Shown: in pieces, positions 1 to 64,000 of the stretch | How positions within the stretch are numbered: the stretch's first letter is position 1 | Layout: every line of letters begins with the position of its first letter | NCBI RefSeq assembly: GCF_028714215.1 | Contig: NZ_JAQTMS010000001.1 | Coordinates: 127,010-191,009, forward strand | DNA length: 64,000 nt | Reading direction: 5' to 3' | Source: Rhodoferax sp. | Lineage (GTDB): Bacteria > Pseudomonadota > Gammaproteobacteria > Burkholderiales > Burkholderiaceae_C | The notes under the pieces: model-generated | Told to the model about the DNA's origin: nothing | What the model saw: the letters and a program-made list of their open reading frames with translations, nothing else | Databases searched by the model: none | Translations under genes and position numbers: made by a program

Positions 1-394
1 TGTACTTGACCAGAAAGCGTCGGTCCTGCCCGATGCTGTTGCCACACATCGGAGAAGCGTTCTTGGGCACGTACTGGGTCAAGAATGAAATCAGGTTCGC
101 TTGTGCCTCCTCTTCGGTCAAGGTCGAGGCCTTGACCTTGTCAATCAGGCCACTTTTTCCGTGCGTGCCTTTGTTCCAGGCGTCCATGCTGTCAAGCTGC
201 TCGTCGCTTTGGTGGATCACCAGCACCGGACCTTCGGTACGACATTCAAGGTTTGGGCCGGTGACGACGACCGCGATTTCAATGATTCGTTCATGTTCGG
301 GCTCAAGCCCGGTCATCTCGCAATCAAGCCAGACAAGGTTTTGGTCGGATTTGACAAGCAATGCGTTGCCTGGGTTGGGGTTCTGTACGTTCAT
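1..394 (-). CDS. orn: Oligoribonuclease (partial, 3' end outside window)
   Basis: This gene encodes the N-terminal 131 residues of a DEDDh-family 3'-5' exoribonuclease that degrades 2-5 nt RNA fragments to mononucleotides in the cytoplasm. The start ATG is at 394. The exonuclease I motif WLDCEMTG, with its metal-binding Asp and Glu, lies near residue 23, followed by EHERIIEIA. The segment [14 protein letters not shown] near the window edge is the conserved second exonuclease block. The C-terminal Tyr and His-Asp motifs are outside the window. The gene is divergent from the M48 protease with 37 bp between the start codons, so the two probably share a promoter region. Identification is strong despite truncation. 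Confidence 0.93.
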
Positions 395-431
395 GCCCGG
401 AATTGTCGCCGATGACCTAAACTCGGGCGCC

Positions 432-1709
432 ATGCCTGATTCGTTTCTCCTGTCTTCCCCTTCGATGTTGCTGACCCTCGCCTTTGCGCTGACCCTGATC
501 GCAGGCATGGTGCTGAAATTCTGGCTCAGCGCCCGCCAAATCCGGCATGTGGCACAACACCGCGCTGAAGTGCCGGAAGCGTTTTCCCGCACCGTCAGCC
601 TGAGCGCGCACCAGAAGAGCGCCGACTACACGATCGCCAAGGTGCGTTTTGGCCTGTTCGAACTGGTGCTGGGTTCACTGGTTCTTCTGCTGTGGACCTT
701 GTTTGGCGGACTCTCGACACTCAACCTGGCGCTGCTTGGGTGGCTGGGCGGTGGCATGGGGCAGCAGATGGCGCTGCTGGCAGGATTTGTGCTCATCAGC
801 GGATTTATTGATTTGCCGCTGACGCTGTACCAGACCTTCGTCATCGAGGAGCGTTTCGGCTTCAACCGGATGACATTCAAGCTCTGGCTGATCGATTTGA
901 TCAAATCAAGCTTGCTCGGGGTCATCATTGGCTTGCCCATTGCCACGCTTATCTTGTGGTTGATGGGTGCCGCCGGCAACCGCTGGTGGCTGTGGGCCTG
1001 GGGCGTCTGGATGGGTTTCAATCTGCTGGTGTTGCTGATCTACCCGACCTTCATCGCACCCTTGTTCAACAAATTTTCACCCGTAGAGGACGAAACACTC
1101 AAAGCACGCGTGACGGCCCTGATGCAGCGTTGCGGCTTTGCCGCAAAAGGACTTTTTGTAATGGACGGCAGCCGACGCAGCGCCCACGCGAATGCTTACT
1201 TCACCGGCTTTGGCGCGGCCAAGCGCGTGGTGTTTTATGACACGCTGCTGGCCAAACTGTCGGCCGGCGAAGTGGACGCCGTGTTGGCGCACGAACTTGG
1301 GCACTTCAAGCACAAACACCTGGTCAAACGCATCGTTTCAATGTTCGCCCTGAGCTTGCTTGGTTTTGCCCTGCTGGGCTGGCTGGCAACGCAACTGTGG
1401 TTCTACCACGGGCTGGGAGTGCAGCCCAACCTGAACGCCCCGAATGACGCTCTGGCCCTGCTGCTGTTCATGCTCACCGTGCCGGTCTTCAGCTTCTTCA
1501 TCGCACCGGTGTTTACCTGGTTCTCGCGAAAGCACGAGTTTCAGGCGGATGCCTACGCCGTGGCTCAAACCAGCGGCCAGGACCTCGGTACCGCCTTGCT
1601 CAAGCTTTATGAAGATAACGCCTCGACACTGACACCCGATCCGGTGTACGTGAAGTTCCACTACTCTCACCCGCCAGCGTCCGAGCGCCTGGCACGGATG
1701 CGGGTCTGA
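432..1709 (+). CDS. M48 family membrane zinc metalloprotease (Ste24/CAAX-protease-like)
   Basis: This is a 425-residue integral-membrane metallopeptidase. The start ATG at 432 is chosen because the open frame further upstream lies on top of the divergent orn gene and has no recognisable content. Several hydrophobic segments (about residues 12-32, 70-125, 155-200, 295-330 and 340-365) surround the zinc site. The HELGH motif starts at residue 287, and the third ligand lies in HEFQADAYA, with its Glu near residue 369. This arrangement is typical of Ste24-type M48A enzymes, which cut membrane-associated substrates. The bacterial role is usually membrane protein quality control, but the substrate is not known here. 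It is followed after 34 bp by rsgA and may be cotranscribed with it. Confidence 0.9.
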
Positions 1710-1743
1710 GCCAACGACCGCCCACCCGCAAGGCGATCAGTCG

Positions 1744-2664
1744 ATGCAACAAGACACTCTCCAGCGCGGCCTGATCGTCGCCAATTACGGCCGCCACTTT
1801 CTGGTCGAAACGCCAGACGGGAAGCGCCTGATCTGCCATTCGCGCGGTAAGAAGAGTCAGGGGTTGGTGGGGGATCGGGTCCTGTGGCAGGCCTCGCGCG
1901 ACGAGGGCACCATCGAAAAGATCGAACCGCGGAAAAACGTGTTTTACCGCCAGGATCAAATCCGGACCAAGTCTTTTGCCGCGAATCTGGACCAGATATT
2001 GATCCTGATCGCGGCTGAGCCCGAATTCTCCAGCAGTCAACTCTCTCGCGCCCTGATTGCGGCGGAGGCCGAGCACATCACGCCCATCATTGCGCTCAAC
2101 AAAAGCGACCTGATCGAGCCCTTCGCGCGCGCCTGGGAGTGGCTGCTGCCGTATCGGCAAATGCATTACGGCGTGCTCCCGCTGTCGCTCAAAAAATCGG
2201 CCCAAGTGGATCGGGGCGCGCTGTTGAAACTGCTGGCGGGCAAAACGACGTTGGTGCTGGGTCCGTCCGGAGCCGGCAAGAGTACCTTGATCAACCTGCT
2301 GGCACCGGGCGCGCTGGCACAGACCGGTGAAATTTCCCAAGCCTTGAATTCGGGCAAACACACCACTACCAGCACCACCTGGTACTGGGTGGACGAGGAT
2401 AAAACGACGGCCTTGATTGACTCGCCAGGGTTCCAGGAATTTGGTCTGAACCACATCGACCCGGCACAGTTGGCGGCTTATATGCCGGACCTCAAACCCC
2501 ACGTGGCCAACTGCAAGTTCTACAACTGCAGCCATCTTCACGAGCCCGGTTGCGGCGTCATGGCCGCCATCAAACCAGACGCCGATCCCGCAGGCATCAG
2601 TGCCAATCGCTACAAAATTTACAGCGACTTGTATGCCGAGCTGAGCCAGGTGAAAAGATATTGA
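1744..2664 (+). CDS. rsgA: Ribosome small-subunit-dependent GTPase A
   Basis: This is a 306-residue circularly permuted GTPase that assists late maturation of the 30S subunit. The order is an N-terminal OB-fold (residues 1-75), then the permuted G domain with G4 NKSD (about 120), G1 GPSGAGKST (173) and G3 DSPG (about 226), and a C-terminal zinc finger with the CKFYNC-H-C arrangement near residues 257-272. This motif order is diagnostic of RsgA/YjeQ. Its 3' end nearly touches the convergent CobD-like gene, with about 19 bp between the stop codons. The gap holds a 15-bp sequence that recurs at another convergent junction (29171-29185). Confidence 0.96.
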   Translation: MQQDTLQRGLIVANYGRHFLVETPDGKRLICHSRGKKSQGLVGDRVLWQASRDEGTIEKIEPRKNVFYRQDQIRTKSFAANLDQILILIAAEPEFSSSQLSRALIAAEAEHITPIIALNKSDLIEPFARAWEWLLPYRQMHYGVLPLSLKKSAQVDRGALLKLLAGKTTLVLGPSGAGKSTLINLLAPGALAQTGEISQALNSGKHTTTSTTWYWVDEDKTTALIDSPGFQEFGLNHIDPAQLAAYMPDLKPHVANCKFYNCSHLHEPGCGVMAAIKPDADPAGISANRYKIYSDLYAELSQVKRY

Positions 2665-2670
2665 AAGATC

Positions 2671-2685
2671 GGGTGAACAGGCCCT
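2671..2685. repeat. 15-bp sequence shared by two convergent gene junctions (copy 1)
   Basis: The sequence GGGTGAACAGGCCCT lies between the stop codons of rsgA and the convergent CobD-like gene. Its exact reverse complement is at 29171-29185, between accD and yggT, which also converge. The ends are weakly palindromic (AGGG/CCCT). Whether it is a dispersed repeat or chance cannot be judged from two copies. Confidence 0.45.
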
Positions 2686-3613
2686 AGCCCAGCAGGCGCG
2701 CCAGTGTCAGGAGAGCGAGCAGTACCATCCACATGACCACCGTGCGCCAGACCAGGCCGACCACCACGGCCAGATGCGCCAGTTCGGGCACCTGCCCGGA
2801 AGACGGTTCACTCTGCCTGTCTGAACCCTGCAGCCGAATATTGACCGCGCCCGCTGTCGCCGCCAGCACGACGCCATCATTGTCGCCAGCAGAACGCGGC
2901 TCGTAATTGCGCCAGCCATCAATCGCTTCTTCAAAGCTGCCAACCACGGCAAAACTGATCGCGGTAACACGACTTGGCACCCAGTCAATAACCATCCAGG
3001 CGTCAGCGGCAGTCTGTTGCAGCGCTTCACTGACCGGCTGATGGTGCGTCCTGCTCCTGTGCCGCCAGTAGCGGGCGACGAATTCACTCAATCGGTACAG
3101 GACCGCGCCGGCCGGGCCGAAACCAAAAGCCGCCAGAACCGAGAACCAGGTCAGCACGCCGAAGACATGACGGTGGGCCGACAGCACCGAATGCTCAATC
3201 ACGTGACGCACGATTTCGCTGCGGGGCAACTCGCTGGCGTCAATCTGTTTCCAGCTTGCCAGCAATTCGCGAGCCCGATCTTCGTCCCCATCCGCCAGGG
3301 CATTCCTGATCTGGGTGAAATGAAAACTGAACTGTCTGAACCCGAGCGTTGCATACAGCACCGCCACGCTCCAGATTACCGCCACCGGCCAGCCCAAAAA
3401 AGCATCCAGCAGGCTGTAAATGGCCAGTGTTGCCAGCGACGGGCCGCCCACCGCAAAGCCCCAGGCCAACCAGCCATGGAAGGATTTTCCGGCATCAAAA
3501 TTTCGGGTACTCCAGCGCACCCAGGCACGCATGCTGGCATGCACCGGATTACCCAGACTCAGAGGACGCGCCTGCTCCAGCAACAGGGCAAGAAGCACCG
3601 AAATAAAGCTCAT
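2684..3613 (-). CDS. CobD/CbiB family membrane protein
   Basis: This is a 309-residue membrane protein resembling CobD/CbiB and AmpE. The start is the ATG at 3613, giving MSFISVLLALLLEQARPL; an upstream in-frame extension runs into the neighbouring Nudix gene and is unlikely. It has an N-terminal hydrophobic segment, two more around residues 55-100 and 150-180, a conserved EFVARYW stretch, and a C-terminal helix. True CbiB makes adenosylcobinamide, but no other cobalamin gene is nearby. In beta-proteobacteria this short form is usually an orphan, so a cobalamin role is not established. It sits 25 bp downstream of the Nudix gene on the same strand, so the two probably form an operon. Confidence 0.8.
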   Translation of the reverse strand: MSFISVLLALLLEQARPLSLGNPVHASMRAWVRWSTRNFDAGKSFHGWLAWGFAVGGPSLATLAIYSLLDAFLGWPVAVIWSVAVLYATLGFRQFSFHFTQIRNALADGDEDRARELLASWKQIDASELPRSEIVRHVIEHSVLSAHRHVFGVLTWFSVLAAFGFGPAGAVLYRLSEFVARYWRHRSRTHHQPVSEALQQTAADAWMVIDWVPSRVTAISFAVVGSFEEAIDGWRNYEPRSAGDNDGVVLAATAGAVNIRLQGSDRQSEPSSGQVPELAHLAVVVGLVWRTVVMWMVLLALLTLARLLG

Positions 3614-3638
3614 GCAACCATCATAGCTGCACTGTGCC

Positions 3639-4340
3639 TCAGGCCGACAGCATTCGATAGAAGTTGCGCAGCATGCCGGCGGTGGCACCCCAGATGAAAC
3701 GCTGCGTCATGCGGTCCTGATACGGCATCGAGAACCATTCGCGTCGAACCCCTTCCCACTCGAAAACATGACGCCGATGATGGCCTGGGTTCATCAGGAA
3801 TTCCAGTGGCACCTCGAACACATCGGCTACTTCGTAGGCGTTGGGGGTCAGCGTAAAACCTGGCTCTACCAGACCGACCACCGGCGTGATGATGAAAGCC
3901 GAACCGGTCGCGTATTGGGGCAACAGGCCCAGCACCTGCACCAAAGCCGGATCCAGGCCAATTTCTTCTTGCGTCTCGCGCAAGGCGGTGGCCGATGCAT
4001 CCGCGTCGTCTGCCTCGGCCTTGCCACCCGGAAAAGCAATTTGCCCGGAATGGGTCGATAGATGCAGGGTGCGCTCCGTCAGCAGGACGGTGGGCTGCTC
4101 GCGCATGACGATCGGCAGCAGCACCGAGGCATGCGTCGGTGCCCGGTCGACAAATTTTGTCTCCGCCAGCAATTCGGGCTCCCACAGCGGGGGTGAAGCG
4201 AAGCGCCGCCGCAAGGCCACTGGCTGCAGCGATGCCCGCGGCACTACCGGCAGATGTGAATCCACGCCCTGCACCGGAACTTGACGCGGGTCGAAGTTCG
4301 GCAAACTGGACAAGGAGACACTGGATACGCTTGACGCCAT
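3639..4340 (-). CDS. Nudix hydrolase, CoA pyrophosphatase family
   Basis: This is a 233-residue Nudix protein of the CoA diphosphatase (NudL/UPF0035) type. The family signature LHLSTHSGQIAFPGGKAE is followed by the Nudix box ending RETQEEIGL (about residues 135-160). The first Glu of the classic Nudix box is replaced, as is usual in this CoA-specific subfamily. The expected activity is cleavage of CoA or acyl-CoA to phosphopantetheine derivatives and 3',5'-ADP; exact substrate choice is inferred. The ATG at 4340 lies upstream of the terminator of the rplS operon, which separates the transcription units. Confidence 0.88.
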   Translation of the reverse strand: MASSVSSVSLSSLPNFDPRQVPVQGVDSHLPVVPRASLQPVALRRRFASPPLWEPELLAETKFVDRAPTHASVLLPIVMREQPTVLLTERTLHLSTHSGQIAFPGGKAEADDADASATALRETQEEIGLDPALVQVLGLLPQYATGSAFIITPVVGLVEPGFTLTPNAYEVADVFEVPLEFLMNPGHHRRHVFEWEGVRREWFSMPYQDRMTQRFIWGATAGMLRNFYRMLSA

Positions 4341-4370
4341 GGAAAAGACGATGAGAAAAAACCTAAAAGC

Positions 4371-4406
4371 AAAAAAGCCGCCTCAAGCATAAGCTGGGCG
4401 GCTTTT
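4371..4406 (-). terminator. Rho-independent terminator of the rpsP-rimM-trmD-rplS operon
   Basis: An inverted repeat, AAAAGCCGCC paired with GGCGGCTTTT, lies 15 bp beyond the rplS stop codon. Read on the minus strand it ends in a run of six T. This is a canonical intrinsic terminator. Confidence 0.88.
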
Positions 4407-4421
4407 CCAAAACAGCTCGCG

Positions 4422-4808
4422 TTATGCGTTAGCGGCTTGGGTAGCGGTTTTCTTGGCCGGCAGCTTTTCCTTGATACGGGCCGATTTACCACTGCGATCG
4501 CGCAAGTAGTACAGCTTGGCACGACGCACATCGCCACGGCGCTTGATTTCGATACTGGCAATCAGCGGGCTGTAGGTCTGGAAAGTACGCTCAACACCTT
4601 CTCCGCTGGAGATTTTTCGAACGATGAAGGCACTGTTGAGGCCGCGATTGCGTTTGGCAATGACGACGCCTTCATAGGCTTGCAGACGCTTGCGCGCCCC
4701 TTCAACAACGTTCACGCTGACAACCACCGTGTCACCGGGGGCGAATTCGGGAATTGTTTTCCCGAGGCGAGCAATTTCTTCCTGCTCAAGGGTTTGAATC
4801 AAATTCAT
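4422..4808 (-). CDS. rplS: 50S ribosomal protein L19
   Basis: This is a 128-residue ribosomal protein at the 30S-50S interface. The family hallmarks [45 protein letters not shown] and the C-terminal [21 protein letters not shown] are all present. The last ten residues ([10 protein letters not shown]) form a short Ala/Thr/Lys tail typical of beta-proteobacterial L19. It is the last gene of the rpsP operon, 139 bp after trmD, and is followed by a strong terminator. Confidence 0.98.
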
Positions 4809-4947
4809 GTTTTCCTCAAATGATCTTGGAAGCGCCAGCGTCGGGATTGACGCAAAGGCCCCACTGCAAACGAAGCAAGGCGGCCCGCCAGAGGATCGAT
4901 AAGCCTTAAATTATAACCCGATCGAACGCCCAAAGCCCAACTGGACC

Positions 4948-5691
4948 TCAGTGCCCGAGCAGAAAAGCTTCGTCCATGGGGCTCAGCCGCCCGGCCTGCC
5001 GCGCCTGCGCTATCAAATCGGGGCGCAAGCGGGCGGTCAGGGCCAGCCGCTGCTCACGCCGCCACCGTTCGATCCGGTCATGGTGACCCGAGAGCAGAAC
5101 TTCCGGCACCGTACTGCCGGACCAGTTCTCCGGGCGGGTGTAATGCGGGCAATCCAGCAAGCCGTCCAGCGCCGGATTGAAGCTGTCCTGCTGGTGGCTG
5201 TCTGCACTGCCCAAGACCCCCGGCTGCAGGCGAGCGACGGCGTCCAGCAAAGCCATGGCGGCAATTTCACCACCCGACAGAACAAAGTCGCCCAGACTGA
5301 TTTGCTGCGTGACATGGGCGTCGATAAAACGCTGGTCAATCCCCTCATAGCGGCCACAAATCAGTACCGCACCCTGGCTGTCGGCCAAGCGCGCCACCAC
5401 GGAGTGACTAAGCGGCACGCCAGCAGGCGAAAAGAGAACCACCGGGACAGCATCATGGCGTTCCACCTGGATGCTTTTCAGGCACAGGGTCAGGGGTTCG
5501 GCCATCATCACCATGCCAGGGCCACCGCCAAACGGCCTGTCATCGACGCGCCGGTAATTCCCGGAAGCAAAATCCCGTGGGTTGGAAAAATGCACATCCA
5601 CCTGGCCAGACTCGAAGGCACGCCGGGTGATGCCGCTGGTCAACAGCGGCGCAAACAATTCCGGAAAAAGCGTGACAACGTCGAAGCGCAT
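4948..5691 (-). CDS. trmD: tRNA (guanine37-N1)-methyltransferase
   Basis: This is a 247-residue SPOUT methyltransferase that makes m1G37 in tRNAs reading CNN codons and so prevents +1 frameshifting. The start ATG at 5691 gives [13 protein letters not shown]; the longer frame upstream overlaps rimM and is rejected. The trefoil-knot SAM-binding region contains [16 protein letters not shown] (about residues 50-65), ICGRYEGID (about 113-121) and [11 protein letters not shown] with its catalytic Asp (about 131-143). The gene lies 10 bp after rimM in the conserved rpsP-rimM-trmD-rplS operon. Confidence 0.97.
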
Positions 5692-5701
5692 CTGACGACT
5701 C

Positions 5702-6265
5702 TCAATAGTCGGCTTGCCAGTCCACCAAAATGCGCCGCCCTGGCAAATCAACGTCGTCAATGTAGGTCGACACAAAGGGGATCATTCTCTCGAACTTCTT
5801 GCCCTCTTGCTCGCAATCCATCACCAGTACGGTTTGCGCTCCGGTTGACAACAGTTCCTTGACCGTCCCCAGCATCACACCGGCCCGATTGACGACATTC
5901 AATCCAATCAGGTCGACCCAATAGTATTCATCTTCTTGCGTGCTTGGGAAACTGGACCTGGAGACGAAAATACGGGCGCCACGCAGGGCTTCAGCCGCAT
6001 CGCGGTCATCGATCTCACGCGCTGAAGCGACAACCGCGCCAGAGTGCGTCTTGGCTTGCACGATGGACAGCTTGCCAACGCCGGAAAAGGTTTTTGCCCC
6101 GATCTCGGATGGCAAAAGAAACCAGCGCTTGGAAGAAAAAAGCGCCTCCGGATCGGCGCTGTAAGGCTGGACTCTGAACCAGCCTTTGATGCCCCAGGCA
6201 TCATTGACGCGCCCAACTTCGATGGCATCCGCCGGCAGTTCGGCGGCTTCGAGGCCAGGCAGCAT
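5702..6265 (-). CDS. rimM: Ribosome maturation factor RimM
   Basis: This is a 187-residue 30S assembly factor that binds S19 and acts on the 16S 3' domain. The N-terminal RimM domain contains [22 protein letters not shown] (residues about 16-37), and the C-terminal PRC-barrel contains [15 protein letters not shown] and [21 protein letters not shown]. The ATG at 6265 is used; a GTG immediately before it (6268) is an equally possible start. The gene follows rpsP by about 10 bp and precedes trmD by 10 bp. Confidence 0.95.
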
Positions 6266-6275
6266 CACAATGGCA

Positions 6276-6527
6276 TCAGACCGCTTTTTTTGCCGCTTGC
6301 TCGACCAGTCGCTCCACCGTGGGGGAGGCCTGAGCGCCTACGCTTTTCCAGTAAGTGAGACGGTCCTGAGCAATGCGGATGCTCTCTTCATTGGCAGTCG
6401 CGATCGGGTTATAAAAACCAATGCGCTCAATGAAACGACCGTCACGGCGGGTCCGCTTGTCGGCGACGACAATATTGAAAAACGGGCGTGCTTTGGCACC
6501 GCCACGGGCGAGTCGAATGACGACCAT
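6276..6527 (-). CDS. rpsP: 30S ribosomal protein S16
   Basis: This is an 83-residue S16 protein, first gene of its operon. The typical start [23 protein letters not shown] is followed by [16 protein letters not shown] and a [21 protein letters not shown] segment. A clear Shine-Dalgarno, AAAGGA, lies 7 nt before the ATG. The promoter must lie in the roughly 130 bp separating it from the divergent GNAT gene at 6661. Confidence 0.98.
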
Positions 6528-6660
6528 GATTTATCCTTTGGGGTGGCAGAGTTTTATTTCCACCATTTAATAAGCACTCAATCCAGCGTTGAGACACGCG
6601 ACATGACCACCCGGTCAGCGACACACTGGAAAGCTTTTTATTATAACGTTTCCTCTATTT

Positions 6661-7182
6661 ATGCCTATTATTCGCCCCAGCCAATCCCGAGACCTCCCGG
6701 CTATTGCCGCCATTTATGCCCATCACGTGCTCACCGGAACCGGTACTTTCGAGCTTGAACCGCCCTCCGAGAGCGAGATGGCGAACCGCCGTACCGATGT
6801 GCTGTCCAAGGGGCTACCCTACCTGGTGGCAGCCGAAGGCGATACGGTACTGGGCTTTGCCTACTGCAACTGGTTCAAGCCACGCCCAGCCTATCGGTTC
6901 TCGGCCGAAGACTCGATCTATGTGGCCCCGCAGGCCCAGGGCCACGGCCTCGGCCGGGCGCTGCTGACAGAACTGGCAACGCAAGCGGAAAAAGCGGGCG
7001 TGCGAAAATTGATCGCGGTGATTGGCGACTCGGCCAATACCGGATCGATCGGGGTCCACCGTTGTGTCGGGTTTTCCCACGTCGGCGTACTTCAATCCTG
7101 CGGCTGGAAATTTGATCAATGGCGCGATGTGGTCATGATGGACAAGGCGCTGGGCCTGGGCGCCACAAGCGCCCCGCAATAG
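6661..7182 (+). CDS. GNAT N-acetyltransferase, phosphinothricin acetyltransferase-like
   Basis: This is a 173-residue GNAT enzyme of the Pat/Bar/YncA type. The N-terminal IIRPSQSRDLPAIAAIYAHHVLTGTGTFE is typical of this group. The acetyl-CoA pyrophosphate loop is VAPQAQGHGLGRALL (about residues 88-102), and the C-terminus carries GFSHVGVLQSCGWKFDQW, which matches the subgroup's substrate-side segment. It probably acetylates a small amine or amino-acid analogue such as methionine sulfoximine; the substrate is not established. No good Shine-Dalgarno precedes the ATG. It is followed after 12 bp by the TM2-like gene. Confidence 0.87.
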   Translation: MPIIRPSQSRDLPAIAAIYAHHVLTGTGTFELEPPSESEMANRRTDVLSKGLPYLVAAEGDTVLGFAYCNWFKPRPAYRFSAEDSIYVAPQAQGHGLGRALLTELATQAEKAGVRKLIAVIGDSANTGSIGVHRCVGFSHVGVLQSCGWKFDQWRDVVMMDKALGLGATSAPQ

Positions 7183-7194
7183 CAACAGGATGTC

Positions 7195-7641
7195 ATGAAA
7201 AACAAAACTCTGGCCGCTTGGCTGGCATTGATCGGCGGCCCCTTGGGACTGCACCGTCTTTACTTGCACGGGAGCGGCGACCTGTTGGGTTGGTTACTGC
7301 CCGTCCCCACCGCCTTGGGCCTGTACGGTCTTGAGCGGGTGTGGCGCAATGGATTGGACGACTTGTGGAGCTGGCTGTTGATCCCGCTACTGGGTTTTAC
7401 CATCGCCGGCTGCGCATTGACGGCCATTGTTTACGGCTTGACAAGCCCGGAGAAATGGAACGCCCGGTACAACCCTTCGGCGCTCCCGGACGCCGCCTCG
7501 GGAAACAGCAACTGGGCGACCATTGGAGCGATAGTGTTGGCCCTGCTGCTGGGCAGCACAGTCCTGATGAGCAGCATGGTGTGGAGTGTTCAACACTACT
7601 TTGAATACCAAATCGAGGAGGCCCGCAAGATTTCTCAATGA
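7195..7641 (+). CDS. TM2-domain-like small membrane protein, function unknown
   Basis: This is a 148-residue protein with four predicted membrane segments: about residues 7-25, 30-46, 57-83 and 103-125. The N-terminal AAWLALIGGPLGLHRLYLHG resembles the TM2 domain, in which a G-x-G-x-HRFYLG-like turn links two helices. TM2 proteins have no agreed bacterial role. It lies 12 bp behind the GNAT gene and is convergent with the phosphate transporter. Assignment beyond the TM2-like start is not possible. Confidence 0.72.
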   Translation: MKNKTLAAWLALIGGPLGLHRLYLHGSGDLLGWLLPVPTALGLYGLERVWRNGLDDLWSWLLIPLLGFTIAGCALTAIVYGLTSPEKWNARYNPSALPDAASGNSNWATIGAIVLALLLGSTVLMSSMVWSVQHYFEYQIEEARKISQ

Positions 7642-7675
7642 AGCAGGCCGTTGACGGGCGACGCTGTTCGGCGCG

Positions 7676-8686
7676 CTAAAAGACCTGCAGACTGACCCAA
7701 TAGGCAATTGCACCGATGAAGGCCGTGGCGGGAATCGTCAGGATCCAGGCCCAGATGATGTTACCGGCGACACCCCAGCGCACAGCACTGGCACGCTGGG
7801 TCGCACCGACCCCCACGATCGCCCCGGTAATGGTATGGGTGGTCGAAACCGGAATACCCAGAATTGCCGCCGTGAAAAGCGTAATGGCGCCCCCCGTTTC
7901 GGCACAGAAGCCGTGCACCGGCTTGAGCTTGGTGAGTCTTTGACCCATGGTCTTGACAATGCGCCAGCCGCCAAACAAGGTACCCATGGCAATCGCCGTG
8001 TAGCAACTGAGCACCACCCAGGTCGGCGGCGACTTGTCCGCGGCGGCGGTGTAGCCGGTGGCGATCAGGAGCATCCAGACAATACCGATGGTTTTCTGTG
8101 CATCATTGCCACCGTGGCCCAGACTGTAAGCACCGGCCGACACCAGTTGCAGCCGCCGAAACCAGCGGTCAACGCGACTGGGTGTGCTGCTGCGAAAGAG
8201 CCACGACACTCCAATCAGCATCAGCGAGCCCAACAGGAATCCCATCAGGGGCGACACAAATATGAACACCACCGTCTTCGCTATGCTGGCAAATATCAGC
8301 GCCGAGGCGCCGGCCTTGGAAATGACGGCGCCGACAATGCCCCCGATCAGCGCGTGCGAGGAACTGCTGGGGATACCGTAATACCAGGTGATGAAGTTCC
8401 AGCTGATGGCACCAACCAGGGCGCCAAAAACAACGTTCACGTCGACCACCCCGGGCTGTGCCAGCCCTTTGCCAATCGTCGCCGCCACACTCAACTGAAA
8501 AATCACGATCGCGATGAAATTGAAGACCGCCGCAAAAAGCACGGCCTGTCCGGGTTTCAGAACACCGGTCGATACCACCGTGGCAATCGAGTTTGCGGCG
8601 TCATGAAATCCGTTCATGAAATCGAACGCCAGCGCCAGCACCACCAGCATCACCACCACCCACAGCCCCACCTGAACCGATGCCAT
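7676..8686 (-). CDS. pit: Low-affinity inorganic phosphate transporter (Pit family)
   Basis: This is a 336-residue permease of the PiT family, importing divalent metal-phosphate complexes with protons. The two inverted repeats carry the family signatures DFMNGFHDAANSIATVVSTG (about residues 24-43) and, in the second half, GGNDAQKTIGIVW and IPVSTTHTITGAIVGVG. Roughly ten hydrophobic helices are visible. The gene starts 12 bp after the DUF47 gene, an arrangement known to couple Pit transport to a PhoU-like regulator. Conservation is full and no damage is seen. Confidence 0.94.
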   Translation of the reverse strand: MASVQVGLWVVVMLVVLALAFDFMNGFHDAANSIATVVSTGVLKPGQAVLFAAVFNFIAIVIFQLSVAATIGKGLAQPGVVDVNVVFGALVGAISWNFITWYYGIPSSSSHALIGGIVGAVISKAGASALIFASIAKTVVFIFVSPLMGFLLGSLMLIGVSWLFRSSTPSRVDRWFRRLQLVSAGAYSLGHGGNDAQKTIGIVWMLLIATGYTAAADKSPPTWVVLSCYTAIAMGTLFGGWRIVKTMGQRLTKLKPVHGFCAETGGAITLFTAAILGIPVSTTHTITGAIVGVGATQRASAVRWGVAGNIIWAWILTIPATAFIGAIAYWVSLQVF

Positions 8687-8698
8687 GACAGTAACGGC

Positions 8699-9346
8699 TC
8701 AGGAGTTCTCGAGGACAATGCCCTCGATAACGTTGGCGACGTCTTCGCACTTGTCGGTGATGGTCTCCAGCAATTCATAGATCGCCTTGAGTTTGATCAC
8801 CTCACGCACGTCCGGCTCCTCCCGGAACAGCTTGCTCATGGCACTTCTCATGACGCGGTCGGCATCCGACTCAAGCTGGTCGATCTCCTCACAGGTTTTC
8901 AGTGCCGCCGCCGCCGTCGCCGGGTCGGCCACCTTGGCCAACATATTGACGGCATCGCGCACCCGTTCGCAGCACTTGACGCTGAGGTCGGTCAGGCGCG
9001 TGATGTCTTCCGTCATGTGGTGCACGTCGTACAGCGCCATGGTCTCGGCCGAGTCCTGGATCAGGTCGGCAATATCGTCCATGGTGTTGATCAGCGTATG
9101 AATCTGTTCCCGATCAATGGGCGTAATGAACGTGATATGAATTGCCTTGTTGACATCATGTGTGACCCGGTCCGCCGCCCGCTCGGCATTGTCCACGTCC
9201 TGGTTGTATTTTTGGCGCAGGTGAAGATCGCTGTAGTTCGCCACCAGCTTGGAAAACGCCCGTGCCGCCTCAACGATACGGTCAGCATGCTGGTTGAACA
9301 TTTCAAAAAAATTACCATCGCGCGGCAACAGCTTGCCAAAGAACAT
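8699..9346 (-). CDS. DUF47 family PhoU-like phosphate transport regulator
   Basis: This is a 215-residue all-helical DUF47 protein (also called Pit accessory protein). The ATG at 9346 gives MFFGKLLPRDGNFFEMFNQHADRI and is preceded by a GAGGAG ribosome-binding site. The PhoU-like metal-binding motifs appear as ERAADRVTHDVNKAIHITFITPIDRE (about residues 67-92) and CEEIDQLESDADRVMRSAM (about 151-170). In other bacteria such proteins tune Pit activity. The 12-bp gap to the Pit gene supports cotranscription and joint function. Confidence 0.92.
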   Translation of the reverse strand: MFFGKLLPRDGNFFEMFNQHADRIVEAARAFSKLVANYSDLHLRQKYNQDVDNAERAADRVTHDVNKAIHITFITPIDREQIHTLINTMDDIADLIQDSAETMALYDVHHMTEDITRLTDLSVKCCERVRDAVNMLAKVADPATAAAALKTCEEIDQLESDADRVMRSAMSKLFREEPDVREVIKLKAIYELLETITDKCEDVANVIEGIVLENS

Positions 9347-9439
9347 GGCTGACTCCTCAAGGGAAGATATCAAAGATATGACGTATTTGTGACTGCGCGA
9401 AGTTTAACCGCCCGCCCTGCCGGGAACACCCCGGAAAAA

Positions 9440-9808
9440 TCAAGCATTGCGAAAAATAAAAAACACCGCGCCCACCATGCACAGCGCCGCCCACAGATAG
9501 TCCAGTTTGAAGGGTTCCTTCAGGTACAACATGGCAAATGGCACAAACACCGAAAGCGTAATCACTTCCTGCGTGATCTTGAGTTGAGCCACGGTGAAAC
9601 CGGCTTGCTGAAAACCAATACGGTTGGCCGGCACCTGTAATGCGTACTCGAACAACGCAATGCCCCAACTCACCAACGCGGCGACATACCAGGGTGCGCT
9701 CGCCAGGTTTTTAAGATGGCCGTACCAGGCGAAAGTCATGAAGATATTGCTGCCTACCAGCAACAAGACCGTCTGCAAGGACAAGGGGATGGATTGAAGC
9801 GCGTTCAT
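9440..9808 (-). CDS. DMT-family membrane protein (DUF486)
   Basis: This is a 122-residue four-helix membrane protein of the DUF486 group. The start at 9808 gives MNALQSIPLSLQTVLLLVGSNIFMTFAWYGHLKN. The conserved block ALFEYALQVPANRIGF is the family signature, and KITQEVITLSVFVPFAMLYLKEPFKLDYLWA follows. It is related to small drug/metabolite exporters, but no substrate is known. The gene lies downstream of the acnB terminator, so it probably has its own promoter. Confidence 0.85.
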   Translation of the reverse strand: MNALQSIPLSLQTVLLLVGSNIFMTFAWYGHLKNLASAPWYVAALVSWGIALFEYALQVPANRIGFQQAGFTVAQLKITQEVITLSVFVPFAMLYLKEPFKLDYLWAALCMVGAVFFIFRNA

Positions 9809-9854
9809 GCCGCGGATTATCCGGCACACGCGCCCCTGGGCTGGCGCAAAAAAA

Positions 9855-9880
9855 CACCCCGCAAATTGAATTGCGGGGCG
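9855..9880 (-). terminator. Intrinsic terminator downstream of acnB
   Basis: CACCCCGCAA pairs with TTGCGGGGCG around a six-base loop, followed on the minus strand by a run of seven T. It is located 45-71 bp beyond the acnB stop codon. Confidence 0.9.
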
Positions 9881-9925
9881 TTTGCGGATCGGCTATCGAG
9901 CCTTTTCGGGGCTCGATATCACCCA

Positions 9926-12523
9926 TCAGGCGGCAGCACTTTCCTTGACGGAAGCGGCAGCGTCGGTGTAATCCTTGACCTTGTCAAAGTTCAGGTATTG
10001 ATAAACCTTGTCGCTGGCCGCCATCAGTACCCCCATGTCGGCCATGTACTCTGCCTTGGTCGGGATGCGCCCCAGCTTGGAGCAGATGGCCGCCAGCTCG
10101 GCACTGCCCAGGTACACGAAGCTGTTCTTGCCCAGACGATTCGGGAAGTTGCGGGTGGAGGTGGAGAACACGGTGGCACCTTCCCTGACCTGGGCCTGGT
10201 TGCCCATGCACAGGCTGCAACCGGGCATTTCCATGCGGGCACCGGCGGAACCCAGCACGCCGTAATGGCCTTCTTCGCTCAGTTGTTTGGCGTCCATCTT
10301 GGTCGGCGGCGCCATCCACAACTTGACCGGAATATCGCGCTTGTTCTCCAGCAGCTTGCTGGCGGCGCGGAAATGGCCGATGTTGGTCATGCAGGAGCCG
10401 ATGAAGACTTCGTCGATCTTGGCGCCGGCGACCTCGGACAGTGTCTTCACATCATCCGGATCGTTCGGGCAGGCCACGATCGGCTCATGGATGTCGGCCA
10501 GGTCAATCTCGATGACGGCGGCATATTCGGCATCGGCGTCGCGTTCCAGCAACTGCGGATCGGCCAGCCAAGCCTGCATCGCCTTGATCCGGCGATTGAT
10601 GGTACGCACGTCGGAATAGCCCGAGGCAATCATCCATTTCAGCAGCGTGATGTTGCTGCTGATGTACTCTTGAATCGGCGCCTTGTTCAGATGCACGGTG
10701 CAACCGCCGGCACTGCGCTCGGCCGATGCATCGCTCAATTCGAACGCCTGTTCCACCTTGAGGTCCGGCAGACCCTCGATCTCCAGGATGCGGCCGGAGA
10801 AGATATTCTTCTTGCCCTGTTTGGCCACAGTCAGCAAGCCCGCCTTGATGGCGTACAGGGGAATGGCGTTGACCAGATCGCGCAACGTGATGCCGGGCTG
10901 CATCTTTCCCTTGAAGCGCACCAGCACGCTCTCCGGCATGTCCAGCGGCATGACACCGGTGGCGGCACCGAAGGCCACCAAACCGGAACCGGCCGGGAAG
11001 CTGATGCCGATCGGGAAACGGGTGTGGCTGTCGCCGCCGGTGCCCACGGTATCGGGCAGCAACATGCGGTTCAGCCAACTGTGGATGATGCCGTCGCCGG
11101 GGCGTAGCGGCACGCCCCCGCGTGTGCTCATGAATACAGGCAATTCGTGGTGCATCTTCACATCCACCGGCTTCGGGTAAGCGGCGGTGTGACAGAACGA
11201 CTGCATCACCAGATCGGCACTGAAACCCAGGCAAGCCAGATCCTTGAGTTCGTCGCGGGTCATGGGGCCGGTGGTGTCTTGCGAACCGACGCTGGTCATC
11301 CTGGGCTCACAGTAGGTGCCGGGACGCACGCCCTGACCTTCCGGCAAACCGCAGGCGCGGCCAACGATTTTTTGTGCCAGTGTGAACCCTTTGTGAGTAT
11401 CCACCGGGTTCTGCGGCAAACGGAACAACGTGCTGACCGGCAAGCCCAGTGCCTCACGCGCCTTGGCGGTGAGCCCGCGGCCGATGATCAAGGGAATGCG
11501 ACCGCCGGCGCGCACTTCGTCGAACAGAACCTCGCTCTTGAGCTTGAACTCGGCTATCACCTTGCCGTCCTTCAGCGCCTTGCCATCGTAGGGGCGCAGC
11601 TCCACCACGTCGCCCATGTTCATCTGCCGCACGTCCAGTTCGATCGGCAGTGCGCCCGAGTCTTCCATGGTGTTGTAAAAAATCGGGGCAATCTTGCCGC
11701 CCAGACAGACACCACCAAAGCGCTTGTTGGGCACGAACGGAATGTCCTCGCCGGTGAACCACAACACCGAGTTGGTGGCCGATTTGCGGGACGAGCCGGT
11801 ACCCACCACGTCGCCCACGTAAGCCACCAGATGGCCCTTGGCCTTGAGTTGGTCGATGAACTTGACCGGGCCGCGTTTGCCGTCTTCCTCGGGCGTAATG
11901 CCGGGACGCGCATTTTTGTGCATGGCCAGGGCGTGCAAGGGAATATCGGGACGGCTGAAGGCATCGGGTGCCGGCGACAGGTCGTCAGTGTTGATCTCGC
12001 CCTCCACTTTGAATACGGTGAGCGTGATCGATTGCGGCACCTCCGGACGCGAGGTAAACCATTCGGCATCGGCCCAGCTCTGCAGCACGGCCTTGGCCTG
12101 CGCATTGCCCTTCTGGGCTTTTTCCTGGACGTCATGGAACTGGTCGAACATCAGCAGCGTCTTCTTCAGCCCATTGGCCGCCACTTGCGCGACGATCGCG
12201 TCATCGAGCAAATCGATCAGCGGGCTGATGTTGTAGCCGCCCAGCATGGTGCCCAGCAGTTCGGTGGCTTTCTCGCGGGAAATCAGCGGGCATTTTTCGC
12301 TGCCATGCGCCAGTGCCGCCAGATAGCTGGCTTTGACCTTGGCGGCGTCATCCACGCCGGCCGGCACGCGGTGCGTGATCAGGTCCAGCAAGGTGGCCTC
12401 TTCACCCGGCGGTGGATTCTTCAGCAGTTCAATGAGTTCGCCGGTCTGCTTGGCCGACAGTGGTAACGGGGGAATGCCGAGGGCCGCGCGTTCGGCGACG
12501 TGGACGCGATAGGTCTGCAACAT
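9926..12523 (-). CDS. acnB: Bifunctional aconitate hydratase 2 / 2-methylisocitrate dehydratase
   Basis: This is an 865-residue AcnB-type aconitase interconverting citrate and isocitrate in the TCA cycle. The N-terminal HEAT-like domain (residues 1-160) starts [21 protein letters not shown]. The swivel domain contains [16 protein letters not shown]. The iron-sulfur cluster Cys residues appear in [16 protein letters not shown] (about 710) and in [14 protein letters not shown] (about 769-772). A TTAAGGAG ribosome-binding site precedes the ATG. It leads a minus-strand TCA block with mdh upstream and has its own terminator. Confidence 0.98.
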
Positions 12524-12584
12524 GGTCTACTCCTTAACAATCAACAAAATGGGCTCGGGCATCATGAATCGGCCCGCTTTCTTA

Positions 12585-13142
12585 CTATTTCGCAGCCGCC
12601 GCAGGCGCATCAAGAAGACTGGGTGCCGGATTTTTTTTCAACATCTCGGCCATCACAGTCTGATCCGGACTGGTGCAGTTGTCTGCCAGCCGCTGACCGA
12701 GTTTCTGACTCATCAGCATCGACTTGTTACCCAGCTGCAGCCACATCGCGCCGGCTCTTGGATCTTCCAGCCGAATGGCACCGGTGCGGCTGGCAACCGG
12801 ATGCATGCGAAAACTGCTGGTCTTGGTCCGCACCAGGAAAAAGCCAGGCCGCTTTTCGCTCGCCGTGATGGTGACCGCAGCACCCAGTTCACAGGGAATG
12901 GACCCCAAGTAAACGTGCTTGGCAATTTCGAGTTCTTCCGCCGTCAGGGTGACACTGAGGTCATCGTCAATAGGGGTTATTTCTTCCACCACCTTGAGCG
13001 CTGAGCGCCTCACCTTGGCCGGTGATTTATGCGGAGCAGCCGGCTCCGTGGCCTTCGTGACGGTCGTACTCGGCTGGCTGGTTTGAGCCAGCGCCAATAC
13101 GGGTGCAACAAAGAGGACTGCAAGTGCAAAAACGAACTTCAT
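12585..13142 (-). CDS. Secreted hypothetical protein
   Basis: This is a 185-residue protein with a clear Sec signal peptide, [20 protein letters not shown], cleaved near residue 20. The mature part begins with a Thr/Pro/Lys-rich linker to about residue 50, followed by a compact domain with [31 protein letters not shown]. Two Cys residues (about 84 and 155) could form a disulfide. I do not recognise the domain, but proteins like it are common between acnB and mdh in Comamonadaceae (from memory). It is probably periplasmic. It is transcribed in the same direction as both neighbours. Confidence 0.75.
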
Positions 13143-13219
13143 GGCATTCCTTGGAACCCGTTAGACCAACAAATAAAGCGTGGCGGGAAATTCCGCCGCC
13201 GCAGCAAACGCTGTGCTGC

Positions 13220-13256
13220 TTGTCGGCAACTCAATCTTTTATTGAGATGCCGACAA
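13220..13256. other. Long imperfect hairpin between mdh and the secreted hypothetical gene
   Basis: TTGTCGGCA and TGCCGACAA pair, separated by a second stem CTCAAT/ATTGAG around the loop CTTTT, with one A-A mismatch between the stems. There is no T run on either side, so it is not a simple terminator. It could be an mRNA stabiliser, processing site or small RNA hairpin. Confidence 0.5.
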
Positions 13257-13262
13257 CCAGCA

Positions 13263-13299
13263 AAAAGCGGAAGAACCCAAACCAGTTCATCCGCTTTCT
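13263..13299 (-). terminator. Probable terminator of mdh
   Basis: On the minus strand the stem AAGCGGA/TCCGCTT encloses a loop of about 18 bases and is followed by a short T run. It is located about 100 bp beyond the mdh stop. The loop is long, so strength is uncertain. Confidence 0.6.
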
Positions 13300-13398
13300 T
13301 TTGTGCAGGATCACCCAGCGCCAAAGGATCCCGCATCACCGCAAACCGAGGCCGCTTCGCGCAGATACGCAGCAACCGGGTTCGGCCCAAGCAGCCGA

Positions 13399-14385
13399 TT
13401 ACAGCAAATGCGCAACGCCGGCTTGTTCGTCCTGCAACTCCTTGAGGGTCTTGTTGATGCACTCCTGGCTGAACGCATCGATCGCCAAGCCCTCGACCAG
13501 CTTGTATTCGCCACCCGAACAAGTCACGGCAAAACCAAACATCGTGTCCTTCGGAATGCCGTACTGGCCGTCCGAGGGAATGCCCATGGTGACCCACTTG
13601 CCGTTGGTACCGAGCGCCCAGTCGCGCATATGGTCAATGGCGGCGTTTGCCGCGGAGGCGGCCGAAGACACGCCACGGGCCGCAATGATGGCTGCCCCGC
13701 GCTTGCCCACCGTGGGCAGGAAGGTGTTCACATTCCAGTCTTGGTCGTTGATCATGTCCTTGACACTGGCGCCATTGATGGTGGCAAAACGATAGTCGGC
13801 GTACATGGTGGGTGAATGGTTGCCCCACACCGTCAACTTCTCGATATCGGCAACCGCCTTGCCGGTTTTGGCGGCGATCTGGCTCAAGGCGCGGTTGTGG
13901 TCCAAGCGCAGCATGGCAGTGAAGTTCTTGCGCGGCAGGTCGGGCGCGCTCTTCATGGCGATGTAGGCATTGGTATTGGCCGGGTTGCCGACCACCAGGA
14001 CCTTGACATTGCGGCTGGCCACGGCGTTGAGAGCCTTGCCTTGGGCCGTGAAGATCTGGGCGTTGGCGGCCAGCAGGTCGGCCCGCTCCATGCCGGGGCC
14101 ACGCGGACGCGCACCGACCAACAGAGCGTAGTCCACGTCCTTGAACGCCGTCATCGGGTCGGAATGGGCTTCCATGCCGGCCAGCAACGGGAAAGCGCAG
14201 TCCTGCAGTTCCATCATGACGCCTTGCAGGGCTTGCTGTGGCTTCTCCAGGGGAACCTCCAGCAATTGCAGAATGACGGGTTGGTCTTTGCCCAACATCT
14301 CGCCGGCAGCGATGCGAAACAGGATTGCGTAACCAATTTGACCGGCGGCGCCGGTAACGGCAACGCGGACAGGCTTCTTGCTCAT
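13399..14385 (-). CDS. mdh: Malate dehydrogenase
   Basis: This is a 328-residue NAD-dependent malate dehydrogenase of the beta-proteobacterial LDH-like/MDH type. It begins [26 protein letters not shown], with the Rossmann glycine motif TGAAGQIGY near residue 11. Substrate-binding [13 protein letters not shown] (about 94-106) and the catalytic [12 protein letters not shown] (His about 188) follow. The ATG at 14385 is used; the in-frame extension upstream lacks a ribosome-binding site. It is divergent from the GntR gene, with a perfect 12-bp palindrome in the shared 186-bp control region. Confidence 0.97.
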
Positions 14386-14506
14386 GGTGAGTACTCCAGA
14401 GTTGTTGTGAAACGGGTGCTGGGACGGCTCAAGCGGACCACCTGAGTCCCACAAAATTCACTCTTAGTTTACTCTGGAAAACCCTGCACCGTCAATTTGT
14501 CTTATG

Positions 14507-14518
14507 TCTTATATAAGA
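14507..14518. promoter_or_regulatory. Palindromic operator candidate between mdh and gntR
   Basis: TCTTATATAAGA is a perfect 12-bp palindrome in the divergent mdh/gntR control region, 53 bp before the gntR start. A half-site, GTCTTATG, directly precedes it. The size and AT-rich centre suit a GntR/HutC dimer. Binding by the adjacent regulator is inference. Confidence 0.55.
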
Positions 14519-14571
14519 GATATGATTCAGCTCAAACTTTGGCGAGTTACGCTGTGCGAGATTGAATATCC

Positions 14572-15375
14572 ATGTCCACAACATCCTTCCGATCTGCCAA
14601 CAACAGCCCTGCGGCCAGCAACGGCGGCACGTCCGGCGGCGCCACGCTGACGCCCTCGTTCAGTCCTCTTTACCAGCAAATCAAGGGGCTGATATTGAAC
14701 GGCTTGCGGCTTGGCGAATGGAAACCAGGCGAAGTGATCCCCAGTGAGATGGACCTGGCAACCCGCTTTCATGTCAGCCAGGGCACGGTACGCAAGGCGA
14801 TCGACGATCTCGCCACCGAGAACCTGCTGGTGCGACGACAAGGCAAGGGCACTTTTGTGGCCACCCACGCGGAGCAGCAGGCGCAATTCCGTTTCCTGAA
14901 GCTGGTACCCAATAGCGGCACACCCGGCAGCGAAGGCCCCGCCCAGCGTCACATCATTGAGTGCCGCCGCACCAGCGCCAGCGCCAATATCGCGCGCGCC
15001 TTGGCGCTGCGCACCGGTGATGCCGTGCTGCAGGCACGCCGCGTATTGAGTTTTGTCGGCACCCCCGCCATTCTGGAAGACATCTGGTTGCCGGCCGCCC
15101 CCTTCAAAGGCTTGACCGCTGAACGCCTGGCCAATTACCAGGGTCCCATGTACGCCTTGTTTGAGACCGAATTCAATGTCCGCATGGTTCGGGCCGAGGA
15201 AAAGATACGCGCCGAGCCGGCCGCCAACGGTCGTGAAAAGCTGTTGCAAGTAGCGTCCGGCACACCCTTGCTGAGCGTCGAGCGGATTGCCTATACCTAT
15301 AAGGACGTGCCGATGGAACTGCGCCGCGGCTACTACCGCACCGACACCCACTATTACCACAACCGATTGAGCTGA
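14572..15375 (+). CDS. GntR family (HutC subfamily) transcriptional regulator
   Basis: This is a 267-residue regulator. The winged helix-turn-helix spans residues about 25-95: SPLYQQIKGLILNGLRLGEWKPGE, then MDLATRFHVSQGTVRKAIDDLATENLLVRRQGKGTFV. The C-terminal UTRA effector domain (about 110-255) includes ILEDIWLPAAPFKGLT and PLLSVERIAYTYKDVPMELRRGYYRTD. In relatives this gene precedes sdhCDAB and is assumed to control TCA genes. Here the sdh genes are missing, so its remaining targets may be mdh, gltA and itself. The effector is unknown. Confidence 0.93.
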   Translation: MSTTSFRSANNSPAASNGGTSGGATLTPSFSPLYQQIKGLILNGLRLGEWKPGEVIPSEMDLATRFHVSQGTVRKAIDDLATENLLVRRQGKGTFVATHAEQQAQFRFLKLVPNSGTPGSEGPAQRHIIECRRTSASANIARALALRTGDAVLQARRVLSFVGTPAILEDIWLPAAPFKGLTAERLANYQGPMYALFETEFNVRMVRAEEKIRAEPAANGREKLLQVASGTPLLSVERIAYTYKDVPMELRRGYYRTDTHYYHNRLS

Positions 15376-15569
15376 GCGCTTTGCCGTTCGAGCGCCTGGC
15401 GGCCTAGGCAGGCGGTCTGTCAGCCCCTCACCGGCCGCCGCGCCACGCCTGCCGCGAATGGCATCGAAGTGTGCCGCAAGGGACTCGATCCAACCAGAGC
15501 AGCCGGTAAAATCAAAAAACGACGCTGATACGCAGCTTTGAGGTTGATCAATATCGGGGCCGACGCGCT
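15376..15569. other. Gap left where sdhCDAB is expected
   Basis: These 194 bp between the gntR stop and the sdhE relic hold no convincing reading frame or similarity to SdhC, SdhD, SdhA or SdhB. The stretch from about 15500 becomes AT-richer, with TTGATC near 15544 and TATGGT near 15569 as a weak promoter possibility for gltA. Confidence 0.55.
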
Positions 15570-15875
15570 ATGGTACAAACCAGCGATCTGATCGATTCGA
15601 GGTCCTTGGGCAAGTTGAAATGGCGTTGTCGCCGCAGCTTGCCTGGGAGTGGTTTTTTCGTCGAGCGGTTTTCAGCGTTTTGATTGAGACTGACCGACCG
15701 GCAGTCGCAAGTTCTGAACGCTTGAAGGGAACTCAGTGACGAAGATCTGCCGGACTTGCTTTTGGCGCGCCAAGCGCCGATACAAGTCAACGCCGGTCTT
15801 GGTCGGAGCCAGGTACGTGAAATTTTGTGTATGTTGAAAGAAACCCTTGAAAGGCAAAGAAATGAAATTAGCTGA
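15570..15875 (+). pseudogene. sdhE: Decayed sdhE (succinate dehydrogenase flavinylation factor)
   Basis: One reading frame from the ATG at 15570 matches SdhE along its whole length but is stopped by TGA at 15681 and again at 15723. Recognisable blocks are SLGKLKWRCRRSL, FFVERF, LTDRQSQVLNA, ELSDEDLPDLLLARQAP and [13 protein letters not shown]. The functional RGxxE motif is lost (RRSLPG where RRGLLE is usual). All homologous segments stay in a single frame, so decay was by substitution. The frame ends inside the gltA start region, which fits the usual sdhE-gltA spacing. The sdhCDAB genes expected upstream are absent. No protein function is expected. Confidence 0.85.
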
Positions 15876-17172
15876 CAACAAAGCCACCCTGTCGTTCAGT
15901 AACGGCAGCCCCAGTGTCGATTTGCCGGTATATCAGGGCAGTGTCGGGCCTGATGTCGTTGACATCCGCAAGCTCTACGCACAGACCGGCATGTTCACTT
16001 ACGATCCGGGGTTCCTCTCTACCGCCTCCTGCCAGTCGGCCATTACCTACATTGACGGCGACAAGGGTGAACTGCTGTACCGTGGTTACCCGATCGAGCA
16101 ATTGGCCACCAATTGCGACTTCCTGGAAACCTGCCATCTGCTGTTGTACGGCAACCTGCCCAATGCCGCCGCGAAAGCCGACTTCACCAAACGCGTAACC
16201 CATCACACGATGGTCAACGAACAAATGCAGTTCTTCCTGCGCGGCTTCCGCCGCGATGCCCATCCGATGGCCATCATGACCGGGCTGGTGGGAGCCCTGT
16301 CTGCCTTCTACCATGACAGCACCGACATCAACAATCCGGAACATCGTGAAATTGCCGCGCTGCGCCTGATTGCCAAGATGCCGACACTGGTCGCCATGGC
16401 CTACAAATACAGCATGGGGCAACCCTATATGTATCCCCGGAACAACCTGAGCTATGCCGGCAACTTTTTGCACATGATGTTCGCCACCCCCTGCGAAAAC
16501 TATGTGGTCAACCCGGTCATCGAACGCGCCTTGGACCGCATTTTCGTGCTGCACGCGGATCACGAACAGAACGCGTCCACCTCCACCGTTCGCCTCTGCG
16601 GCAGTTCCGGCACCAACCCGTTTGCCGCTATCGCCGCGGGCGTGGCCTGCCTCTGGGGCCCGGCGCACGGCGGCGCCAACGAAGCCTGCCTGAACATGCT
16701 TGAAGAGATCCAGAAAACGGGCGGCATTGCGAAAGTCGGCCAGTTCATGGAACAGGTCAAGGACAAGAATTCCGGCGTCAAGCTGATGGGCTTTGGGCAC
16801 CGGGTCTACAAGAATTACGATCCGCGCGCCAAGTTGATGCAGGAAACCTGCAAGGAAGTTCTGGCCGCGCTGGGACTCGAAAACGACCCCTTGTTCAAAC
16901 TGGCCATGGCGCTGGAGAAGATTGCGCTGGAAGACGACTATTTCGTCACCCGCAAACTCTATCCCAACGTCGACTTCTACTCCGGCATCGTGCAGCGCGC
17001 CATCGGCATCCCGGTCAACATGTTCACCGGCGTTTTCGCGCTGGCCCGCACGGTCGGCTGGATTGCGCAGCTCAATGAAATGATCAGCGATCCCGAGTAC
17101 AAGATTGGTCGTCCGCGTCAATTGTTCTCCGGCTCGGTCAAGCGCGATGTGCTGCCGCTAGCCCAGCGCTGA
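15862..17172 (+). CDS. gltA: Citrate synthase
   Basis: This is a 436-residue type II (hexameric, NADH-regulated class) citrate synthase condensing oxaloacetate and acetyl-CoA. The ATG at 15862 follows an AAAGG ribosome-binding site and gives [15 protein letters not shown]; a TTG five codons upstream is less likely. Key segments are the catalytic-region [26 protein letters not shown] with its His, [12 protein letters not shown] and [14 protein letters not shown] with the second His. A strong terminator follows. The gene lies directly after the sdhE relic, so its promoter must have been re-established after loss of the sdh operon. Confidence 0.97.
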
Positions 17173-17187
17173 TACGGTCTGGTTTGG

Positions 17188-17224
17188 AACGCCCGCCGGA
17201 TGGCAACACCGGCGGGCGTTTTGT
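17188..17224 (+). terminator. Intrinsic terminator of gltA
   Basis: A perfect 12-bp stem, AACGCCCGCCGG with CCGGCGGGCGTT, encloses a 9-base loop and is followed by a T-rich stretch. It starts 16 bp beyond the gltA stop. Confidence 0.93.
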
Positions 17225-17282
17225 TTGCGGCGCGCCGATTCGGCCCGCCGTTTAAAATCAAGCATTGCCAAGGAAAGACCAC

Positions 17283-18755
17283 ATGGGCCGGATAGACATT
17301 GAGACGCAAGGACGAACGCTGTACGACAAACTCTGGGACGAACACGTCGTTCACACAGAGGAAGATGGCACGGCCCTCTTGTACATAGACCGCCACCTGG
17401 TGCATGAAGTCACCAGTCCGCAAGCCTTTGAAGGCTTGCGTCAGGCCGGGCGCAAACTGTGGCGGGTCAGCTCGGTCGTTGCCACAGCCGACCACAACAC
17501 ACCCACCACCCACTGGGAACTGGGCTATGACGGCATCACCGATCCGACCAGCAAGGAACAGGTCACCACGCTGGACCGCAACATGCAGGAATTCGGCGCT
17601 GCCGCCTATTTCCCCTTCCTGTCGAAACGCCAAGGCATTGTTCACGTCATCGGACCTGAGACCGGGGCCACCCTGCCCGGCATGACGGTGGTGTGCGGCG
17701 ACTCTCACACTTCGACCCATGGTGCCTTTGGCGCTTTGGCGCATGGCATAGGCACCAGCGAAGTGGAACACGTGATGGCGACGCAAACCCTGCTCGCCAA
17801 AAAAGCCAGGAACATGCTGATCCGGGTTGACGGCACCCTGCCACGCGGCTGCGGCGGCAAAGATATAGTGCTGGCCATCATCGGCAAAATAGGCACCGCC
17901 GGCGGCACCGGCTACACCATTGAATTTGGCGGTTCCGCCATTCGCGCCCTGAGCATGGAAGGCCGCATGACGGTGTGCAATATGGCGATTGAAGCCGGAG
18001 CTCGCGCCGGACTGGTGGCGGTCGACGAGAAGACCATCGAATACCTGAAAGGCCGTCCGCTGGCACCGGGGCATGGCGCTGTCAACGAAACGGTTGCGGG
18101 TGTCGAATGGGAGCAGGCGGTGACGTACTGGAAGACGCTGCGCAGCGACGTCAATGCCAGCTTCGACACCGTCGTCACACTCGATGCTTCCCTGATTGTT
18201 CCGCAAGTCACATGGGGAACTTCACCGGAAATGGTGCTTGGCATCGATGGCCAGGTGCCAGACCCCGACAAGGAGAAGGACGCCAACAAACGTGGCGCCA
18301 TTGAACGGGCCCTGGTCTACATGGGCCTGCAGCCAGGCAAGGCGCTGGCCGATCTGTATGTGGACAAGGTTTTCATCGGCTCGTGCACCAACAGCCGGAT
18401 TGAAGACATCCGTGAAGCTGCTGCCCTGGTGAAGAAATTAGGGCAGAAAGTAGCCGGCAACGTCAAGCTGGCGATGATCGTACCCGGCTCGGGGCTGGTC
18501 AAGGAACAGGCCGAACGCGAGGGTTTGCATGAAATTTTCAAAGCCGCCGGCTTCGAGTGGCGCGAACCAGGGTGTTCCATGTGCCTGGCCATGAACGCCG
18601 ACCGGCTGGAGCCGGGGGAACGCTGTGCGTCCACCAGCAACCGCAATTTCGAGGGACGTCAGGGCGCCGGAGGACGCACCCATCTGGTCAGTCCGGCGAT
18701 GGCCGCCGCGGCCGCCATTGTGGGCCATTTTGTCGATGTCAGGAAGTTTGTCTGA
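17283..18755 (+). CDS. leuC: 3-isopropylmalate dehydratase large subunit
   Basis: This is a 490-residue [4Fe-4S] isomerase subunit of leucine biosynthesis, converting 2-isopropylmalate to 3-isopropylmalate with LeuD. The ATG at 17283 follows AGGAAAG and gives [23 protein letters not shown]. The cluster ligands lie in [12 protein letters not shown] and in the C-x2-C motif of [41 protein letters not shown] is the conserved active-site block. It heads leuC-ecn-leuD-leuB. Confidence 0.98.
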
Positions 18756-18778
18756 CGCGTTTTATCCAGGAGAACTTC

Positions 18779-18910
18779 ATGAAACAATTTTCTGCATTGA
18801 TCGCTTTGTCCGTGTTTGTCTTCCTGACCGGCTGCAACACCGTCAAAGGCGTTGGCCAAGACCTGCAGAAGGCCGGCGAAAAGATTGAAGACGTGGCCAA
18901 GAAGAAGTAA
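18779..18910 (+). CDS. Entericidin-family small lipoprotein
   Basis: This is a 43-residue lipoprotein precursor. The signal peptide MKQFSALIALSVFVFLTGC ends in the lipobox LTGC (Cys at 19). The mature part, NTVKGVGQDLQKAGEKIEDVAKKK, is the amphipathic entericidin A/B type. An AGGAGAA ribosome-binding site precedes the ATG. It is embedded between leuC and leuD, 23 bp after leuC and 9 bp before leuD, so it is made with the leucine enzymes. Entericidins are tied to envelope stress and an antidote/toxin pair in enterics; here only one member is present. Confidence 0.9.
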   Translation: MKQFSALIALSVFVFLTGCNTVKGVGQDLQKAGEKIEDVAKKK

Positions 18911-18919
18911 AGAATCAGT

Positions 18920-19570
18920 ATGCAAAAATTCACCCTGCACAAGGGCTTGGTGGCCCCCATGGACCGCGAGAACGTCGACACCGACGCCATCATCCCCAAG
19001 CAGTTTCTGAAATCCATCCACAAGACCGGATTTGGTCAGAATCTGTTTGACGAATGGCGTTACCTGGATGCCGGTTTTCCGGGCCAGGACCCGAAAAGTC
19101 GCAAGCCCAACCCTGACTTCGTGCTCAACCAGCCCCGCTACCTGAAGGCGTCGATCCTGTTGGCACGGAAAAACTTTGGCTGCGGCTCGTCACGCGAACA
19201 TGCCCCCTGGGCGCTCGATCAATACGGTATTCGCGCCATCATTGCACCCAGTTATGCCGACATTTTCTTCAACAACAGTTTCAAGAATGGCTTGCTGCCG
19301 ATTGTTTTAAGCGAAGCTCAGGTAAGCCAGCTATTTGATGAGACCGCGGCCTTCCCCGGCTATGCACTGACCATCGACCTGGAGCGACAGTTGGTTGTCA
19401 AACCGAGCGGCGAGGAACTTCCTTTTGCGGTGCAAGCGTTTCGCAAATACTGCCTGCTCAATGGTTTTGACGATATAGACCTGACCTTGCGCCATGCCGA
19501 CAAGATCAAGGCTTTTGAAGCGCAACGCCTGGCGCAAAAGCCGTGGCTGGCCCACACGCTGATTGCGTGA
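18920..19570 (+). CDS. leuD: 3-isopropylmalate dehydratase small subunit
   Basis: This is the 216-residue swivel subunit partnering LeuC. Conserved blocks are [19 protein letters not shown] (residues 14-32), [15 protein letters not shown] (about 90-104), and FADIFFNN-like [17 protein letters not shown]. Length and motifs are normal. It is 9 bp after the entericidin gene and 34 bp before leuB. Confidence 0.97.
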
Positions 19571-19589
19571 AGAACCCTACATCTGATAG

Positions 19590-20672
<1,083 letters not shown>

Positions 20673-20712
20673 GGTTTGACATTCCTTTATTCCAACCATT
20701 TGAAAGAGCAAC

Positions 20713-21852
20713 ATGATGAAAATTGGTAATCTGGTCGGTTTGGTAGGCTGGCGTGGCATGGTCGGTTCGGTGTTGATCGACCGCATGCAATCGGAGGGTG
20801 ACTTCGACCTGATCGAACCGGTCTTCTTTTCCAGCTCGAATGCCGGCGGCAAGGCGCCGGTTCAGGCCAAGAACGAAACCGCATTGAAAGACGCTTTTGA
20901 CATAGCTGCGCTGAAAAAATGCGACATCATCATCAGCGCCCAGGGCGGCGACTACACCACCGAGGTGTTCCCGAAACTGCGCGCCTCCGGCTGGATGGGC
21001 CACTGGATCGACGCCGCCTCGACACTGCGCATGAAAAGCGATGCGGTCATCATCCTGGACCCGGTCAATCTGCCGGTTATCAACAATGCCCTGGCCAAAG
21101 GCGGCAACAACTGGATTGGCGGCAATTGCACCGTGAGTTGCATGTTGATGGGCGTCGGGGCACTCTACAAGGCCGGTCTGGTGGAGTGGATGACCAGCAT
21201 GACCTACCAGGCGGCATCGGGCGGCGGCGCGCAACACATGCGTGAATTGCTGACTCAATTCGGAACCCTCAATGCGGAGGTCAAGAGCCTGCTGGACGAT
21301 CCGAAGTCCGCCATCCTTGAAATCGATCGCAGAGTACTGACCAAGCAGCAATCCTTGACCAGCGCTGAAATGGCCAATTTCGGCGTGCCCCTGGGCGGCA
21401 GCCTGATTCCGTGGATAGACAAGGACCTCGGCCACGGCATCAGCCGCGAGGAATGGAAGGCCGGCGCCGAAACCAACAAGATCCTGGGCCAGGGCGAAGG
21501 TTTCGGCACACCGGCGGTGCCGGTGGACGGTTTCTGCGTCCGCGTCGGCGCCATGCGTTGCCACAGCCAGGCGCTGACTTTCAAGCTCAAGAAAGATGTG
21601 CCGACGGCCGACATTGAAGCCCTGATCGCGGCCGACAATGCCTGGGTCAAGGTGGTTCCCAATACCCGCGAAGCGAGTATCAAGGACCTGACGCCGGTGG
21701 CTGTGACCGGAACGCTGGGCATTCCGGTGGGCCGCATCCGCAAGCTCGCCATGGGAGCGGAATATGTTGGCGCGTTCACCATCGGCGACCAGCTCTTGTG
21801 GGGCGCGGCAGAACCTTTGCGCCGCATGTTGCGCATCTTGCTGGCGGCCTGA
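20713..21852 (+). CDS. asd: Aspartate-semialdehyde dehydrogenase
   Basis: This is a 379-residue enzyme reducing aspartyl phosphate to aspartate semialdehyde for lysine, threonine, methionine and diaminopimelate. NADP-binding [18 protein letters not shown] lies at the start. The catalytic Cys is in [11 protein letters not shown] (about residue 135), followed by [12 protein letters not shown]; a later active-site segment with its His is [17 protein letters not shown] second ATG one codon downstream is an alternative start. It sits between the leu genes and fimV, a standard Burkholderiales order. Confidence 0.97.
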
Positions 21853-22095
21853 GTCAACGTCGAACCGGTTCCGGCGCCCTGCCCTTGGGTGTAAAAAAGT
21901 GTTGCCGGTCGTTGTCGCTCGACAACATAGAATCGGGCGGCGGGGACCCTGACGGCGAGCGAGGGAGCGTTCAAAGTTCCCTTGCTTGTCAGCCTAAGAC
22001 ATTGATGTTATGGTGCTTTTGGCGTTTTTGTATCGATCCATTTGTTCGCATAATGAGACTTATTTTTCAGCCATCCGCATACCGGAGTCCACAAA

Positions 22096-24630
22096 TTGAT
22101 TGCTAAATCACATCGCTGGCAGCAAACCGCCATGGTGGCGGCGCTTTGCGGCCTTTGGGGATTCAATGCGATGGCGCTCTCCTTGGGCCGTATCACAGTC
22201 CAATCTGCCCTTGGCGAGCCTCTGCGTGCGGAAGTGGAGGTGCTCGACATCAACGCCGAAGAGGCCTCTTCGCTGCGCGCCTCCATTGCCCTGCCCGAGG
22301 CCTTCAGGAGCGCGGGACTGGAATACAACCCGGCCTTGGCAAGCCTGCAAGCCACTCTTCAACGGCGCGCGGACGGACGCGCCTATATCCGCCTGAACGG
22401 CGACCGTGCCATCAACGACCCGTTCGTCGACCTGATTCTGGAAACCAATTGGGCAACCGGTCGCATTGTTCGCGACTACACCTTGTTGTTCGACCCGCCC
22501 AATCTGCGCGCAGCCGCGCCAACGGCACCGACCCCGGCTCAGGTCACCGCCGCGTCGCCGGCCGGCCGGACTGCGTCGGCAACGAAACCGGCGACGCCGG
22601 CAACGCCCGGATTGAACGCAACCCAGGTCGCCGAGCCCGGCAGCAGAATTGCCGCCAAGGCTCCCGTCCCCGCGGCCGTCGTCAAGCCGCCCGCTGGCCG
22701 GACCGGACAGGTAACTGTCAAGGCCGGCGACACCGCCAGCCGGATAGCCGCCGCGACAAAGCCGGACAAGGTGTCGCTGGATCAGATGTTGGTGGCTTTG
22801 CTGCGCACCAATCCAGCCGCCTTCATGGGCGACAACATCAATCGCATCAAGGCCGGCGCCATTCTGGACCTCCCGACGGCAGAACAGGCCGGGACCACTT
22901 CCGCCGCCGAAGCCACTCAAATCATTGTTGCCCAGAGCAAGGACTTCAACGATTTCCGCAGAAGACTCGCCGTCAGCGCACCCGACACCCCGACCGTGGC
23001 GGCCAGCCGTCAAACCAGTGGTACCGTGCAAGCCAGCGTCGACGACCGAAAGCCGGCTGCTGCTGCGCCCGACAAACTGACGCTGTCAAAGGGCGGCATT
23101 CAAAAATTGCCGGCCGAAGACAAGTTGGTCAAAGACCGCAGTGCCCGCGAGGCGGCCAGCCGGGTCGCGGAAATCGCCAAAAACATCAGTGACCTCAGCA
23201 GCTTGGGCGCCGCCTCGAAGGCCGTCGCTGGCAGCCCGGTAGCGCCCGCCAGTGCCGCTGCCCAGCCCGGCGCGGCAGCAGTCACCAGCACGCTGGTCAA
23301 CCCGCCGCCCGCCGCCCCGCTGGCGGCCAGCGCAGCCAGTGCCACTGCGGCCACCGGCGCTGCGTCGGCGCCGGTTCGCACAGCCTCCGGCGCAGCCAAA
23401 GCCGCGCCGGCAATGCCGCTGCCGCAACCCCAGACCGGCTTGCTGGATGGGCTGATGGAAAGTCCCCTGGTCCCGGCCGGCGCTGTCGGGCTGATCGCTC
23501 TGTTAACCTTTTTTGGTCTCTACCGCGCGCGCCAGCGCAAGAACGCCGCACAGGTTGACAGTGTCTTCCTGGAAAACCACTTGCGGCCGGACTCATTTTT
23601 CGGTGGCAGTGGCGGGCAAAGTGTAGATACCCATAACGGACCGGCAACCGGTTCCTCCCTGGTCTATTCGCCCAGCCAGTTGGACGCGGTGGACGACGTC
23701 GACCCGGTCGCCGAGGCCGACGTCTACCTGGCCTACGGCCGTGATTTGCAGGCCGAGGAGATTTTGAAGGACGCCCTGCGCAACAACCCGGGACGCCTCG
23801 CCATCCATCAAAAATTGCTGGAACTTTTCAGCAAGCGGCGTGACATCAAATCCTTTGAGAATATCGCCGTGCTGGCGTTCAAGGCAAGCAACGGCGAGGG
23901 GCCGGATTGGGAGCGCATCCGCGAACTTGGCCTCAGCGTTGACGCCAACAATCCCTTGTACCTGCCGGGTGGTCAACCCCGGCAAGCCAATGGCTCGCCA
24001 TCGCGTCCGGCACCCCTGGACGGCGCCAACAATCTGACCGACAACGGCGGCGCCCCGCGAGTCACCCAGCCGAGTGCTTTTGTCGATCTGGACCTGGACT
24101 TTTCGCTCGATGAAGCGCCCGCCGGAGCGATCCACGAAACCTCCTCCAGCGTTGCCGAAACGACCCCAGGCCCGCTTGACGCGAAGGATCGCCCGGCCAA
24201 TGGAGCGACCGCGCCGATTGACCAAGAGGAAGAGACGCCAGGTGCCGACGCGAATGCCCTCGATTTCGCTCTGCCGGACGCGCCACCGACACCCCCGGTT
24301 GCGCCGCCACAGGTGAGCGCCAGCCGCAACGAGCCGAAGCGTCAACCCGCCACCGAGGTTGACGGCGGCACTGCGGTCGCGCCGGACTTTGACATGCTGG
24401 AGTTCGACCTCGGCTCGCTGTCACTTGATCTTGAAGACAGCGTTGCGCTGCCGCCAGCCGACCAGACTGCAGATACGCATGAAGATCCGCTGGCGACCAA
24501 GCTGGCACTGGCTGAAGAATTCGGTGCTATTGGCGACAAGAACGGTGCGCGCGCCCTGATAGAAGAGGTCATCGCGGAAGCCTCCGGTGACATGAAGCTC
24601 AAGGCCCAGCGCGCCCTGGGCAAGCTTTAG
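22096..24630 (+). CDS. fimV: FimV family polar/peptidoglycan-binding protein
   Basis: This is an 844-residue FimV/HubP-type inner-membrane organiser. A TTG start at 22096 is chosen because GGAG lies 8 nt upstream and it yields a basic signal peptide (MIAKSHRWQQ) before the hydrophobic stretch; the next ATG would remove the positive residues. The order is: FimV N-terminal domain (about 29-135, SLGRITVQSALGEPLRAEVEVLD), Ala/Pro-rich linker, LysM-like domain (about 195-258), linker, transmembrane helix (about 455-475, AVGLIALLTFFGLYRARQR), acidic cytoplasmic region with a TPR-like segment, and the C-terminal FimV domain ending in LIEEVIAEASGDMKLKAQRALGKL. It is expected to affect polar localisation and type IV pili. 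Confidence 0.93.
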   Translation: MIAKSHRWQQTAMVAALCGLWGFNAMALSLGRITVQSALGEPLRAEVEVLDINAEEASSLRASIALPEAFRSAGLEYNPALASLQATLQRRADGRAYIRLNGDRAINDPFVDLILETNWATGRIVRDYTLLFDPPNLRAAAPTAPTPAQVTAASPAGRTASATKPATPATPGLNATQVAEPGSRIAAKAPVPAAVVKPPAGRTGQVTVKAGDTASRIAAATKPDKVSLDQMLVALLRTNPAAFMGDNINRIKAGAILDLPTAEQAGTTSAAEATQIIVAQSKDFNDFRRRLAVSAPDTPTVAASRQTSGTVQASVDDRKPAAAAPDKLTLSKGGIQKLPAEDKLVKDRSAREAASRVAEIAKNISDLSSLGAASKAVAGSPVAPASAAAQPGAAAVTSTLVNPPPAAPLAASAASATAATGAASAPVRTASGAAKAAPAMPLPQPQTGLLDGLMESPLVPAGAVGLIALLTFFGLYRARQRKNAAQVDSVFLENHLRPDSFFGGSGGQSVDTHNGPATGSSLVYSPSQLDAVDDVDPVAEADVYLAYGRDLQAEEILKDALRNNPGRLAIHQKLLELFSKRRDIKSFENIAVLAFKASNGEGPDWERIRELGLSVDANNPLYLPGGQPRQANGSPSRPAPLDGANNLTDNGGAPRVTQPSAFVDLDLDFSLDEAPAGAIHETSSSVAETTPGPLDAKDRPANGATAPIDQEEETPGADANALDFALPDAPPTPPVAPPQVSASRNEPKRQPATEVDGGTAVAPDFDMLEFDLGSLSLDLEDSVALPPADQTADTHEDPLATKLALAEEFGAIGDKNGARALIEEVIAEASGDMKLKAQRALGKL

Positions 24631-24646
24631 TCACTATGCTCCCGCC

Positions 24647-25429
24647 GTGAGGTTGGCACTCGGAATCAGCTACAACGGCCAGGCCTACCAGGGCTGGCAA
24701 AGTCAGTTGTCGGGCCAAACCGTTCAGGACCAATTCGAATTGGCCTTGAGCAAATTCAGTGCCCATAAAGTGTCGACGCTGTGCGCCGGCCGCACTGATG
24801 CGGGAGTACACGGCCTGATGCAGGTGGCCCATTTCGACACCCGGCTCGATCGCTCGCCGGCGGCCTGGGTGCGCGGCACCAATTCTTTCTTACCGCGCGA
24901 TATTGCGGTGCAATGGGCGCAGCCGGTGCCGGACGAATTTCATTGCCGCGCCAGTGCCCTGTCGCGCCGCTATGCCTATATCTTGCTGGAGTCGCCGGTG
25001 CGCCCCAGCATCGAGGCCGGCCGGGTCGGCTGGGTGTTCCAGGCGCTGGACCTGGACGCCATGCGCCAGGCGGCACTGCACCTGCTGGGCGAGCACGATT
25101 TCACGTCCTTTCGAGCTTCCGCCTGCCAGGCCCTGTCGCCCGTGAAAACGCTGCAACGAATTGACATTTCACGGCGTGGCGCCTACTGGCGCTTTGACTT
25201 CGAAGCCAACGCCTTTCTGCACCACATGATTCGCAACATCCTGGGTTGCCTGATTGCCGTGGGCCAGCACAAGCGACCGCCGGACTGGCTGCGCGAGGTG
25301 CTGCTGGCCCGCGACCGGGATGCCGCGGCGCCGACGTTTTCCGCTGCCGGCTTGTATTTTCTCGGTCCGCGCTATGCTGCGCACTGGGGCCTGCCCGATC
25401 GCACCCCTGCCTTTGATGGATTGCCATGA
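24647..25429 (+). CDS. truA: tRNA pseudouridine(38-40) synthase
   Basis: This is a 260-residue TruA with a GTG start at 24647 (MRLALGISYNGQAYQGWQSQ). The catalytic Asp lies in CAGRTDAGVHG (about residue 52). FNCRASALSRRYAYIL-like HCRASALSRRYAYIL and ANAFLHHMIRNILG complete the signature. It begins only 16 bp after fimV and overlaps trpF by 4 bp (ATGA), so it leads a translationally coupled truA-trpF-trpB-trpA group. Confidence 0.97.
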   Translation: MRLALGISYNGQAYQGWQSQLSGQTVQDQFELALSKFSAHKVSTLCAGRTDAGVHGLMQVAHFDTRLDRSPAAWVRGTNSFLPRDIAVQWAQPVPDEFHCRASALSRRYAYILLESPVRPSIEAGRVGWVFQALDLDAMRQAALHLLGEHDFTSFRASACQALSPVKTLQRIDISRRGAYWRFDFEANAFLHHMIRNILGCLIAVGQHKRPPDWLREVLLARDRDAAAPTFSAAGLYFLGPRYAAHWGLPDRTPAFDGLP

Positions 25430-26154
25430 CTGCCACAGCGCAACGCACCCGGATCAAGATTTGCGGTCTCACCCGCGAGGCCGATGTGGATGCGGCAGTG
25501 GCGGCCGGCGCCGACGCCGTTGGCTTCGTCCTGTACGACAGAAGTCCACGCCATGTGTCGCTGCAACGGGCCGCCGAGTTGGCGCGTCGGTTGCCCCCTT
25601 TTGTCACCCCCGTGTTGCTGTTCGTGAACCCGGATGCGGCGCAAGTGATCGCTGCTTGCGCAGCCATTGCGGGGGCCACGGTCCAGTTTCATGGCGACGA
25701 AACGCCTGAGCAATGCCTCGCCGCCACGGCGCAGGGGCGCCGGCCATTCCTGCGCGCCGCGCGCATCCCGCTGGGCGACGCCGCTGGCGGCTTCGATCTC
25801 GTAAAATACGCGCTCGATTACTCAACAGCCCAGGCCATCCTGCTCGACGCTCAGGTCGACGGGTACGGTGGTGGCGGGCAAACATTCAATTGGTCACTGC
25901 TTCCTCCAAACGTCAACGCTCACCTCGTCTTGAGTGGTGGGCTGAGCGCTGCAAACGTGGCCGAGGGCATTTTGCAGCTGCGGCCACGGTGTAAGACCCT
26001 GGCGGTCGATGTCAGTTCGGGGGTAGAGCTTGCCGGTCCGGGAAACAAGGGCCTCAAGGACCCCACCAAGATCAATCAGTTTGTCGCCGCCGTTCGCGCG
26101 GCGGATAAACAACTTGCAGAAATGTCAAAACATGTTCGAGTATCAACAACCTGA
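25426..26154 (+). CDS. trpF: Phosphoribosylanthranilate isomerase
   Basis: This is a 242-residue TIM-barrel enzyme of tryptophan synthesis. The general base Cys is in [16 protein letters not shown] (about residue 13), and the general acid Asp is in [19 protein letters not shown]. The phosphate-binding [13 protein letters not shown] and [23 protein letters not shown] are intact. The stop lies 23 bp inside trpB, and the start overlaps truA. The C-terminal tail after FVAAVRAA is extended to give that overlap. Confidence 0.97.
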
Positions 26155-27439
26155 CCCACGCGGTCACTTCGGAATTTATGGCGGCAGCTTTGCCTCCGAG
26201 ACGCTGACGCACGCCATCGACGAACTGAAGGCCGCTTACGCGCGCTACCAGCACGATCCGGCGTTCATCAAGGAATTCAATTACGAGCTGGCGCACTTTG
26301 TCGGCCGTCCTTCCCCCGTTTACCACGCCGCCCGCATGAGCCGGGAACAGGGTGGCGCGCAGATATTCCTCAAACGCGAGGACCTCAACCACACCGGCGC
26401 CCACAAGATCAACAACACCATCGGCCAGGCCATGCTGGCCCGGCGCATGGGCAAGCCGCGCGTGATTGCGGAGACCGGTGCCGGCCAGCACGGCGTGGCG
26501 ACAGCCACCATCTGCGCCCGCTACGGGATGGAATGCGTGGTTTACATGGGCAGCGAGGACGTCAAGCGCCAAAGCCCCAATGTCTACCGCATGCATCTGC
26601 TGGGTGCCACCGTGGTACCGGTCGAGAGCGGCAGCAGGACGTTGAAGGACGCCCTCAACGAGGCCATGCGCGACTGGGTCGCCAACGTCGACAACACCTT
26701 CTACATCATAGGCACGGTGGCCGGCCCGCACCCCTACCCGATGATGGTGCGCGACTTCCAGAGCGTGATCGGCACCGAGTGCCTGCTGCAGATGCCCGAG
26801 ATGCTGGCGCAACAGGGCTGCCAGAGTCCGCAACCCGACGCCGTGGTGGCCTGCGTCGGCGGCGGCAGCAACGCGATGGGAATTTTCCACCCCTACATCC
26901 CGCATGAAAACACGCGCCTGATCGGCGTCGAAGCGGCCGGCGAGGGCCTGGACAGCGGCCGCCACTCGGCCTCCATCCAGCGCGGCAGCCCGGGCGTGCT
27001 GCACGGCAACCGCACCTATGTGCTGCAGGACGACAACGGCCAGGTAACCGAGACGCACAGCATCAGCGCCGGGCTGGACTATCCCGGCGTCGGCCCGGAG
27101 CATGCTTTCCTGCATGACATCGGTCGCGCCGAGTACGTGGGCATCACCGACCAGGAGGCGCTGGCCGCTTTTCATTACCTGTGCCGTACCGAGGGCATCA
27201 TTCCGGCCCTCGAATCGAGCCACGCCGTGGCCTACGCCATGAAACTGGCCAAAACCATGCAGCCGGACCAGTCAATTCTGGTCAATCTGTCGGGCCGGGG
27301 TGACAAGGACATAGGCACCGTGGCCGACCTCAGTCACGCCAACTTCTATTGCCGCCCCAGTTGCCAGGGCCAATCGGTCAAAGGGGCGGAGTCCGCCACC
27401 CTGAACGCCGCTCAGCAGTTCGTGCAGGTGCAGCAATGA
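26132..27439 (+). CDS. trpB: Tryptophan synthase beta chain
   Basis: This is a 435-residue PLP enzyme condensing indole with serine. The ATG at 26132 gives [18 protein letters not shown], overlapping trpF by 23 bp. The PLP lysine is in [18 protein letters not shown] (about residue 93), the catalytic Glu region is [15 protein letters not shown], and the phosphate-binding [10 protein letters not shown] is intact. The C-terminus extends past the usual SGRGDKD by about 45 residues ([18 protein letters not shown] onward), a tail seen in several beta-proteobacterial TrpB proteins. The gene overlaps trpA by 4 bp. Confidence 0.97.
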
Positions 27440-28257
27440 GCCGCATCGCCACCACTTTCGCCACGCTCAAAGCGCAGGGCCGCAAAGCGCTGATTCCCTA
27501 TGTCACGGCGGGTTTCCCGTTCGCCGACATCACGCCGGAGCTGATGCACGCCATGGTAGCGGGCGGTGCCGACGTGATCGAGCTGGGTGTGCCCTTTTCC
27601 GACCCCAGTGCCGACGGCCCGGTGATTCAAAAAGCCGGCGACAAGGCACTGGCCCTGGGCATCGGCATGGTCCAGGTGCTGGCCATGGTGCGCGCATTTC
27701 GGACCCGCGACGCCAGCACACCGGTGGTGCTGATGGGCTACGCCAACCCGGTGGAGCGCTACAACCAGAAGCACGACCGGCACGACGGCAAGAGCGCTTT
27801 TGTAGTGGATGCCGCCGCCGCGGGCGTCGACGGCATCCTGATCGTCGACTACCCGCCGGAGGAGTGCGAAGGCTTTGCCGCCGAGCTCCGAAGCCAGGGG
27901 CTGGACCTGATCTTTTTGCTGGCGCCCACCTCCACTGACGAACGGATGCAGCAAGTGGCACGAATTGCCAGCGGCTATGTTTATTACGTCTCGCTCAAGG
28001 GCGTGACGGGCGCCGGCACGCTCGACACCGGGGCCGTCGAGGCCATGCTGCCGCGCATTCGCCGGCATGTGAACGTGCCGGTGGGTGTCGGTTTTGGCAT
28101 CCGGGATGCCGCCACCGCCCGCACCATCGGGAAAGTGGCCGACGCCGTGGTGATCGGCAGCAAGATCATCCAGTTGATGGATGCCCAAGCGCGCGACCAG
28201 GTGCCTGCGGTGGCGCAAAATTTCCTGCGTGAAATCCGGACTGCATTGGATTCATAA
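27436..28257 (+). CDS. trpA: Tryptophan synthase alpha chain
   Basis: This is a 273-residue TIM-barrel lyase cutting indole-3-glycerol phosphate. Catalytic Glu and Asp lie in [19 protein letters not shown] (about residues 50-68). The conserved [11 protein letters not shown] loop and [12 protein letters not shown] phosphate site follow. Start codon overlap ATGA with trpB indicates coupled translation for the alpha2-beta2 complex, in which indole is channelled. accD follows after 37 bp. Confidence 0.98.
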
Positions 28258-28294
28258 TTGCCCCCCTATCCGCAAAAAAAGTGAAAGTGGAACC

Positions 28295-29167
28295 ATGAGC
28301 TGGCTCGAAAAACTTTTGCCCCCCAAAATTCAGCACACCAACCCGGCCGACCGGCGCAGCGTCCCGGAAGGTCTGTGGATCAAGTGCCCCAGTTGCGAAA
28401 CGGTGCTCTACAAGACCGATCTGGAGCAAAACCAGAACGTCTGCCCGACCTGTGGCCATCACCACCGCATCGGCGCACGGGCCCGGCTCAATGTGTTTCT
28501 GGACAACGAGGGCCGCTACGAGATTGGGCAGGAGGTGCTGCCGGTCGATGCACTCAAGTTCAAGGACAGCCGCAAATACCCCGAGCGCCTGAAGGAGGCG
28601 ATGGAAAGCACCGGCGAGACCGACGCAATGGTGGTGATGGGCGGCGCCGTGCATGGGATTGGCGTCGTGGCCGCCTGTTTTGAATTTGAGTTCATGGGTG
28701 GCAGCATGGGCTCGGTGGTGGGCGAGCGTTTTGTGCGCGGCGTGCATACCGCCATCGAGCAAAAAGTACCTTTCATCTGTTTCACTTCGACCGGCGGCGC
28801 GCGCATGCAGGAAGGACTGTTGAGTCTGATGCAAATGGCGAAGACCAATGCCTCGTTAACACGGTTGGCGAAAAAAGGCTTGCCCTTCATCAGCGTGCTG
28901 ACCGACCCGACGATGGGTGGGGTGAGCGCCGGCTTTGCGTTTCTGGGCGATGTGGTGATTGCCGAACCCAAGGCCTTGATCGGTTTTGCCGGCCCCCGTG
29001 TGATCGAATCGACCATGCGGGTGACGCTGCCCGAAGGCTTTCAACGCGCCGAATTTTTACAAACCAAGGGCGCTATCGACCTGATCTGCGACCGCCGCGA
29101 ATTGCGCAAAACAATTGCCAGCACGCTGGCCATATTGCAGCGCCAGCCGGCCGACGCCGTGATCTGA
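28295..29167 (+). CDS. accD: Acetyl-CoA carboxylase carboxyltransferase beta subunit
   Basis: This is the 290-residue beta subunit of the carboxyltransferase that makes malonyl-CoA. The N-terminal zinc ribbon has two C-x2-C pairs (CPSC about residue 31 and CPTC about 50), starting after LWIKC. The carboxyltransferase core includes [23 protein letters not shown] and the loop [22 protein letters not shown]. The ATG at 28295 lies downstream of a weak GTGAAAGTGG site. In many relatives folC follows accD; here the next gene is the convergent yggT. Confidence 0.98.
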
Positions 29168-29170
29168 GCG

Positions 29171-29185
29171 AGGGCCTGTTCACCC
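29171..29185. repeat. 15-bp sequence shared by two convergent gene junctions (copy 2)
   Basis: AGGGCCTGTTCACCC is the exact reverse complement of the copy at 2671-2685. It again lies in a very short gap between converging genes, here accD and yggT. Confidence 0.45.
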
Positions 29186-29190
29186 TATCG

Positions 29191-29757
29191 TCAGATCGCC
29201 AGCAAAGCCAGGCCCTGCAAATGGCCCAGCAAGATGGAGACGATTTGCAGCAACACCAACAGCACCAGCGGCGACAAATCGACACCACCGACCAGCGGCA
29301 GCAGGCGGCGAATAGGCCTTAGGGGTGGTGCGCACAACCGCCCGATCAGATCCGACATTAGCGACTGGGTCGGCACCCAGGACAACACGGCGTAAACGAT
29401 CACCAGGCCGGTCAAGCCCGAGATCAGCAGTCGCAGCAAACCAAAAGCGGCCAAAATGGGGACCGCATACAAGCCACCCTGGGCGCCCGCCAGCAACCAC
29501 AGCAAAAAGAACTGCGCCAGTTCCAGTAAGTAAGCACCCACCAGACTGGCCATATCCCAGCGCCCCAACGCCGGCACGACACGCCGCAGAGGCAACACCA
29601 GCCAGTCGGTCAAGGCAAAGAGAAAGCGCCCCAGCGGATTGCCGGAACGTGCCGCCATCGGGATGCGCTGATACTGCATGTAGAGCCGCAGCAGACAGGC
29701 GCCACACAGGACGCCGACGGCGACCTCAAGCAACAGGGAAACGATTTGATAGAACAT
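29191..29757 (-). CDS. YggT family membrane protein
   Basis: This is a 188-residue protein with two tandem YggT units, each a pair of hydrophobic helices. The first unit holds RIPMAARSGNPLGRFLFALTDWLVLPLRRVVP (about 30-61), and the second SQSLM-like TQSLMSDLIGRLCAPPLRPIRRLLP (about 131-156) followed by DLSPLVLLVLLQI. The ATG at 29757 is the first in a frame that continues far upstream antisense to lysS. YggT proteins have been linked to osmotic shock tolerance and membrane organisation; the molecular role is unknown. Confidence 0.9.
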   Translation of the reverse strand: MFYQIVSLLLEVAVGVLCGACLLRLYMQYQRIPMAARSGNPLGRFLFALTDWLVLPLRRVVPALGRWDMASLVGAYLLELAQFFLLWLLAGAQGGLYAVPILAAFGLLRLLISGLTGLVIVYAVLSWVPTQSLMSDLIGRLCAPPLRPIRRLLPLVGGVDLSPLVLLVLLQIVSILLGHLQGLALLAI

Positions 29758-29789
29758 AGGCTCGGTTGTCACTGTGGTTTGGTTACGGT

Positions 29790-29880
29790 CATGCCGGACC
29801 TGATCCGGCATCCATGGCGCGAAGGCATCCATGGCTTGCGGGTGCTGGAACCCCGGACCTGATCCGGGGCCGCAAAGACA
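29790..29880. repeat. Pair of REP-like palindromes upstream of lysS
   Basis: Two related palindromes, TGCCGGACCTGATCCGGCA (29792-29810) and CCCCGGACCTGATCCGGGG (29851-29869), share the core CCGGACCTGATCCGG and are linked by ATCCATGG repeats. Such sequences are common dispersed intergenic repeats in proteobacteria. They occupy the space between divergent yggT and lysS. Confidence 0.75.
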
Positions 29881-30015
29881 GCCATCCAACGGTATGGGTT
29901 CGGCTGTCAATCTCTGTGCATCATAGCGACAGCGCGCGCTCCACTTAAAATCGCATCTTTCGGCTAACCAGCCGCCCGAGCTAACCCCTTCGTTGCCCCC
30001 ACTACTGCGCCTCTC

Positions 30016-31569
30016 ATGTCTGATCACAACACTGCCCCAGCCCCCCAGGACGAAAACCAGCTGATTCTGGAGCGGCACGAAAAGCTCAAAGCCCTCCGGC
30101 AAGCCCAAGCCGAGGGTAGCGGCCCGGCCTTTCCCAACGATTTCAAACCCACCGACCATGCCGCCGACCTGTTTGCCGCGCACGCCGGCCAAACGCCCGA
30201 GGGGCTGCTGGAACAAGGCGCCATCGCCAAGGTGGCCGGCCGCATGATGCTCAAGCGCATCATGGGCAAAGCCAGTTTTGCCACCTTGCAGGACAGCAGC
30301 GGGCGGATCCAGATTTACATCAAGAAAGAGGACATCGGTGAGGCTTCTTACACCAGTTTCAAACACTGGGACCTGGGCGACATCGTGGCCGCCGAAGGCA
30401 AGGTTTTCAAGACCCGGACCGGTGAACTCTCGATCCACGCCAGCAGCGTGCGCCTGCTGACCAAGAGCTTGCGCCCGCTGCCCGACAAGTTTCACGGCAT
30501 CAACGACCAGGAACTGAAATACCGCCAGCGCTATGTCGATCTGATCACCGACGAGGCCACCCGCAAGCGCTTTGTGGCACGCAGCAAGGCGCTCAGCGGC
30601 ATCCGCGAGTTCATGGTGGCACACCAGTTTCTGGAAGTGGAAACGCCCATGCTGCACCCGATTCCGGGTGGCGCCAACGCGAAACCGTTCGTCACCCACC
30701 ACAACGCGCTGGACCAGCAGATGTTCCTGCGCATCGCGCCCGAGTTGTACCTGAAACGCCTGATCGTGGGCGGCTTCGACCGCGTCTTCGAGATCAACCG
30801 GAGCTTTCGCAACGAAGGCATCTCGGTACGCCACAACCCGGAATTCACCATGATGGAGTTCTACGCGGCCTACTGGGATTACCAGGACTTGATGACCTTC
30901 ACCGAAGCGCTGATTCGCGATGCCGCAGAGAAATCGGTCGGTAGCCTGCGCCTGAGCTACAGCGGCCGGGAGGTCGATCTGACCGAGCCGTTCGAGCGGC
31001 TCACCATTGTCGAGGCCATCTGCAAGCACACCGAAGCCGGCGAGTGCCTGGAGGGCAGCAGCCGACGCAAGGTGGAAGACCGGGATTGGCTTATTAATGC
31101 GCTGCGCAAACTGGGCCTGACAGAAGGCAAAAACAAGCTCTCCAGCCGCTCCCTGCCGAGCTTGCAGGTGATGTACTTTGAAGAGACGGTGGAAGAAAAA
31201 TTGTGGCAGCCGACCTTCATCTGCGAACACCCTGTCGAGATTTCACCGCTGGCCCGCGCCAGCGATCACAAGCCGGGTGTGACCGAACGTTTCGAGCTCT
31301 ACATTACCGGGCGCGAATTCGGCAACGGCTTTTCCGAGCTCAACGATGCGCAGGAGCAGGCGGCCCGCTTCCAGGCCCAGGTGGCGGCCAAGGAAGATGG
31401 CGATGATGAAGCCATGTACTACGACCACGATTTCATTCGGGCCCTCGAATACGGCATGCCCCCGACCGGCGGCTGCGGTGTCGGCCTGGACCGCTTGATG
31501 ATGCTGTTGACCGACAGCGCCAGCATCCGCGATGTGATCCTGTTCCCGGCGCTGCGCCGGGAGGCATGA
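30016..31569 (+). CDS. lysS: Lysyl-tRNA synthetase (class II)
   Basis: This is a 517-residue class II synthetase charging tRNA-Lys. The anticodon-binding OB fold spans about 60-170 ([27 protein letters not shown]). Motif 1 lies in [21 protein letters not shown], motif 2 in [26 protein letters not shown], and motif 3 in [26 protein letters not shown]. Length and motifs are normal. It overlaps the next gene by 4 bp (ATGA). Confidence 0.98.
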
Positions 31570-32138
31570 CGGCACCGGCGACCCGGCGGCTGAAATACCT
31601 GCAAGGCTATTGCGGTGACACGGTAGCGCGGGTCGAGCAGCTGCTGCTTGCCAATCGGCTGGGGGACTGGCTGCAAAACAAGTATCCGGCGGCGCACCAG
31701 GTTCGAACCGACAAAGCCCTCTACGACTACGTGCAGCAACTGCGTCTGGCCTGTCTGCGGGGCGCCGAGCCGCTGGCCAAGGTGCTGTTCGACAGCAAGC
31801 TGCATGCCGTCCAGCATGCCCTGGGCACCCATACCAGCATCTCGCGGGTGCAAGGCACCCGGCTCAAGGCCAAACGCGAGATCCGCATCGCCGCCCTGTT
31901 CAAGGAGGTGCCGCCCGAGTTCCTGAAAATGATCGTGGTGCACGAGTTGGCCCACCTCAAGGAGCGCGCCCACGACAAGGCCTTCTACCAGCTTTGCAGC
32001 TACATGGAGCCCAACTACCATCAACTGGATTTCGAACTGCGCGTTTACCTGACCTACCTGGAGCAGTCAGGAACTCGGCTGTGGGGGCAGCCGGAGCCGC
32101 CCGGCATCAGCGAAAACCGGACTGCGGCAGGGTCTTGA
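31566..32138 (+). CDS. YgjP/SprT-like metallopeptidase-domain protein (DUF45)
   Basis: This is a 190-residue protein with the zincin motif [18 protein letters not shown] (about residues 120-137), the form seen in YgjP/UgpP (DUF45) proteins. The preceding [17 protein letters not shown] also fits the family. The YgjP group is related to SprT and WSS1-type proteases, but no proteolytic activity can be claimed from sequence. It is translationally coupled to lysS, and its last 32 bp overlap the convergent cytochrome gene. Confidence 0.87.
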
Positions 32139-32772
32139 TCTCGCCCGGCAGGGAACTCACGTAATTGGCCAGTTCCTTCAGTTCCGCGTTGGAAAACTGC
32201 TTGGCCACGCCGCCCATGATCGGATTGCCCCGGCCCCAGGTCGGGTTGCCCGTGGTCTTGTACGATTTGAGAGCGACGAACAGGTAATCGGCGTACTGCC
32301 CCGCAATCCTGGGGTAGCTGGGGTCAAGCGGTTTGCTGAAACTGTCGCCGTGGCAAGTCACGCAAGCGCCTTTGGCAACCAGGGCGGCGGCGCTGGCGCT
32401 GCCGGCCGCTGCTTTGCCCGGTGCGGCAGCCGCTTCGACCCGGCCGTAGCCAGAGTAATAGGCCGCCACGTCGGCGATGTCCTGCTCGTTCAGGTTGTCC
32501 ACAATGCCGCGCATGGTGGGATGCCGGCGATCGCCTTTTTTGTAAGCCGTCAGAGCCGACACAATGTAGCCGGCGCCCTGACCCGAAATTTTGGGTACCC
32601 GGTAGACCTCCGGAAAGCTGGCCTGATAGCCCACGATACCGTGGCAGCCGACGCACATGGCGATCTTTTTCTCGCCGGCCTTGCTATCGCCCGTGATGGG
32701 CTGGGCCTGGGCCGGGAAGAGCGTCGCGCAAGCGACAAGCAGGGCGGACGGTATTAGCAGGAATTTGTTCAT
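32107..32772 (-). CDS. Diheme cytochrome c4-like protein
   Basis: This is a 221-residue periplasmic c-type cytochrome with a Sec signal peptide (residues 1-23, ending AQA). Two similar halves each carry one heme site, CVGCH at 40-44 and CVTCH at 137-141. Candidate axial Met residues are in HPTMRGIV (about 87) and NPIMGGVA (about 183). The two-domain layout with an Ala/Gly-rich linker (about 113-131) matches cytochrome c4, which passes electrons to terminal oxidases. It converges on and overlaps the YgjP-like gene. Confidence 0.92.
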   Translation of the reverse strand: MNKFLLIPSALLVACATLFPAQAQPITGDSKAGEKKIAMCVGCHGIVGYQASFPEVYRVPKISGQGAGYIVSALTAYKKGDRRHPTMRGIVDNLNEQDIADVAAYYSGYGRVEAAAAPGKAAAGSASAAALVAKGACVTCHGDSFSKPLDPSYPRIAGQYADYLFVALKSYKTTGNPTWGRGNPIMGGVAKQFSNAELKELANYVSSLPGEIKTLPQSGFR

Positions 32773-32878
32773 TTTCGGGAGACAATCAACCAGAGTTTGA
32801 GATAGATCAACAATTAATTATATCGACCCACAGTCCTTCGCCTAACCTTGACGTTGCTTTTCCAATCCAACCAGAACC

Positions 32879-33733
32879 ATGAAATTCCAAGGATCCAAAA
32901 ACTACATTGCCACCGAGGATTTGATGCTGTCCGTGAACGCGGCCATCACCCTCAAACGCCCGCTGCTGGTGAAGGGCGAACCCGGCACCGGCAAGACCAT
33001 GCTGGCCGAAGAGGTGGCCGGCGCCCTGAACATGCCGCTGCTGCAATGGCACATCAAATCCACCACCAAGGCACAGCAAGGCCTGTATGAATACGATGCC
33101 GTCAGCCGCCTGCGCGACTCCCAACTGGCCGACCTGGACGGCGGCCAGCGCGTCAAGGACATCCACAACTACATCGTCAAGGGCGTACTGTGGCAGGCCT
33201 TCACGGCCGAGCAGCCGATAGCCTTGCTGATCGATGAAATCGACAAGGCCGACATCGAGTTCCCGAATGACTTGTTGCGCGAAATTGACCGCATGGAGTT
33301 TTACGTCTACGAAACCCGAGAACTGATCCGGGCCAAGTACCGGCCCCTGGTGTTCATCACCTCGAACAACGAAAAAGAACTGCCGGACGCTTTTCTGCGC
33401 CGCTGCTTCTTTCACTACATCAAGTTTCCCGACGCCGACACCATGCGCAGCATCGTGGACGTGCACTTCCCCGGCCTGAAGAAGGAGTTGCTGACGGCCG
33501 CCATGAAAACGTTTTACGACGTGCGCAACCTGCCGGGTCTGAAAAAGAAGCCTTCCACCAGCGAATTGCTGGACTGGCTCAAGCTGCTGCTGGCCGAAGA
33601 CATCCCGCTGGCGACGCTGCAAACCAAAGATGACAAGGTGGCGGTGCCGCCGCTGGTCGGCGCCCTGCTGAAAAACGAGCAGGATGTCACCTTGTTTGAA
33701 AAACTGGTGTTCATGCAACGGCACAACCGCTGA
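32879..33733 (+). CDS. MoxR family AAA+ ATPase
   Basis: This is a 284-residue MoxR-type ATPase. Walker A is GEPGTGKT (about residues 38-45), Walker B LLIDEIDKAD (about 116-125), and sensor 1 ITSNNEKELPDAFLRRC. MoxR ATPases act with von Willebrand factor A proteins as chaperones for metal-cofactor insertion or complex assembly. The likely partner is the CoxE-like VWA gene at 35318, now separated by a GNAT gene and a VapBC module. The target complex is not known. Confidence 0.93.
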   Translation: MKFQGSKNYIATEDLMLSVNAAITLKRPLLVKGEPGTGKTMLAEEVAGALNMPLLQWHIKSTTKAQQGLYEYDAVSRLRDSQLADLDGGQRVKDIHNYIVKGVLWQAFTAEQPIALLIDEIDKADIEFPNDLLREIDRMEFYVYETRELIRAKYRPLVFITSNNEKELPDAFLRRCFFHYIKFPDADTMRSIVDVHFPGLKKELLTAAMKTFYDVRNLPGLKKKPSTSELLDWLKLLLAEDIPLATLQTKDDKVAVPPLVGALLKNEQDVTLFEKLVFMQRHNR

Positions 33734-33775
33734 AACGGGCGGACACCCTCCATCATTGATTGGCGAAGACTGAAC

Positions 33776-34369
33776 ATGGCCTACATCGAACCCATCACCC
33801 TGGCCGGGCGCGGCATTGAACTGGTGCCGCTGGCCTTGAGCCATGAAAGCGGGCTGCGCGCCGCCGCCGCCGACGGCGAACTCTGGAAGCTGCGCGTCAC
33901 CTCGGTGCCCGAGCCGGAGCAGACCGCCAAATACATCGCAGATGCGCTGGCCATGCGGGAAGCTGGCAACCGCTTTGCTTTTGCCGTGCTGGAGGCCGCC
34001 AGCGGCACAGTGCTGGGCTGCACCAGCTACCACGACATCGTGCCAGCGGTGCAGCGCGTGGAAATTGGCTACACCTGGTATGCCAAGCGCTGCCAGCGCA
34101 GCCACGTCAACTCGGTCGCCAAGCTGCTGCTGATGACGCATGCCTTCGAAACCGTCGGCTGCAAAGTAGTGGGCTGGCGCACCGACAATTTCAACTTTGC
34201 CTCGCAGGCCGCCATCGAGCGGCTCGGCGCCCAGAAAGACGGCGTCATTCGGGGCCATGCGCTGCGCCGCGACGGCACCATTCGCGATACCGTGATGTAC
34301 AGCATGCGCAGCGGCGAATGGCCCGAAGCCAAGGCGCAGTTGCTGTACCTGCTGGACAAGCCGCGCTGA
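33776..34369 (+). CDS. GNAT N-acetyltransferase, RimJ/RimL type
   Basis: This is a 197-residue acetyltransferase resembling RimJ/RimL enzymes that modify protein N-termini or small amines. The segments MREAGNRFAFAVLEAASGTVLGCTSYHDI, RVEIGYTWYAKRCQRSHVNSVAKLLLMTHAFE and TDNFNFASQAAIERLGAQKDGVIRGHALRRDGTIRDTVMYSM give the characteristic acetyl-CoA site and the late Asn/Ser-rich helix. It lies 42 bp after the MoxR gene. No role in MoxR function is known. Confidence 0.9.
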   Translation: MAYIEPITLAGRGIELVPLALSHESGLRAAAADGELWKLRVTSVPEPEQTAKYIADALAMREAGNRFAFAVLEAASGTVLGCTSYHDIVPAVQRVEIGYTWYAKRCQRSHVNSVAKLLLMTHAFETVGCKVVGWRTDNFNFASQAAIERLGAQKDGVIRGHALRRDGTIRDTVMYSMRSGEWPEAKAQLLYLLDKPR

Positions 34370-34464
34370 CGCGAAAACGCGTGCCATTACAGCATCGGGT
34401 CTTAACCGCAAGAGCAATGGAGCAGTGACCCGGTGTATTTGCCCTGATTCGTTCGATCAAGACA

Positions 34465-34500
34465 ACATACTTCAAGTATGTATATACTCAAAGTGTATAC
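34465..34500. promoter_or_regulatory. vapB: Two overlapping operator-like inverted repeats upstream of vapB
   Basis: The first repeat is ACATACTTCAAGTATGT (34465-34481). It runs into a second imperfect inverted repeat with arms GTATATAC and GTGTATAC (34480-34500). Both precede the GGAGGAG ribosome-binding site at 34503. Two adjacent operators are typical for VapB/VapBC autorepression. Confidence 0.72.
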
Positions 34501-34514
34501 ATGGAGGAGCCATC

Positions 34515-34883
34515 ATGAACAAGGTTCTTGCACCAACACCACTTACCCAGGCCAAACAAACGACCACCGTTTTTACGTCCGGCAACAGTCAGGCGGTTCG
34601 TCTGCCCAAGGCGTTTAGAGTCAATTCCAATACGGTGGAAATCGAGCGCCGGGGCGACGAAATCATCTTGCGCGAAAAGAAACGTACCGTCGGCGACATC
34701 CTGCGGCAGTTGCCTGCGCTGGGCACCGGGGAAACCGGGGACTGGGAGCGCATTGCCGCGTTCATCGCGGATCCCCAACCTCAGGAACGCGACTGGAATA
34801 CGCTGCTGGGGCTGGCACCAGCGGGCCAGGTCGCCAGCGGTCCGACAGCGCGCAGCGGGCGCAGAAAGTCGACCCGCGCATGA
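34515..34883 (+). CDS. vapB: VapB-type antitoxin (AbrB/MazE fold)
   Basis: This is a 122-residue antitoxin. The swapped-hairpin AbrB DNA-binding domain is near residues 18-60 (TTVFTSGNSQAVRLPKAFRVNSNTVEIERRGDEIILREK). The C-terminal part, with GDWERIAAFIADPQPQERDW, is the toxin-binding region. A strong ribosome-binding site, GGAGGAG, precedes the ATG at 34515. The last 40 residues are richer in Gly/Arg/Ser than is usual. It overlaps vapC by 4 bp. Confidence 0.92.
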   Translation: MNKVLAPTPLTQAKQTTTVFTSGNSQAVRLPKAFRVNSNTVEIERRGDEIILREKKRTVGDILRQLPALGTGETGDWERIAAFIADPQPQERDWNTLLGLAPAGQVASGPTARSGRRKSTRA

Positions 34884-35308
34884 GGTACCTGCTCGACACC
34901 AACATCGTCAGCCACTTCCTGCGCGGCGCCTCGCCGGCCCTGAACCGGCGTATTTTGAACAGCACCCCGGAGCAACTGGCCATCTCCACCATCAGCGCGG
35001 GTGAGCTGCGTTACGGCCTGCGCCGACTGCCGGCGTCGCGCCGCTCCGCCCTGTTGGCGCGTCAGCTGGACGGGCTGTTCAGTGCCATCCCGGTACAGCC
35101 CCTTCCCGCTGACGCGGCACAGCACTACGGCACTGCGCGCTCGCAACTGGCGGCCGCAGGCACGCCCATTGGCGGCAACGACTTGTGGATCGCAGCGCAC
35201 GCGCTGGCACTGGGTATGACGCTGGTGACAAATAACACCCGCGAATTTGCACGGGTGGATGGGTTGAAGCTGGAAAATTGGGCGGCAGAATCTGATACCG
35301 AGAGATGA
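34880..35308 (+). CDS. vapC: VapC-type PIN-domain ribonuclease toxin
   Basis: This is a 142-residue PIN-domain toxin. Acidic residues of the metal site appear in MRYLLDTNIVSHFLRG (Asp 6), ISTISAGELRYGL (Glu about 43), GGNDLWIAAHALAL (Asp about 101) and TNNTREFARV. VapC proteins usually cut initiator tRNA or rRNA. It is coupled to vapB by ATGA. The next gene, for the VWA protein, starts 10 bp later, so the module is inserted in frame of a longer operon. Confidence 0.93.
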   Translation: MRYLLDTNIVSHFLRGASPALNRRILNSTPEQLAISTISAGELRYGLRRLPASRRSALLARQLDGLFSAIPVQPLPADAAQHYGTARSQLAAAGTPIGGNDLWIAAHALALGMTLVTNNTREFARVDGLKLENWAAESDTER

Positions 35309-35317
35309 AGGAACACC

Positions 35318-36532
35318 ATGCTGATTGACTTCTTCTACACCTTGCGCTCGGCCAAGCTGCCGGTGTCGGTCAAGGAGTACCTGACACTGCTGGAAGCGCT
35401 CAAGGCCGGCGTGGTGGGTCCCAACGCGCCGGCGCCTGAAGATGAGACGCAGGCCAGCGGCTACAAGATCGACGACTTTTACTACCTGAGCCGCGCCACG
35501 CTGGTGAAGGACGAAAAGAACTACGACAAGTTCGACCGCGCTTTTGCCGCCTACTTCAAGGGCGTGGAGATGATTGCCGACTTCAGCAAGGAGATCCCGC
35601 TGGAATGGTTGCGCAAGAATCTGGAACTGAACCTGAGCCCGGAAGAACTCGCCAAGATCCAGAAGATGGGCTGGGACGAGTTGATGGAAACGCTCAAGAA
35701 GCGTTTCGAGGAGCAAAAAGAACGCCATGAAGGCGGCTCCAAATGGATAGGCACCGGCGGCACCAGCCCGTTCGGCGCCTACGGCCAAAACCCGCAAGGC
35801 ATACGCATCGGCCAGGACAAGAGCCGCAACAAGAGTGCCGTCAAGGTGTGGGACCAGCGTGCCTACAAGGACTACGACGACACGCAGGAACTGGGCACCC
35901 GCAACATCAAGGTGGCGCTGCGCCGTCTGCGCAAATTTGTCCGCGAGGGCCATGAAGAAGAACTGGACCTGGACGACACCATCCGGTCGACGGCGGCCAA
36001 CGCCGGCTACCTGGACATCAAAATGGTGCCGGAGCGCCACAACAACGTGAAGGTGCTGCTGCTGATGGACGTGGGCGGCACCATGGACGAGCACATCCAG
36101 CGCGTGGAAGAACTCTTCAGTGCCACCAAGACCGAGCTCAAGCACCTGGAGTTCTATTACTTCCACAACTGTGTCTACGACTTCATGTGGAAGAACAACC
36201 GCCGCCGCTACAGCGAAAAGTTCCCCACCTGGGACATCATCCGCAAGTACAACAAGGACTACAAGCTGATCTTCGTCGGCGACGCCACCATGAGCCCCTA
36301 CGAAATCCTGCAACCGGGCGGCAGCGTCGAATACAACAACGAGGAAGCGGGCGTCGAATGGCTGCAACGCCTGACCAGCGCTTTCCCCAAATTCGCCTGG
36401 ATCAACCCGGAGCCGCAAGGGGTCTGGCAATACCGCCAAAGCATCAGCGTGATCCAGCAAATCATGAGCCAGCGCATGTTTCCCCTGACAATCAAGGGAC
36501 TGGAAGAAGCCATGCGACTGCTGACAAAATGA
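35318..36532 (+). CDS. CoxE-like von Willebrand factor A domain protein
   Basis: This is a 404-residue VWA-domain protein (COG3552-like). The N-terminal half is charged and helical (MLIDFFYTLRSAKLPVSVKEYLTLLEAL). The VWA domain begins at about residue 240 (NVKVLLLMDVGGTMDEHIQRVEELF). The MIDAS motif DxSxS is altered to DVGGT, as is common in this subfamily. It ends by overlapping tamA at ATGA. With the upstream MoxR ATPase it forms a MoxR-VWA pair. Confidence 0.9.
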   Translation: MLIDFFYTLRSAKLPVSVKEYLTLLEALKAGVVGPNAPAPEDETQASGYKIDDFYYLSRATLVKDEKNYDKFDRAFAAYFKGVEMIADFSKEIPLEWLRKNLELNLSPEELAKIQKMGWDELMETLKKRFEEQKERHEGGSKWIGTGGTSPFGAYGQNPQGIRIGQDKSRNKSAVKVWDQRAYKDYDDTQELGTRNIKVALRRLRKFVREGHEEELDLDDTIRSTAANAGYLDIKMVPERHNNVKVLLLMDVGGTMDEHIQRVEELFSATKTELKHLEFYYFHNCVYDFMWKNNRRRYSEKFPTWDIIRKYNKDYKLIFVGDATMSPYEILQPGGSVEYNNEEAGVEWLQRLTSAFPKFAWINPEPQGVWQYRQSISVIQQIMSQRMFPLTIKGLEEAMRLLTK

Positions 36533-38355
36533 AATGGCTGCTGGCGCTGGCGCTGCTGGCCGGCCTGCCGGCCCTGCTGCCCGCGCAAGCCCAGCCCGCC
36601 AGCCCCGGCGCCGTGGCCAACGCCAGCGCCTTCGAGCTGGAGATCGCCGCGCCGGATGAAATCCGGGCGCTGCTGGAGCGCCATCTGGAGTTGCTGCGTT
36701 ACCGCGAGTTGACGGATCTGAGTGACAGCGAACTGGCACGCCTGCTGGGAGCCGCCCGGCAAAACACCCAGGACCTGCTGGCCACGCTGGGTTACTTCTC
36801 GCCCGACATCGGTATCGAACAGGCGAGAACAGACTCCGGCCCGCTCACGCGCCGGGTGAAACTGAGCGTGGCGCCCGGCGCGCCGACGTTGGTGAGCGAG
36901 GTGCGCCTTGAATTCAGCGGCGCCATCGCCAACGATCCGGCGGCCCGCAGCCAACGCCAGCAAATCGAGGCCAACTGGCCGCTGCGCGCCGGCATGCGCT
37001 TCACCCAGGCCAGTTGGGACGCCGCCAAGCAGCAGGCACTGCGCCAGCTCACCGGGCAACGCTACCCGGCCGGGCAAATCGGCAGCAGCCTAGCCGACAT
37101 CGACCCCATCAACCACAGCGCGCGCCTGTCGGTCACGCTGGACAGCGGACCAGCCTACCGGCTAGGCGCTCTGGTGATCAGCGGCGCCCAGCGTTATGAC
37201 ACCGAACTGGTCACCCGGCTGGCGCGCCTGACGCCTGGCGCCGACTACGACCAAACCCAACTGGTGCAAGCCCAGCAGCGCCTGACGGACAGTGGATTTT
37301 TCGACTCGGTGTTCGTCTCGCTGGACACCGCTGGCGATCCGCTGGCGGCACCGGTGCGGGTGCAACTGCGCGAAGCCTTGATGCAAAAACTGGTGCTGGG
37401 TGTCGGTGCCAGCACCGACAGCGGCGCCCGCCTGTCGGCCGAACACACGCACCACCGGGTGCCGGGCATCGGCTGGCGCGCCGTCAGCAAGCTGTCGCTG
37501 GACCGCGAGACACGTTCCCTGGGCAGCGAGCTGACGGCACCGCCCGACGCCGACAACTGGCGCTGGGTCAGCTCGGCCCTGCTGCAAAACCAGAACAGTG
37601 GCAGCACCGACATCAGCAGCCTGCGCCTGCGCGCCGGACGCAGCCAGGGCGGCCAGCGCATAGACCGCAATTACTACCTGCAATACGACCGGGCCGAGAC
37701 CGCCGCCAGCGATGGCAGCGTGCCGGTGGTGGCGCAAGCGCTGAGTGCCAACTACGCTTTCACCGTGCGCAACTTCGACAGCCTGCCCTTCCCGGGCAGC
37801 GGCTGGGGGCTGGGCGTGGAAGTGGGCGGCGGCAGCACGCTGGGCAGCCAGCAAGACCCTTACGGCCGCGTACTGGGACGCTTGCTCGGCTATGTGCCAC
37901 TGGGCGGCAACGGCGACGCCGCAACCGGAGCCCTGCGCGGCGGACGCCTGGCGCTGCGGGCGGAGGCCGGCGCCGTGCTGGCCAAGAGCGACATCGCCCT
38001 GCCCAGCACGCAACTGTTCCTCACCGGCGGCGACAACAGCGTGCGCGGTTACGGCTACCACGACCTCGGCGTCACGCTGCCCGATGGAACCGTCAGCGCC
38101 GGCCGCTACCTCACCGTGGCCAGCGTCGAATGGCAGCGCCCCATCGTTGCCAACGGCCGCCTGACGGACTGGGAGAGCACCGTATTCATGGACGCCGGCG
38201 CCGTCGCCAACAAACCCGCTGAATTGCGTGCCAAGGTCGGTATCGGCGTCGGCGCGCGCTGGAAGAGCCCGGTCGGCCCGCTGCAAATCGACCTGGCGTA
38301 TGGCGTAGCGGTGGAACGCTTGCGGCTGCATCTGAACGTGGGTTTCACCTTCTGA
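36529..38355 (+). CDS. tamA: TamA, Omp85-family translocation and assembly module subunit
   Basis: This is a 608-residue outer-membrane protein with a signal peptide (about residues 1-22, ending AQA). POTRA repeats occupy about 23-270 (GALVISGAQRYDTELVTRLARL is a POTRA-like strand-helix), and a C-terminal 16-strand beta barrel fills the rest. The Omp85 loop-6 motif is VRGYGYHDLG (about residue 505), and the protein ends in an aromatic beta-signal (HLNVGFTF). With TamB it moves beta-barrel proteins or lipids to the outer membrane. Start ATG overlaps the VWA stop, and its stop overlaps the tamB start. Confidence 0.93.
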   Translation: MKWLLALALLAGLPALLPAQAQPASPGAVANASAFELEIAAPDEIRALLERHLELLRYRELTDLSDSELARLLGAARQNTQDLLATLGYFSPDIGIEQARTDSGPLTRRVKLSVAPGAPTLVSEVRLEFSGAIANDPAARSQRQQIEANWPLRAGMRFTQASWDAAKQQALRQLTGQRYPAGQIGSSLADIDPINHSARLSVTLDSGPAYRLGALVISGAQRYDTELVTRLARLTPGADYDQTQLVQAQQRLTDSGFFDSVFVSLDTAGDPLAAPVRVQLREALMQKLVLGVGASTDSGARLSAEHTHHRVPGIGWRAVSKLSLDRETRSLGSELTAPPDADNWRWVSSALLQNQNSGSTDISSLRLRAGRSQGGQRIDRNYYLQYDRAETAASDGSVPVVAQALSANYAFTVRNFDSLPFPGSGWGLGVEVGGGSTLGSQQDPYGRVLGRLLGYVPLGGNGDAATGALRGGRLALRAEAGAVLAKSDIALPSTQLFLTGGDNSVRGYGYHDLGVTLPDGTVSAGRYLTVASVEWQRPIVANGRLTDWESTVFMDAGAVANKPAELRAKVGIGVGARWKSPVGPLQIDLAYGVAVERLRLHLNVGFTF

Positions 38356-41300
38356 TGAAAGCACTGCGCATGGCCTTGAGCGCACTGGGCACCACGCTGC
38401 TGACGCTGCTGGCCCTGGCCGGAGCGCTGTGGCTCTGGAGCGGCGCCAGCACCTCGCTGGCGACTTCACTGGAACAACTGGCGCAGCATCTTCCCGCCGG
38501 CCAGACACTGGAGGCGAAAGATGTCGAAGGCTCGCTGCGCCGGGGTGGCCGCGTCGGCTGGTTACGCTGGCAACAGGGCGCGCTCAGCGTCGAGGCACGC
38601 GATGTCAGCGTAGCCTGGGAGCTGCGAACGCTGCTGGACGGCGAACTGCGCCTTGGCCAGCTTTCCGTCGAGCACTTGCGCATCGAAGACCGGCGCCCCA
38701 GCGCCGGCGCCACAGCACCCACCGATTTGCGTCTGCCGCTGCGTGTAGCCGCGCCATTCAGCGTCACCACGCTGGAGTGGGTAGGCCCCGCCGCGCTGCA
38801 AATCAGTGGCCTCGCGGGGCACTACGCCTTCGACAACAAGGAACACACGTTCGAGCTGAGCAGCTTGCGGATGGCCTCCGGCAACTACCGCGGCATGGGC
38901 CGCTTGCAGGCGCTTGCCCCCATGGCACTGGCGCTGCAAATGCAGGGCACGCTGGCAACCCAGCTGCCCTCCGGGGGCCGCAGTGTCACGCTGCGGGCTG
39001 ACGCCACGCTACAAGGCCAGTTGGCCGGCCCTGACGCCCGGCTGGCGTTGCAGGCCCAGCTAAAGCCCCAGCTACCCAGCACACCCGGCAACACGAAACC
39101 GACCGGGCCAACCATCAAGCAGGCGATGCAAGCCAGCGTCACGGCGGAGCTTGCGCCCTGGCAGCCGCAACCGGTCGTCACCGCCACGGCACACTGGCAG
39201 GCACTGGACCTGGCGGCGCTGTGGCCGCGGGCACCGCAAACGCTGCTCAGCGGTGAGGCCACGGTCACGCCGGCCGGCCAGAGCTGGCAGGCCGCCATCC
39301 AGCTCGGCAACGCACTGAGCGGCCCATGGAACCAGCAGCGCCTGCCGATCGACAAGCTGAGCGCCAGGCTGGTGTTCGCAACGGGGCAGTGGACCATAGC
39401 GTCGCTACAGGCCAGCGGCGCCGGCGGGCGCATTGACGGGCGCGGCCAAGTGGGCGGCGCCGCCAACTGGCAAGGCAGCGCCACCCTGCATGGCATCAAC
39501 CCGGCCGCGCTCGACTCGCGACTGGCCATCACGGCACTGGACGGCCAGGTGACGGCGCGGCAGACGCCATCCGGCATCGCCTTCGAAGCCAGCCTGCAAG
39601 GCGCCCATGGCAAGACCGCTTCGCCGGCTGGTGGTGCCCTGGCCGGCCTGCGCCTGCAAGCACTGCAGGCCAAGGGAATCTGGCAGGCGCCGATGCTGAA
39701 GCTGGAGCAGTTGGCGCTGCAAAGCGACGACGCGCAATTGCAAGGCCAGTTGAGCTTCAATACTCTCAGCCAAGCCGCGCAAGGCCAGTTGGCGCTAGCC
39801 CTGCCCGGTGCCAGCGCGACCCTGCAAGGTGACCTCGCCAGCCGCAGTGGCCAAGGCGCGATGAGCTTGCGCGTGACCGATGCGGCACTGGCCGCCCACT
39901 GGCTGGCCCGCTGGCCAGGGGCACCGGCGGCGCTGAACCAAATGGGCCTCCAGGGCGCCGTGGAAATGAACGGAAACTGGCAAGGCGGTTGGCAAAATCA
40001 GGGTCGGGAACTGCGCCTTGCGGCCAGCCTGCGGGCGCCCAAGCTTGAACTGCGCGCCAGCGATACAGCAGCCGATCAGGGCTGGCGTTTGCGCGATTGG
40101 CAAGCCGACATCTCCGGCACGCTGGGCGCCCTGAGTCTGAGCACGCGCGGCCAGGCCGATCAGGCCAGCCGGCACTTCGCGCTACAGATGCAGGCCCAGC
40201 TTGGACGGCTGGGCGACGGCCTGTGGCAAGCCCAATTGGAGACCGCCCAGCTCAGCGCGCAAGACAGCTTGCGCCCCGGCCTCTGGAGCTTGCAGTTGCG
40301 CCAGCGCGTGGCCCTGGACTGGAAGCAGAGCGAGGGCGCGCAGTCGCTGCACATCGCTGCCGGCAGTGCCGCTCTGAGCGGACCGGTTCCGGGTGCGGCG
40401 ACCGTCAACTGGCAGGCCGCGCAATGGTCGCGCGGTGGCGGCAATCCAGCGCAAACCGGCTGGATGACCCAGGGTCGCCTGGAGGGACTGCCACTGGCCT
40501 GGCTGGATCTGCTGGGCCAGACCCAGATGGCCAACCTGGGTTTGCGCGGCGACCTTCTGTTTGGCGGCCAGTGGGACCTTGGCGGCGGTGATCGGCTGCG
40601 CCTGCGCGCCACGCTGGAGCGCAGCAGCGGCGACCTGCAATTGCGGACCGACGCGGCTGAAACGGGTGGCCCGGCGACTACCCTGCAAGCCGGGGTGCGC
40701 ACGGCACGCCTGCTGCTCAGCGCCGACGCCCAGCAACTGGCCGCCAGCCTGCGCTGGGACAGTGAACGTGCCGGCCAGGTGCAGGCTGATTTCAGCACGC
40801 AGTTGCAACGCCAGGACGGCGTCTGGATCTGGCCCGGCGACGCCCCTCTGAGCGGCACCCTGCGCGCGCAACTGCCCAGCAGCGGTGCCTGGTCCTTGCT
40901 GGCACCGCCCGGCTGGCGCTTGCGCGGCACGCTGGCCGCCGATGCCGCCCTGTCGGGCACGCGCAGTGCGCCGCAATGGCGCGGCACGCTGGGGGCGCAA
41001 GAACTGGCCGTGCGCTCGCTGGCGGACGGCATCGACTTCAGCCAGGGTACGCTGCGCGCCAGCCTGACCGGCCAGCGGCTAGACATCGACTCTTTCACGC
41101 TGCAAGGCGCCGGCGGCAACAGCGGCGGCCGGCTCTCGGTGACGGGCTCGGTCGTGTGGCTGCCTGCCACGCCAAGCATGGCCAGCCCGCTGTCGCGCCT
41201 GCACATGGCGCTGGACTTTGAAGCCAAGACCTTGCGCGTGACGGCCCGCGCCGACCAACGCCTGGTGCTGTCAGGCAAGCTGACGGCGCGACTGGACAAC

Positions 41301-42197
41301 ACGCGCCTGACGCTGCGCGGCGCGCTCAAGGCCGATGAGGCGCTGTTCATCCTGCCGGAGGACTCGGCACCGCAGTTGGGCGCCGACGTGCGGGTGCGCA
41401 TTGCCGGCGACAGCCAGACCGGCCGCGGACCCATCCCGCAGCCCGCCAACCCGGCGCCGCAGCAGCGGGTGACGCCTGACGTCACCGTCAGCCTCGATCT
41501 GGGGCAAAACTTCGAAGTGCGCGGGCGCGGTCTGGCGACCCATCTGGCCGGTACGCTGGAACTGCGCAGCACGCTGGGCCATGGCTTGACGCCGCAGCTC
41601 AGCGGCCAACTGCACACCGTGGGGGGCACTTACAAAGCCTACGGCCAGCAGTTGGATATCGAAGAGGGCCAACTGCGTTTCACCGGACCGTACGACAACC
41701 CGGCGCTAGACATCCTGGCGTTGCGCCCCAATCTGCAGCAACGCGTGGGCGTGCAGATCAGCGGCACCGCCCTGTCGCCGGTGGTGCGGCTGTACGCCGA
41801 ACCGGACATGGCCGAAGCCGACAAACTGGCCTGGCTGGTGCTGGGTCGCTCGGCCGCCAATGGTGGCGCCGAATCCGCCATGCTGCAACAGGCGGCGCTG
41901 GCCCTGCTGGGCGGCAGGGGCAAGAGCTTGTCGGGCAGTCTGGCCGAATCGCTGGGCCTGGACGAGTTGTCGGTGCGCGGCGCCGCCACCAGCAGCGCCG
42001 ACGGAACCACCAGCGGCGCCACCGTCACGCTGGGCAAGCGCGTCTCGCGCAACTTCTACGTTGCCTACGAGCGCAGCCTGGCCGGAGCCCTGGGCACCTT
42101 CTACATTTTCTACGACCTGTCGCGCCGTTTCACCCTGCGCGCCCAGACCGGCGAACAAAGCGCCGTCGACCTGATTTTCACGCTGCGCTACGACTGA
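38355..42197 (+). CDS. tamB: TamB, translocation and assembly module inner-membrane subunit
   Basis: This is a 1280-residue AsmA/VPS13-like bridge protein. A single N-terminal signal anchor spans residues about 8-30, followed by a long beta-helical, Ala/Leu/Gln-rich repeat region. The conserved DUF490 domain is at the C-terminus: GGTYKAYGQQLDIEEGQLRFTGPYDNPALDILALRP, with YEPDMAEADKLAWLVLGR-like YAEPDMAEADKLAWLVLGR, and the end ARTGEQ-like QTGEQSAVDLIFTLRYD. The 3' 274 bp are nearly identical to a second, partial copy at 46490-46763. Confidence 0.94.
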   Translation: MKALRMALSALGTTLLTLLALAGALWLWSGASTSLATSLEQLAQHLPAGQTLEAKDVEGSLRRGGRVGWLRWQQGALSVEARDVSVAWELRTLLDGELRLGQLSVEHLRIEDRRPSAGATAPTDLRLPLRVAAPFSVTTLEWVGPAALQISGLAGHYAFDNKEHTFELSSLRMASGNYRGMGRLQALAPMALALQMQGTLATQLPSGGRSVTLRADATLQGQLAGPDARLALQAQLKPQLPSTPGNTKPTGPTIKQAMQASVTAELAPWQPQPVVTATAHWQALDLAALWPRAPQTLLSGEATVTPAGQSWQAAIQLGNALSGPWNQQRLPIDKLSARLVFATGQWTIASLQASGAGGRIDGRGQVGGAANWQGSATLHGINPAALDSRLAITALDGQVTARQTPSGIAFEASLQGAHGKTASPAGGALAGLRLQALQAKGIWQAPMLKLEQLALQSDDAQLQGQLSFNTLSQAAQGQLALALPGASATLQGDLASRSGQGAMSLRVTDAALAAHWLARWPGAPAALNQMGLQGAVEMNGNWQGGWQNQGRELRLAASLRAPKLELRASDTAADQGWRLRDWQADISGTLGALSLSTRGQADQASRHFALQMQAQLGRLGDGLWQAQLETAQLSAQDSLRPGLWSLQLRQRVALDWKQSEGAQSLHIAAGSAALSGPVPGAATVNWQAAQWSRGGGNPAQTGWMTQGRLEGLPLAWLDLLGQTQMANLGLRGDLLFGGQWDLGGGDRLRLRATLERSSGDLQLRTDAAETGGPATTLQAGVRTARLLLSADAQQLAASLRWDSERAGQVQADFSTQLQRQDGVWIWPGDAPLSGTLRAQLPSSGAWSLLAPPGWRLRGTLAADAALSGTRSAPQWRGTLGAQELAVRSLADGIDFSQGTLRASLTGQRLDIDSFTLQGAGGNSGGRLSVTGSVVWLPATPSMASPLSRLHMALDFEAKTLRVTARADQRLVLSGKLTARLDNTRLTLRGALKADEALFILPEDSAPQLGADVRVRIAGDSQTGRGPIPQPANPAPQQRVTPDVTVSLDLGQNFEVRGRGLATHLAGTLELRSTLGHGLTPQLSGQLHTVGGTYKAYGQQLDIEEGQLRFTGPYDNPALDILALRPNLQQRVGVQISGTALSPVVRLYAEPDMAEADKLAWLVLGRSAANGGAESAMLQQAALALLGGRGKSLSGSLAESLGLDELSVRGAATSSADGTTSGATVTLGKRVSRNFYVAYERSLAGALGTFYIFYDLSRRFTLRAQTGEQSAVDLIFTLRYD

Positions 42198-42250
42198 GTT
42201 GGCCGACGCCGGGCCTTACAATGCGACCCACCGCCGCCGTAGTTCAATGG
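41924..42250 (+). repeat. 327-bp direct repeat, left copy (tamB 3' end plus 18 nt of tRNA-Arg)
   Basis: This stretch matches 46490-46816 without any gap, with six base differences. It covers the last 91 codons of tamB plus stop, 35 bp of spacer and the first 18 nt of the tRNA-Arg sequence (42233-42250). After 42250 the two copies diverge at once. The five differences inside tamB are synonymous (one Leu TTG/CTG, and Gly, Val, Glu and Arg third positions). Confidence 0.95.
42233..42250 (+). pseudogene. 18-nt 5' fragment of tRNA-Arg
   Basis: GCCGCCGTAGTTCAATGG is identical to the first 18 nt of the intact tRNA-Arg(CCU) at 46799. It is cut off in the D loop, where the inserted segment begins. 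Confidence 0.9.
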
Positions 42251-42740
42251 GAATCTCTCGTTGGATATTGCGAAAATCTGCATCAATTTCGTATCAATCA
42301 CTGAGGCACTGAAGGTTGGCAGGAAGTCTGATCTCGCCCACTGACCTCAACGACCTTCAAGTTCAGACACATTGCTGAAGTACGCTTTTCGGACTTGCCT
42401 GCAATAGATCGGCCATTCAAACATACCTTGGACGGTTGGCAATGTACCGACGATTTCGTCAAACTGAGCACCCACGACCGACCGAGAGCGGATGCAAATC
42501 TTCGTTCTCGATTGCGGCCGGCTGACTTCAGTGAATGCCAGATAGCTGGCGGTGGACTGTGCCGGTGAATACTCAGCGCTGGACTTCGGCATTACCGCAA
42601 CGGACTTTCGCAAAATTGCCGGTTTGGGGGGGTGTTCAGAGCCTTGCGAAGGGACTCGATGAGTACACTTATATCCTAGCGCACGTAGTTGCGAATCTAG
42701 AAAACTTGCGTTCAAGCAACAAGTATCCAGGGAGGAAGTC
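42251..42740. other. Non-coding left part of the inserted segment
   Basis: There are about 490 bp without a supportable gene. A frame on the minus strand (42347-42985) is open but runs into the lipoprotein gene and has no recognisable motif or good start. The AT content is higher than in neighbouring core genes. No integrase, transposase or inverted terminal repeat was found. Confidence 0.6.
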
Positions 42741-44762
42741 GTGATTTTGAATCCGTATTGGTGGCCGGCGATATTTCGTCGTGCTATTTCAGTGTGCCTA
42801 GTCGCCTGCATGTCCGCCTGTGGAGGCGGAGGTACTCCGGCTTCGCCGCTCCCTCCTCCGGCGGCAGCTCTCGGCATCACCGCTGATGCCACCAATACGG
42901 TGGCTGGTGGCCCCACAGTAGCAATCGCAGCGAATATCCAGAACTCGACGCAATCTGTCACATGGGCCGTGACAGGCCCGGGCACGCTTGGCGCGACGAC
43001 TGGTACTTCGGTAACCTACACGCCACCGCTGCCTAGCACCTTAAGCAGCCAAGCTGATGCAACCATCACGGCCACCTTGGGCACGCTGACCAAGTCGGTC
43101 ACGATCACAGTGGGTGTTTCGGCCGGACGTAAATGGCAGATAGCGTCCTACCCGAAGGGTGATTTCACCGATGTGCAGTACCTCAACGGGAAGTTCTTCG
43201 CCGTAAACAACTATGGCACGATCCTCGTCAGTACGGATGGCCTGAACTGGGTCCCTAAGCCCGTCCCGTCCGGAAATCTGCGTGCGATTACCTACGGTGA
43301 CGCCGGCTACGTGGCAGTGGGTTTTGGCAACACTGTGTTCAAGAGCGCGGACGGGGAAACCTGGACACGCACGACACCGGTTCATGACCCGCGCACCATC
43401 AACTTGATCGACTTTTACGGCGTCACTGCGGGCAAGGGCGGCTACGTCGCCGCGGGGATTGGTGGCATCTTCCACAGCACGGATGCGGTGACCTGGACCG
43501 CCGTCAGTCCGGCGGGAGTGACGTATATGAGCCGTGTCGCGTTCGGCAGTGGCCGATTCGTCGCGGTCGGATACAGCGGGAAAATCCTTATCAGCGATGA
43601 CGGTATCACCTGGACGCCTCTAAACATCCCCGGTGCTTACTCGGGCTCGGGTGTGGTCTACGGCAATGGCCGCTTCGTCCTGACCCCTGGTGATGGCAAT
43701 ATTCTCACCAGCACCGATGGCATCACTTGGCAAACCACGGCGCACGATGTCTTCGGAGGCACTCTGAGCTTCAGTAACGGGCAGTACTTTCTAATTGCGA
43801 ACAATAGCGTCATGGCTTCTCGTGACGGCGTCACCTGGACATCTATCTATAACAAGACCACCAATCTCAACCCCATCATGGGGATGGCCGCCAGCGCGGA
43901 CCGCTACGTTCTGGTTGGGTTCAATGGGTTGTTGCAGCAAAGCGCGGACACGAAGACATGGGCCTCTGCAATACAAGGTCCATCAGTCGACTTGGGGAGC
44001 GTGGACGCCATGAACGGTGTCTGGGTTGCCGTCGGCGCTGGAGGCACTTTACTAAAGAGCACCGACGCGCTCCAGTGGTCCCCCGCCAGCACGGTGGTCC
44101 CTGCCGGCCTCACCAGCGTCACACACGGCAACGGGCGATTCCTGGTCCTGGGGTCTGGCAACATTTTTTCGAGCAGCGACGGTGATCAGTGGACGGCCGC
44201 TCCCATCCATACGCCTGACGTTCTCTATTCGGTGGTCTACGGTGGTGGTCGCTTCGTCGCTGTGGGGTCTGATGGTACTGTTCTCACCAGCCCCGATGCT
44301 GTGAACTGGTCTGGCGCAGCTTCCGGGGTATCGGCAACGCTCTTGGGCGTGACCTATGGCAACGGTCGCTTTGTGGCAGTTGGCTACGGCTGCATCATCA
44401 GCAGTACCGACGGAAAGACTTGGGAGACCGGGCTACTTGGTGTTGGCACCGTCAAAACAGTGACCTTTGGCAACGGTCGCTTTGTGGCAGTTGGCTGGGG
44501 CGGCGCCATCTGGTTAAGTGAGGATGGCCAGACTTGGACCTGGAGCCCTTCCGGAACAATCGACAACTTGTTTGGTGTGACCTACGGCAACAGACAGTTC
44601 GTGGCCGTCGGAAGCAGCGTGCTCGTTAGTGAAGATGCCGTTCATTGGCAGCCGTACGTGACCGGGACGAATAGCTCCCTGTACGGGGTAACCTTCGCCA
44701 ACAACACCTTCGTAGCTGTAGGGGCTGCCGGAACAATCGTTCTGTCGCCCCCCGGGCCGTAA
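42741..44762 (+). CDS. Beta-propeller lipoprotein of BNR/YCF48-like repeats
   Basis: This is a 673-residue surface or periplasmic lipoprotein. The GTG at 42741 follows GGGAGG by 6 bases. The signal peptide contains LVAC (Cys 23) and a second possible lipobox ending at Cys 27 before GGGG. An Ig-like domain (about 45-130) precedes about 13 repeats of some 40 residues with the consensus VTYGNGRFVAVG-GGTI--S-DG-TWT, forming one or two propellers. Similar proteins occur in BNR-Asp-box and Ycf48-type folds. It lies in the inserted segment. Ligand and role are unknown. Confidence 0.85.
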   Translation: MILNPYWWPAIFRRAISVCLVACMSACGGGGTPASPLPPPAAALGITADATNTVAGGPTVAIAANIQNSTQSVTWAVTGPGTLGATTGTSVTYTPPLPSTLSSQADATITATLGTLTKSVTITVGVSAGRKWQIASYPKGDFTDVQYLNGKFFAVNNYGTILVSTDGLNWVPKPVPSGNLRAITYGDAGYVAVGFGNTVFKSADGETWTRTTPVHDPRTINLIDFYGVTAGKGGYVAAGIGGIFHSTDAVTWTAVSPAGVTYMSRVAFGSGRFVAVGYSGKILISDDGITWTPLNIPGAYSGSGVVYGNGRFVLTPGDGNILTSTDGITWQTTAHDVFGGTLSFSNGQYFLIANNSVMASRDGVTWTSIYNKTTNLNPIMGMAASADRYVLVGFNGLLQQSADTKTWASAIQGPSVDLGSVDAMNGVWVAVGAGGTLLKSTDALQWSPASTVVPAGLTSVTHGNGRFLVLGSGNIFSSSDGDQWTAAPIHTPDVLYSVVYGGGRFVAVGSDGTVLTSPDAVNWSGAASGVSATLLGVTYGNGRFVAVGYGCIISSTDGKTWETGLLGVGTVKTVTFGNGRFVAVGWGGAIWLSEDGQTWTWSPSGTIDNLFGVTYGNRQFVAVGSSVLVSEDAVHWQPYVTGTNSSLYGVTFANNTFVAVGAAGTIVLSPPGP

Positions 44763-45004
44763 AGGCGATCCTCGTCAAGGGCAGACCTCTTCCGAGTACC
44801 TTTCTCAAGACCTGGTGTTCGATTTTGACGATCGGCTTCGAGCAATTGAGAAAGTCGCTTGAAGGTTGCAGTCATTCGCTGCGCTCCAAAACTGTCGTTA
44901 ACGTTTGGACCCCCAGTGGGCAGCACGCGCCACAGAGGGGCGTCGGGATGTTTGCTGTCCGTATAGATTGGCCTGCTTTTCTGGATTTTGAAATTTAGGA
45001 ACCT
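44763..45004. other. Spacer between converging lipoprotein genes
   Basis: These 242 bp contain no supportable gene and no clear terminator hairpin. Confidence 0.5.
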
Positions 45005-46075
45005 TTACTTTCTAAGTTCCTTTGTTTCGGGCGCTATGTAAAACATCTTCGTGAGCGCAGGAACTGCGGCCGCCTCAGGAACAACTAGCCACTGCCTCGG
45101 CTTGGGATCAGAAATTGGAACGGTGCCTGGTGGGAAGCGCGAGTCATTACCATCGGTTATGAATGCAAGGAAATACTTTCCTTGATCAGAAACCGTGAAC
45201 TCTCCCGGTACGTTTCCTAACCCGTTTATCGAGTTACCTTTTTCTGTATTGATCGAGTAAGTTCCTGGCGACACATACAACTTTGTGTAAGCGCCATCTT
45301 TGAGGTCAATGACTTTCACGCCATTCAAATAGGTAACTGGCGACAATGGTGTTCCTGGGTCGGCATGTGGCCTCATGACATACAGTGTTGCGAGTCCGAC
45401 AGGCGCGTCAGAAGACACGCTGAAGTTAACTACGCGGACATCAACAATTCCAGTTGCCATTCCGATAGCACGCAGCTTTCTTGCATGCCCTGGCAGCGTG
45501 ACATACGCTCCATTGATCACGTAGGTTTGATCAGGATTCACTCCACTCAACAGTTCATTCCTGGTTCGGCCAACAGCATCAAAAGGTGTATGGATAACAA
45601 CGAATTTCGCTGCAGAGGGTATGGGAACAGAAATGAGTGCAACCCCGCAACGGAAAAGAGAGACGCAGGAATCGGGCGGTACCGTCGGTGATTTCTCCGT
45701 ATAGGTTGAAGTCGCTATTTTTTCGTTGTCAAGAAACGTAACTGCCGGATGAAAATATGGTGCCCATGATCCGTCTTTTGTATACACGTTGCCGGCTTGT
45801 CCCAAAGCGTTTACGACAAGCGTGCTGCCGGGATTCAATTTTGCAGGCAACTCAAAAGTGCGAAATCTGCTCCGTCCCAGGGGAAATTGAAAGACAGGGT
45901 CACTTGGACCAAAGTTAATCTGGGTCCCTTCGACTGCCAATTTAGCCACTGGCATATCCGCGTATGCCTTACAACACACACTCGACATAGCTAGTCCTTC
46001 TTTTTGCGAGTCGACGCTTGCACACCCGGAAATCACAAATACCCAAAAAACAAAAAGCACGCGAATGAAAGTCAT
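45005..46075 (-). CDS. Secreted lipoprotein, function unknown
   Basis: This is a 356-residue lipoprotein with a signal peptide whose lipobox is VISGC (Cys 18). The central part (about 58-85, DPVFQFPLGRSRFRTFELP) and its surroundings resemble MalM-type periplasmic proteins only weakly. The C-terminal section, VTYLNGVKVIDLKDGAYTKLYVSPGTYSI, looks like the DUF2846 beta domain seen in many lipoproteins. Codon use is more AT-rich than in the core genes. It is transcribed away from the right repeat, tail to tail with the propeller lipoprotein, and no enzyme motif is visible. Confidence 0.75.
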   Translation of the reverse strand: MTFIRVLFVFWVFVISGCASVDSQKEGLAMSSVCCKAYADMPVAKLAVEGTQINFGPSDPVFQFPLGRSRFRTFELPAKLNPGSTLVVNALGQAGNVYTKDGSWAPYFHPAVTFLDNEKIATSTYTEKSPTVPPDSCVSLFRCGVALISVPIPSAAKFVVIHTPFDAVGRTRNELLSGVNPDQTYVINGAYVTLPGHARKLRAIGMATGIVDVRVVNFSVSSDAPVGLATLYVMRPHADPGTPLSPVTYLNGVKVIDLKDGAYTKLYVSPGTYSINTEKGNSINGLGNVPGEFTVSDQGKYFLAFITDGNDSRFPPGTVPISDPKPRQWLVVPEAAAVPALTKMFYIAPETKELRK

Positions 46076-46489
46076 AGCCTCCCCTTAAAAATCGCTTCTA
46101 TTCTAAGGAGCACTATAGGCGAACTTGAATGGCCACGTCCGCTGCACAGCGGCCGGTCACGTTACTTACGAACCCGGGCCCAGACCCGTTATGCCGCGCC
46201 AGCGGCATGACAAGCAATATTCAAATGCTCGCGTACTCCATGAATCTTTTCCTATGGCGCACCACGATAGCGAGTCTGAGCCGGCGCTGGCAAGTCCGGG
46301 AAGAGCCCATCGTGTTGGCCGTGAGGCGCAGCGGTTACCACAGTCCTTCCCACTTCACCTTGATAAATGGATAACGGATGTTCTGCCACAACGGTGGGGG
46401 CATCTACGCTGCAGTTTCCACAAACCAGAGCTTGGCCCGGTACCAATGAAAGCGCTTCAAAACCCCTTCAAGCCACGATCCAAACCGGA
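46076..46489. other. Non-coding right part of the inserted segment
   Basis: These 414 bp lie between the lipoprotein start and the right 327-bp repeat. I see a short palindrome, ATGCCGCGCCAGCGGCAT, near 46191, but no gene, integrase or terminal repeat. Confidence 0.55.
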
Positions 46490-46763
46490 GAGCCTGTCGG
46501 GCAGTCTGGCCGAATCGCTGGGTCTGGACGAGTTGTCGGTGCGCGGCGCCGCCACCAGCAGCGCCGACGGAACCACCAGCGGCGCCACCGTCACGCTGGG
46601 CAAGCGCGTCTCGCGCAACTTCTACGTCGCCTACGAACGCAGCCTGGCCGGAGCCCTGGGCACCTTCTACATTTTCTACGACCTGTCGCGCCGTTTCACC
46701 CTGCGCGCCCAGACCGGCGAACAAAGCGCCGTCGACCTGATTTTCACGCTGCGTTACGACTGA
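46490..46763 (+). pseudogene. tamB: Detached tamB 3' end
   Basis: The last 91 codons of a tamB copy plus stop are present, in frame and undamaged. An ATG at 46446 would fuse 15 unrelated residues to them and give 105 residues. TamB needs its anchor and repeat region, so no normal function is expected. Compared with the native gene all five codon differences are silent. Confidence 0.88.
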
Positions 46764-46816
46764 GCTGGCCGACGCCGGGCCTTACAATGCGACCCACCGC
46801 CGCCGTAGTTCAATGG
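46490..46816 (+). repeat. 327-bp direct repeat, right copy
   Basis: This copy matches 41924-42250 with an exact offset of 4566 bp and six substitutions. It is joined on its right to the intact tRNA-Arg gene. Confidence 0.95.
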
Positions 46817-46873
46817 ATAGAACGAGCGCCTCCTAAGCGCTAGATATGGGTTCGATTCCCGTCGGGGGCGCCA
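46799..46873 (+). tRNA. tRNA-Arg (anticodon CCU)
   Basis: This is a 75-nt tRNA with encoded CCA. The anticodon loop is CTCCTAA with anticodon CCT, the anticodon stem AGCGC/GCGCT, the D stem GTTC/GAAC and the T loop TTCGATT. The acceptor stem is GCCGCCG against CGGGGGC, which leaves a G-G mismatch at pair 4-69. Its first 18 nt also occur at the left end of the insertion. Confidence 0.93.
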
Positions 46874-46939
46874 GCCGGATGCCGTGGCGTCAGAATCATC
46901 GGCCAGAGAGGAGACCAGCGGCCGGTAGATCCTGAAGTA

Positions 46940-47000
46940 TTCCGTAATTATCGATCTAACAATCCGTAATTTACGACCACTAAATCCATAATTCACGGTA
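46940..47000. promoter_or_regulatory. Three 22-bp-spaced iterons upstream of the DUF4143 ATPase
   Basis: TCCGTAATTATCG (46941), TCCGTAATTTACG (46963) and TCCATAATTCACG (46985) recur with an exact 22-bp period, two helical turns. The last ends 6 bp before the ATG at 47003. An operator for a cooperative repressor is the simplest reading. Confidence 0.7.
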
Positions 47001-47002
47001 CC

Positions 47003-48250
47003 ATGGTCACCATGAATTTCTCAACTCTTTACCCACGACTCATTGAAGCGCGCATCGCGGAAGCGATGGCTGACACCCCGGTGGTTCTTGTCGCCGGACC
47101 GCGGCAGGCAGGCAAGACGACTTTGGTGCGCCAGATGGCACAGGGGGAATTGCGTTACTTCACGCTTGACGACGAGTTGACCTTGCTCGCAGCCAAAGCA
47201 GATCCGGTAGGGATGATCCGTGGCCTGGACCGAGCCGTCATCGATGAGATCCAGCGTGCCCCACAGCTACTTATGGCGATCAAGAAAAGTGTCGATGAAG
47301 ATCGGCGTCCTGGTCGTTTCCTGCTCACCGGCTCGGCCAATTTGATGGCCTTGCCGACCGTGGCCGACTCACTCGCCGGGCGCATAGAGGTACTTCTATT
47401 GCTTCCGTTGTCGCAAAGTGAGATGCGCGGGAATACGGCCAATTGGCTTGACGCTGCCTTCGCAGGAGACCTGCTCAAGGTGCCCGCCACGGTCGTGGGC
47501 GATGAAATGGTCGACGTTGTAATGCGCGGCGGTTACCCTGAGGCGGTCGCGCGCCCATCCGCGCGCAGGCGCACGGCCTGGGCCAGGCAATACCTCGATG
47601 CCATCCTGCAGCGCGACGTCCGTGATGTGGCCAACATCGATAAACTTGACCAATTGCCGCGTTTCCTGCGCGGCTTGGCACAGATGTCGGGCCAGATGTG
47701 CAACTTCACCCAATTAGGTGGGCAGGTAGGCTTGGACAGCAAAACCGCAGCCCGATATTGCGGCGTGTTCGAACAAATGTACTTGCTCAAACGGGTTGAG
47801 GTCTGGGCCAGCAACCGGCTCAGCCGTGTGGTCAAGACCCCCAAACTTCAATTCATCGATTCCGGCTTGTTGGCCACCCTGATCGACCTGACGCCGGCTC
47901 AAGTGAGTCAGGACCGCACCCGGTTTGGCAATCTACTGGAGACTTTTGTTTATGGGGAACTGCTCAAACACAGCAGCACGGCCGAAGGAGACTATCGACT
48001 GCTTTACTACCGCGATCTCGATAAGTTTGAAGTTGATATCGTCGTCGAGAATGCTGCCGGCCAATTGATCGGGGTCGAGGTGAAGGCGTCCGCCACGGTC
48101 AGCGAGCGCGATCTGCGGGGTCTGAAGAAGTTGGCCGGCGTCGTCGGCGAAAAGTTCAAACTGGGCGTGATTTTGTACGATGGCACGCAAACCCTGCCGC
48201 TGGGAGACGGCCTATGGGCTGCGCCGCTGTCCAGCTTATGGGGGCAGTAG
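47003..48250 (+). CDS. DUF4143-type AAA ATPase
   Basis: This is a 415-residue ATPase of the AAA_14/DUF4143 group. Walker A GPRQAGKTT is at about 32-40, and Walker B-like VIDEIQRAP at about 79-87. SANLMALPTVADSLAGRIEVLLLLPLSQSE is the family hallmark, and the C-terminal DUF4143 nuclease-like region includes DKFEVDIVVENAAGQLIGVEVKASATV. An ATG three codons downstream (47012) is an alternative start. Members are abundant and linked to mobile or defence contexts, but no activity is proven. It starts 130 bp after the tRNA-Arg. Confidence 0.9.
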   Translation: MVTMNFSTLYPRLIEARIAEAMADTPVVLVAGPRQAGKTTLVRQMAQGELRYFTLDDELTLLAAKADPVGMIRGLDRAVIDEIQRAPQLLMAIKKSVDEDRRPGRFLLTGSANLMALPTVADSLAGRIEVLLLLPLSQSEMRGNTANWLDAAFAGDLLKVPATVVGDEMVDVVMRGGYPEAVARPSARRRTAWARQYLDAILQRDVRDVANIDKLDQLPRFLRGLAQMSGQMCNFTQLGGQVGLDSKTAARYCGVFEQMYLLKRVEVWASNRLSRVVKTPKLQFIDSGLLATLIDLTPAQVSQDRTRFGNLLETFVYGELLKHSSTAEGDYRLLYYRDLDKFEVDIVVENAAGQLIGVEVKASATVSERDLRGLKKLAGVVGEKFKLGVILYDGTQTLPLGDGLWAAPLSSLWGQ

Positions 48251-48331
48251 TTCACAGGCGTGCGCCCCGGCGGCCAACCCAAGTGGTCCAGGGAGGTCGA
48301 TCAGGGTAAATCCCGACACCGGCAAATTGCA

Positions 48332-48348
48332 TTACAACCATAATGTAA
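48332..48348. promoter_or_regulatory. Operator-like palindrome upstream of the TetR gene
   Basis: TTACA and TGTAA arms are separated by 7 bp (TTACAACCATAATGTAA), 20 bp before the TetR start. Size and position suit TetR-family autorepression. Confidence 0.6.
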
Positions 48349-48368
48349 ATTCAAAAACAGATGGACCG

Positions 48369-48977
48369 ATGGTCATGAACCTGCACCAAGCCAAAAGCGA
48401 ACTCACCCGGGAGCGCCTGCTCAGCTCCGCACTGTGGGTGATGGAAGAAAAAGGAGCGGGTCAGATCTCCATTCAGGAAGTGGCCAGGGCCGCCGGCATG
48501 ACCACGGGCGCGGTGCAACACCACTTTCCGTCCAAGGCGGCGCTGATGATGCAAGTGCTCAGCCGCCTGATCGAATCCCTTGAGAGCAGCAGCGACTTCT
48601 GGCCCTCGCCGCGCTGGGGCTTGCGGCGCCGGGCCGATCATTTCGTGCGCCAAGCTTGGCAGCAGCTCTACAGCCAGCCGCGCTTTGCCACCGCCTGGTC
48701 GGCCTATCTGGCGGCGCGTGACGATGCCGCGATGACCGCGCACATTGTCGAACAACGCTCACTGCTTCAGCAACAGATGCGGCAAAAGTTCTTCGCCGTG
48801 TTCCCCGAATTGGCGCGCGGCCGGCAGGCCGAGGCGCGTTTTGCGTTGATTCTTTCGTCCCTGCGCGGCCTCGGCCTGGTCAACCCGTTCGCCCCCGCGT
48901 CCGTGATCGAGCCGCAGTTGCAGGTTCTGTCCCTAGTCATTCAGACCTGGTCCGCCCCTTCCCAGGAAACCCCATGA
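48369..48977 (+). CDS. TetR/AcrR family transcriptional regulator
   Basis: This is a 202-residue regulator. The N-terminal helix-turn-helix spans about residues 10-55: RERLLSSALWVMEEKGAGQISIQEVARAAGMTTGAVQHHFPSKAALMMQVL. The C-terminal domain (about 75-195) is helical and would bind an unknown ligand. ATG at 48369 is used, with a second ATG at 48375. It overlaps the Bug receptor gene by 4 bp (ATGA), so it probably regulates this operon. Confidence 0.92.
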   Translation: MVMNLHQAKSELTRERLLSSALWVMEEKGAGQISIQEVARAAGMTTGAVQHHFPSKAALMMQVLSRLIESLESSSDFWPSPRWGLRRRADHFVRQAWQQLYSQPRFATAWSAYLAARDDAAMTAHIVEQRSLLQQQMRQKFFAVFPELARGRQAEARFALILSSLRGLGLVNPFAPASVIEPQLQVLSLVIQTWSAPSQETP

Positions 48978-49948
48978 AAACTGCACTGCGCTTGTTCCGC
49001 TTCGCCTGCCTGGCCGCCTTGGCCGGGAGCGCCTTGAGCACCACGGCCCAGGCCCAGACACCGCTGCAAGTGATCGCCCAGCAACCGCCCGGGAGCGGCT
49101 CCGACGCGATGACCCGCGCCTGGGCCGAATGCGCATCGCGCCAGATCAACCAGTCGTTGGTGGTGCTGAACAAACCCGGCGCCAACGGCATCCTGGCCAT
49201 CAACTACCTCAAGGCTCAGCCGGCCGATGGCCTGAACCTGATGTCGATCGGCATGTCGCAAATGAGCATCACGCCCTTTGTGCACAAGCAGATGCCGTAC
49301 GACCCGATCAAGGACTTTGACGGCGTGGCGCTGATTGGCACATCGCCGCTGGTGCTGGCGGTGCCGGCCGGGATGGGGATTCAGAATCTGGCCGATCTGG
49401 GAAAAGTGGCCCGCTCGCAAGCGGGTGGCATCAATTTTGGCTCGCCCGGCAAGGGCAGCCCGGCCCACCTGTTGACCACGGCACTGGCTGAGGCCATGAA
49501 CTGGCCAGCCACGCATGTGCCTTTTGTGGGCGAGGGGGCCGGCCTGACGGCCCTCATGGGTCGGCAGATTCAGGCCATGACGCTGGTGATCGGCACCGCC
49601 GCGACGCAGGTCAAGGCCGGCAAGCTGGTGCCGTTGGCGGTGTTCGCGAGCGAGCGTTCCAGCCTCATGCCGGAGGTGCCCACCATCAGCGAAGCCGGTG
49701 GCCCCAAAATCCTGGCGCGTCCGGCATGGATCGCCATCGTCGCCAAGAAGGGCACGCCACCGGAGCTACTGGCCAAACTGAACGAGGCCACCAACAACTG
49801 CCGCAACGACAGCGCCTACGCGGCCCGCATGAATACCATGAACGTGACGCTGACCGCCAGCAAACCCGCTGACGTGGTGGCCTGGGCGGCGCGTGACATC
49901 GCGGTTTGGAAACCGCTGATCGACAAGCTGGGCCTGGCGATTGAATAA
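48974..49948 (+). CDS. Bug/TctC-type periplasmic solute-binding protein
   Basis: This is a 324-residue tripartite tricarboxylate transporter receptor with a signal peptide (about 1-28, ending AQAQ). The bilobal Bug fold shows QVIAQQPPGSGSDAMTRAWAE, KPGANGILAINYLKAQPADG, MPYDPIKDFDGVALI and VPTISEAGGP. Comamonadaceae carry many such receptors without TctAB permeases. Here too no permease gene is adjacent. The neighbouring esterase suggests an ester-derived organic acid as ligand, but this is inference. Confidence 0.93.
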   Translation: MKTALRLFRFACLAALAGSALSTTAQAQTPLQVIAQQPPGSGSDAMTRAWAECASRQINQSLVVLNKPGANGILAINYLKAQPADGLNLMSIGMSQMSITPFVHKQMPYDPIKDFDGVALIGTSPLVLAVPAGMGIQNLADLGKVARSQAGGINFGSPGKGSPAHLLTTALAEAMNWPATHVPFVGEGAGLTALMGRQIQAMTLVIGTAATQVKAGKLVPLAVFASERSSLMPEVPTISEAGGPKILARPAWIAIVAKKGTPPELLAKLNEATNNCRNDSAYAARMNTMNVTLTASKPADVVAWAARDIAVWKPLIDKLGLAIE

Positions 49949-51353
49949 GCCGTTGGCCGGCGCGCCCCGCCTGCAACTGCCTTGCGGCTGGATCGAGGGC
50001 ACGCAGGAAGCCGGGCTGCACATCTTCAAGGGCCTTCCTTACGCCGCCGCGCCGACCGGAGCACTGCGCTGGCAAGCGCCTCAGGCCGCGCCCGCCTGGA
50101 CCGGCACGCGCGTCTGCGACCGCTTCGGTCCGCTGGCGGTGCAGGCAGGCCTTGCGGGCAGCCACGCGCACAGCGGCGACTTCGATTGCCTGAGCCTGAA
50201 CGTTTGGTGCCCGGCCGAAGCGGAACGCCCCTGGCCGGTCATGGTCTGGGTGCCGGGCGGAGGCTTTCTGCGCGGGGGTGCCGCCGACCCCTTGTACGAC
50301 GGCAGCGCCATGGCGCGCCAAGGCATCGTCTTTGTGTCCATCAACTACCGCATCGGCGTTGACGGCTTCATGCATTTTGACGATGCCCAGCCGAACCGCG
50401 GCCTGCAAGACCAGTTGGCCGCGCTGCGTTGGGTGCAGGACCACATCGAGCTGTTTGGCGGCGACCCCCAGCGCGTGACGGTGGCGGGGGTGTCGGCCGG
50501 CTCCGGCGCCATCAGCCACCTCATGGGCATGCCGGCCAGCGCCGGCCTGTTCCAGCGCGTGGTCCTGCAAAGCCCCAGTCTGCAAACCCATGACCTGGAA
50601 GATGCCCAGCGCATCCGCCATGCACTGGCCGGCGTGCTGGGCGTGGCGCCCACCCGGGCCGCCTTGGCGGACGTGCCACTGGGTCCCTTGACGCAGGCGT
50701 TGTTCTCTTTTGTCGGCAACGAAAGCCTGAAGCAGCAATGGGGCCTGCGGCCACGCAACTACTTTCCAGTGCGCCCGGTGATCGACGGGCGCATCGTGCA
50801 AGCCGCGCCACTGGCGGCGATCCAGAAACGTCTGGACCAAGGCACTGCGCGCTGGCCGGTCCTGCTGGGCTGCAATGCGCAAGAGATGCGCTTTTACCTG
50901 GTGCCCGGCGGCCAGATCGAGCGCATCGACGAGGCGAGTCTGAAACGCTTTGTGCAGGACATCGACGGGGCCGAAGCGCTGCTGGCAAAGTATGCCGCCC
51001 AGGCCCCCGAGGCCAGCGCCGGCGAGCTGCTTTGCCAGATCCAGTCGGATTACTACTACCGGCAACCCGCCAACGCCCTGGCACAAGCCCTGCGCCAGGG
51101 CGGCTGCGAAACGCTGCAATATGAATTTGCCTGGCACTCACCGCTACTCCAGGGTCGCATGGGCGCGGCGCACGCCATGGAAATCCCTTTTGTACTGGGC
51201 AACAGCGCTTCGGCGCGCGCCCAGGAATTCATCGGCGCCCAAGCCCCTGCGGCGCTGGCACAGGAGATGCACAGCTGTTGGTCGCGCTTTGTTCGGGGAG
51301 AACCCCTGCCCGAGTGGACCCGCCACGGGCAGTTGCCGAGGATCTTTGAATAA
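49941..51353 (+). CDS. Type-B carboxylesterase/lipase family protein
   Basis: This is a 470-residue alpha/beta hydrolase of the cholinesterase-like class. The oxyanion segment is VPGGGFLRGG (about residues 94-103), and the nucleophile elbow GVSAGS (Ser about 177) replaces the usual GESAGA. GLQDQLAALRWVQDHIELFGGDPQRVTVAG precedes it as expected, and a C-terminal His region, MGAAHAMEIPFVLGN, is present. A TTG at 49941, overlapping the receptor stop, is the most likely start. No signal peptide is seen, so it is cytoplasmic. Confidence 0.87.
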   Translation: MNKPLAGAPRLQLPCGWIEGTQEAGLHIFKGLPYAAAPTGALRWQAPQAAPAWTGTRVCDRFGPLAVQAGLAGSHAHSGDFDCLSLNVWCPAEAERPWPVMVWVPGGGFLRGGAADPLYDGSAMARQGIVFVSINYRIGVDGFMHFDDAQPNRGLQDQLAALRWVQDHIELFGGDPQRVTVAGVSAGSGAISHLMGMPASAGLFQRVVLQSPSLQTHDLEDAQRIRHALAGVLGVAPTRAALADVPLGPLTQALFSFVGNESLKQQWGLRPRNYFPVRPVIDGRIVQAAPLAAIQKRLDQGTARWPVLLGCNAQEMRFYLVPGGQIERIDEASLKRFVQDIDGAEALLAKYAAQAPEASAGELLCQIQSDYYYRQPANALAQALRQGGCETLQYEFAWHSPLLQGRMGAAHAMEIPFVLGNSASARAQEFIGAQAPAALAQEMHSCWSRFVRGEPLPEWTRHGQLPRIFE

Positions 51354-51380
51354 GCCCTGGGGCGCCGGCGCGGGCCGGGC

Positions 51381-53138
51381 TCAGTCGTCCATCTGCTGCA
51401 ACAAGTACAGGCGCTGATAAATGCCTTGATCGATCGCCATCAGTTGGTCGTGCGTGCCTTGCTCATGGATGCGGCCATGGTTGAGCACCACAATGCAATC
51501 GGCGCCGCGGATGGTGGAGAGCCGGTGGGCGATGGCGATCACGGTCACCCGTCCATGCAATTCCGACAAGGCGGCCTGCACGATCTGTTCGGTCTGCGAG
51601 TCGATGTGCGCGGTGGCTTCGTCCAGGAACAGAATGCGCGGGTTGCCGGCCAGGGCACGGGCGATGGCAATCAGCTGCTTTTGACCGACCGACAGGCGGG
51701 CGCCACCCTCGCCCAGCAAGGTTTCGTAGCCCTGCTCCAGTTGCGTGATGAAGTCATGGCAGTGGGCAGCACGAGCGGCCGTCTGCACCGCCTCCAGAGA
51801 CAGGCCCCGACCCATATCAATGTTTTCGCGCACGCTGGTGGCCAGCAGGAACGGATCTTGCGGCACCAGGCCCACATCGGCGCGGAATTGCTCATCGCTG
51901 AAATTGGCCAAGGGGATTCCATCGAGCCGGATGCTGCCCGATTGGGCTTGATAGAAGCGCAGCAACAGGCTCAGCAAGGTCGACTTGCCACTGCCGGTGT
52001 GGCCCACCAAACCGTAAAAACCCCCGGCCGGGATCTCCAGCCTGAGGTCATGCAAGACCACGGTGGACGGGTCGTAGCCGAAGCGAAGTTGCCCGATGCT
52101 GCCGGCACCCTGCGCGATGCGCTGCGGGCCCTTCATCGCCGCGGGGCGCTGCTCCTGCAGCAGCGCGTCGACCCGCGCCGCCGCCACCACGGCTTGCTGC
52201 AACTGGCCGAACTGCAGCGTGATCTGGATCAGTGGGTCGACCACCCGACCGATATAGCTGACAAAGGCGTAAAGAACGCCGATCTCCAGCGCGCCGAGGG
52301 CGCGCTGGCCAAAACTGTAGATCACCAGCGCCAGCAACAAGACGTTGATCAGGTCCAGCATCGGGCGCAGCAGCCAGGCATTGACGCGCATCTCGTCGGT
52401 CCGGGCGCCCAGGTGCTGCTGGTTGGTGCGCTCGAACTTGTTTCGAAAACGTTGTTGCGCATTGCTGGCCTGCAATACCGCCATGCCGGCTATCGACTCC
52501 GACATCTGGGCATTGATGTCACTGCGCTTTTGCCGGGCCCTGGCCACCGCCGGCGCGCTCCAGCGCTGGTAGAACCAGACGATCACCACGACCGCCGGAA
52601 TCAGTGTCAGCACGATCAGCATCAGGCGCCAGTCGAGCCAGGCCATGGCCCCCAGGGCGCCCAGCACCACAATGCTGCTGTCGAGCATGACGAACAGCAC
52701 CTGCACGTAGAGGTTCTTGACCTGCTCCGTGTCATTGGTGACGCGGCTGACCAATTGACCGGTAATGGCCTTGTCGAAGAAAGCCATCGGCAGGCGCAGC
52801 ACATGGCCGTACACCTCTTCGCGCAAGCGCCGCACCGAGCGCATCGCCACGCCGGCCAGGCGGGTCAGTTGGGCGTAGCGGATGACGCTGGCAACCGCAC
52901 CGGCCAGCAGGATGCCGCCCAGCAGCAATGCAATGTCCAGCGAAACAAAACGCCGCGGCAACAGGTATTGGTCGATGAAGTACTTGCCCAGCAAAGGGCC
53001 CATGGCTTCCAGCAGCGCCGCGGCGATCAGCCAGCAGCAGCCCTTGACCACATGATGGCGCTCCGACCGCGCCGCGTGCAGCAGCAGTGCAATGGCCCGG
53101 CGCGTGTTGCGCGGCGGGGTGGCGGCTTCAGGCTGCAT
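51381..53138 (-). CDS. ABC exporter subunit, MdlB-like (permease-ATPase fusion)
   Basis: This is a 585-residue half transporter. Six membrane helices (about 25-300) precede the ATPase: Walker A GHTGSGKST, signature SVGQKQ, Walker B ILFLDEAT and the H-loop AHRLST. The ATG at 53138 lies 11 bp inside the upstream exporter gene. With that partner it should form a heterodimeric exporter of the MdlAB type. Substrate is unknown. Confidence 0.92.
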   Translation of the reverse strand: MQPEAATPPRNTRRAIALLLHAARSERHHVVKGCCWLIAAALLEAMGPLLGKYFIDQYLLPRRFVSLDIALLLGGILLAGAVASVIRYAQLTRLAGVAMRSVRRLREEVYGHVLRLPMAFFDKAITGQLVSRVTNDTEQVKNLYVQVLFVMLDSSIVVLGALGAMAWLDWRLMLIVLTLIPAVVVIVWFYQRWSAPAVARARQKRSDINAQMSESIAGMAVLQASNAQQRFRNKFERTNQQHLGARTDEMRVNAWLLRPMLDLINVLLLALVIYSFGQRALGALEIGVLYAFVSYIGRVVDPLIQITLQFGQLQQAVVAAARVDALLQEQRPAAMKGPQRIAQGAGSIGQLRFGYDPSTVVLHDLRLEIPAGGFYGLVGHTGSGKSTLLSLLLRFYQAQSGSIRLDGIPLANFSDEQFRADVGLVPQDPFLLATSVRENIDMGRGLSLEAVQTAARAAHCHDFITQLEQGYETLLGEGGARLSVGQKQLIAIARALAGNPRILFLDEATAHIDSQTEQIVQAALSELHGRVTVIAIAHRLSTIRGADCIVVLNHGRIHEQGTHDQLMAIDQGIYQRLYLLQQMDD

Positions 53139-54921
53139 CGAGGCTGGCCTCCAGTTGCTGGTAACGCCACTGCGCCGCATACCAGCCGCCTTGTTCAAGC
53201 AGGCTGGCATGATCGCCTTGCTCGGCGATCCGTCCGGCCTTGAGCACCAGGATGTGATCGGCATCCATCACCGCGCTGAGCCGGTGGCTGACGATGATGG
53301 CGCTGCTGCCCCGCTTGGCCAGCCGCAGTTGTTGCAGGTGCGCCAGGATATCGGTCTCGGTCTGGGTGTCCACGGCCGACAGCGCGTCATCGAGCAGCAG
53401 CAGCGCCGCATCGGTCAGCAGGGCACGTGCGATCGCCACGCGCTGGCGTTGCCCGCCCGACAGCGACACGCCTTTCTCGCCGACCGGCGTGTCGTAGCCC
53501 TGCGGCATGCGCGCAATGTCGTCGTGGATGCAGGCCAGACGCGCGGCGCACTCGATCTCGGCGCGGCTGGCCTCGGGCTTGGCCAGCGCAATGTTTTCGG
53601 CAATCGAAGCCGAGAACAGAAACGGCTCCTGCGGCACCCAACTGATGGCCTGGTGCAAGGCGTCGAGCCGGTAATCCGTGAGGCCATGACCGCTCCAGCT
53701 GATGTGGCCGTCCTGCACCGCATACTGGCGCAGAATCAGGCGCAGCACGCTGGACTTGCCGGCACCGGTAGGGCCTACCAGGCCCAGCGTCTGCCCCGCC
53801 GCCAAAGAGAAATCAATGCCCGACAGGGCCAGTGCCTGGTGTCCCGGGTACGAGAAAGAAACTTGCTCGAACGCCAAGGCGCCCGCTGACACGCTGGTTT
53901 GCGTGCCGCCATCTTCAATCGACAAGGGCGCGTCCAGCGTCGGCTGCAGGCGGCTCCAGGCGGCGCGTCCGCGCTCCATCAAGGCCAGCACCCAGCCGGC
54001 GGCAAACATGGGCCAGATCAATTGGCCCAGGTACATGCTGAAGGCGGTCAGCGCGCCGATAGTCAGCTCGCCTTGCCACACCAGATAGCCACCCAAGCCC
54101 AGCGTGAGAACGGTGGCGCTCACCAGCGTGATGCCCACCGCAGGCTCAAAGGCCGCCTCCCAGCGCTGCGCCCGCAGGCTGGCACTGGCGGCGTGTTCGG
54201 CCAACTCGGCAAAGCGGTGGGCGCTGCGCGTCTCCAGCCCCAGCGCGCGCAAGGTGCGCACGCCGGTGAGCGTCTCCTGCACGTGATCGTTGAGCTTGCC
54301 AAAACATTCCAGCGAGTCCTTGGAGGCCTGGTGAATATGGCTGGAAATACGCCAGAAGGCGAAAGCCATCAAGGGGAAAGGCAGCAGCGCGGCGCCGGCC
54401 AGTCGCCAGTCGATGCCCAGCGTCATCATGGCCACCACCATGATGAGGGTCAGCGTGCCGTCAAATCCCGCCAACATCGCTTCGCCGGAGGCCATTTCCA
54501 CCGAATCGATATCGTTGGTGGCCAGCGCCATCAAGTCACCGGTGCGCTTTTGCTGGTAGAAGTGCGGACCCTGCAGGCACAGGCGCGCGTACAGCCGCTC
54601 TCTAAGCTGCGCGCCGAGCCGGTAGCTGGCGGCAAACAGTTGCAGGCGCCAGGCCACCCGCAGGAAATAGATCAGCACACCGGCCAGCAACAGCCAGCTC
54701 AACTGGCCCAGCAGCGCGCCGCGCTCCAGGCGCCCGGCCGCCAGGCCATCCACCACATGGCCCACCTGGCGCGGAATGAAGACCGTCAACGCCGCCACCG
54801 CCGCCAGCATCAGGGCCGACAACAGATAAGGGCGCCAGTTCTGACGCACGTAGCGTGCTATCAGGCCGGCGAAGCTGGCGCCAGTGGCAGCGTGAAGGTT
54901 TGGGTGAGTTGTGCGAGGCAT
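53128..54921 (-). CDS. ABC exporter subunit, MdlA-like (permease-ATPase fusion)
   Basis: This is a 597-residue half transporter with six membrane segments (about 20-300) and an ATPase: Walker A GPTGAGKSS, signature LSGGQRQ, Walker B LLLLDDALS, and H-loop VSHRLS. The Walker B Glu is replaced by Asp (DDALS), as in the degenerate half of heterodimeric exporters. The ATG at 54921 (MPRTTHPNL) is chosen; an ATG 11 codons upstream (54954) is also possible. It overlaps the second subunit by 11 bp. Confidence 0.92.
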   Translation of the reverse strand: MPRTTHPNLHAATGASFAGLIARYVRQNWRPYLLSALMLAAVAALTVFIPRQVGHVVDGLAAGRLERGALLGQLSWLLLAGVLIYFLRVAWRLQLFAASYRLGAQLRERLYARLCLQGPHFYQQKRTGDLMALATNDIDSVEMASGEAMLAGFDGTLTLIMVVAMMTLGIDWRLAGAALLPFPLMAFAFWRISSHIHQASKDSLECFGKLNDHVQETLTGVRTLRALGLETRSAHRFAELAEHAASASLRAQRWEAAFEPAVGITLVSATVLTLGLGGYLVWQGELTIGALTAFSMYLGQLIWPMFAAGWVLALMERGRAAWSRLQPTLDAPLSIEDGGTQTSVSAGALAFEQVSFSYPGHQALALSGIDFSLAAGQTLGLVGPTGAGKSSVLRLILRQYAVQDGHISWSGHGLTDYRLDALHQAISWVPQEPFLFSASIAENIALAKPEASRAEIECAARLACIHDDIARMPQGYDTPVGEKGVSLSGGQRQRVAIARALLTDAALLLLDDALSAVDTQTETDILAHLQQLRLAKRGSSAIIVSHRLSAVMDADHILVLKAGRIAEQGDHASLLEQGGWYAAQWRYQQLEASLDAA

Positions 54922-54994
54922 CTTTTCTTTTTTAAGGACCCTGACTCGATCCATGCGCTTGCATCCCCGGCAAGGCTGATCGATCTCCGTCAGG

Positions 54995-55120
54995 TCATCC
55001 TGCGGTGAATTCTATTGGTGAAAACGGTTGTTCGAGATGCGCTCCCCATCTTTTGAGGTCAGCCTGATTGACGCATAGAATCGATCTCGCTGAAATCAAG
55101 GCGACGAGCCGTTCTCCGGA
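54995..55120 (+). repeat. Duplicated leader repeat, copy 1
   Basis: Starting TCATCCTGCGGTGAATTCT, this matches 56439-56528 and then 56586-56620 with scattered substitutions. It ends just before the ribosome-binding site of the DUF4386 gene, so it behaves as that gene's leader. Confidence 0.88.
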
Positions 55121-55146
55121 AAAATCGATGACAAGGGGAGGAAAAC

Positions 55147-55875
55147 ATGAATCCGGTTTCCACCATCAATGAGTCACAGCGCAAAGCCGCTAGAGTCGCG
55201 GGATTCACTTTCCTATCCGGGATCGCAATCGTGGTCCTTGCGAACTATGGCATCAGCTTTCGCCTCAGCGTCCCAGGCAGCGCTGTGGATACCGCCCGGA
55301 ACATCATGGTGCACGAGACACTTTTCCGTCTCAACATTGCCTGCAACCTGATCTACCTTGTGAATATCGTAGTACTGCTCACGGCGCTCTATGTGATCCT
55401 CAAACCGGTCAATCAGAACCTCGCCTTGGTTGCGACATTCTGCAGGTTGGTTGTTGCCTTGATGTGGAGTGTCACCGCTCTCAACATGCTTGAGGCTCTG
55501 CGGCTCTTGGGTGACGCGGCTTACCTGCCAGTCTTCAAGGTAGATCAATTGCAGGCCTTGGCGAGGCTGCAACTCTCCTCAAGCTATGACGCGTACTACG
55601 TTGGTCTCCCGTTCTGGGGATTGGCCTCCACGGTTTGCAGCTACCTGTGGTTCAAATCAAGGTACATCCCGAGAGCGTTGGCTGCCTTCGGTGTGATCTC
55701 GTCTGCATGGTGCGTGTTCTGTGCTTTCGCTTTCATCGTTTTCCCCCACTTCAACGCGACGGTTAACGCGTCATGGTTCGATATGCCCTTGGTTCTCTTC
55801 GAAATGGCCTTGGGACTTTGGCTTCTGGTGAAAGGCTTAAGTCCATCCGGGCTGGTCGGCGCCGCCCTCCGCTGA
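55147..55875 (+). CDS. DUF4386 family membrane protein
   Basis: This is a 242-residue protein with six hydrophobic segments (about 18-38, 58-85, 90-118, 145-165, 175-200 and 205-235). The sequence NESQRKAARVAGFTFLSGIAIVVLANYGIS and LYVILKPVNQNLALVATFCRLV fit DUF4386, a family without assigned function. An AGGGGAGG ribosome-binding site precedes the ATG. The upstream leader is duplicated about 1.4 kb downstream. Confidence 0.87.
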   Translation: MNPVSTINESQRKAARVAGFTFLSGIAIVVLANYGISFRLSVPGSAVDTARNIMVHETLFRLNIACNLIYLVNIVVLLTALYVILKPVNQNLALVATFCRLVVALMWSVTALNMLEALRLLGDAAYLPVFKVDQLQALARLQLSSSYDAYYVGLPFWGLASTVCSYLWFKSRYIPRALAAFGVISSAWCVFCAFAFIVFPHFNATVNASWFDMPLVLFEMALGLWLLVKGLSPSGLVGAALR

Positions 55876-55925
55876 ACCCGGACCCCTCCTGCATTGTCTT
55901 GCGCTCGCGAGAAAGGCAACACGAT

Positions 55926-56084
55926 ATGAAAAAGGCATTTCCAGCCTCTGAGGCTGTCAACAAGACGTTGGCAAGCATGTTGGCCTTTGCGCAAGAGACG
56001 CATGGGTTAACAGGTCGAGCCGGACGCCGCGCAAACGTGCCGCCGCGTAGCTTCGACGGTATCGGACATGAAACCCGGTGGTAG
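55926..56084 (+). CDS. Possible 52-residue ORF, unknown
   Basis: The ATG at 55926 follows GAAAGGC. The product MKKAFPASEAVNKTLASMLA...HETRW is Arg-rich in its second half and matches nothing I know. It may be a relic. Coding status is doubtful. Confidence 0.3.
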   Translation: MKKAFPASEAVNKTLASMLAFAQETHGLTGRAGRRANVPPRSFDGIGHETRW

Positions 56085-56133
56085 TTGACTTGCTGCATAC
56101 CTCGCGCCGTTGCGTCGCAAAAGGAGCGTACGC

Positions 56134-56334
56134 GTGGGAAACGTGAAATCGATTGAGAGCGCTGTGGAATCGCTTCCCCCTGTGGAGCTAGCCGAATTCC
56201 GGCGGTGGTTCGCCGAGTTCGATGGCAACGCGTGGGATAGGCAAATCGAGCAGGATGCGGCCTCTGGCAAGCTCGACCCGTTGGCGACAGAGGCGCTTGC
56301 CGACTATTGTGCAGGTTCGGCGAGGCAACTTTGA
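56134..56334 (+). CDS. Antitoxin of a RelE/ParE-type module
   Basis: This is a 66-residue protein with a GTG start at 56134 behind AAAGGAG. The core VKSIESAVESLPPVELAEFRRWFAEFDGNAWDRQIEQDAASGKLDPLATEALADY is a known small antitoxin type found directly before RelE-like toxins. The toxin gene that should follow is broken and truncated (56340-56438), so this antitoxin has no intact local partner. Confidence 0.75.
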   Translation: MGNVKSIESAVESLPPVELAEFRRWFAEFDGNAWDRQIEQDAASGKLDPLATEALADYCAGSARQL

Positions 56335-56339
56335 GGTTG

Positions 56340-56438
56340 ATGCACACCGCATCAAAGCAGTTTTGGCAATGCCTTGATGCCCTCTGAAATTCAAACCGTA
56401 GCGTACCGAAATTTCGCACAACTCAAGGCCGACCAAAA
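56340..56438 (+). pseudogene. Truncated, frameshifted RelE-like toxin
   Basis: Frame 1 reads MHTASKQFWQCLDAL and stops at TGA 56385. A +1 shift then gives PSEIQTVAYRNFAQLKADQNHP, the usual continuation of these toxins, up to 56438. At 56439 the sequence becomes the duplicated leader repeat. The catalytic C-terminus is gone. Confidence 0.72.
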
Positions 56439-56620
56439 TCATCCTGCGGTGAATTCTGTTGGCGAAACCGGTCGTGCGAAACGCGCTCCTCATCTCTTGA
56501 GGTGAGCCTGGTTGACGCATAGAATCGTCCAAAATGATGTGCGGGATTGGTCGGGATTCCCATACCTGTATGAACCTTCAACAATGTCGCTGAAAGCAAG
56601 GCGGCAAGCCGTTCTCCGGA
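56439..56620 (+). repeat. Duplicated leader repeat, copy 2 (with an internal insertion)
   Basis: This resembles 54995-55120. An extra segment of about 57 bp (56529-56585) interrupts it. It is followed by GGAGGAATCA and an ATG at 56630, a 20-codon frame that ends quickly. The left edge coincides with the toxin truncation point. Confidence 0.85.
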
Positions 56621-56701
56621 GGAATCAATGTCCAGTTTATCGAGCAGCTCCCAGTATCACGAGCAGGTTTTGGTCTGGACGTTACGTTGACCTTTTCTGC
56701 C

Positions 56702-57661
56702 ATGACCGACGCAAGCGAAGACGCTCAAGATAAGCTCGCCTCCGTCCTAGGCGATGCAATGGCATTCGTTACCAACGAAGTAATTGTCCTCGCACGTCTC
56801 GAAGAGTTCTTCTCACCGAAGCCTGCGCAACTCGCAGACTCCGAAGAGTCTCGGAAGGCGTTACAGGAGCGCGTCGACAAACTATCGGAAACGTTGGGTG
56901 GCCCTCCAAGGCTCATCATTCATTGCACGAATGAACCCAAGCCCCATTACGATACTTACGCCGATGCCGCACTTGATGAGGCACTTACTTTGTTCCATCG
57001 GGCGCGTGTTTCAGTTACCCGAGCGCATATGTTCCTTGTCGGCTCAGGAATGCATGAACGAATGCCAGATGCACTCAATCCTCCGCCGGACAAAGAGTTT
57101 CGAGAACTGCTGCTGAAGCGTGTCAACGCGGCTTTCTGGGAACATGCCGAGACTTCTTTCATTCGCCTCGCCTCATACTGGGATCGAATTGGGCAACTAC
57201 TGGACTTCGTGTTTTTCGGCATCCGCCAGTATGAACGTGACGGCTTTCCCGCTGTCATGGATCGAATTCAAAACAACTGGTCAGCCGTCGATCCCATTTT
57301 GCGGGGAATGGACGCATGGAAGGCGCTCAGGAGCTTTCAGACATCGGAGCAGATATGCGGACTGAAATGGCTCTTGCGTCGGCGAAACTTGCTGATCCAC
57401 AGCATGCGCCTCAGACCCATCGAGCCTAATGACGAAGATCCGTTGTTTGACTCTGCCTTTAATCACTTAGATTCTGCCCTTCGAAAGAAGCTGGCTCCGG
57501 GTTCGATGCAGGAGGAATTGAACAACATACATGAGCACTTGGCGAATGCTGCTGCCCAGCTACCGAACGTCTTGTCGGTCCTCGAACATGCTGCTGAAAT
57601 TGCCTTTCGCCCGTATCCAAAAAAGGTCCAGCCATTCATTCCACCGGGCGCGGCGCGATAA
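56702..57661 (+). CDS. Unknown protein with HEPN-like RxxxxH motif
   Basis: This is a 319-residue, largely helical, soluble protein. The ATG at 56702 is chosen over a TTG five codons upstream; no strong ribosome-binding site is seen. Near residue 230 the segment KWLLRRRNLLIHSMRLRP contains RNLLIH, which fits the R-x4-H active-site pattern of HEPN ribonucleases (Cthe_2314-like group). A second conserved-looking helix, WEHAETSFIRLASYWDRIGQLLDFVFFGI, precedes it, as in many HEPN proteins. I do not recognise a closer family. It lies 59 bp before another unknown gene on the same strand, in a mosaic region with toxin-antitoxin debris, so a defence or toxin role is possible but unproven. Confidence 0.7.
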   Translation: MTDASEDAQDKLASVLGDAMAFVTNEVIVLARLEEFFSPKPAQLADSEESRKALQERVDKLSETLGGPPRLIIHCTNEPKPHYDTYADAALDEALTLFHRARVSVTRAHMFLVGSGMHERMPDALNPPPDKEFRELLLKRVNAAFWEHAETSFIRLASYWDRIGQLLDFVFFGIRQYERDGFPAVMDRIQNNWSAVDPILRGMDAWKALRSFQTSEQICGLKWLLRRRNLLIHSMRLRPIEPNDEDPLFDSAFNHLDSALRKKLAPGSMQEELNNIHEHLANAAAQLPNVLSVLEHAAEIAFRPYPKKVQPFIPPGAAR

Positions 57662-57720
57662 AGCCGCGCAGCACCCCTGAGCTTGAACGTTCGGCGTCTC
57701 CATAAACTAGGCTGCATACG

Positions 57721-58497
57721 ATGATTGGATCAAGAACCCGCCACTCGCTTGCACAGTTTCTCGCACTCCATGAAACAGAATTTGTCGTGGTATTGGTGAG
57801 CAAACATGGCATGCGCATTTCTGTCGGAAATGGAAGAGTGCTTTTTGACCTTAACAATTGCTTGCACTCAGCAAGCGATGAGCACTTGCTGGCTCTTGTT
57901 GAGGAAATCGCCCGAACGAGTGGAGACCTTCGTTCTCGTGTGAATCCAAAGTACCGGCACGACGAGCGATTTTCCGACCTGTGCCGTTGCCTTCAACTTG
58001 ATGGGTATCTTCTGGAAGCCAAAACACTCACGCAGACTGATCCATCCATTAGTGACGCGCCACCGCTCGATGATGATCTTCTTAAAGAGCTAAAGGCTAC
58101 TGGCCTCCCTGCCGCAGAAGAGATTGCCGGGAAGATCAATGCCTCGTCTGAGTCATTTCGGTCATCACCGCCAAACTACAACGCGTGCCTTAATGACGTC
58201 CGGGTCGCTCTCGAAACACTGGCTCGCGCTATCGCCGCTACGCAAGTAAAGGCTGATTCTCCGCCCTATGAAAATACAAAATGGGGCTCTGTGCTCACGT
58301 TCCTGAAATTGGTTGAGTTCATTACCCAGGAGGAGGAAAAGGGTCTCGCTGGTGTCTACGGTTTTGTTAGCCCTGGGTCACATCGGCCAGTCGGTATCTC
58401 CGAAGAGGAAATGGCCCGCCTTGGTCGATCACTTGCGCTTGGCATGTGCTGGTTCCTTGTCAAGTGCTATCTGGTCGCATCGCGAGGCGACGCCTAA
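57721..58497 (+). CDS. Unknown protein, abortive-infection-like C-terminus
   Basis: This is a 258-residue soluble protein with an ATG at 57721. The N-terminal third (FLALHETEFVVVLVSKHGMRI) is unknown. The C-terminal half, NDVRVALETLARAIAAT...GVYGFVSPGSHRP, resembles the helical HEPN-like domain of abortive-infection family proteins. The Arg and His in RVALE and GSHRP are the only catalytic-type residues I can point to. It follows the HEPN-like gene by 59 bp and is probably cotranscribed. Confidence 0.65.
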   Translation: MIGSRTRHSLAQFLALHETEFVVVLVSKHGMRISVGNGRVLFDLNNCLHSASDEHLLALVEEIARTSGDLRSRVNPKYRHDERFSDLCRCLQLDGYLLEAKTLTQTDPSISDAPPLDDDLLKELKATGLPAAEEIAGKINASSESFRSSPPNYNACLNDVRVALETLARAIAATQVKADSPPYENTKWGSVLTFLKLVEFITQEEEKGLAGVYGFVSPGSHRPVGISEEEMARLGRSLALGMCWFLVKCYLVASRGDA

Positions 58498-58615
58498 TCG
58501 GGCAGGCAACGACTTCTAACCGTCGCCCCCACACCACCCACCGTGCGATCCCACAATGGGCTGAGCGCCGATTCTGTTGGCAAGGACTAAGAACGGTCTG
58601 CCCCGGCCTGATGGG

Positions 58616-59062
58616 TCACAGGGTCGGCGGCAGGCGGTCCATCATCATTTGCATCATGGACTCCATCATTTCCATGCGCTTTTGCATCATCTCTTCACGC
58701 TCCTTGGAACTGCGCGGGAAATGTTTTTCGCCTTTCATGGCGCCCATGCCGTCGGAGCCCATCATGTCCATCGTCTGCATGCCTTCCTGCATGGCTTTCA
58801 TGTGCTTGGCCATCAGCGCACTTTTTTCCTCCGGTGTTTTGGCGCTCACCATCTCCTGGTGCGCCTGGTGCATGGCCTTCATCTTGCCGTCCATGGCGGC
58901 CATCTTTTCGGCGCTGGCCGCTTTGATTGCGCTCCTGGCAGAAGCATCTGCCGCCGTGGCCTGGGGGTGATGCTGCGTGTGTTGTGAATCCGTTTGTGCC
59001 CAAGCGCCCAGAGACGCGGCAGCGATTGAAACGGTCAGGAGGGTACGGCGAAGGTAAGACAT
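58616..59062 (-). CDS. Methionine-rich periplasmic protein
   Basis: This is a 148-residue protein with a signal peptide (about 1-22, ending AWA). The mature part is helical and very rich in Met, His and Lys, ending in MMQKRMEMMESMMQMMMDR. Met-rich periplasmic proteins often bind copper(I) or act as periplasmic chaperones; either is inference. The ATG at 59062 begins MSYLRRTLLTVSIAAASLG; a longer frame upstream lacks a signal peptide. Confidence 0.8.
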   Translation of the reverse strand: MSYLRRTLLTVSIAAASLGAWAQTDSQHTQHHPQATAADASARSAIKAASAEKMAAMDGKMKAMHQAHQEMVSAKTPEEKSALMAKHMKAMQEGMQTMDMMGSDGMGAMKGEKHFPRSSKEREEMMQKRMEMMESMMQMMMDRLPPTL

Positions 59063-59229
59063 GGTGTGGTTTCCTGACGTGGAGATAGTGGATGGATTGA
59101 AGACAAAAGGCACGGCGCAGAGATTGATTGGTGCGCCATGCCGTGCCACGATAAGTCTTCAAGCCTCACGATTCCGTTCGGTACCACACCTACCCAGGGT
59201 TGCCGCCCCTGATTTGAATGGACAATTTG

Positions 59230-59841
59230 TCAGTGCCCGGGTCGCTTGAACTTCTTGCGCGCGCGCTCGACTTTGGCCCGGATCACGCAACCCTCGGCAT
59301 GATCGTTGATCAGCCCCATGGCTTGCATGAAGGCATACACGGTGGTCGGTCCGACAAATTTCCAGCCTTGTTTCTTCAGGTCCTTCGACAGCGCCAGCGA
59401 TTCGGCGGAGGTCGATGCGGTCTGCGGTTTGGCAAGTTGCTTGGGGCCTGGTTCGTAGCGCCAGATGAAGGCCGCCAGCGAGCCCTCCTGCTTGACCAGT
59501 TCCTGCGCCCGCCGTGCATTGTTGATCACCGCCTCGATCTTGCCGCGATGCCGGACGATGCCCGCGTCCTGCAGCAGGCGATCGAGGTCAAGCTGGGTAA
59601 AGCGCGCTATCCGGTCGAAATCGAAATCATGGAAGGCAGCGCAGAAGTTCTGCCGCTTGGCCAGGATGGTGCGCCAGCTCAATCCGGACTGAAAACCCTC
59701 CAGACACAATTTCTCGAACAGGCGATGGTCATCGCTGACCGGGAAGCCCCATTCGGTATCGTGATAGTCCAAAAACTCCGGTGCGGCCGCGCACCAGCGG
59801 CAGCGTGATTGGCCGTCGGGACCGGCGATGGTCATGCTCAT
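59230..59841 (-). CDS. tag: DNA-3-methyladenine glycosylase I
   Basis: This is a 203-residue Tag enzyme that removes 3-methyladenine from alkylated DNA. Zinc ligands are in CRWC (Cys 14-17 region), YHDTEWG, and NDHAEGC near the C-terminus. The base-binding Glu and aromatic residues are in LCLEGFQSGLSWRTILAKRQNF, and the helix-hairpin-helix includes QDAGIVRHRGKIEAVINNAR. Length is normal. Confidence 0.95.
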   Translation of the reverse strand: MSMTIAGPDGQSRCRWCAAAPEFLDYHDTEWGFPVSDDHRLFEKLCLEGFQSGLSWRTILAKRQNFCAAFHDFDFDRIARFTQLDLDRLLQDAGIVRHRGKIEAVINNARRAQELVKQEGSLAAFIWRYEPGPKQLAKPQTASTSAESLALSKDLKKQGWKFVGPTTVYAFMQAMGLINDHAEGCVIRAKVERARKKFKRPGH

Positions 59842-59885
59842 GTGTCTGCTGCTCCTGTTTCAAATCCTGTTTCAAAAATGGGGCC

Positions 59886-62813
59886 CTAGCGTACCCGATT
59901 GCGGCCTTCCTGCTTGGCCCGGTACAGTGCCGCGTCGGCTTGCGCCACCAGGGCCGCGGCCGAGGTCTGCTCGGAAGGAATGCAGGACGCCACCCCCAGG
60001 CTGATGGTCACCACCGGCCCCACCGGCGAGGTGGGATGCACAATCGCCAGCGCCTCGCAGGCGGCCCTTAGATCCTCGGCCACGGCCAGCGCCGTGGCGT
60101 GATCCGCGGCCGGAATCAGGACGACGAATTCCTCACCCCCGTAACGCGCCGCCAGATCACCGGCCCGGCCCAGCGACCGAAGGAAGATATCGGCCACCGC
60201 GGCCAGGCAGCGGTCCCCTGCCGGGTGCCCCATGGCATCGTTGTACTGTTTGAAACCGTCGACGTCGGCCATCACAACGGCCAGCGGCATGTGCAAGCGA
60301 CTGGCGCGCCGCCACTCCTTGTCCAGGGTTTCGTCAAAGCAGCGGCGGTTCGCCAGCCCGGTCAGCGCGTCGACGAACGAAAGCCGCGACAGGTGCTCGT
60401 TCGCCAGCCTGAGTTCCTCCGTTCTTTCCCTCACCAGACGCTCCATCTCCAGATTCCTGGCACGCAGATTGCGCGTGCGCAAGCGGAACAGGGTCGCGAT
60501 CCCGGCCAGCAGGGCGAGCAGCGCAACAGCCCTGAACCAGGCGGTCTGGTAGAGGTACGGTTTCACGGTGACGGGCAGCACGTCTTGGCTCTCGCTCCAG
60601 TGCGTCCCGTCGATCGAGGCGGCGACCCGGAAGCGGTAGCTGCCATGGGGCAAGGCCGGGAACGAGGCTTCGCGACTGCGGCCCGCATCGACCCAGTCGC
60701 GCGTGATCCCCTCCATCTGGTAACGGAATCTCACGCGGTCGGCGTTGTTCAGCGTCATGGCGGTATAGCGGATCGACAGGGGAGCCGACCCGGGCGGCAG
60801 AACCACCTCGGCGTCGCTGGCTCCGCTGACGCCGTCCACCAGCACGTTCTCGAACCGGACGCTTGGCGGCGCGCCCGAGCCGGGCAGGTTCAAGGGATCC
60901 ACGATGACCAGGCCTTTGTTGCTGGGCAGCCATAGCCGGCCTTTGGCATCGATGGCGCCGGCCGGCTGATGCCCGCCGGCAAAAGTCGTGCTGCGCAGCG
61001 CATCGCCGGGGCCGAAGCCGGCCGAGTTCACCTTCTTGAGGCGCCCTTCCGCGAAGGCATTGAGGTCGGCCCGAGAGACCCGGTAGAAGCCCCGGTTGCA
61101 AGTCATCCAGAGGTAGCCCAGGCGATCCTCCAGAATGGTTTGGGAGATGCCGTCCCAAAGCCCGTCGGCCGGGCGGATGGCGCTCAATCGACCGTCGCGC
61201 AGGCGGTTCATCCCCATTCCGTTGGTGCCTATCCACAGGTTGGAGGACGCGTCCTCGTACAGCGCCAGGATCCAGTTCGAGACCAGGCCGTCGGCCGTGG
61301 TCAGTGCCGTGAACTTGGCGTCGCGGTAGCGGATCAGCCCCTGCCCGGTGGTTCCGAACCAGAGGCTGCCGGCGCGGTCTTCCAGGATCGTCAGCACCCC
61401 TTCGGGCGGCGCCCCCGGCTCGCGCACCGGTGCGAAGCCTTGCCCGGTGAAGCGGGCCAGGCCGGCCCGCGTGCCGGCCCACAGCGTGCCCTGGCGGTCC
61501 TGGAACAGGGCGCGCACCTCCGGATTGGGCAGCCCCTGGGCGACGCCGTAGCGCGCTATCCTTCCATCTCTCAGTCGTGCTACTCCCGCCGTATAGGTGC
61601 CGATCCACAGCCAGCCGTCACTATCCTCCAGCAGGCTGGAGATTTCGTCGGTCGGCAAGCCCTCCTTCTGCCCGATCACCGTGATCCGATCGCCTTCGAT
61701 CCGGTTCAGCCCGCCGCCCGCGGTGGAGACCCAGGTCACCCCGTTGCGGGCGTGCAGCACGGAACGCGTGTTGTCGCTGGAAAGCCCCTCGGGCGTGCCG
61801 AAGGCGACGAAGGCCCGGTTGCGCAGCCGGTTCAGGCCGCCGGTCCAGGTGCCGGTCCAGACACTGCCTTCCCGATCGACGTGAAGCGCCCAGATCTGAT
61901 CGCCGGCCAGCCCGCCCGCGGTCGAAATCGACGTGAAGCGGCCCGCGCTCATGCGGCTGACGCCGGCGCCCCAGGTGCCGATCCAGAGGGCTCCCTGTTG
62001 ATCGCGCGCCAGTGCCGTCAGCTGGTCGGTGGGCAGACCGTCGGCCACCGTGTAGGTCTTGATGCTGCCGTGATCGACATGGACCAGACCACCCCCGGCA
62101 GTGGCGGCCCAGATGCCGCCGCCCGGATCGGCCAGCACCGAGCGGACCTCCAGGCTGGGAAAGCCGTTGGCCGGCGTCAGGACCTGGAACCGATTCGCCG
62201 CGAACGAAACCAGACCGCCGCCGGTGCTGCCGATCCACAGGGTACCGTCGCGGTCAAAAGCCAGCGTGCGCAGCCGGTTGGTGGGCAGGCCGTCAGCCTG
62301 CTGGTAAACCTTGGTGACGCCGTTTTCCCAGCGCACCAGCCCGTTCTCGGTGGCGGCCCAGACGACCCCATCGCTGGCCTGCGCAAAGGCCCAGACGCGC
62401 CGGCCGGCGCTCACTTGTTCGGAGATGGCAACCTGAAACTTTCCGTTGCGATAGAGGGCCGCGCCCTTGCTGTGGCCGATCCAGAGATTTTGCTGCGCGT
62501 CCTCCATCAGACCAAAGATCGGCTGGGAGGACACATCCGGCACCTGCGGCGATTCATAGGTCGTGAAGCGCACGCCGTCGAAGCGCGCCAGCCCGCCCGC
62601 GGTTCCGACCCAGAGGTAACCGTCGCGCGTCTGCAGCAGGGTCTGAACGGTGTTCAGGGGCAGCCCTTGCTCGGTCTGCCAGCCGTCGATCTTGTACTGG
62701 GTGAGAGCCTTGCCCGGATCACCCGGCCCGGCGCCCCAGGCCGGCCCCGCTCCCAGCGTCAACGCCATCGAGAGGAAGCAACACAGCCAAGCCAGCCACC
62801 GCGGTAGCGTCAT
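59886..62813 (-). CDS. Propeller-Y_Y_Y-GGDEF sensor diguanylate cyclase
   Basis: This is a 975-residue membrane sensor. A signal peptide (about 1-27) precedes a two-component-regulator-type periplasmic propeller made of about 14 repeats (GYLWVGTAGGLARFDG type, residues about 40-620). A Y_Y_Y domain (about 660-745, YRFRVAASIDGTHW) and a single transmembrane helix (about 757-775, AVALLALLAGIATLF) follow. The cytoplasmic GGDEF domain has RYGGEEF and the inhibitory I-site RAGD five residues before it. It should make cyclic-di-GMP in response to an unknown extracytoplasmic ligand. No histidine kinase domain is present, unlike most proteins with this sensor. Confidence 0.93.
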   Translation of the reverse strand: MTLPRWLAWLCCFLSMALTLGAGPAWGAGPGDPGKALTQYKIDGWQTEQGLPLNTVQTLLQTRDGYLWVGTAGGLARFDGVRFTTYESPQVPDVSSQPIFGLMEDAQQNLWIGHSKGAALYRNGKFQVAISEQVSAGRRVWAFAQASDGVVWAATENGLVRWENGVTKVYQQADGLPTNRLRTLAFDRDGTLWIGSTGGGLVSFAANRFQVLTPANGFPSLEVRSVLADPGGGIWAATAGGGLVHVDHGSIKTYTVADGLPTDQLTALARDQQGALWIGTWGAGVSRMSAGRFTSISTAGGLAGDQIWALHVDREGSVWTGTWTGGLNRLRNRAFVAFGTPEGLSSDNTRSVLHARNGVTWVSTAGGGLNRIEGDRITVIGQKEGLPTDEISSLLEDSDGWLWIGTYTAGVARLRDGRIARYGVAQGLPNPEVRALFQDRQGTLWAGTRAGLARFTGQGFAPVREPGAPPEGVLTILEDRAGSLWFGTTGQGLIRYRDAKFTALTTADGLVSNWILALYEDASSNLWIGTNGMGMNRLRDGRLSAIRPADGLWDGISQTILEDRLGYLWMTCNRGFYRVSRADLNAFAEGRLKKVNSAGFGPGDALRSTTFAGGHQPAGAIDAKGRLWLPSNKGLVIVDPLNLPGSGAPPSVRFENVLVDGVSGASDAEVVLPPGSAPLSIRYTAMTLNNADRVRFRYQMEGITRDWVDAGRSREASFPALPHGSYRFRVAASIDGTHWSESQDVLPVTVKPYLYQTAWFRAVALLALLAGIATLFRLRTRNLRARNLEMERLVRERTEELRLANEHLSRLSFVDALTGLANRRCFDETLDKEWRRASRLHMPLAVVMADVDGFKQYNDAMGHPAGDRCLAAVADIFLRSLGRAGDLAARYGGEEFVVLIPAADHATALAVAEDLRAACEALAIVHPTSPVGPVVTISLGVASCIPSEQTSAAALVAQADAALYRAKQEGRNRVR

Positions 62814-62992
62814 GGCGATCCAGCGGCGTCAGCGAAGAAACACTTGTCCGGCATCGGGTTATTGAATCAGGAAGTTGAGTCGCCCAAAACCAGACGGACA
62901 GGCTTTCCAACAGCGGAGGTCCAAGTATCACACACTTGGCCATCGGCAAAATCCCCCCTTTGCGCGCCTGGGCAGCCGCGATGCCCGGTGAG

Positions 62993-63490
62993 TTACTTCA
63001 CCCTGGCAAAAGCCACCACCTGGTTCTTGCCGAAATGTTTGGCGCACTTCGGGCAGGTGGCGTAGAAGAAAAAGAGCTTGTCCAATTCTCTCCCCCGTTC
63101 CGTGACGAATTTTTCTGTCTGCGCGATCCAGGAGCCTATGTCCCGAAAAGGCCCGCTAAACACTTTGGTCAGGAAGGTACCGGACAGATACTCCGTCTGC
63201 ATGTCCGGCACGGCGCGGTCGGTGGCAATGTAGACGTCGGAGCCCCAAGGCGATACTTCGTCAACCAGCCACAAAGGCTCGGCGGCGTAAGCCTGCGCCT
63301 GTTCGATCGCGGCCTGGTCGCGGGTCATCACCGAGCCAAAATTGAGCGGAACGTGCAGAAACTCCCGAATATGGTCTTTCACGAAGGGCTTGTCTTTCCA
63401 GACGAATTCCTGACCCTCCCAACGTGCCTCGTCCAGCTTTGCGCAGCACCCGGTTTCCTGGTTGTCATATCCTGTTTCAGCCAACTTCAT
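62993..63490 (-). CDS. Conserved small protein with C-terminal CxxC, function unknown
   Basis: This is a 165-residue soluble protein starting MKLAETGYDNQETGCCAKLD. A Cys-Cys pair near residue 15 and a C-terminal CPKCAKHFGKN segment (about 146-156) suggest metal binding, possibly zinc or iron. Proteins of this type are common in proteobacteria and often labelled hydrolase without evidence. It lies about 180 bp from the sensor cyclase gene and reads in the same direction. Confidence 0.75.
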   Translation of the reverse strand: MKLAETGYDNQETGCCAKLDEARWEGQEFVWKDKPFVKDHIREFLHVPLNFGSVMTRDQAAIEQAQAYAAEPLWLVDEVSPWGSDVYIATDRAVPDMQTEYLSGTFLTKVFSGPFRDIGSWIAQTEKFVTERGRELDKLFFFYATCPKCAKHFGKNQVVAFARVK

Positions 63491-63564
63491 GGAGCCCTCC
63501 TGATTACGACGAATGGAAAAGTGCTCAACGCTAAGACAATGGATAAAGACCTTCTTGATAACTA

Positions 63565-64000
63565 TCAGCGTATTGGCACCGTGCCCGACGCCGCCCCAGA
63601 GCCGCTGACGGGCCGGCGCTGCCCCGGACTCTGGCGCGAAGGGCCGTGGGCTTGCGACGGAACGTATTGCGGACCATCGGTGATTCTTCCGAAGTACGAC
63701 GTGTGGGCATCCGAGCCGGGCGGCCAGAGCGACAGGAAATGGCGTTGCCAGGCGGCGCCGTCATAGTCAATCGGCAAGGCGTCGATGCGGACCTCCCCCA
63801 GTTGCGACCCATAGAGCGGTGCATGCGGCGAAACATGCCGGCTGATGCGCGTCAGCAACCCGCTGCGCCGACCCCGGAAGTTGGGCAACCCGGCCGCCCC
63901 GTTGTTGACCACCACGCCCTGGCCGTGGGTTAGGCCGAATTGCCTGAGCGCCGGCAGACAGGTATGGCTGCTGGCAAAAATGTCGACCTCGGCAGCGGCG
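63565..64000 (-). CDS. Metallophosphoesterase C-terminus (5' end outside window)
   Basis: The last 144 codons of a calcineurin-like phosphoesterase are present. The window edge begins in AEVDIFASSHTCLPALRQFG, followed by VVVNNGAAGLPNFRGRRSGLLTRIS, which is typical of this class's C-terminal half. The metal ligand motifs of the N-terminus are outside. The C-terminal 25 residues are basic and Pro/Ser-rich. Confidence 0.75.
   Translation of the reverse strand, partial: AAAEVDIFASSHTCLPALRQFGLTHGQGVVVNNGAAGLPNFRGRRSGLLTRISRHVSPHAPLYGSQLGEVRIDALPIDYDGAAWQRHFLSLWPPGSDAHTSYFGRITDGPQYVPSQAHGPSRQSPGQRRPVSGSGAASGTVPIR

Follow-up and report, generated by a model that had tools for sequence, protein, structure and literature searches.

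Loss of sdhCDAB from its conserved place in a Rhodoferax genome in which FrdABCD is the only membrane complex II found

Genes and remnants between mdh and gltA

The window, by which we mean the whole stretch of 64,000 nucleotides that was analysed, covers positions 127010-191009 of contig C1 of a Rhodoferax draft assembly (G000; 5.16 Mb in 116 contigs, 100% completeness, 3.5% contamination). By profile search, mdh, gntR, and gltA each fall into the expected family (Table 1), and all three are intact, as an earlier note made from the letters of this DNA had claimed. The distance of 486 bp that it gave between gntR and gltA agrees with the end of gntR at 15375 and the ATG of gltA at 15862, the gltA reading frame being also open from a TTG at 15847. 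The gene order that the note gave, with sdh following gntR, is indeed that of the relatives: of the 80 named ones, 74 have sdhA 3' of gntR, whereas in the remaining six the contig stops 88-1300 bp past gntR, and at the loci that reach as far as gltA the distance between gntR and gltA is 3.8-5.8 kb. The comparison thus speaks against the idea that close relatives normally lack sdh at this place. Elsewhere in the window, an ORF of 975 amino acids (59886-62813) has, by eye, an N-terminus like the propellers of two-component regulators and a GGDEF-like C-terminus.

Table 1. Features of the mdh-gltA region, in positions of the window
Feature	Position	Strand	Basis and remarks
mdh, malate dehydrogenase, intact	13399..14454	-	divergent from gntR; NF003916, 561 bits vs cut-off 271
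perfect 12-bp palindrome TCTTATATAAGA, putative GntR operator (binding presumed)	14507..14518	.	between mdh and gntR
gntR, HutC/UTRA-type GntR regulator, intact	14572..15375	+	PF00392 and PF07702 over cut-off
sdhB 3'-end relic	15416..15541	+	clear from 15456, weaker in 15416-15455; old stop near 15539-15541; blastn and MAFFT vs relatives
sdhE pseudogene	15570..15833	+	two in-frame TGA (15681, 15723), net 3-nt deletion, RGxxE motif lost
gltA, citrate synthase, intact	15862..17172	+	TIGR01798, 771 bits vs cut-off 485

The gap between gntR and gltA is real, and it is a deletion scar. With gltA excluded, the stretch 15456-15846 resembles the 3' end of sdhB and sdhE of the relatives, with 70-73% identity over 396 bp to four loci (L088, L079, L080, and L084), the best match being 73% to L088 (E 4e-73). 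When 15456-15990 was compared with the same four loci, the identity was 74-76% over 540 bp, from the sdhB tail through sdhE into the start of gltA, and in a few relatives the alignment begins already at about 15416. The gap stretch was matched by 50 of the 80 relatives' loci at E values up to 1e-5 and by none of 100 shuffles of the stretch. The sdhE relic opens with an ATG, reads RSLPG where the relatives have RGLLE, and is covered end to end by a tblastn query of 89 sdhE residues from L079; the end of the relic in Table 1 is the end of this match, and the relatives' frame continues into gltA. No match to sdhC, sdhD, or sdhA was found within the 486-bp gap, and about 40-80 bp directly 3' of gntR have no clear origin. 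The genes missing from the locus are sdhC, sdhD, sdhA, and most of sdhB. The statement of the earlier note that the gap holds no SdhC, D, A, or B sequence stands for the first three and fails for sdhB, whose tail is present as a relic together with the sdhE pseudogene.

The decayed state of this sdhB/sdhE relic speaks most strongly against an assembly collapse, which the note had named as a possible cause, and against an ancestral absence of the operon. The best explanation is that a deletion specific to this lineage, of about 3.3 kb by comparison with L079, took sdhC, sdhD, sdhA, and most of sdhB, after which the leftover sdhB tail and sdhE, observed now as relics, would have decayed.

Complex II genes in the rest of the assembly

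The whole assembly was searched for SdhA/SdhB and FrdA/FrdB, as the note had proposed, and also for the membrane subunits and SdhE. With the SdhA model TIGR01816, for which 13 of 30 first-look candidates were scored, no protein exceeded the cut-off; the best was FrdA (585 vs 727 bits), followed, among the matches that were listed for G000, by the L-aspartate oxidase on contig C44. Similarly, PF02910, the C-terminal domain of SdhA/FrdA, detected only FrdA and NadB (all five candidates scored). With the SdhB model PF13085, FrdB was the sole strong match in the assembly, accompanied by four partial matches at 24-28 bits, two of them just above the cut-off of 27, and PF01127 for the membrane subunits found only FrdD, below its cut-off. 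No match was obtained for SdhE (PF03937; all five candidates scored), a protein that is matched in 84 of 89 genomes of the genus; an SdhA over the cut-off is present in 77 of the 89. Apart from the Frd subunits, the genome thus appears to hold no convincing SdhB or SdhC. Relocation of sdh within the genome, which the note had considered, was rejected by these searches with SdhA, SdhB, and SdhC/D-type models, and its claim that sdhCDAB was lost from the conserved place is borne out both by the relic at the site and by the lack of an SdhA over the cut-off elsewhere in the assembly.

A single membrane complex II, FrdABCD, was found in this genome. Fumarate reductase usually runs the complex II reaction in the direction opposite to that of succinate dehydrogenase. 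The genes lie on contig C32 (L009) in the order of an OmcA/MtrC-type decahaem cytochrome, a helix-hairpin-helix (ComEA-like) ORF, a c-type cytochrome ORF, two NapC/NirT cytochromes, a 670-aa cytochrome protein, frdA, frdB, frdC, frdD, and rquA, followed on the other strand by lpxC and ftsZ, which were both named by eye from their ORFs. FrdA exceeds the equivalog cut-off of NF006686 (955 vs 854 bits) and falls narrowly below that of TIGR01176 (929.3 vs 932.7 bits), and FrdB exceeds that of NF009051 (381 vs 333 bits). The membrane part consists of two separate subunits of the FrdC and FrdD types: FrdC is over PF02300 (118 vs 24.2 bits) and below the stricter FrdC model NF003445 (85 vs 143), and FrdD is over both PF02313 (105 vs 25 bits) and NF003977 (95 vs 60). 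RquA is over NF038261 (316.6 vs 175 bits). The best PDB matches of FrdA are E. coli FrdA structures, and the other three subunits are likewise closest to E. coli Frd. Aligned with 1kf6_A, FrdA keeps the FAD-linking histidine (RSHT) and the YHPTG, TE-CRGEGG, and GPRD motifs, whose key residues were taken as H44, H232, T244, and R287, mapped by motif and with roles as given in the literature. Purifying selection acts on the frd genes much as it does in relatives (median dN/dS of frdA 0.046, vs 0.037 in relatives). The tetranucleotide correlation of the frd locus with the window was 0.969, compared with 0.974-0.992 for thirds of the window and 0.904-0.963 for the frd loci of four relatives, so that composition, in what is a weak test, gives no sign of a foreign origin.

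Several neighbours of frd deserve mention. The 670-aa protein directly upstream of frdA (L009:5260-7272) has eight CXXCH motifs and a C-terminal b-type cytochrome membrane domain; it presumably resembles the CbcL-type proteins of Geobacter, which pass electrons from quinol to multihaem proteins, and it may couple extracellular electron transfer to a quinone pool that Frd also uses. The OmcA/MtrC-family decahaem cytochrome and the two NapC/NirT cytochromes near frd-rquA occupy L009:24-4794. The MtrC homologue is only 31-42% identical in the three relatives in which it was matched at this locus, the NapC neighbours being 84-89% identical, and the presence of an MtrC-type cytochrome suggests extracellular electron transfer. 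A second RquA-like match (C53:31311-31946) reached 111 bits, below the cut-off of 175, and is of a kind common in many genomes of the genus.

Occurrence among relatives and a second genome without sdh

FrdA-range matches (long matches of 553-592 bits among those listed for TIGR01816) were found in 15 genomes of the genus, 13 of which also have SdhA, the two without it being G000 and G191. The frd locus was inspected in 13 of the 15 (G215 and G217 were left out), and 11 of these loci, including that of G000, are of one type, the FrdA of the other ten being 91-95% identical to that of G000. The frd genes of G150 and G188 are distant (FrdA 59%) and are without a C32-like context in the stretch fetched. 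Where the relevant side was in view, the 670-aa cytochrome lies directly upstream of frdA in all ten close loci, G000 included, and lpxC lies downstream of frd in all ten, G000 and G191 included; rquA stands between frdD and lpxC in nine of these, the exception being G191. Eight of the ten genomes with the frd-lpxC arrangement retain an SdhA over the cut-off. Since this frd site is common to close relatives that still have sdh, frd is a resident that is older than the loss of sdh. The proposal that sdh had been replaced by a horizontally acquired sdh/frd is therefore right in that frdABCD is present and wrong in that frd was in place before sdh was lost.

Twelve genomes of the genus are without an SdhA over the cut-off, and most of them do not represent losses: eight (G163, G169, G178, G180, G193, G201, G205, and G223) were rejected as further losses because sdh genes lie at or are cut by a contig end, two (G159 and G190; 67 and 69% completeness) may or may not be losses, and two, G000 and G191, are losses at the locus. 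In a draw from the family, 13 of 150 genomes, with G000 among them, had no SdhA over the cut-off. In four of these (G046, G051, G057, and G109), gntR is followed by sdhC, in three also by sdhD, and then by the contig end; G008, G019, G055, G074, G083, G084, G104, and G112 were left uninspected.

G191 is a 96% complete draft of 430 contigs in which mdh, gntR, and gltA are present, with 164 bp between the gntR and gltA matches. Profile searches of it gave no SdhA over the cut-off and no SdhE match, and the best match to sdh in its gap, of 40 bp (75% identity, E 0.018), is not significant. It carries frdBCD and a frdA cut by a contig start. No RquA match was obtained in G191 at 1e-20, and the MenD model gave only matches below its cut-off in all 12 genomes searched, G191 included. 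As far as these tests reach, ubiquinone would thus be the quinone remaining to the Frd of G191, and succinate oxidation its only useful reaction. The losses in G000 and G191 may or may not be one event: the two genomes grouped, weakly, in two of four trees, and a constraint joining them in an eight-gene tree was not rejected (AU p 0.44). At five FrdA residues (467, 475, 479, 489, and 548) both genomes differ from the seven relatives bearing sdhE, which is the largest number of shared sites for any pair among the nine genomes (the next being 3); this is not so for FrdB, FrdC, or FrdD. These shared changes could reflect compensation, and shared ancestry would explain them equally well.

The GntR regulator

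The palindrome TCTTATATAAGA has a single match in the window and none in 100 shuffles. Allowing one mismatch, it was found within 400 bp 5' of gntR in all 78 of the 80 named relatives that have enough DNA on that side, and in none of 78 gntR-sdhC spacers and none of 63 sdhE-gltA spacers; upstream of frdA, it had no match at up to two mismatches in any of the ten frd loci scanned. Of 78 relatives, 65 have 69-327 bp between gntR and sdhC, one has 606 bp, and 12 have 1.9-2.1 kb (L085, L087, L091, L095, L097, L099, L101, L103, L104, L106, L107, and L108), ten of which are titled Polaromonas. By simple inference from this arrangement, the regulator would act at the divergent mdh/gntR promoter, and sdh and gltA would have been read from gntR onwards. 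The median dN/dS of gntR against 15 relatives was 0.082 in G000 and 0.088 in G191, compared with 0.069 among the relatives, values that are rough with dS near or above 1; judged by them, gntR is still under purifying selection. The deletion has left mdh, gntR, and gltA in place, and the unit of gntR, scar, and gltA is probably, together with mdh, still under the same regulator. The suggestion that the main target of the regulator may be gone is therefore only partly right, because the sole candidate operator found, between mdh and gntR, is intact and gntR is under purifying selection. No published GntR regulon for an mdh-gntR-sdh-gltA locus was seen in the literature searched.

Discussion

The genomic evidence makes it most likely, in our estimate with somewhat better than even confidence, that FrdABCD works in both directions and does so without the usual flavinylation factor SdhE. 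At low oxygen, rhodoquinol made through RquA would feed FrdCD, then FrdB and FrdA, and fumarate would be reduced. With oxygen and ubiquinone, the same complex would run in reverse, oxidising succinate and closing the TCA cycle, and sdh would have become dispensable because of this backward operation. The genome keeps the E1 component of 2-oxoglutarate dehydrogenase and three matches to PF00115, a family that also includes NO reductases; the third of these matches, a frame of 763 aa, may be such a reductase. These genes suggest that oxidative metabolism was kept, and FrdABCD therefore probably acts also as a succinate dehydrogenase. The broken TCA cycle that the note had raised is not borne out, as E1 is kept and FrdABCD could oxidise succinate. 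G191, with no low-potential quinone route among the RquA and MenD tests, fits this bidirectional working best.

The main difficulty is SdhE, because the E. coli enzyme must carry its FAD covalently to oxidise succinate and neither of the two sdh-less genomes has an SdhE match. According to two studies on E. coli (PMC9557727, PMC5773532), FrdA relies heavily on SdhE to bind FAD covalently, most of the covalent FAD being lost without it, and enzymes with non-covalent FAD reduce fumarate and do not oxidise succinate; these studies also report that self-flavinylation persists without SdhE and rises at low oxygen, presumably with more fumarate. In the absence of SdhE, FrdA would attach FAD by a slower, self-catalysed route favoured by high fumarate, or would hold it non-covalently.

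The second of these possibilities leads to a different explanation, in which FrdABCD, with its FAD bound non-covalently, would now only reduce fumarate, drawing on rhodoquinol; the ability to oxidise succinate would be lost, the TCA cycle would consist of two open branches, and succinate would be an end product. This agrees with the missing SdhE match and the covalent FAD that E. coli FRD needs to oxidise succinate, and with the positions of rquA directly after frdD and of multihaem cytochrome genes directly upstream of frd. However, the retention of E1 and of the PF00115 oxidase-family matches, the conserved FAD-linking histidine of FrdA, and the self-flavinylation still reported in E. coli, particularly at low oxygen, do not favour it, and G191 lost sdh without having an RquA match, so that fumarate reduction there would be without an obvious donor. 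We consider a purely one-way enzyme rather less likely than a bidirectional one.

Far less probable is that a newly gained frd-rquA cluster displaced sdh. The genome does have an E. coli-type frd, and the distribution of rquA is described as patchy and partly due to horizontal spread (PMC11707229), but frdABCD adjoins lpxC, with rquA between them in nine, in all ten close loci in view, eight of them in genomes with SdhA, and the composition of frd does not stand out in the weak test that was applied. An assembly error hiding an existing sdhCDAB is about as improbable: the genome is a draft, and contig breaks account for eight of the 12 genus members in which no SdhA exceeded the cut-off, but here the gap sits in the interior of a contig at least 191 kb long, the 3' remnant is a mutated relic and not an intact end, and the SdhA, SdhB, SdhC/D-type, and SdhE models give only Frd subunits and weak partial matches across the assembly.

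A more far-reaching description may be put forward tentatively, with a little less than even confidence: the organism would be a facultative aerobe in which an E. coli-type FrdABCD with SdhE-free maturation serves as the only, reversible succinate dehydrogenase, using rhodoquinone and ubiquinone in turn (in G191, ubiquinone alone), so that the division of labour between sdh and frd would have collapsed into one former fumarate reductase. Such genomes are a natural experiment for asking why bacteria maintain both complex II enzymes plus a flavinylation factor. In particular, the loss of sdh and sdhE with retention of the FAD-linking histidine makes it testable whether an E. coli-type FrdA self-flavinylates enough in nature to oxidise succinate. 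Furthermore, a study of quinone evolution from 2024 suggested investigating whether the gain of low-potential quinones accompanies that of fumarate reductase (PMC11707229); the frdABCD-rquA locus of the genus bears on this question, and G000 and G191 go further by discarding sdh.

Relation to known systems

A single two-way enzyme, as in Geobacter, and the nearness of rquA to complex II genes are already known, and no description of a deletion of sdh and sdhE that leaves an E. coli-type frd alone was seen in the open-licence literature searched. Geobacter FrdCAB acts in both directions (PMC9494351). The likeness lies in one complex II being expected to serve both directions and in the MtrC-type cytochrome that G000 also has; in contrast, the Geobacter enzyme is menaquinone-linked and named from three genes, frdCAB, whereas G000 has four E. 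coli-type subunits beside rquA and relatives with sdh. An rquA gene close to complex II genes has been described in bacteria, with a second frd/sdh operon in 12 of those in the study (PMC5953543); in G000, rquA likewise adjoins a complex II operon, but the second complex has been deleted. The closest structural counterpart is E. coli FrdABCD (PDB 1kf6, 6b58), given the best PDB matches of the four subunits and the retained FAD-linking histidine and catalytic motifs, except that E. coli also has Sdh and SdhE, both of which G000 has lost, and that rquA follows the frd operon in G000. Finally, Rhodoferax ferrireducens, which belongs to the same genus group as G000, grows by fumarate dismutation, with succinate dehydrogenase modelled in both directions (PMC2755013). 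Unlike G000, both records of that name in the set of gntR loci (L082 and L126) have retained sdh in its place between the gntR and gltA genes.
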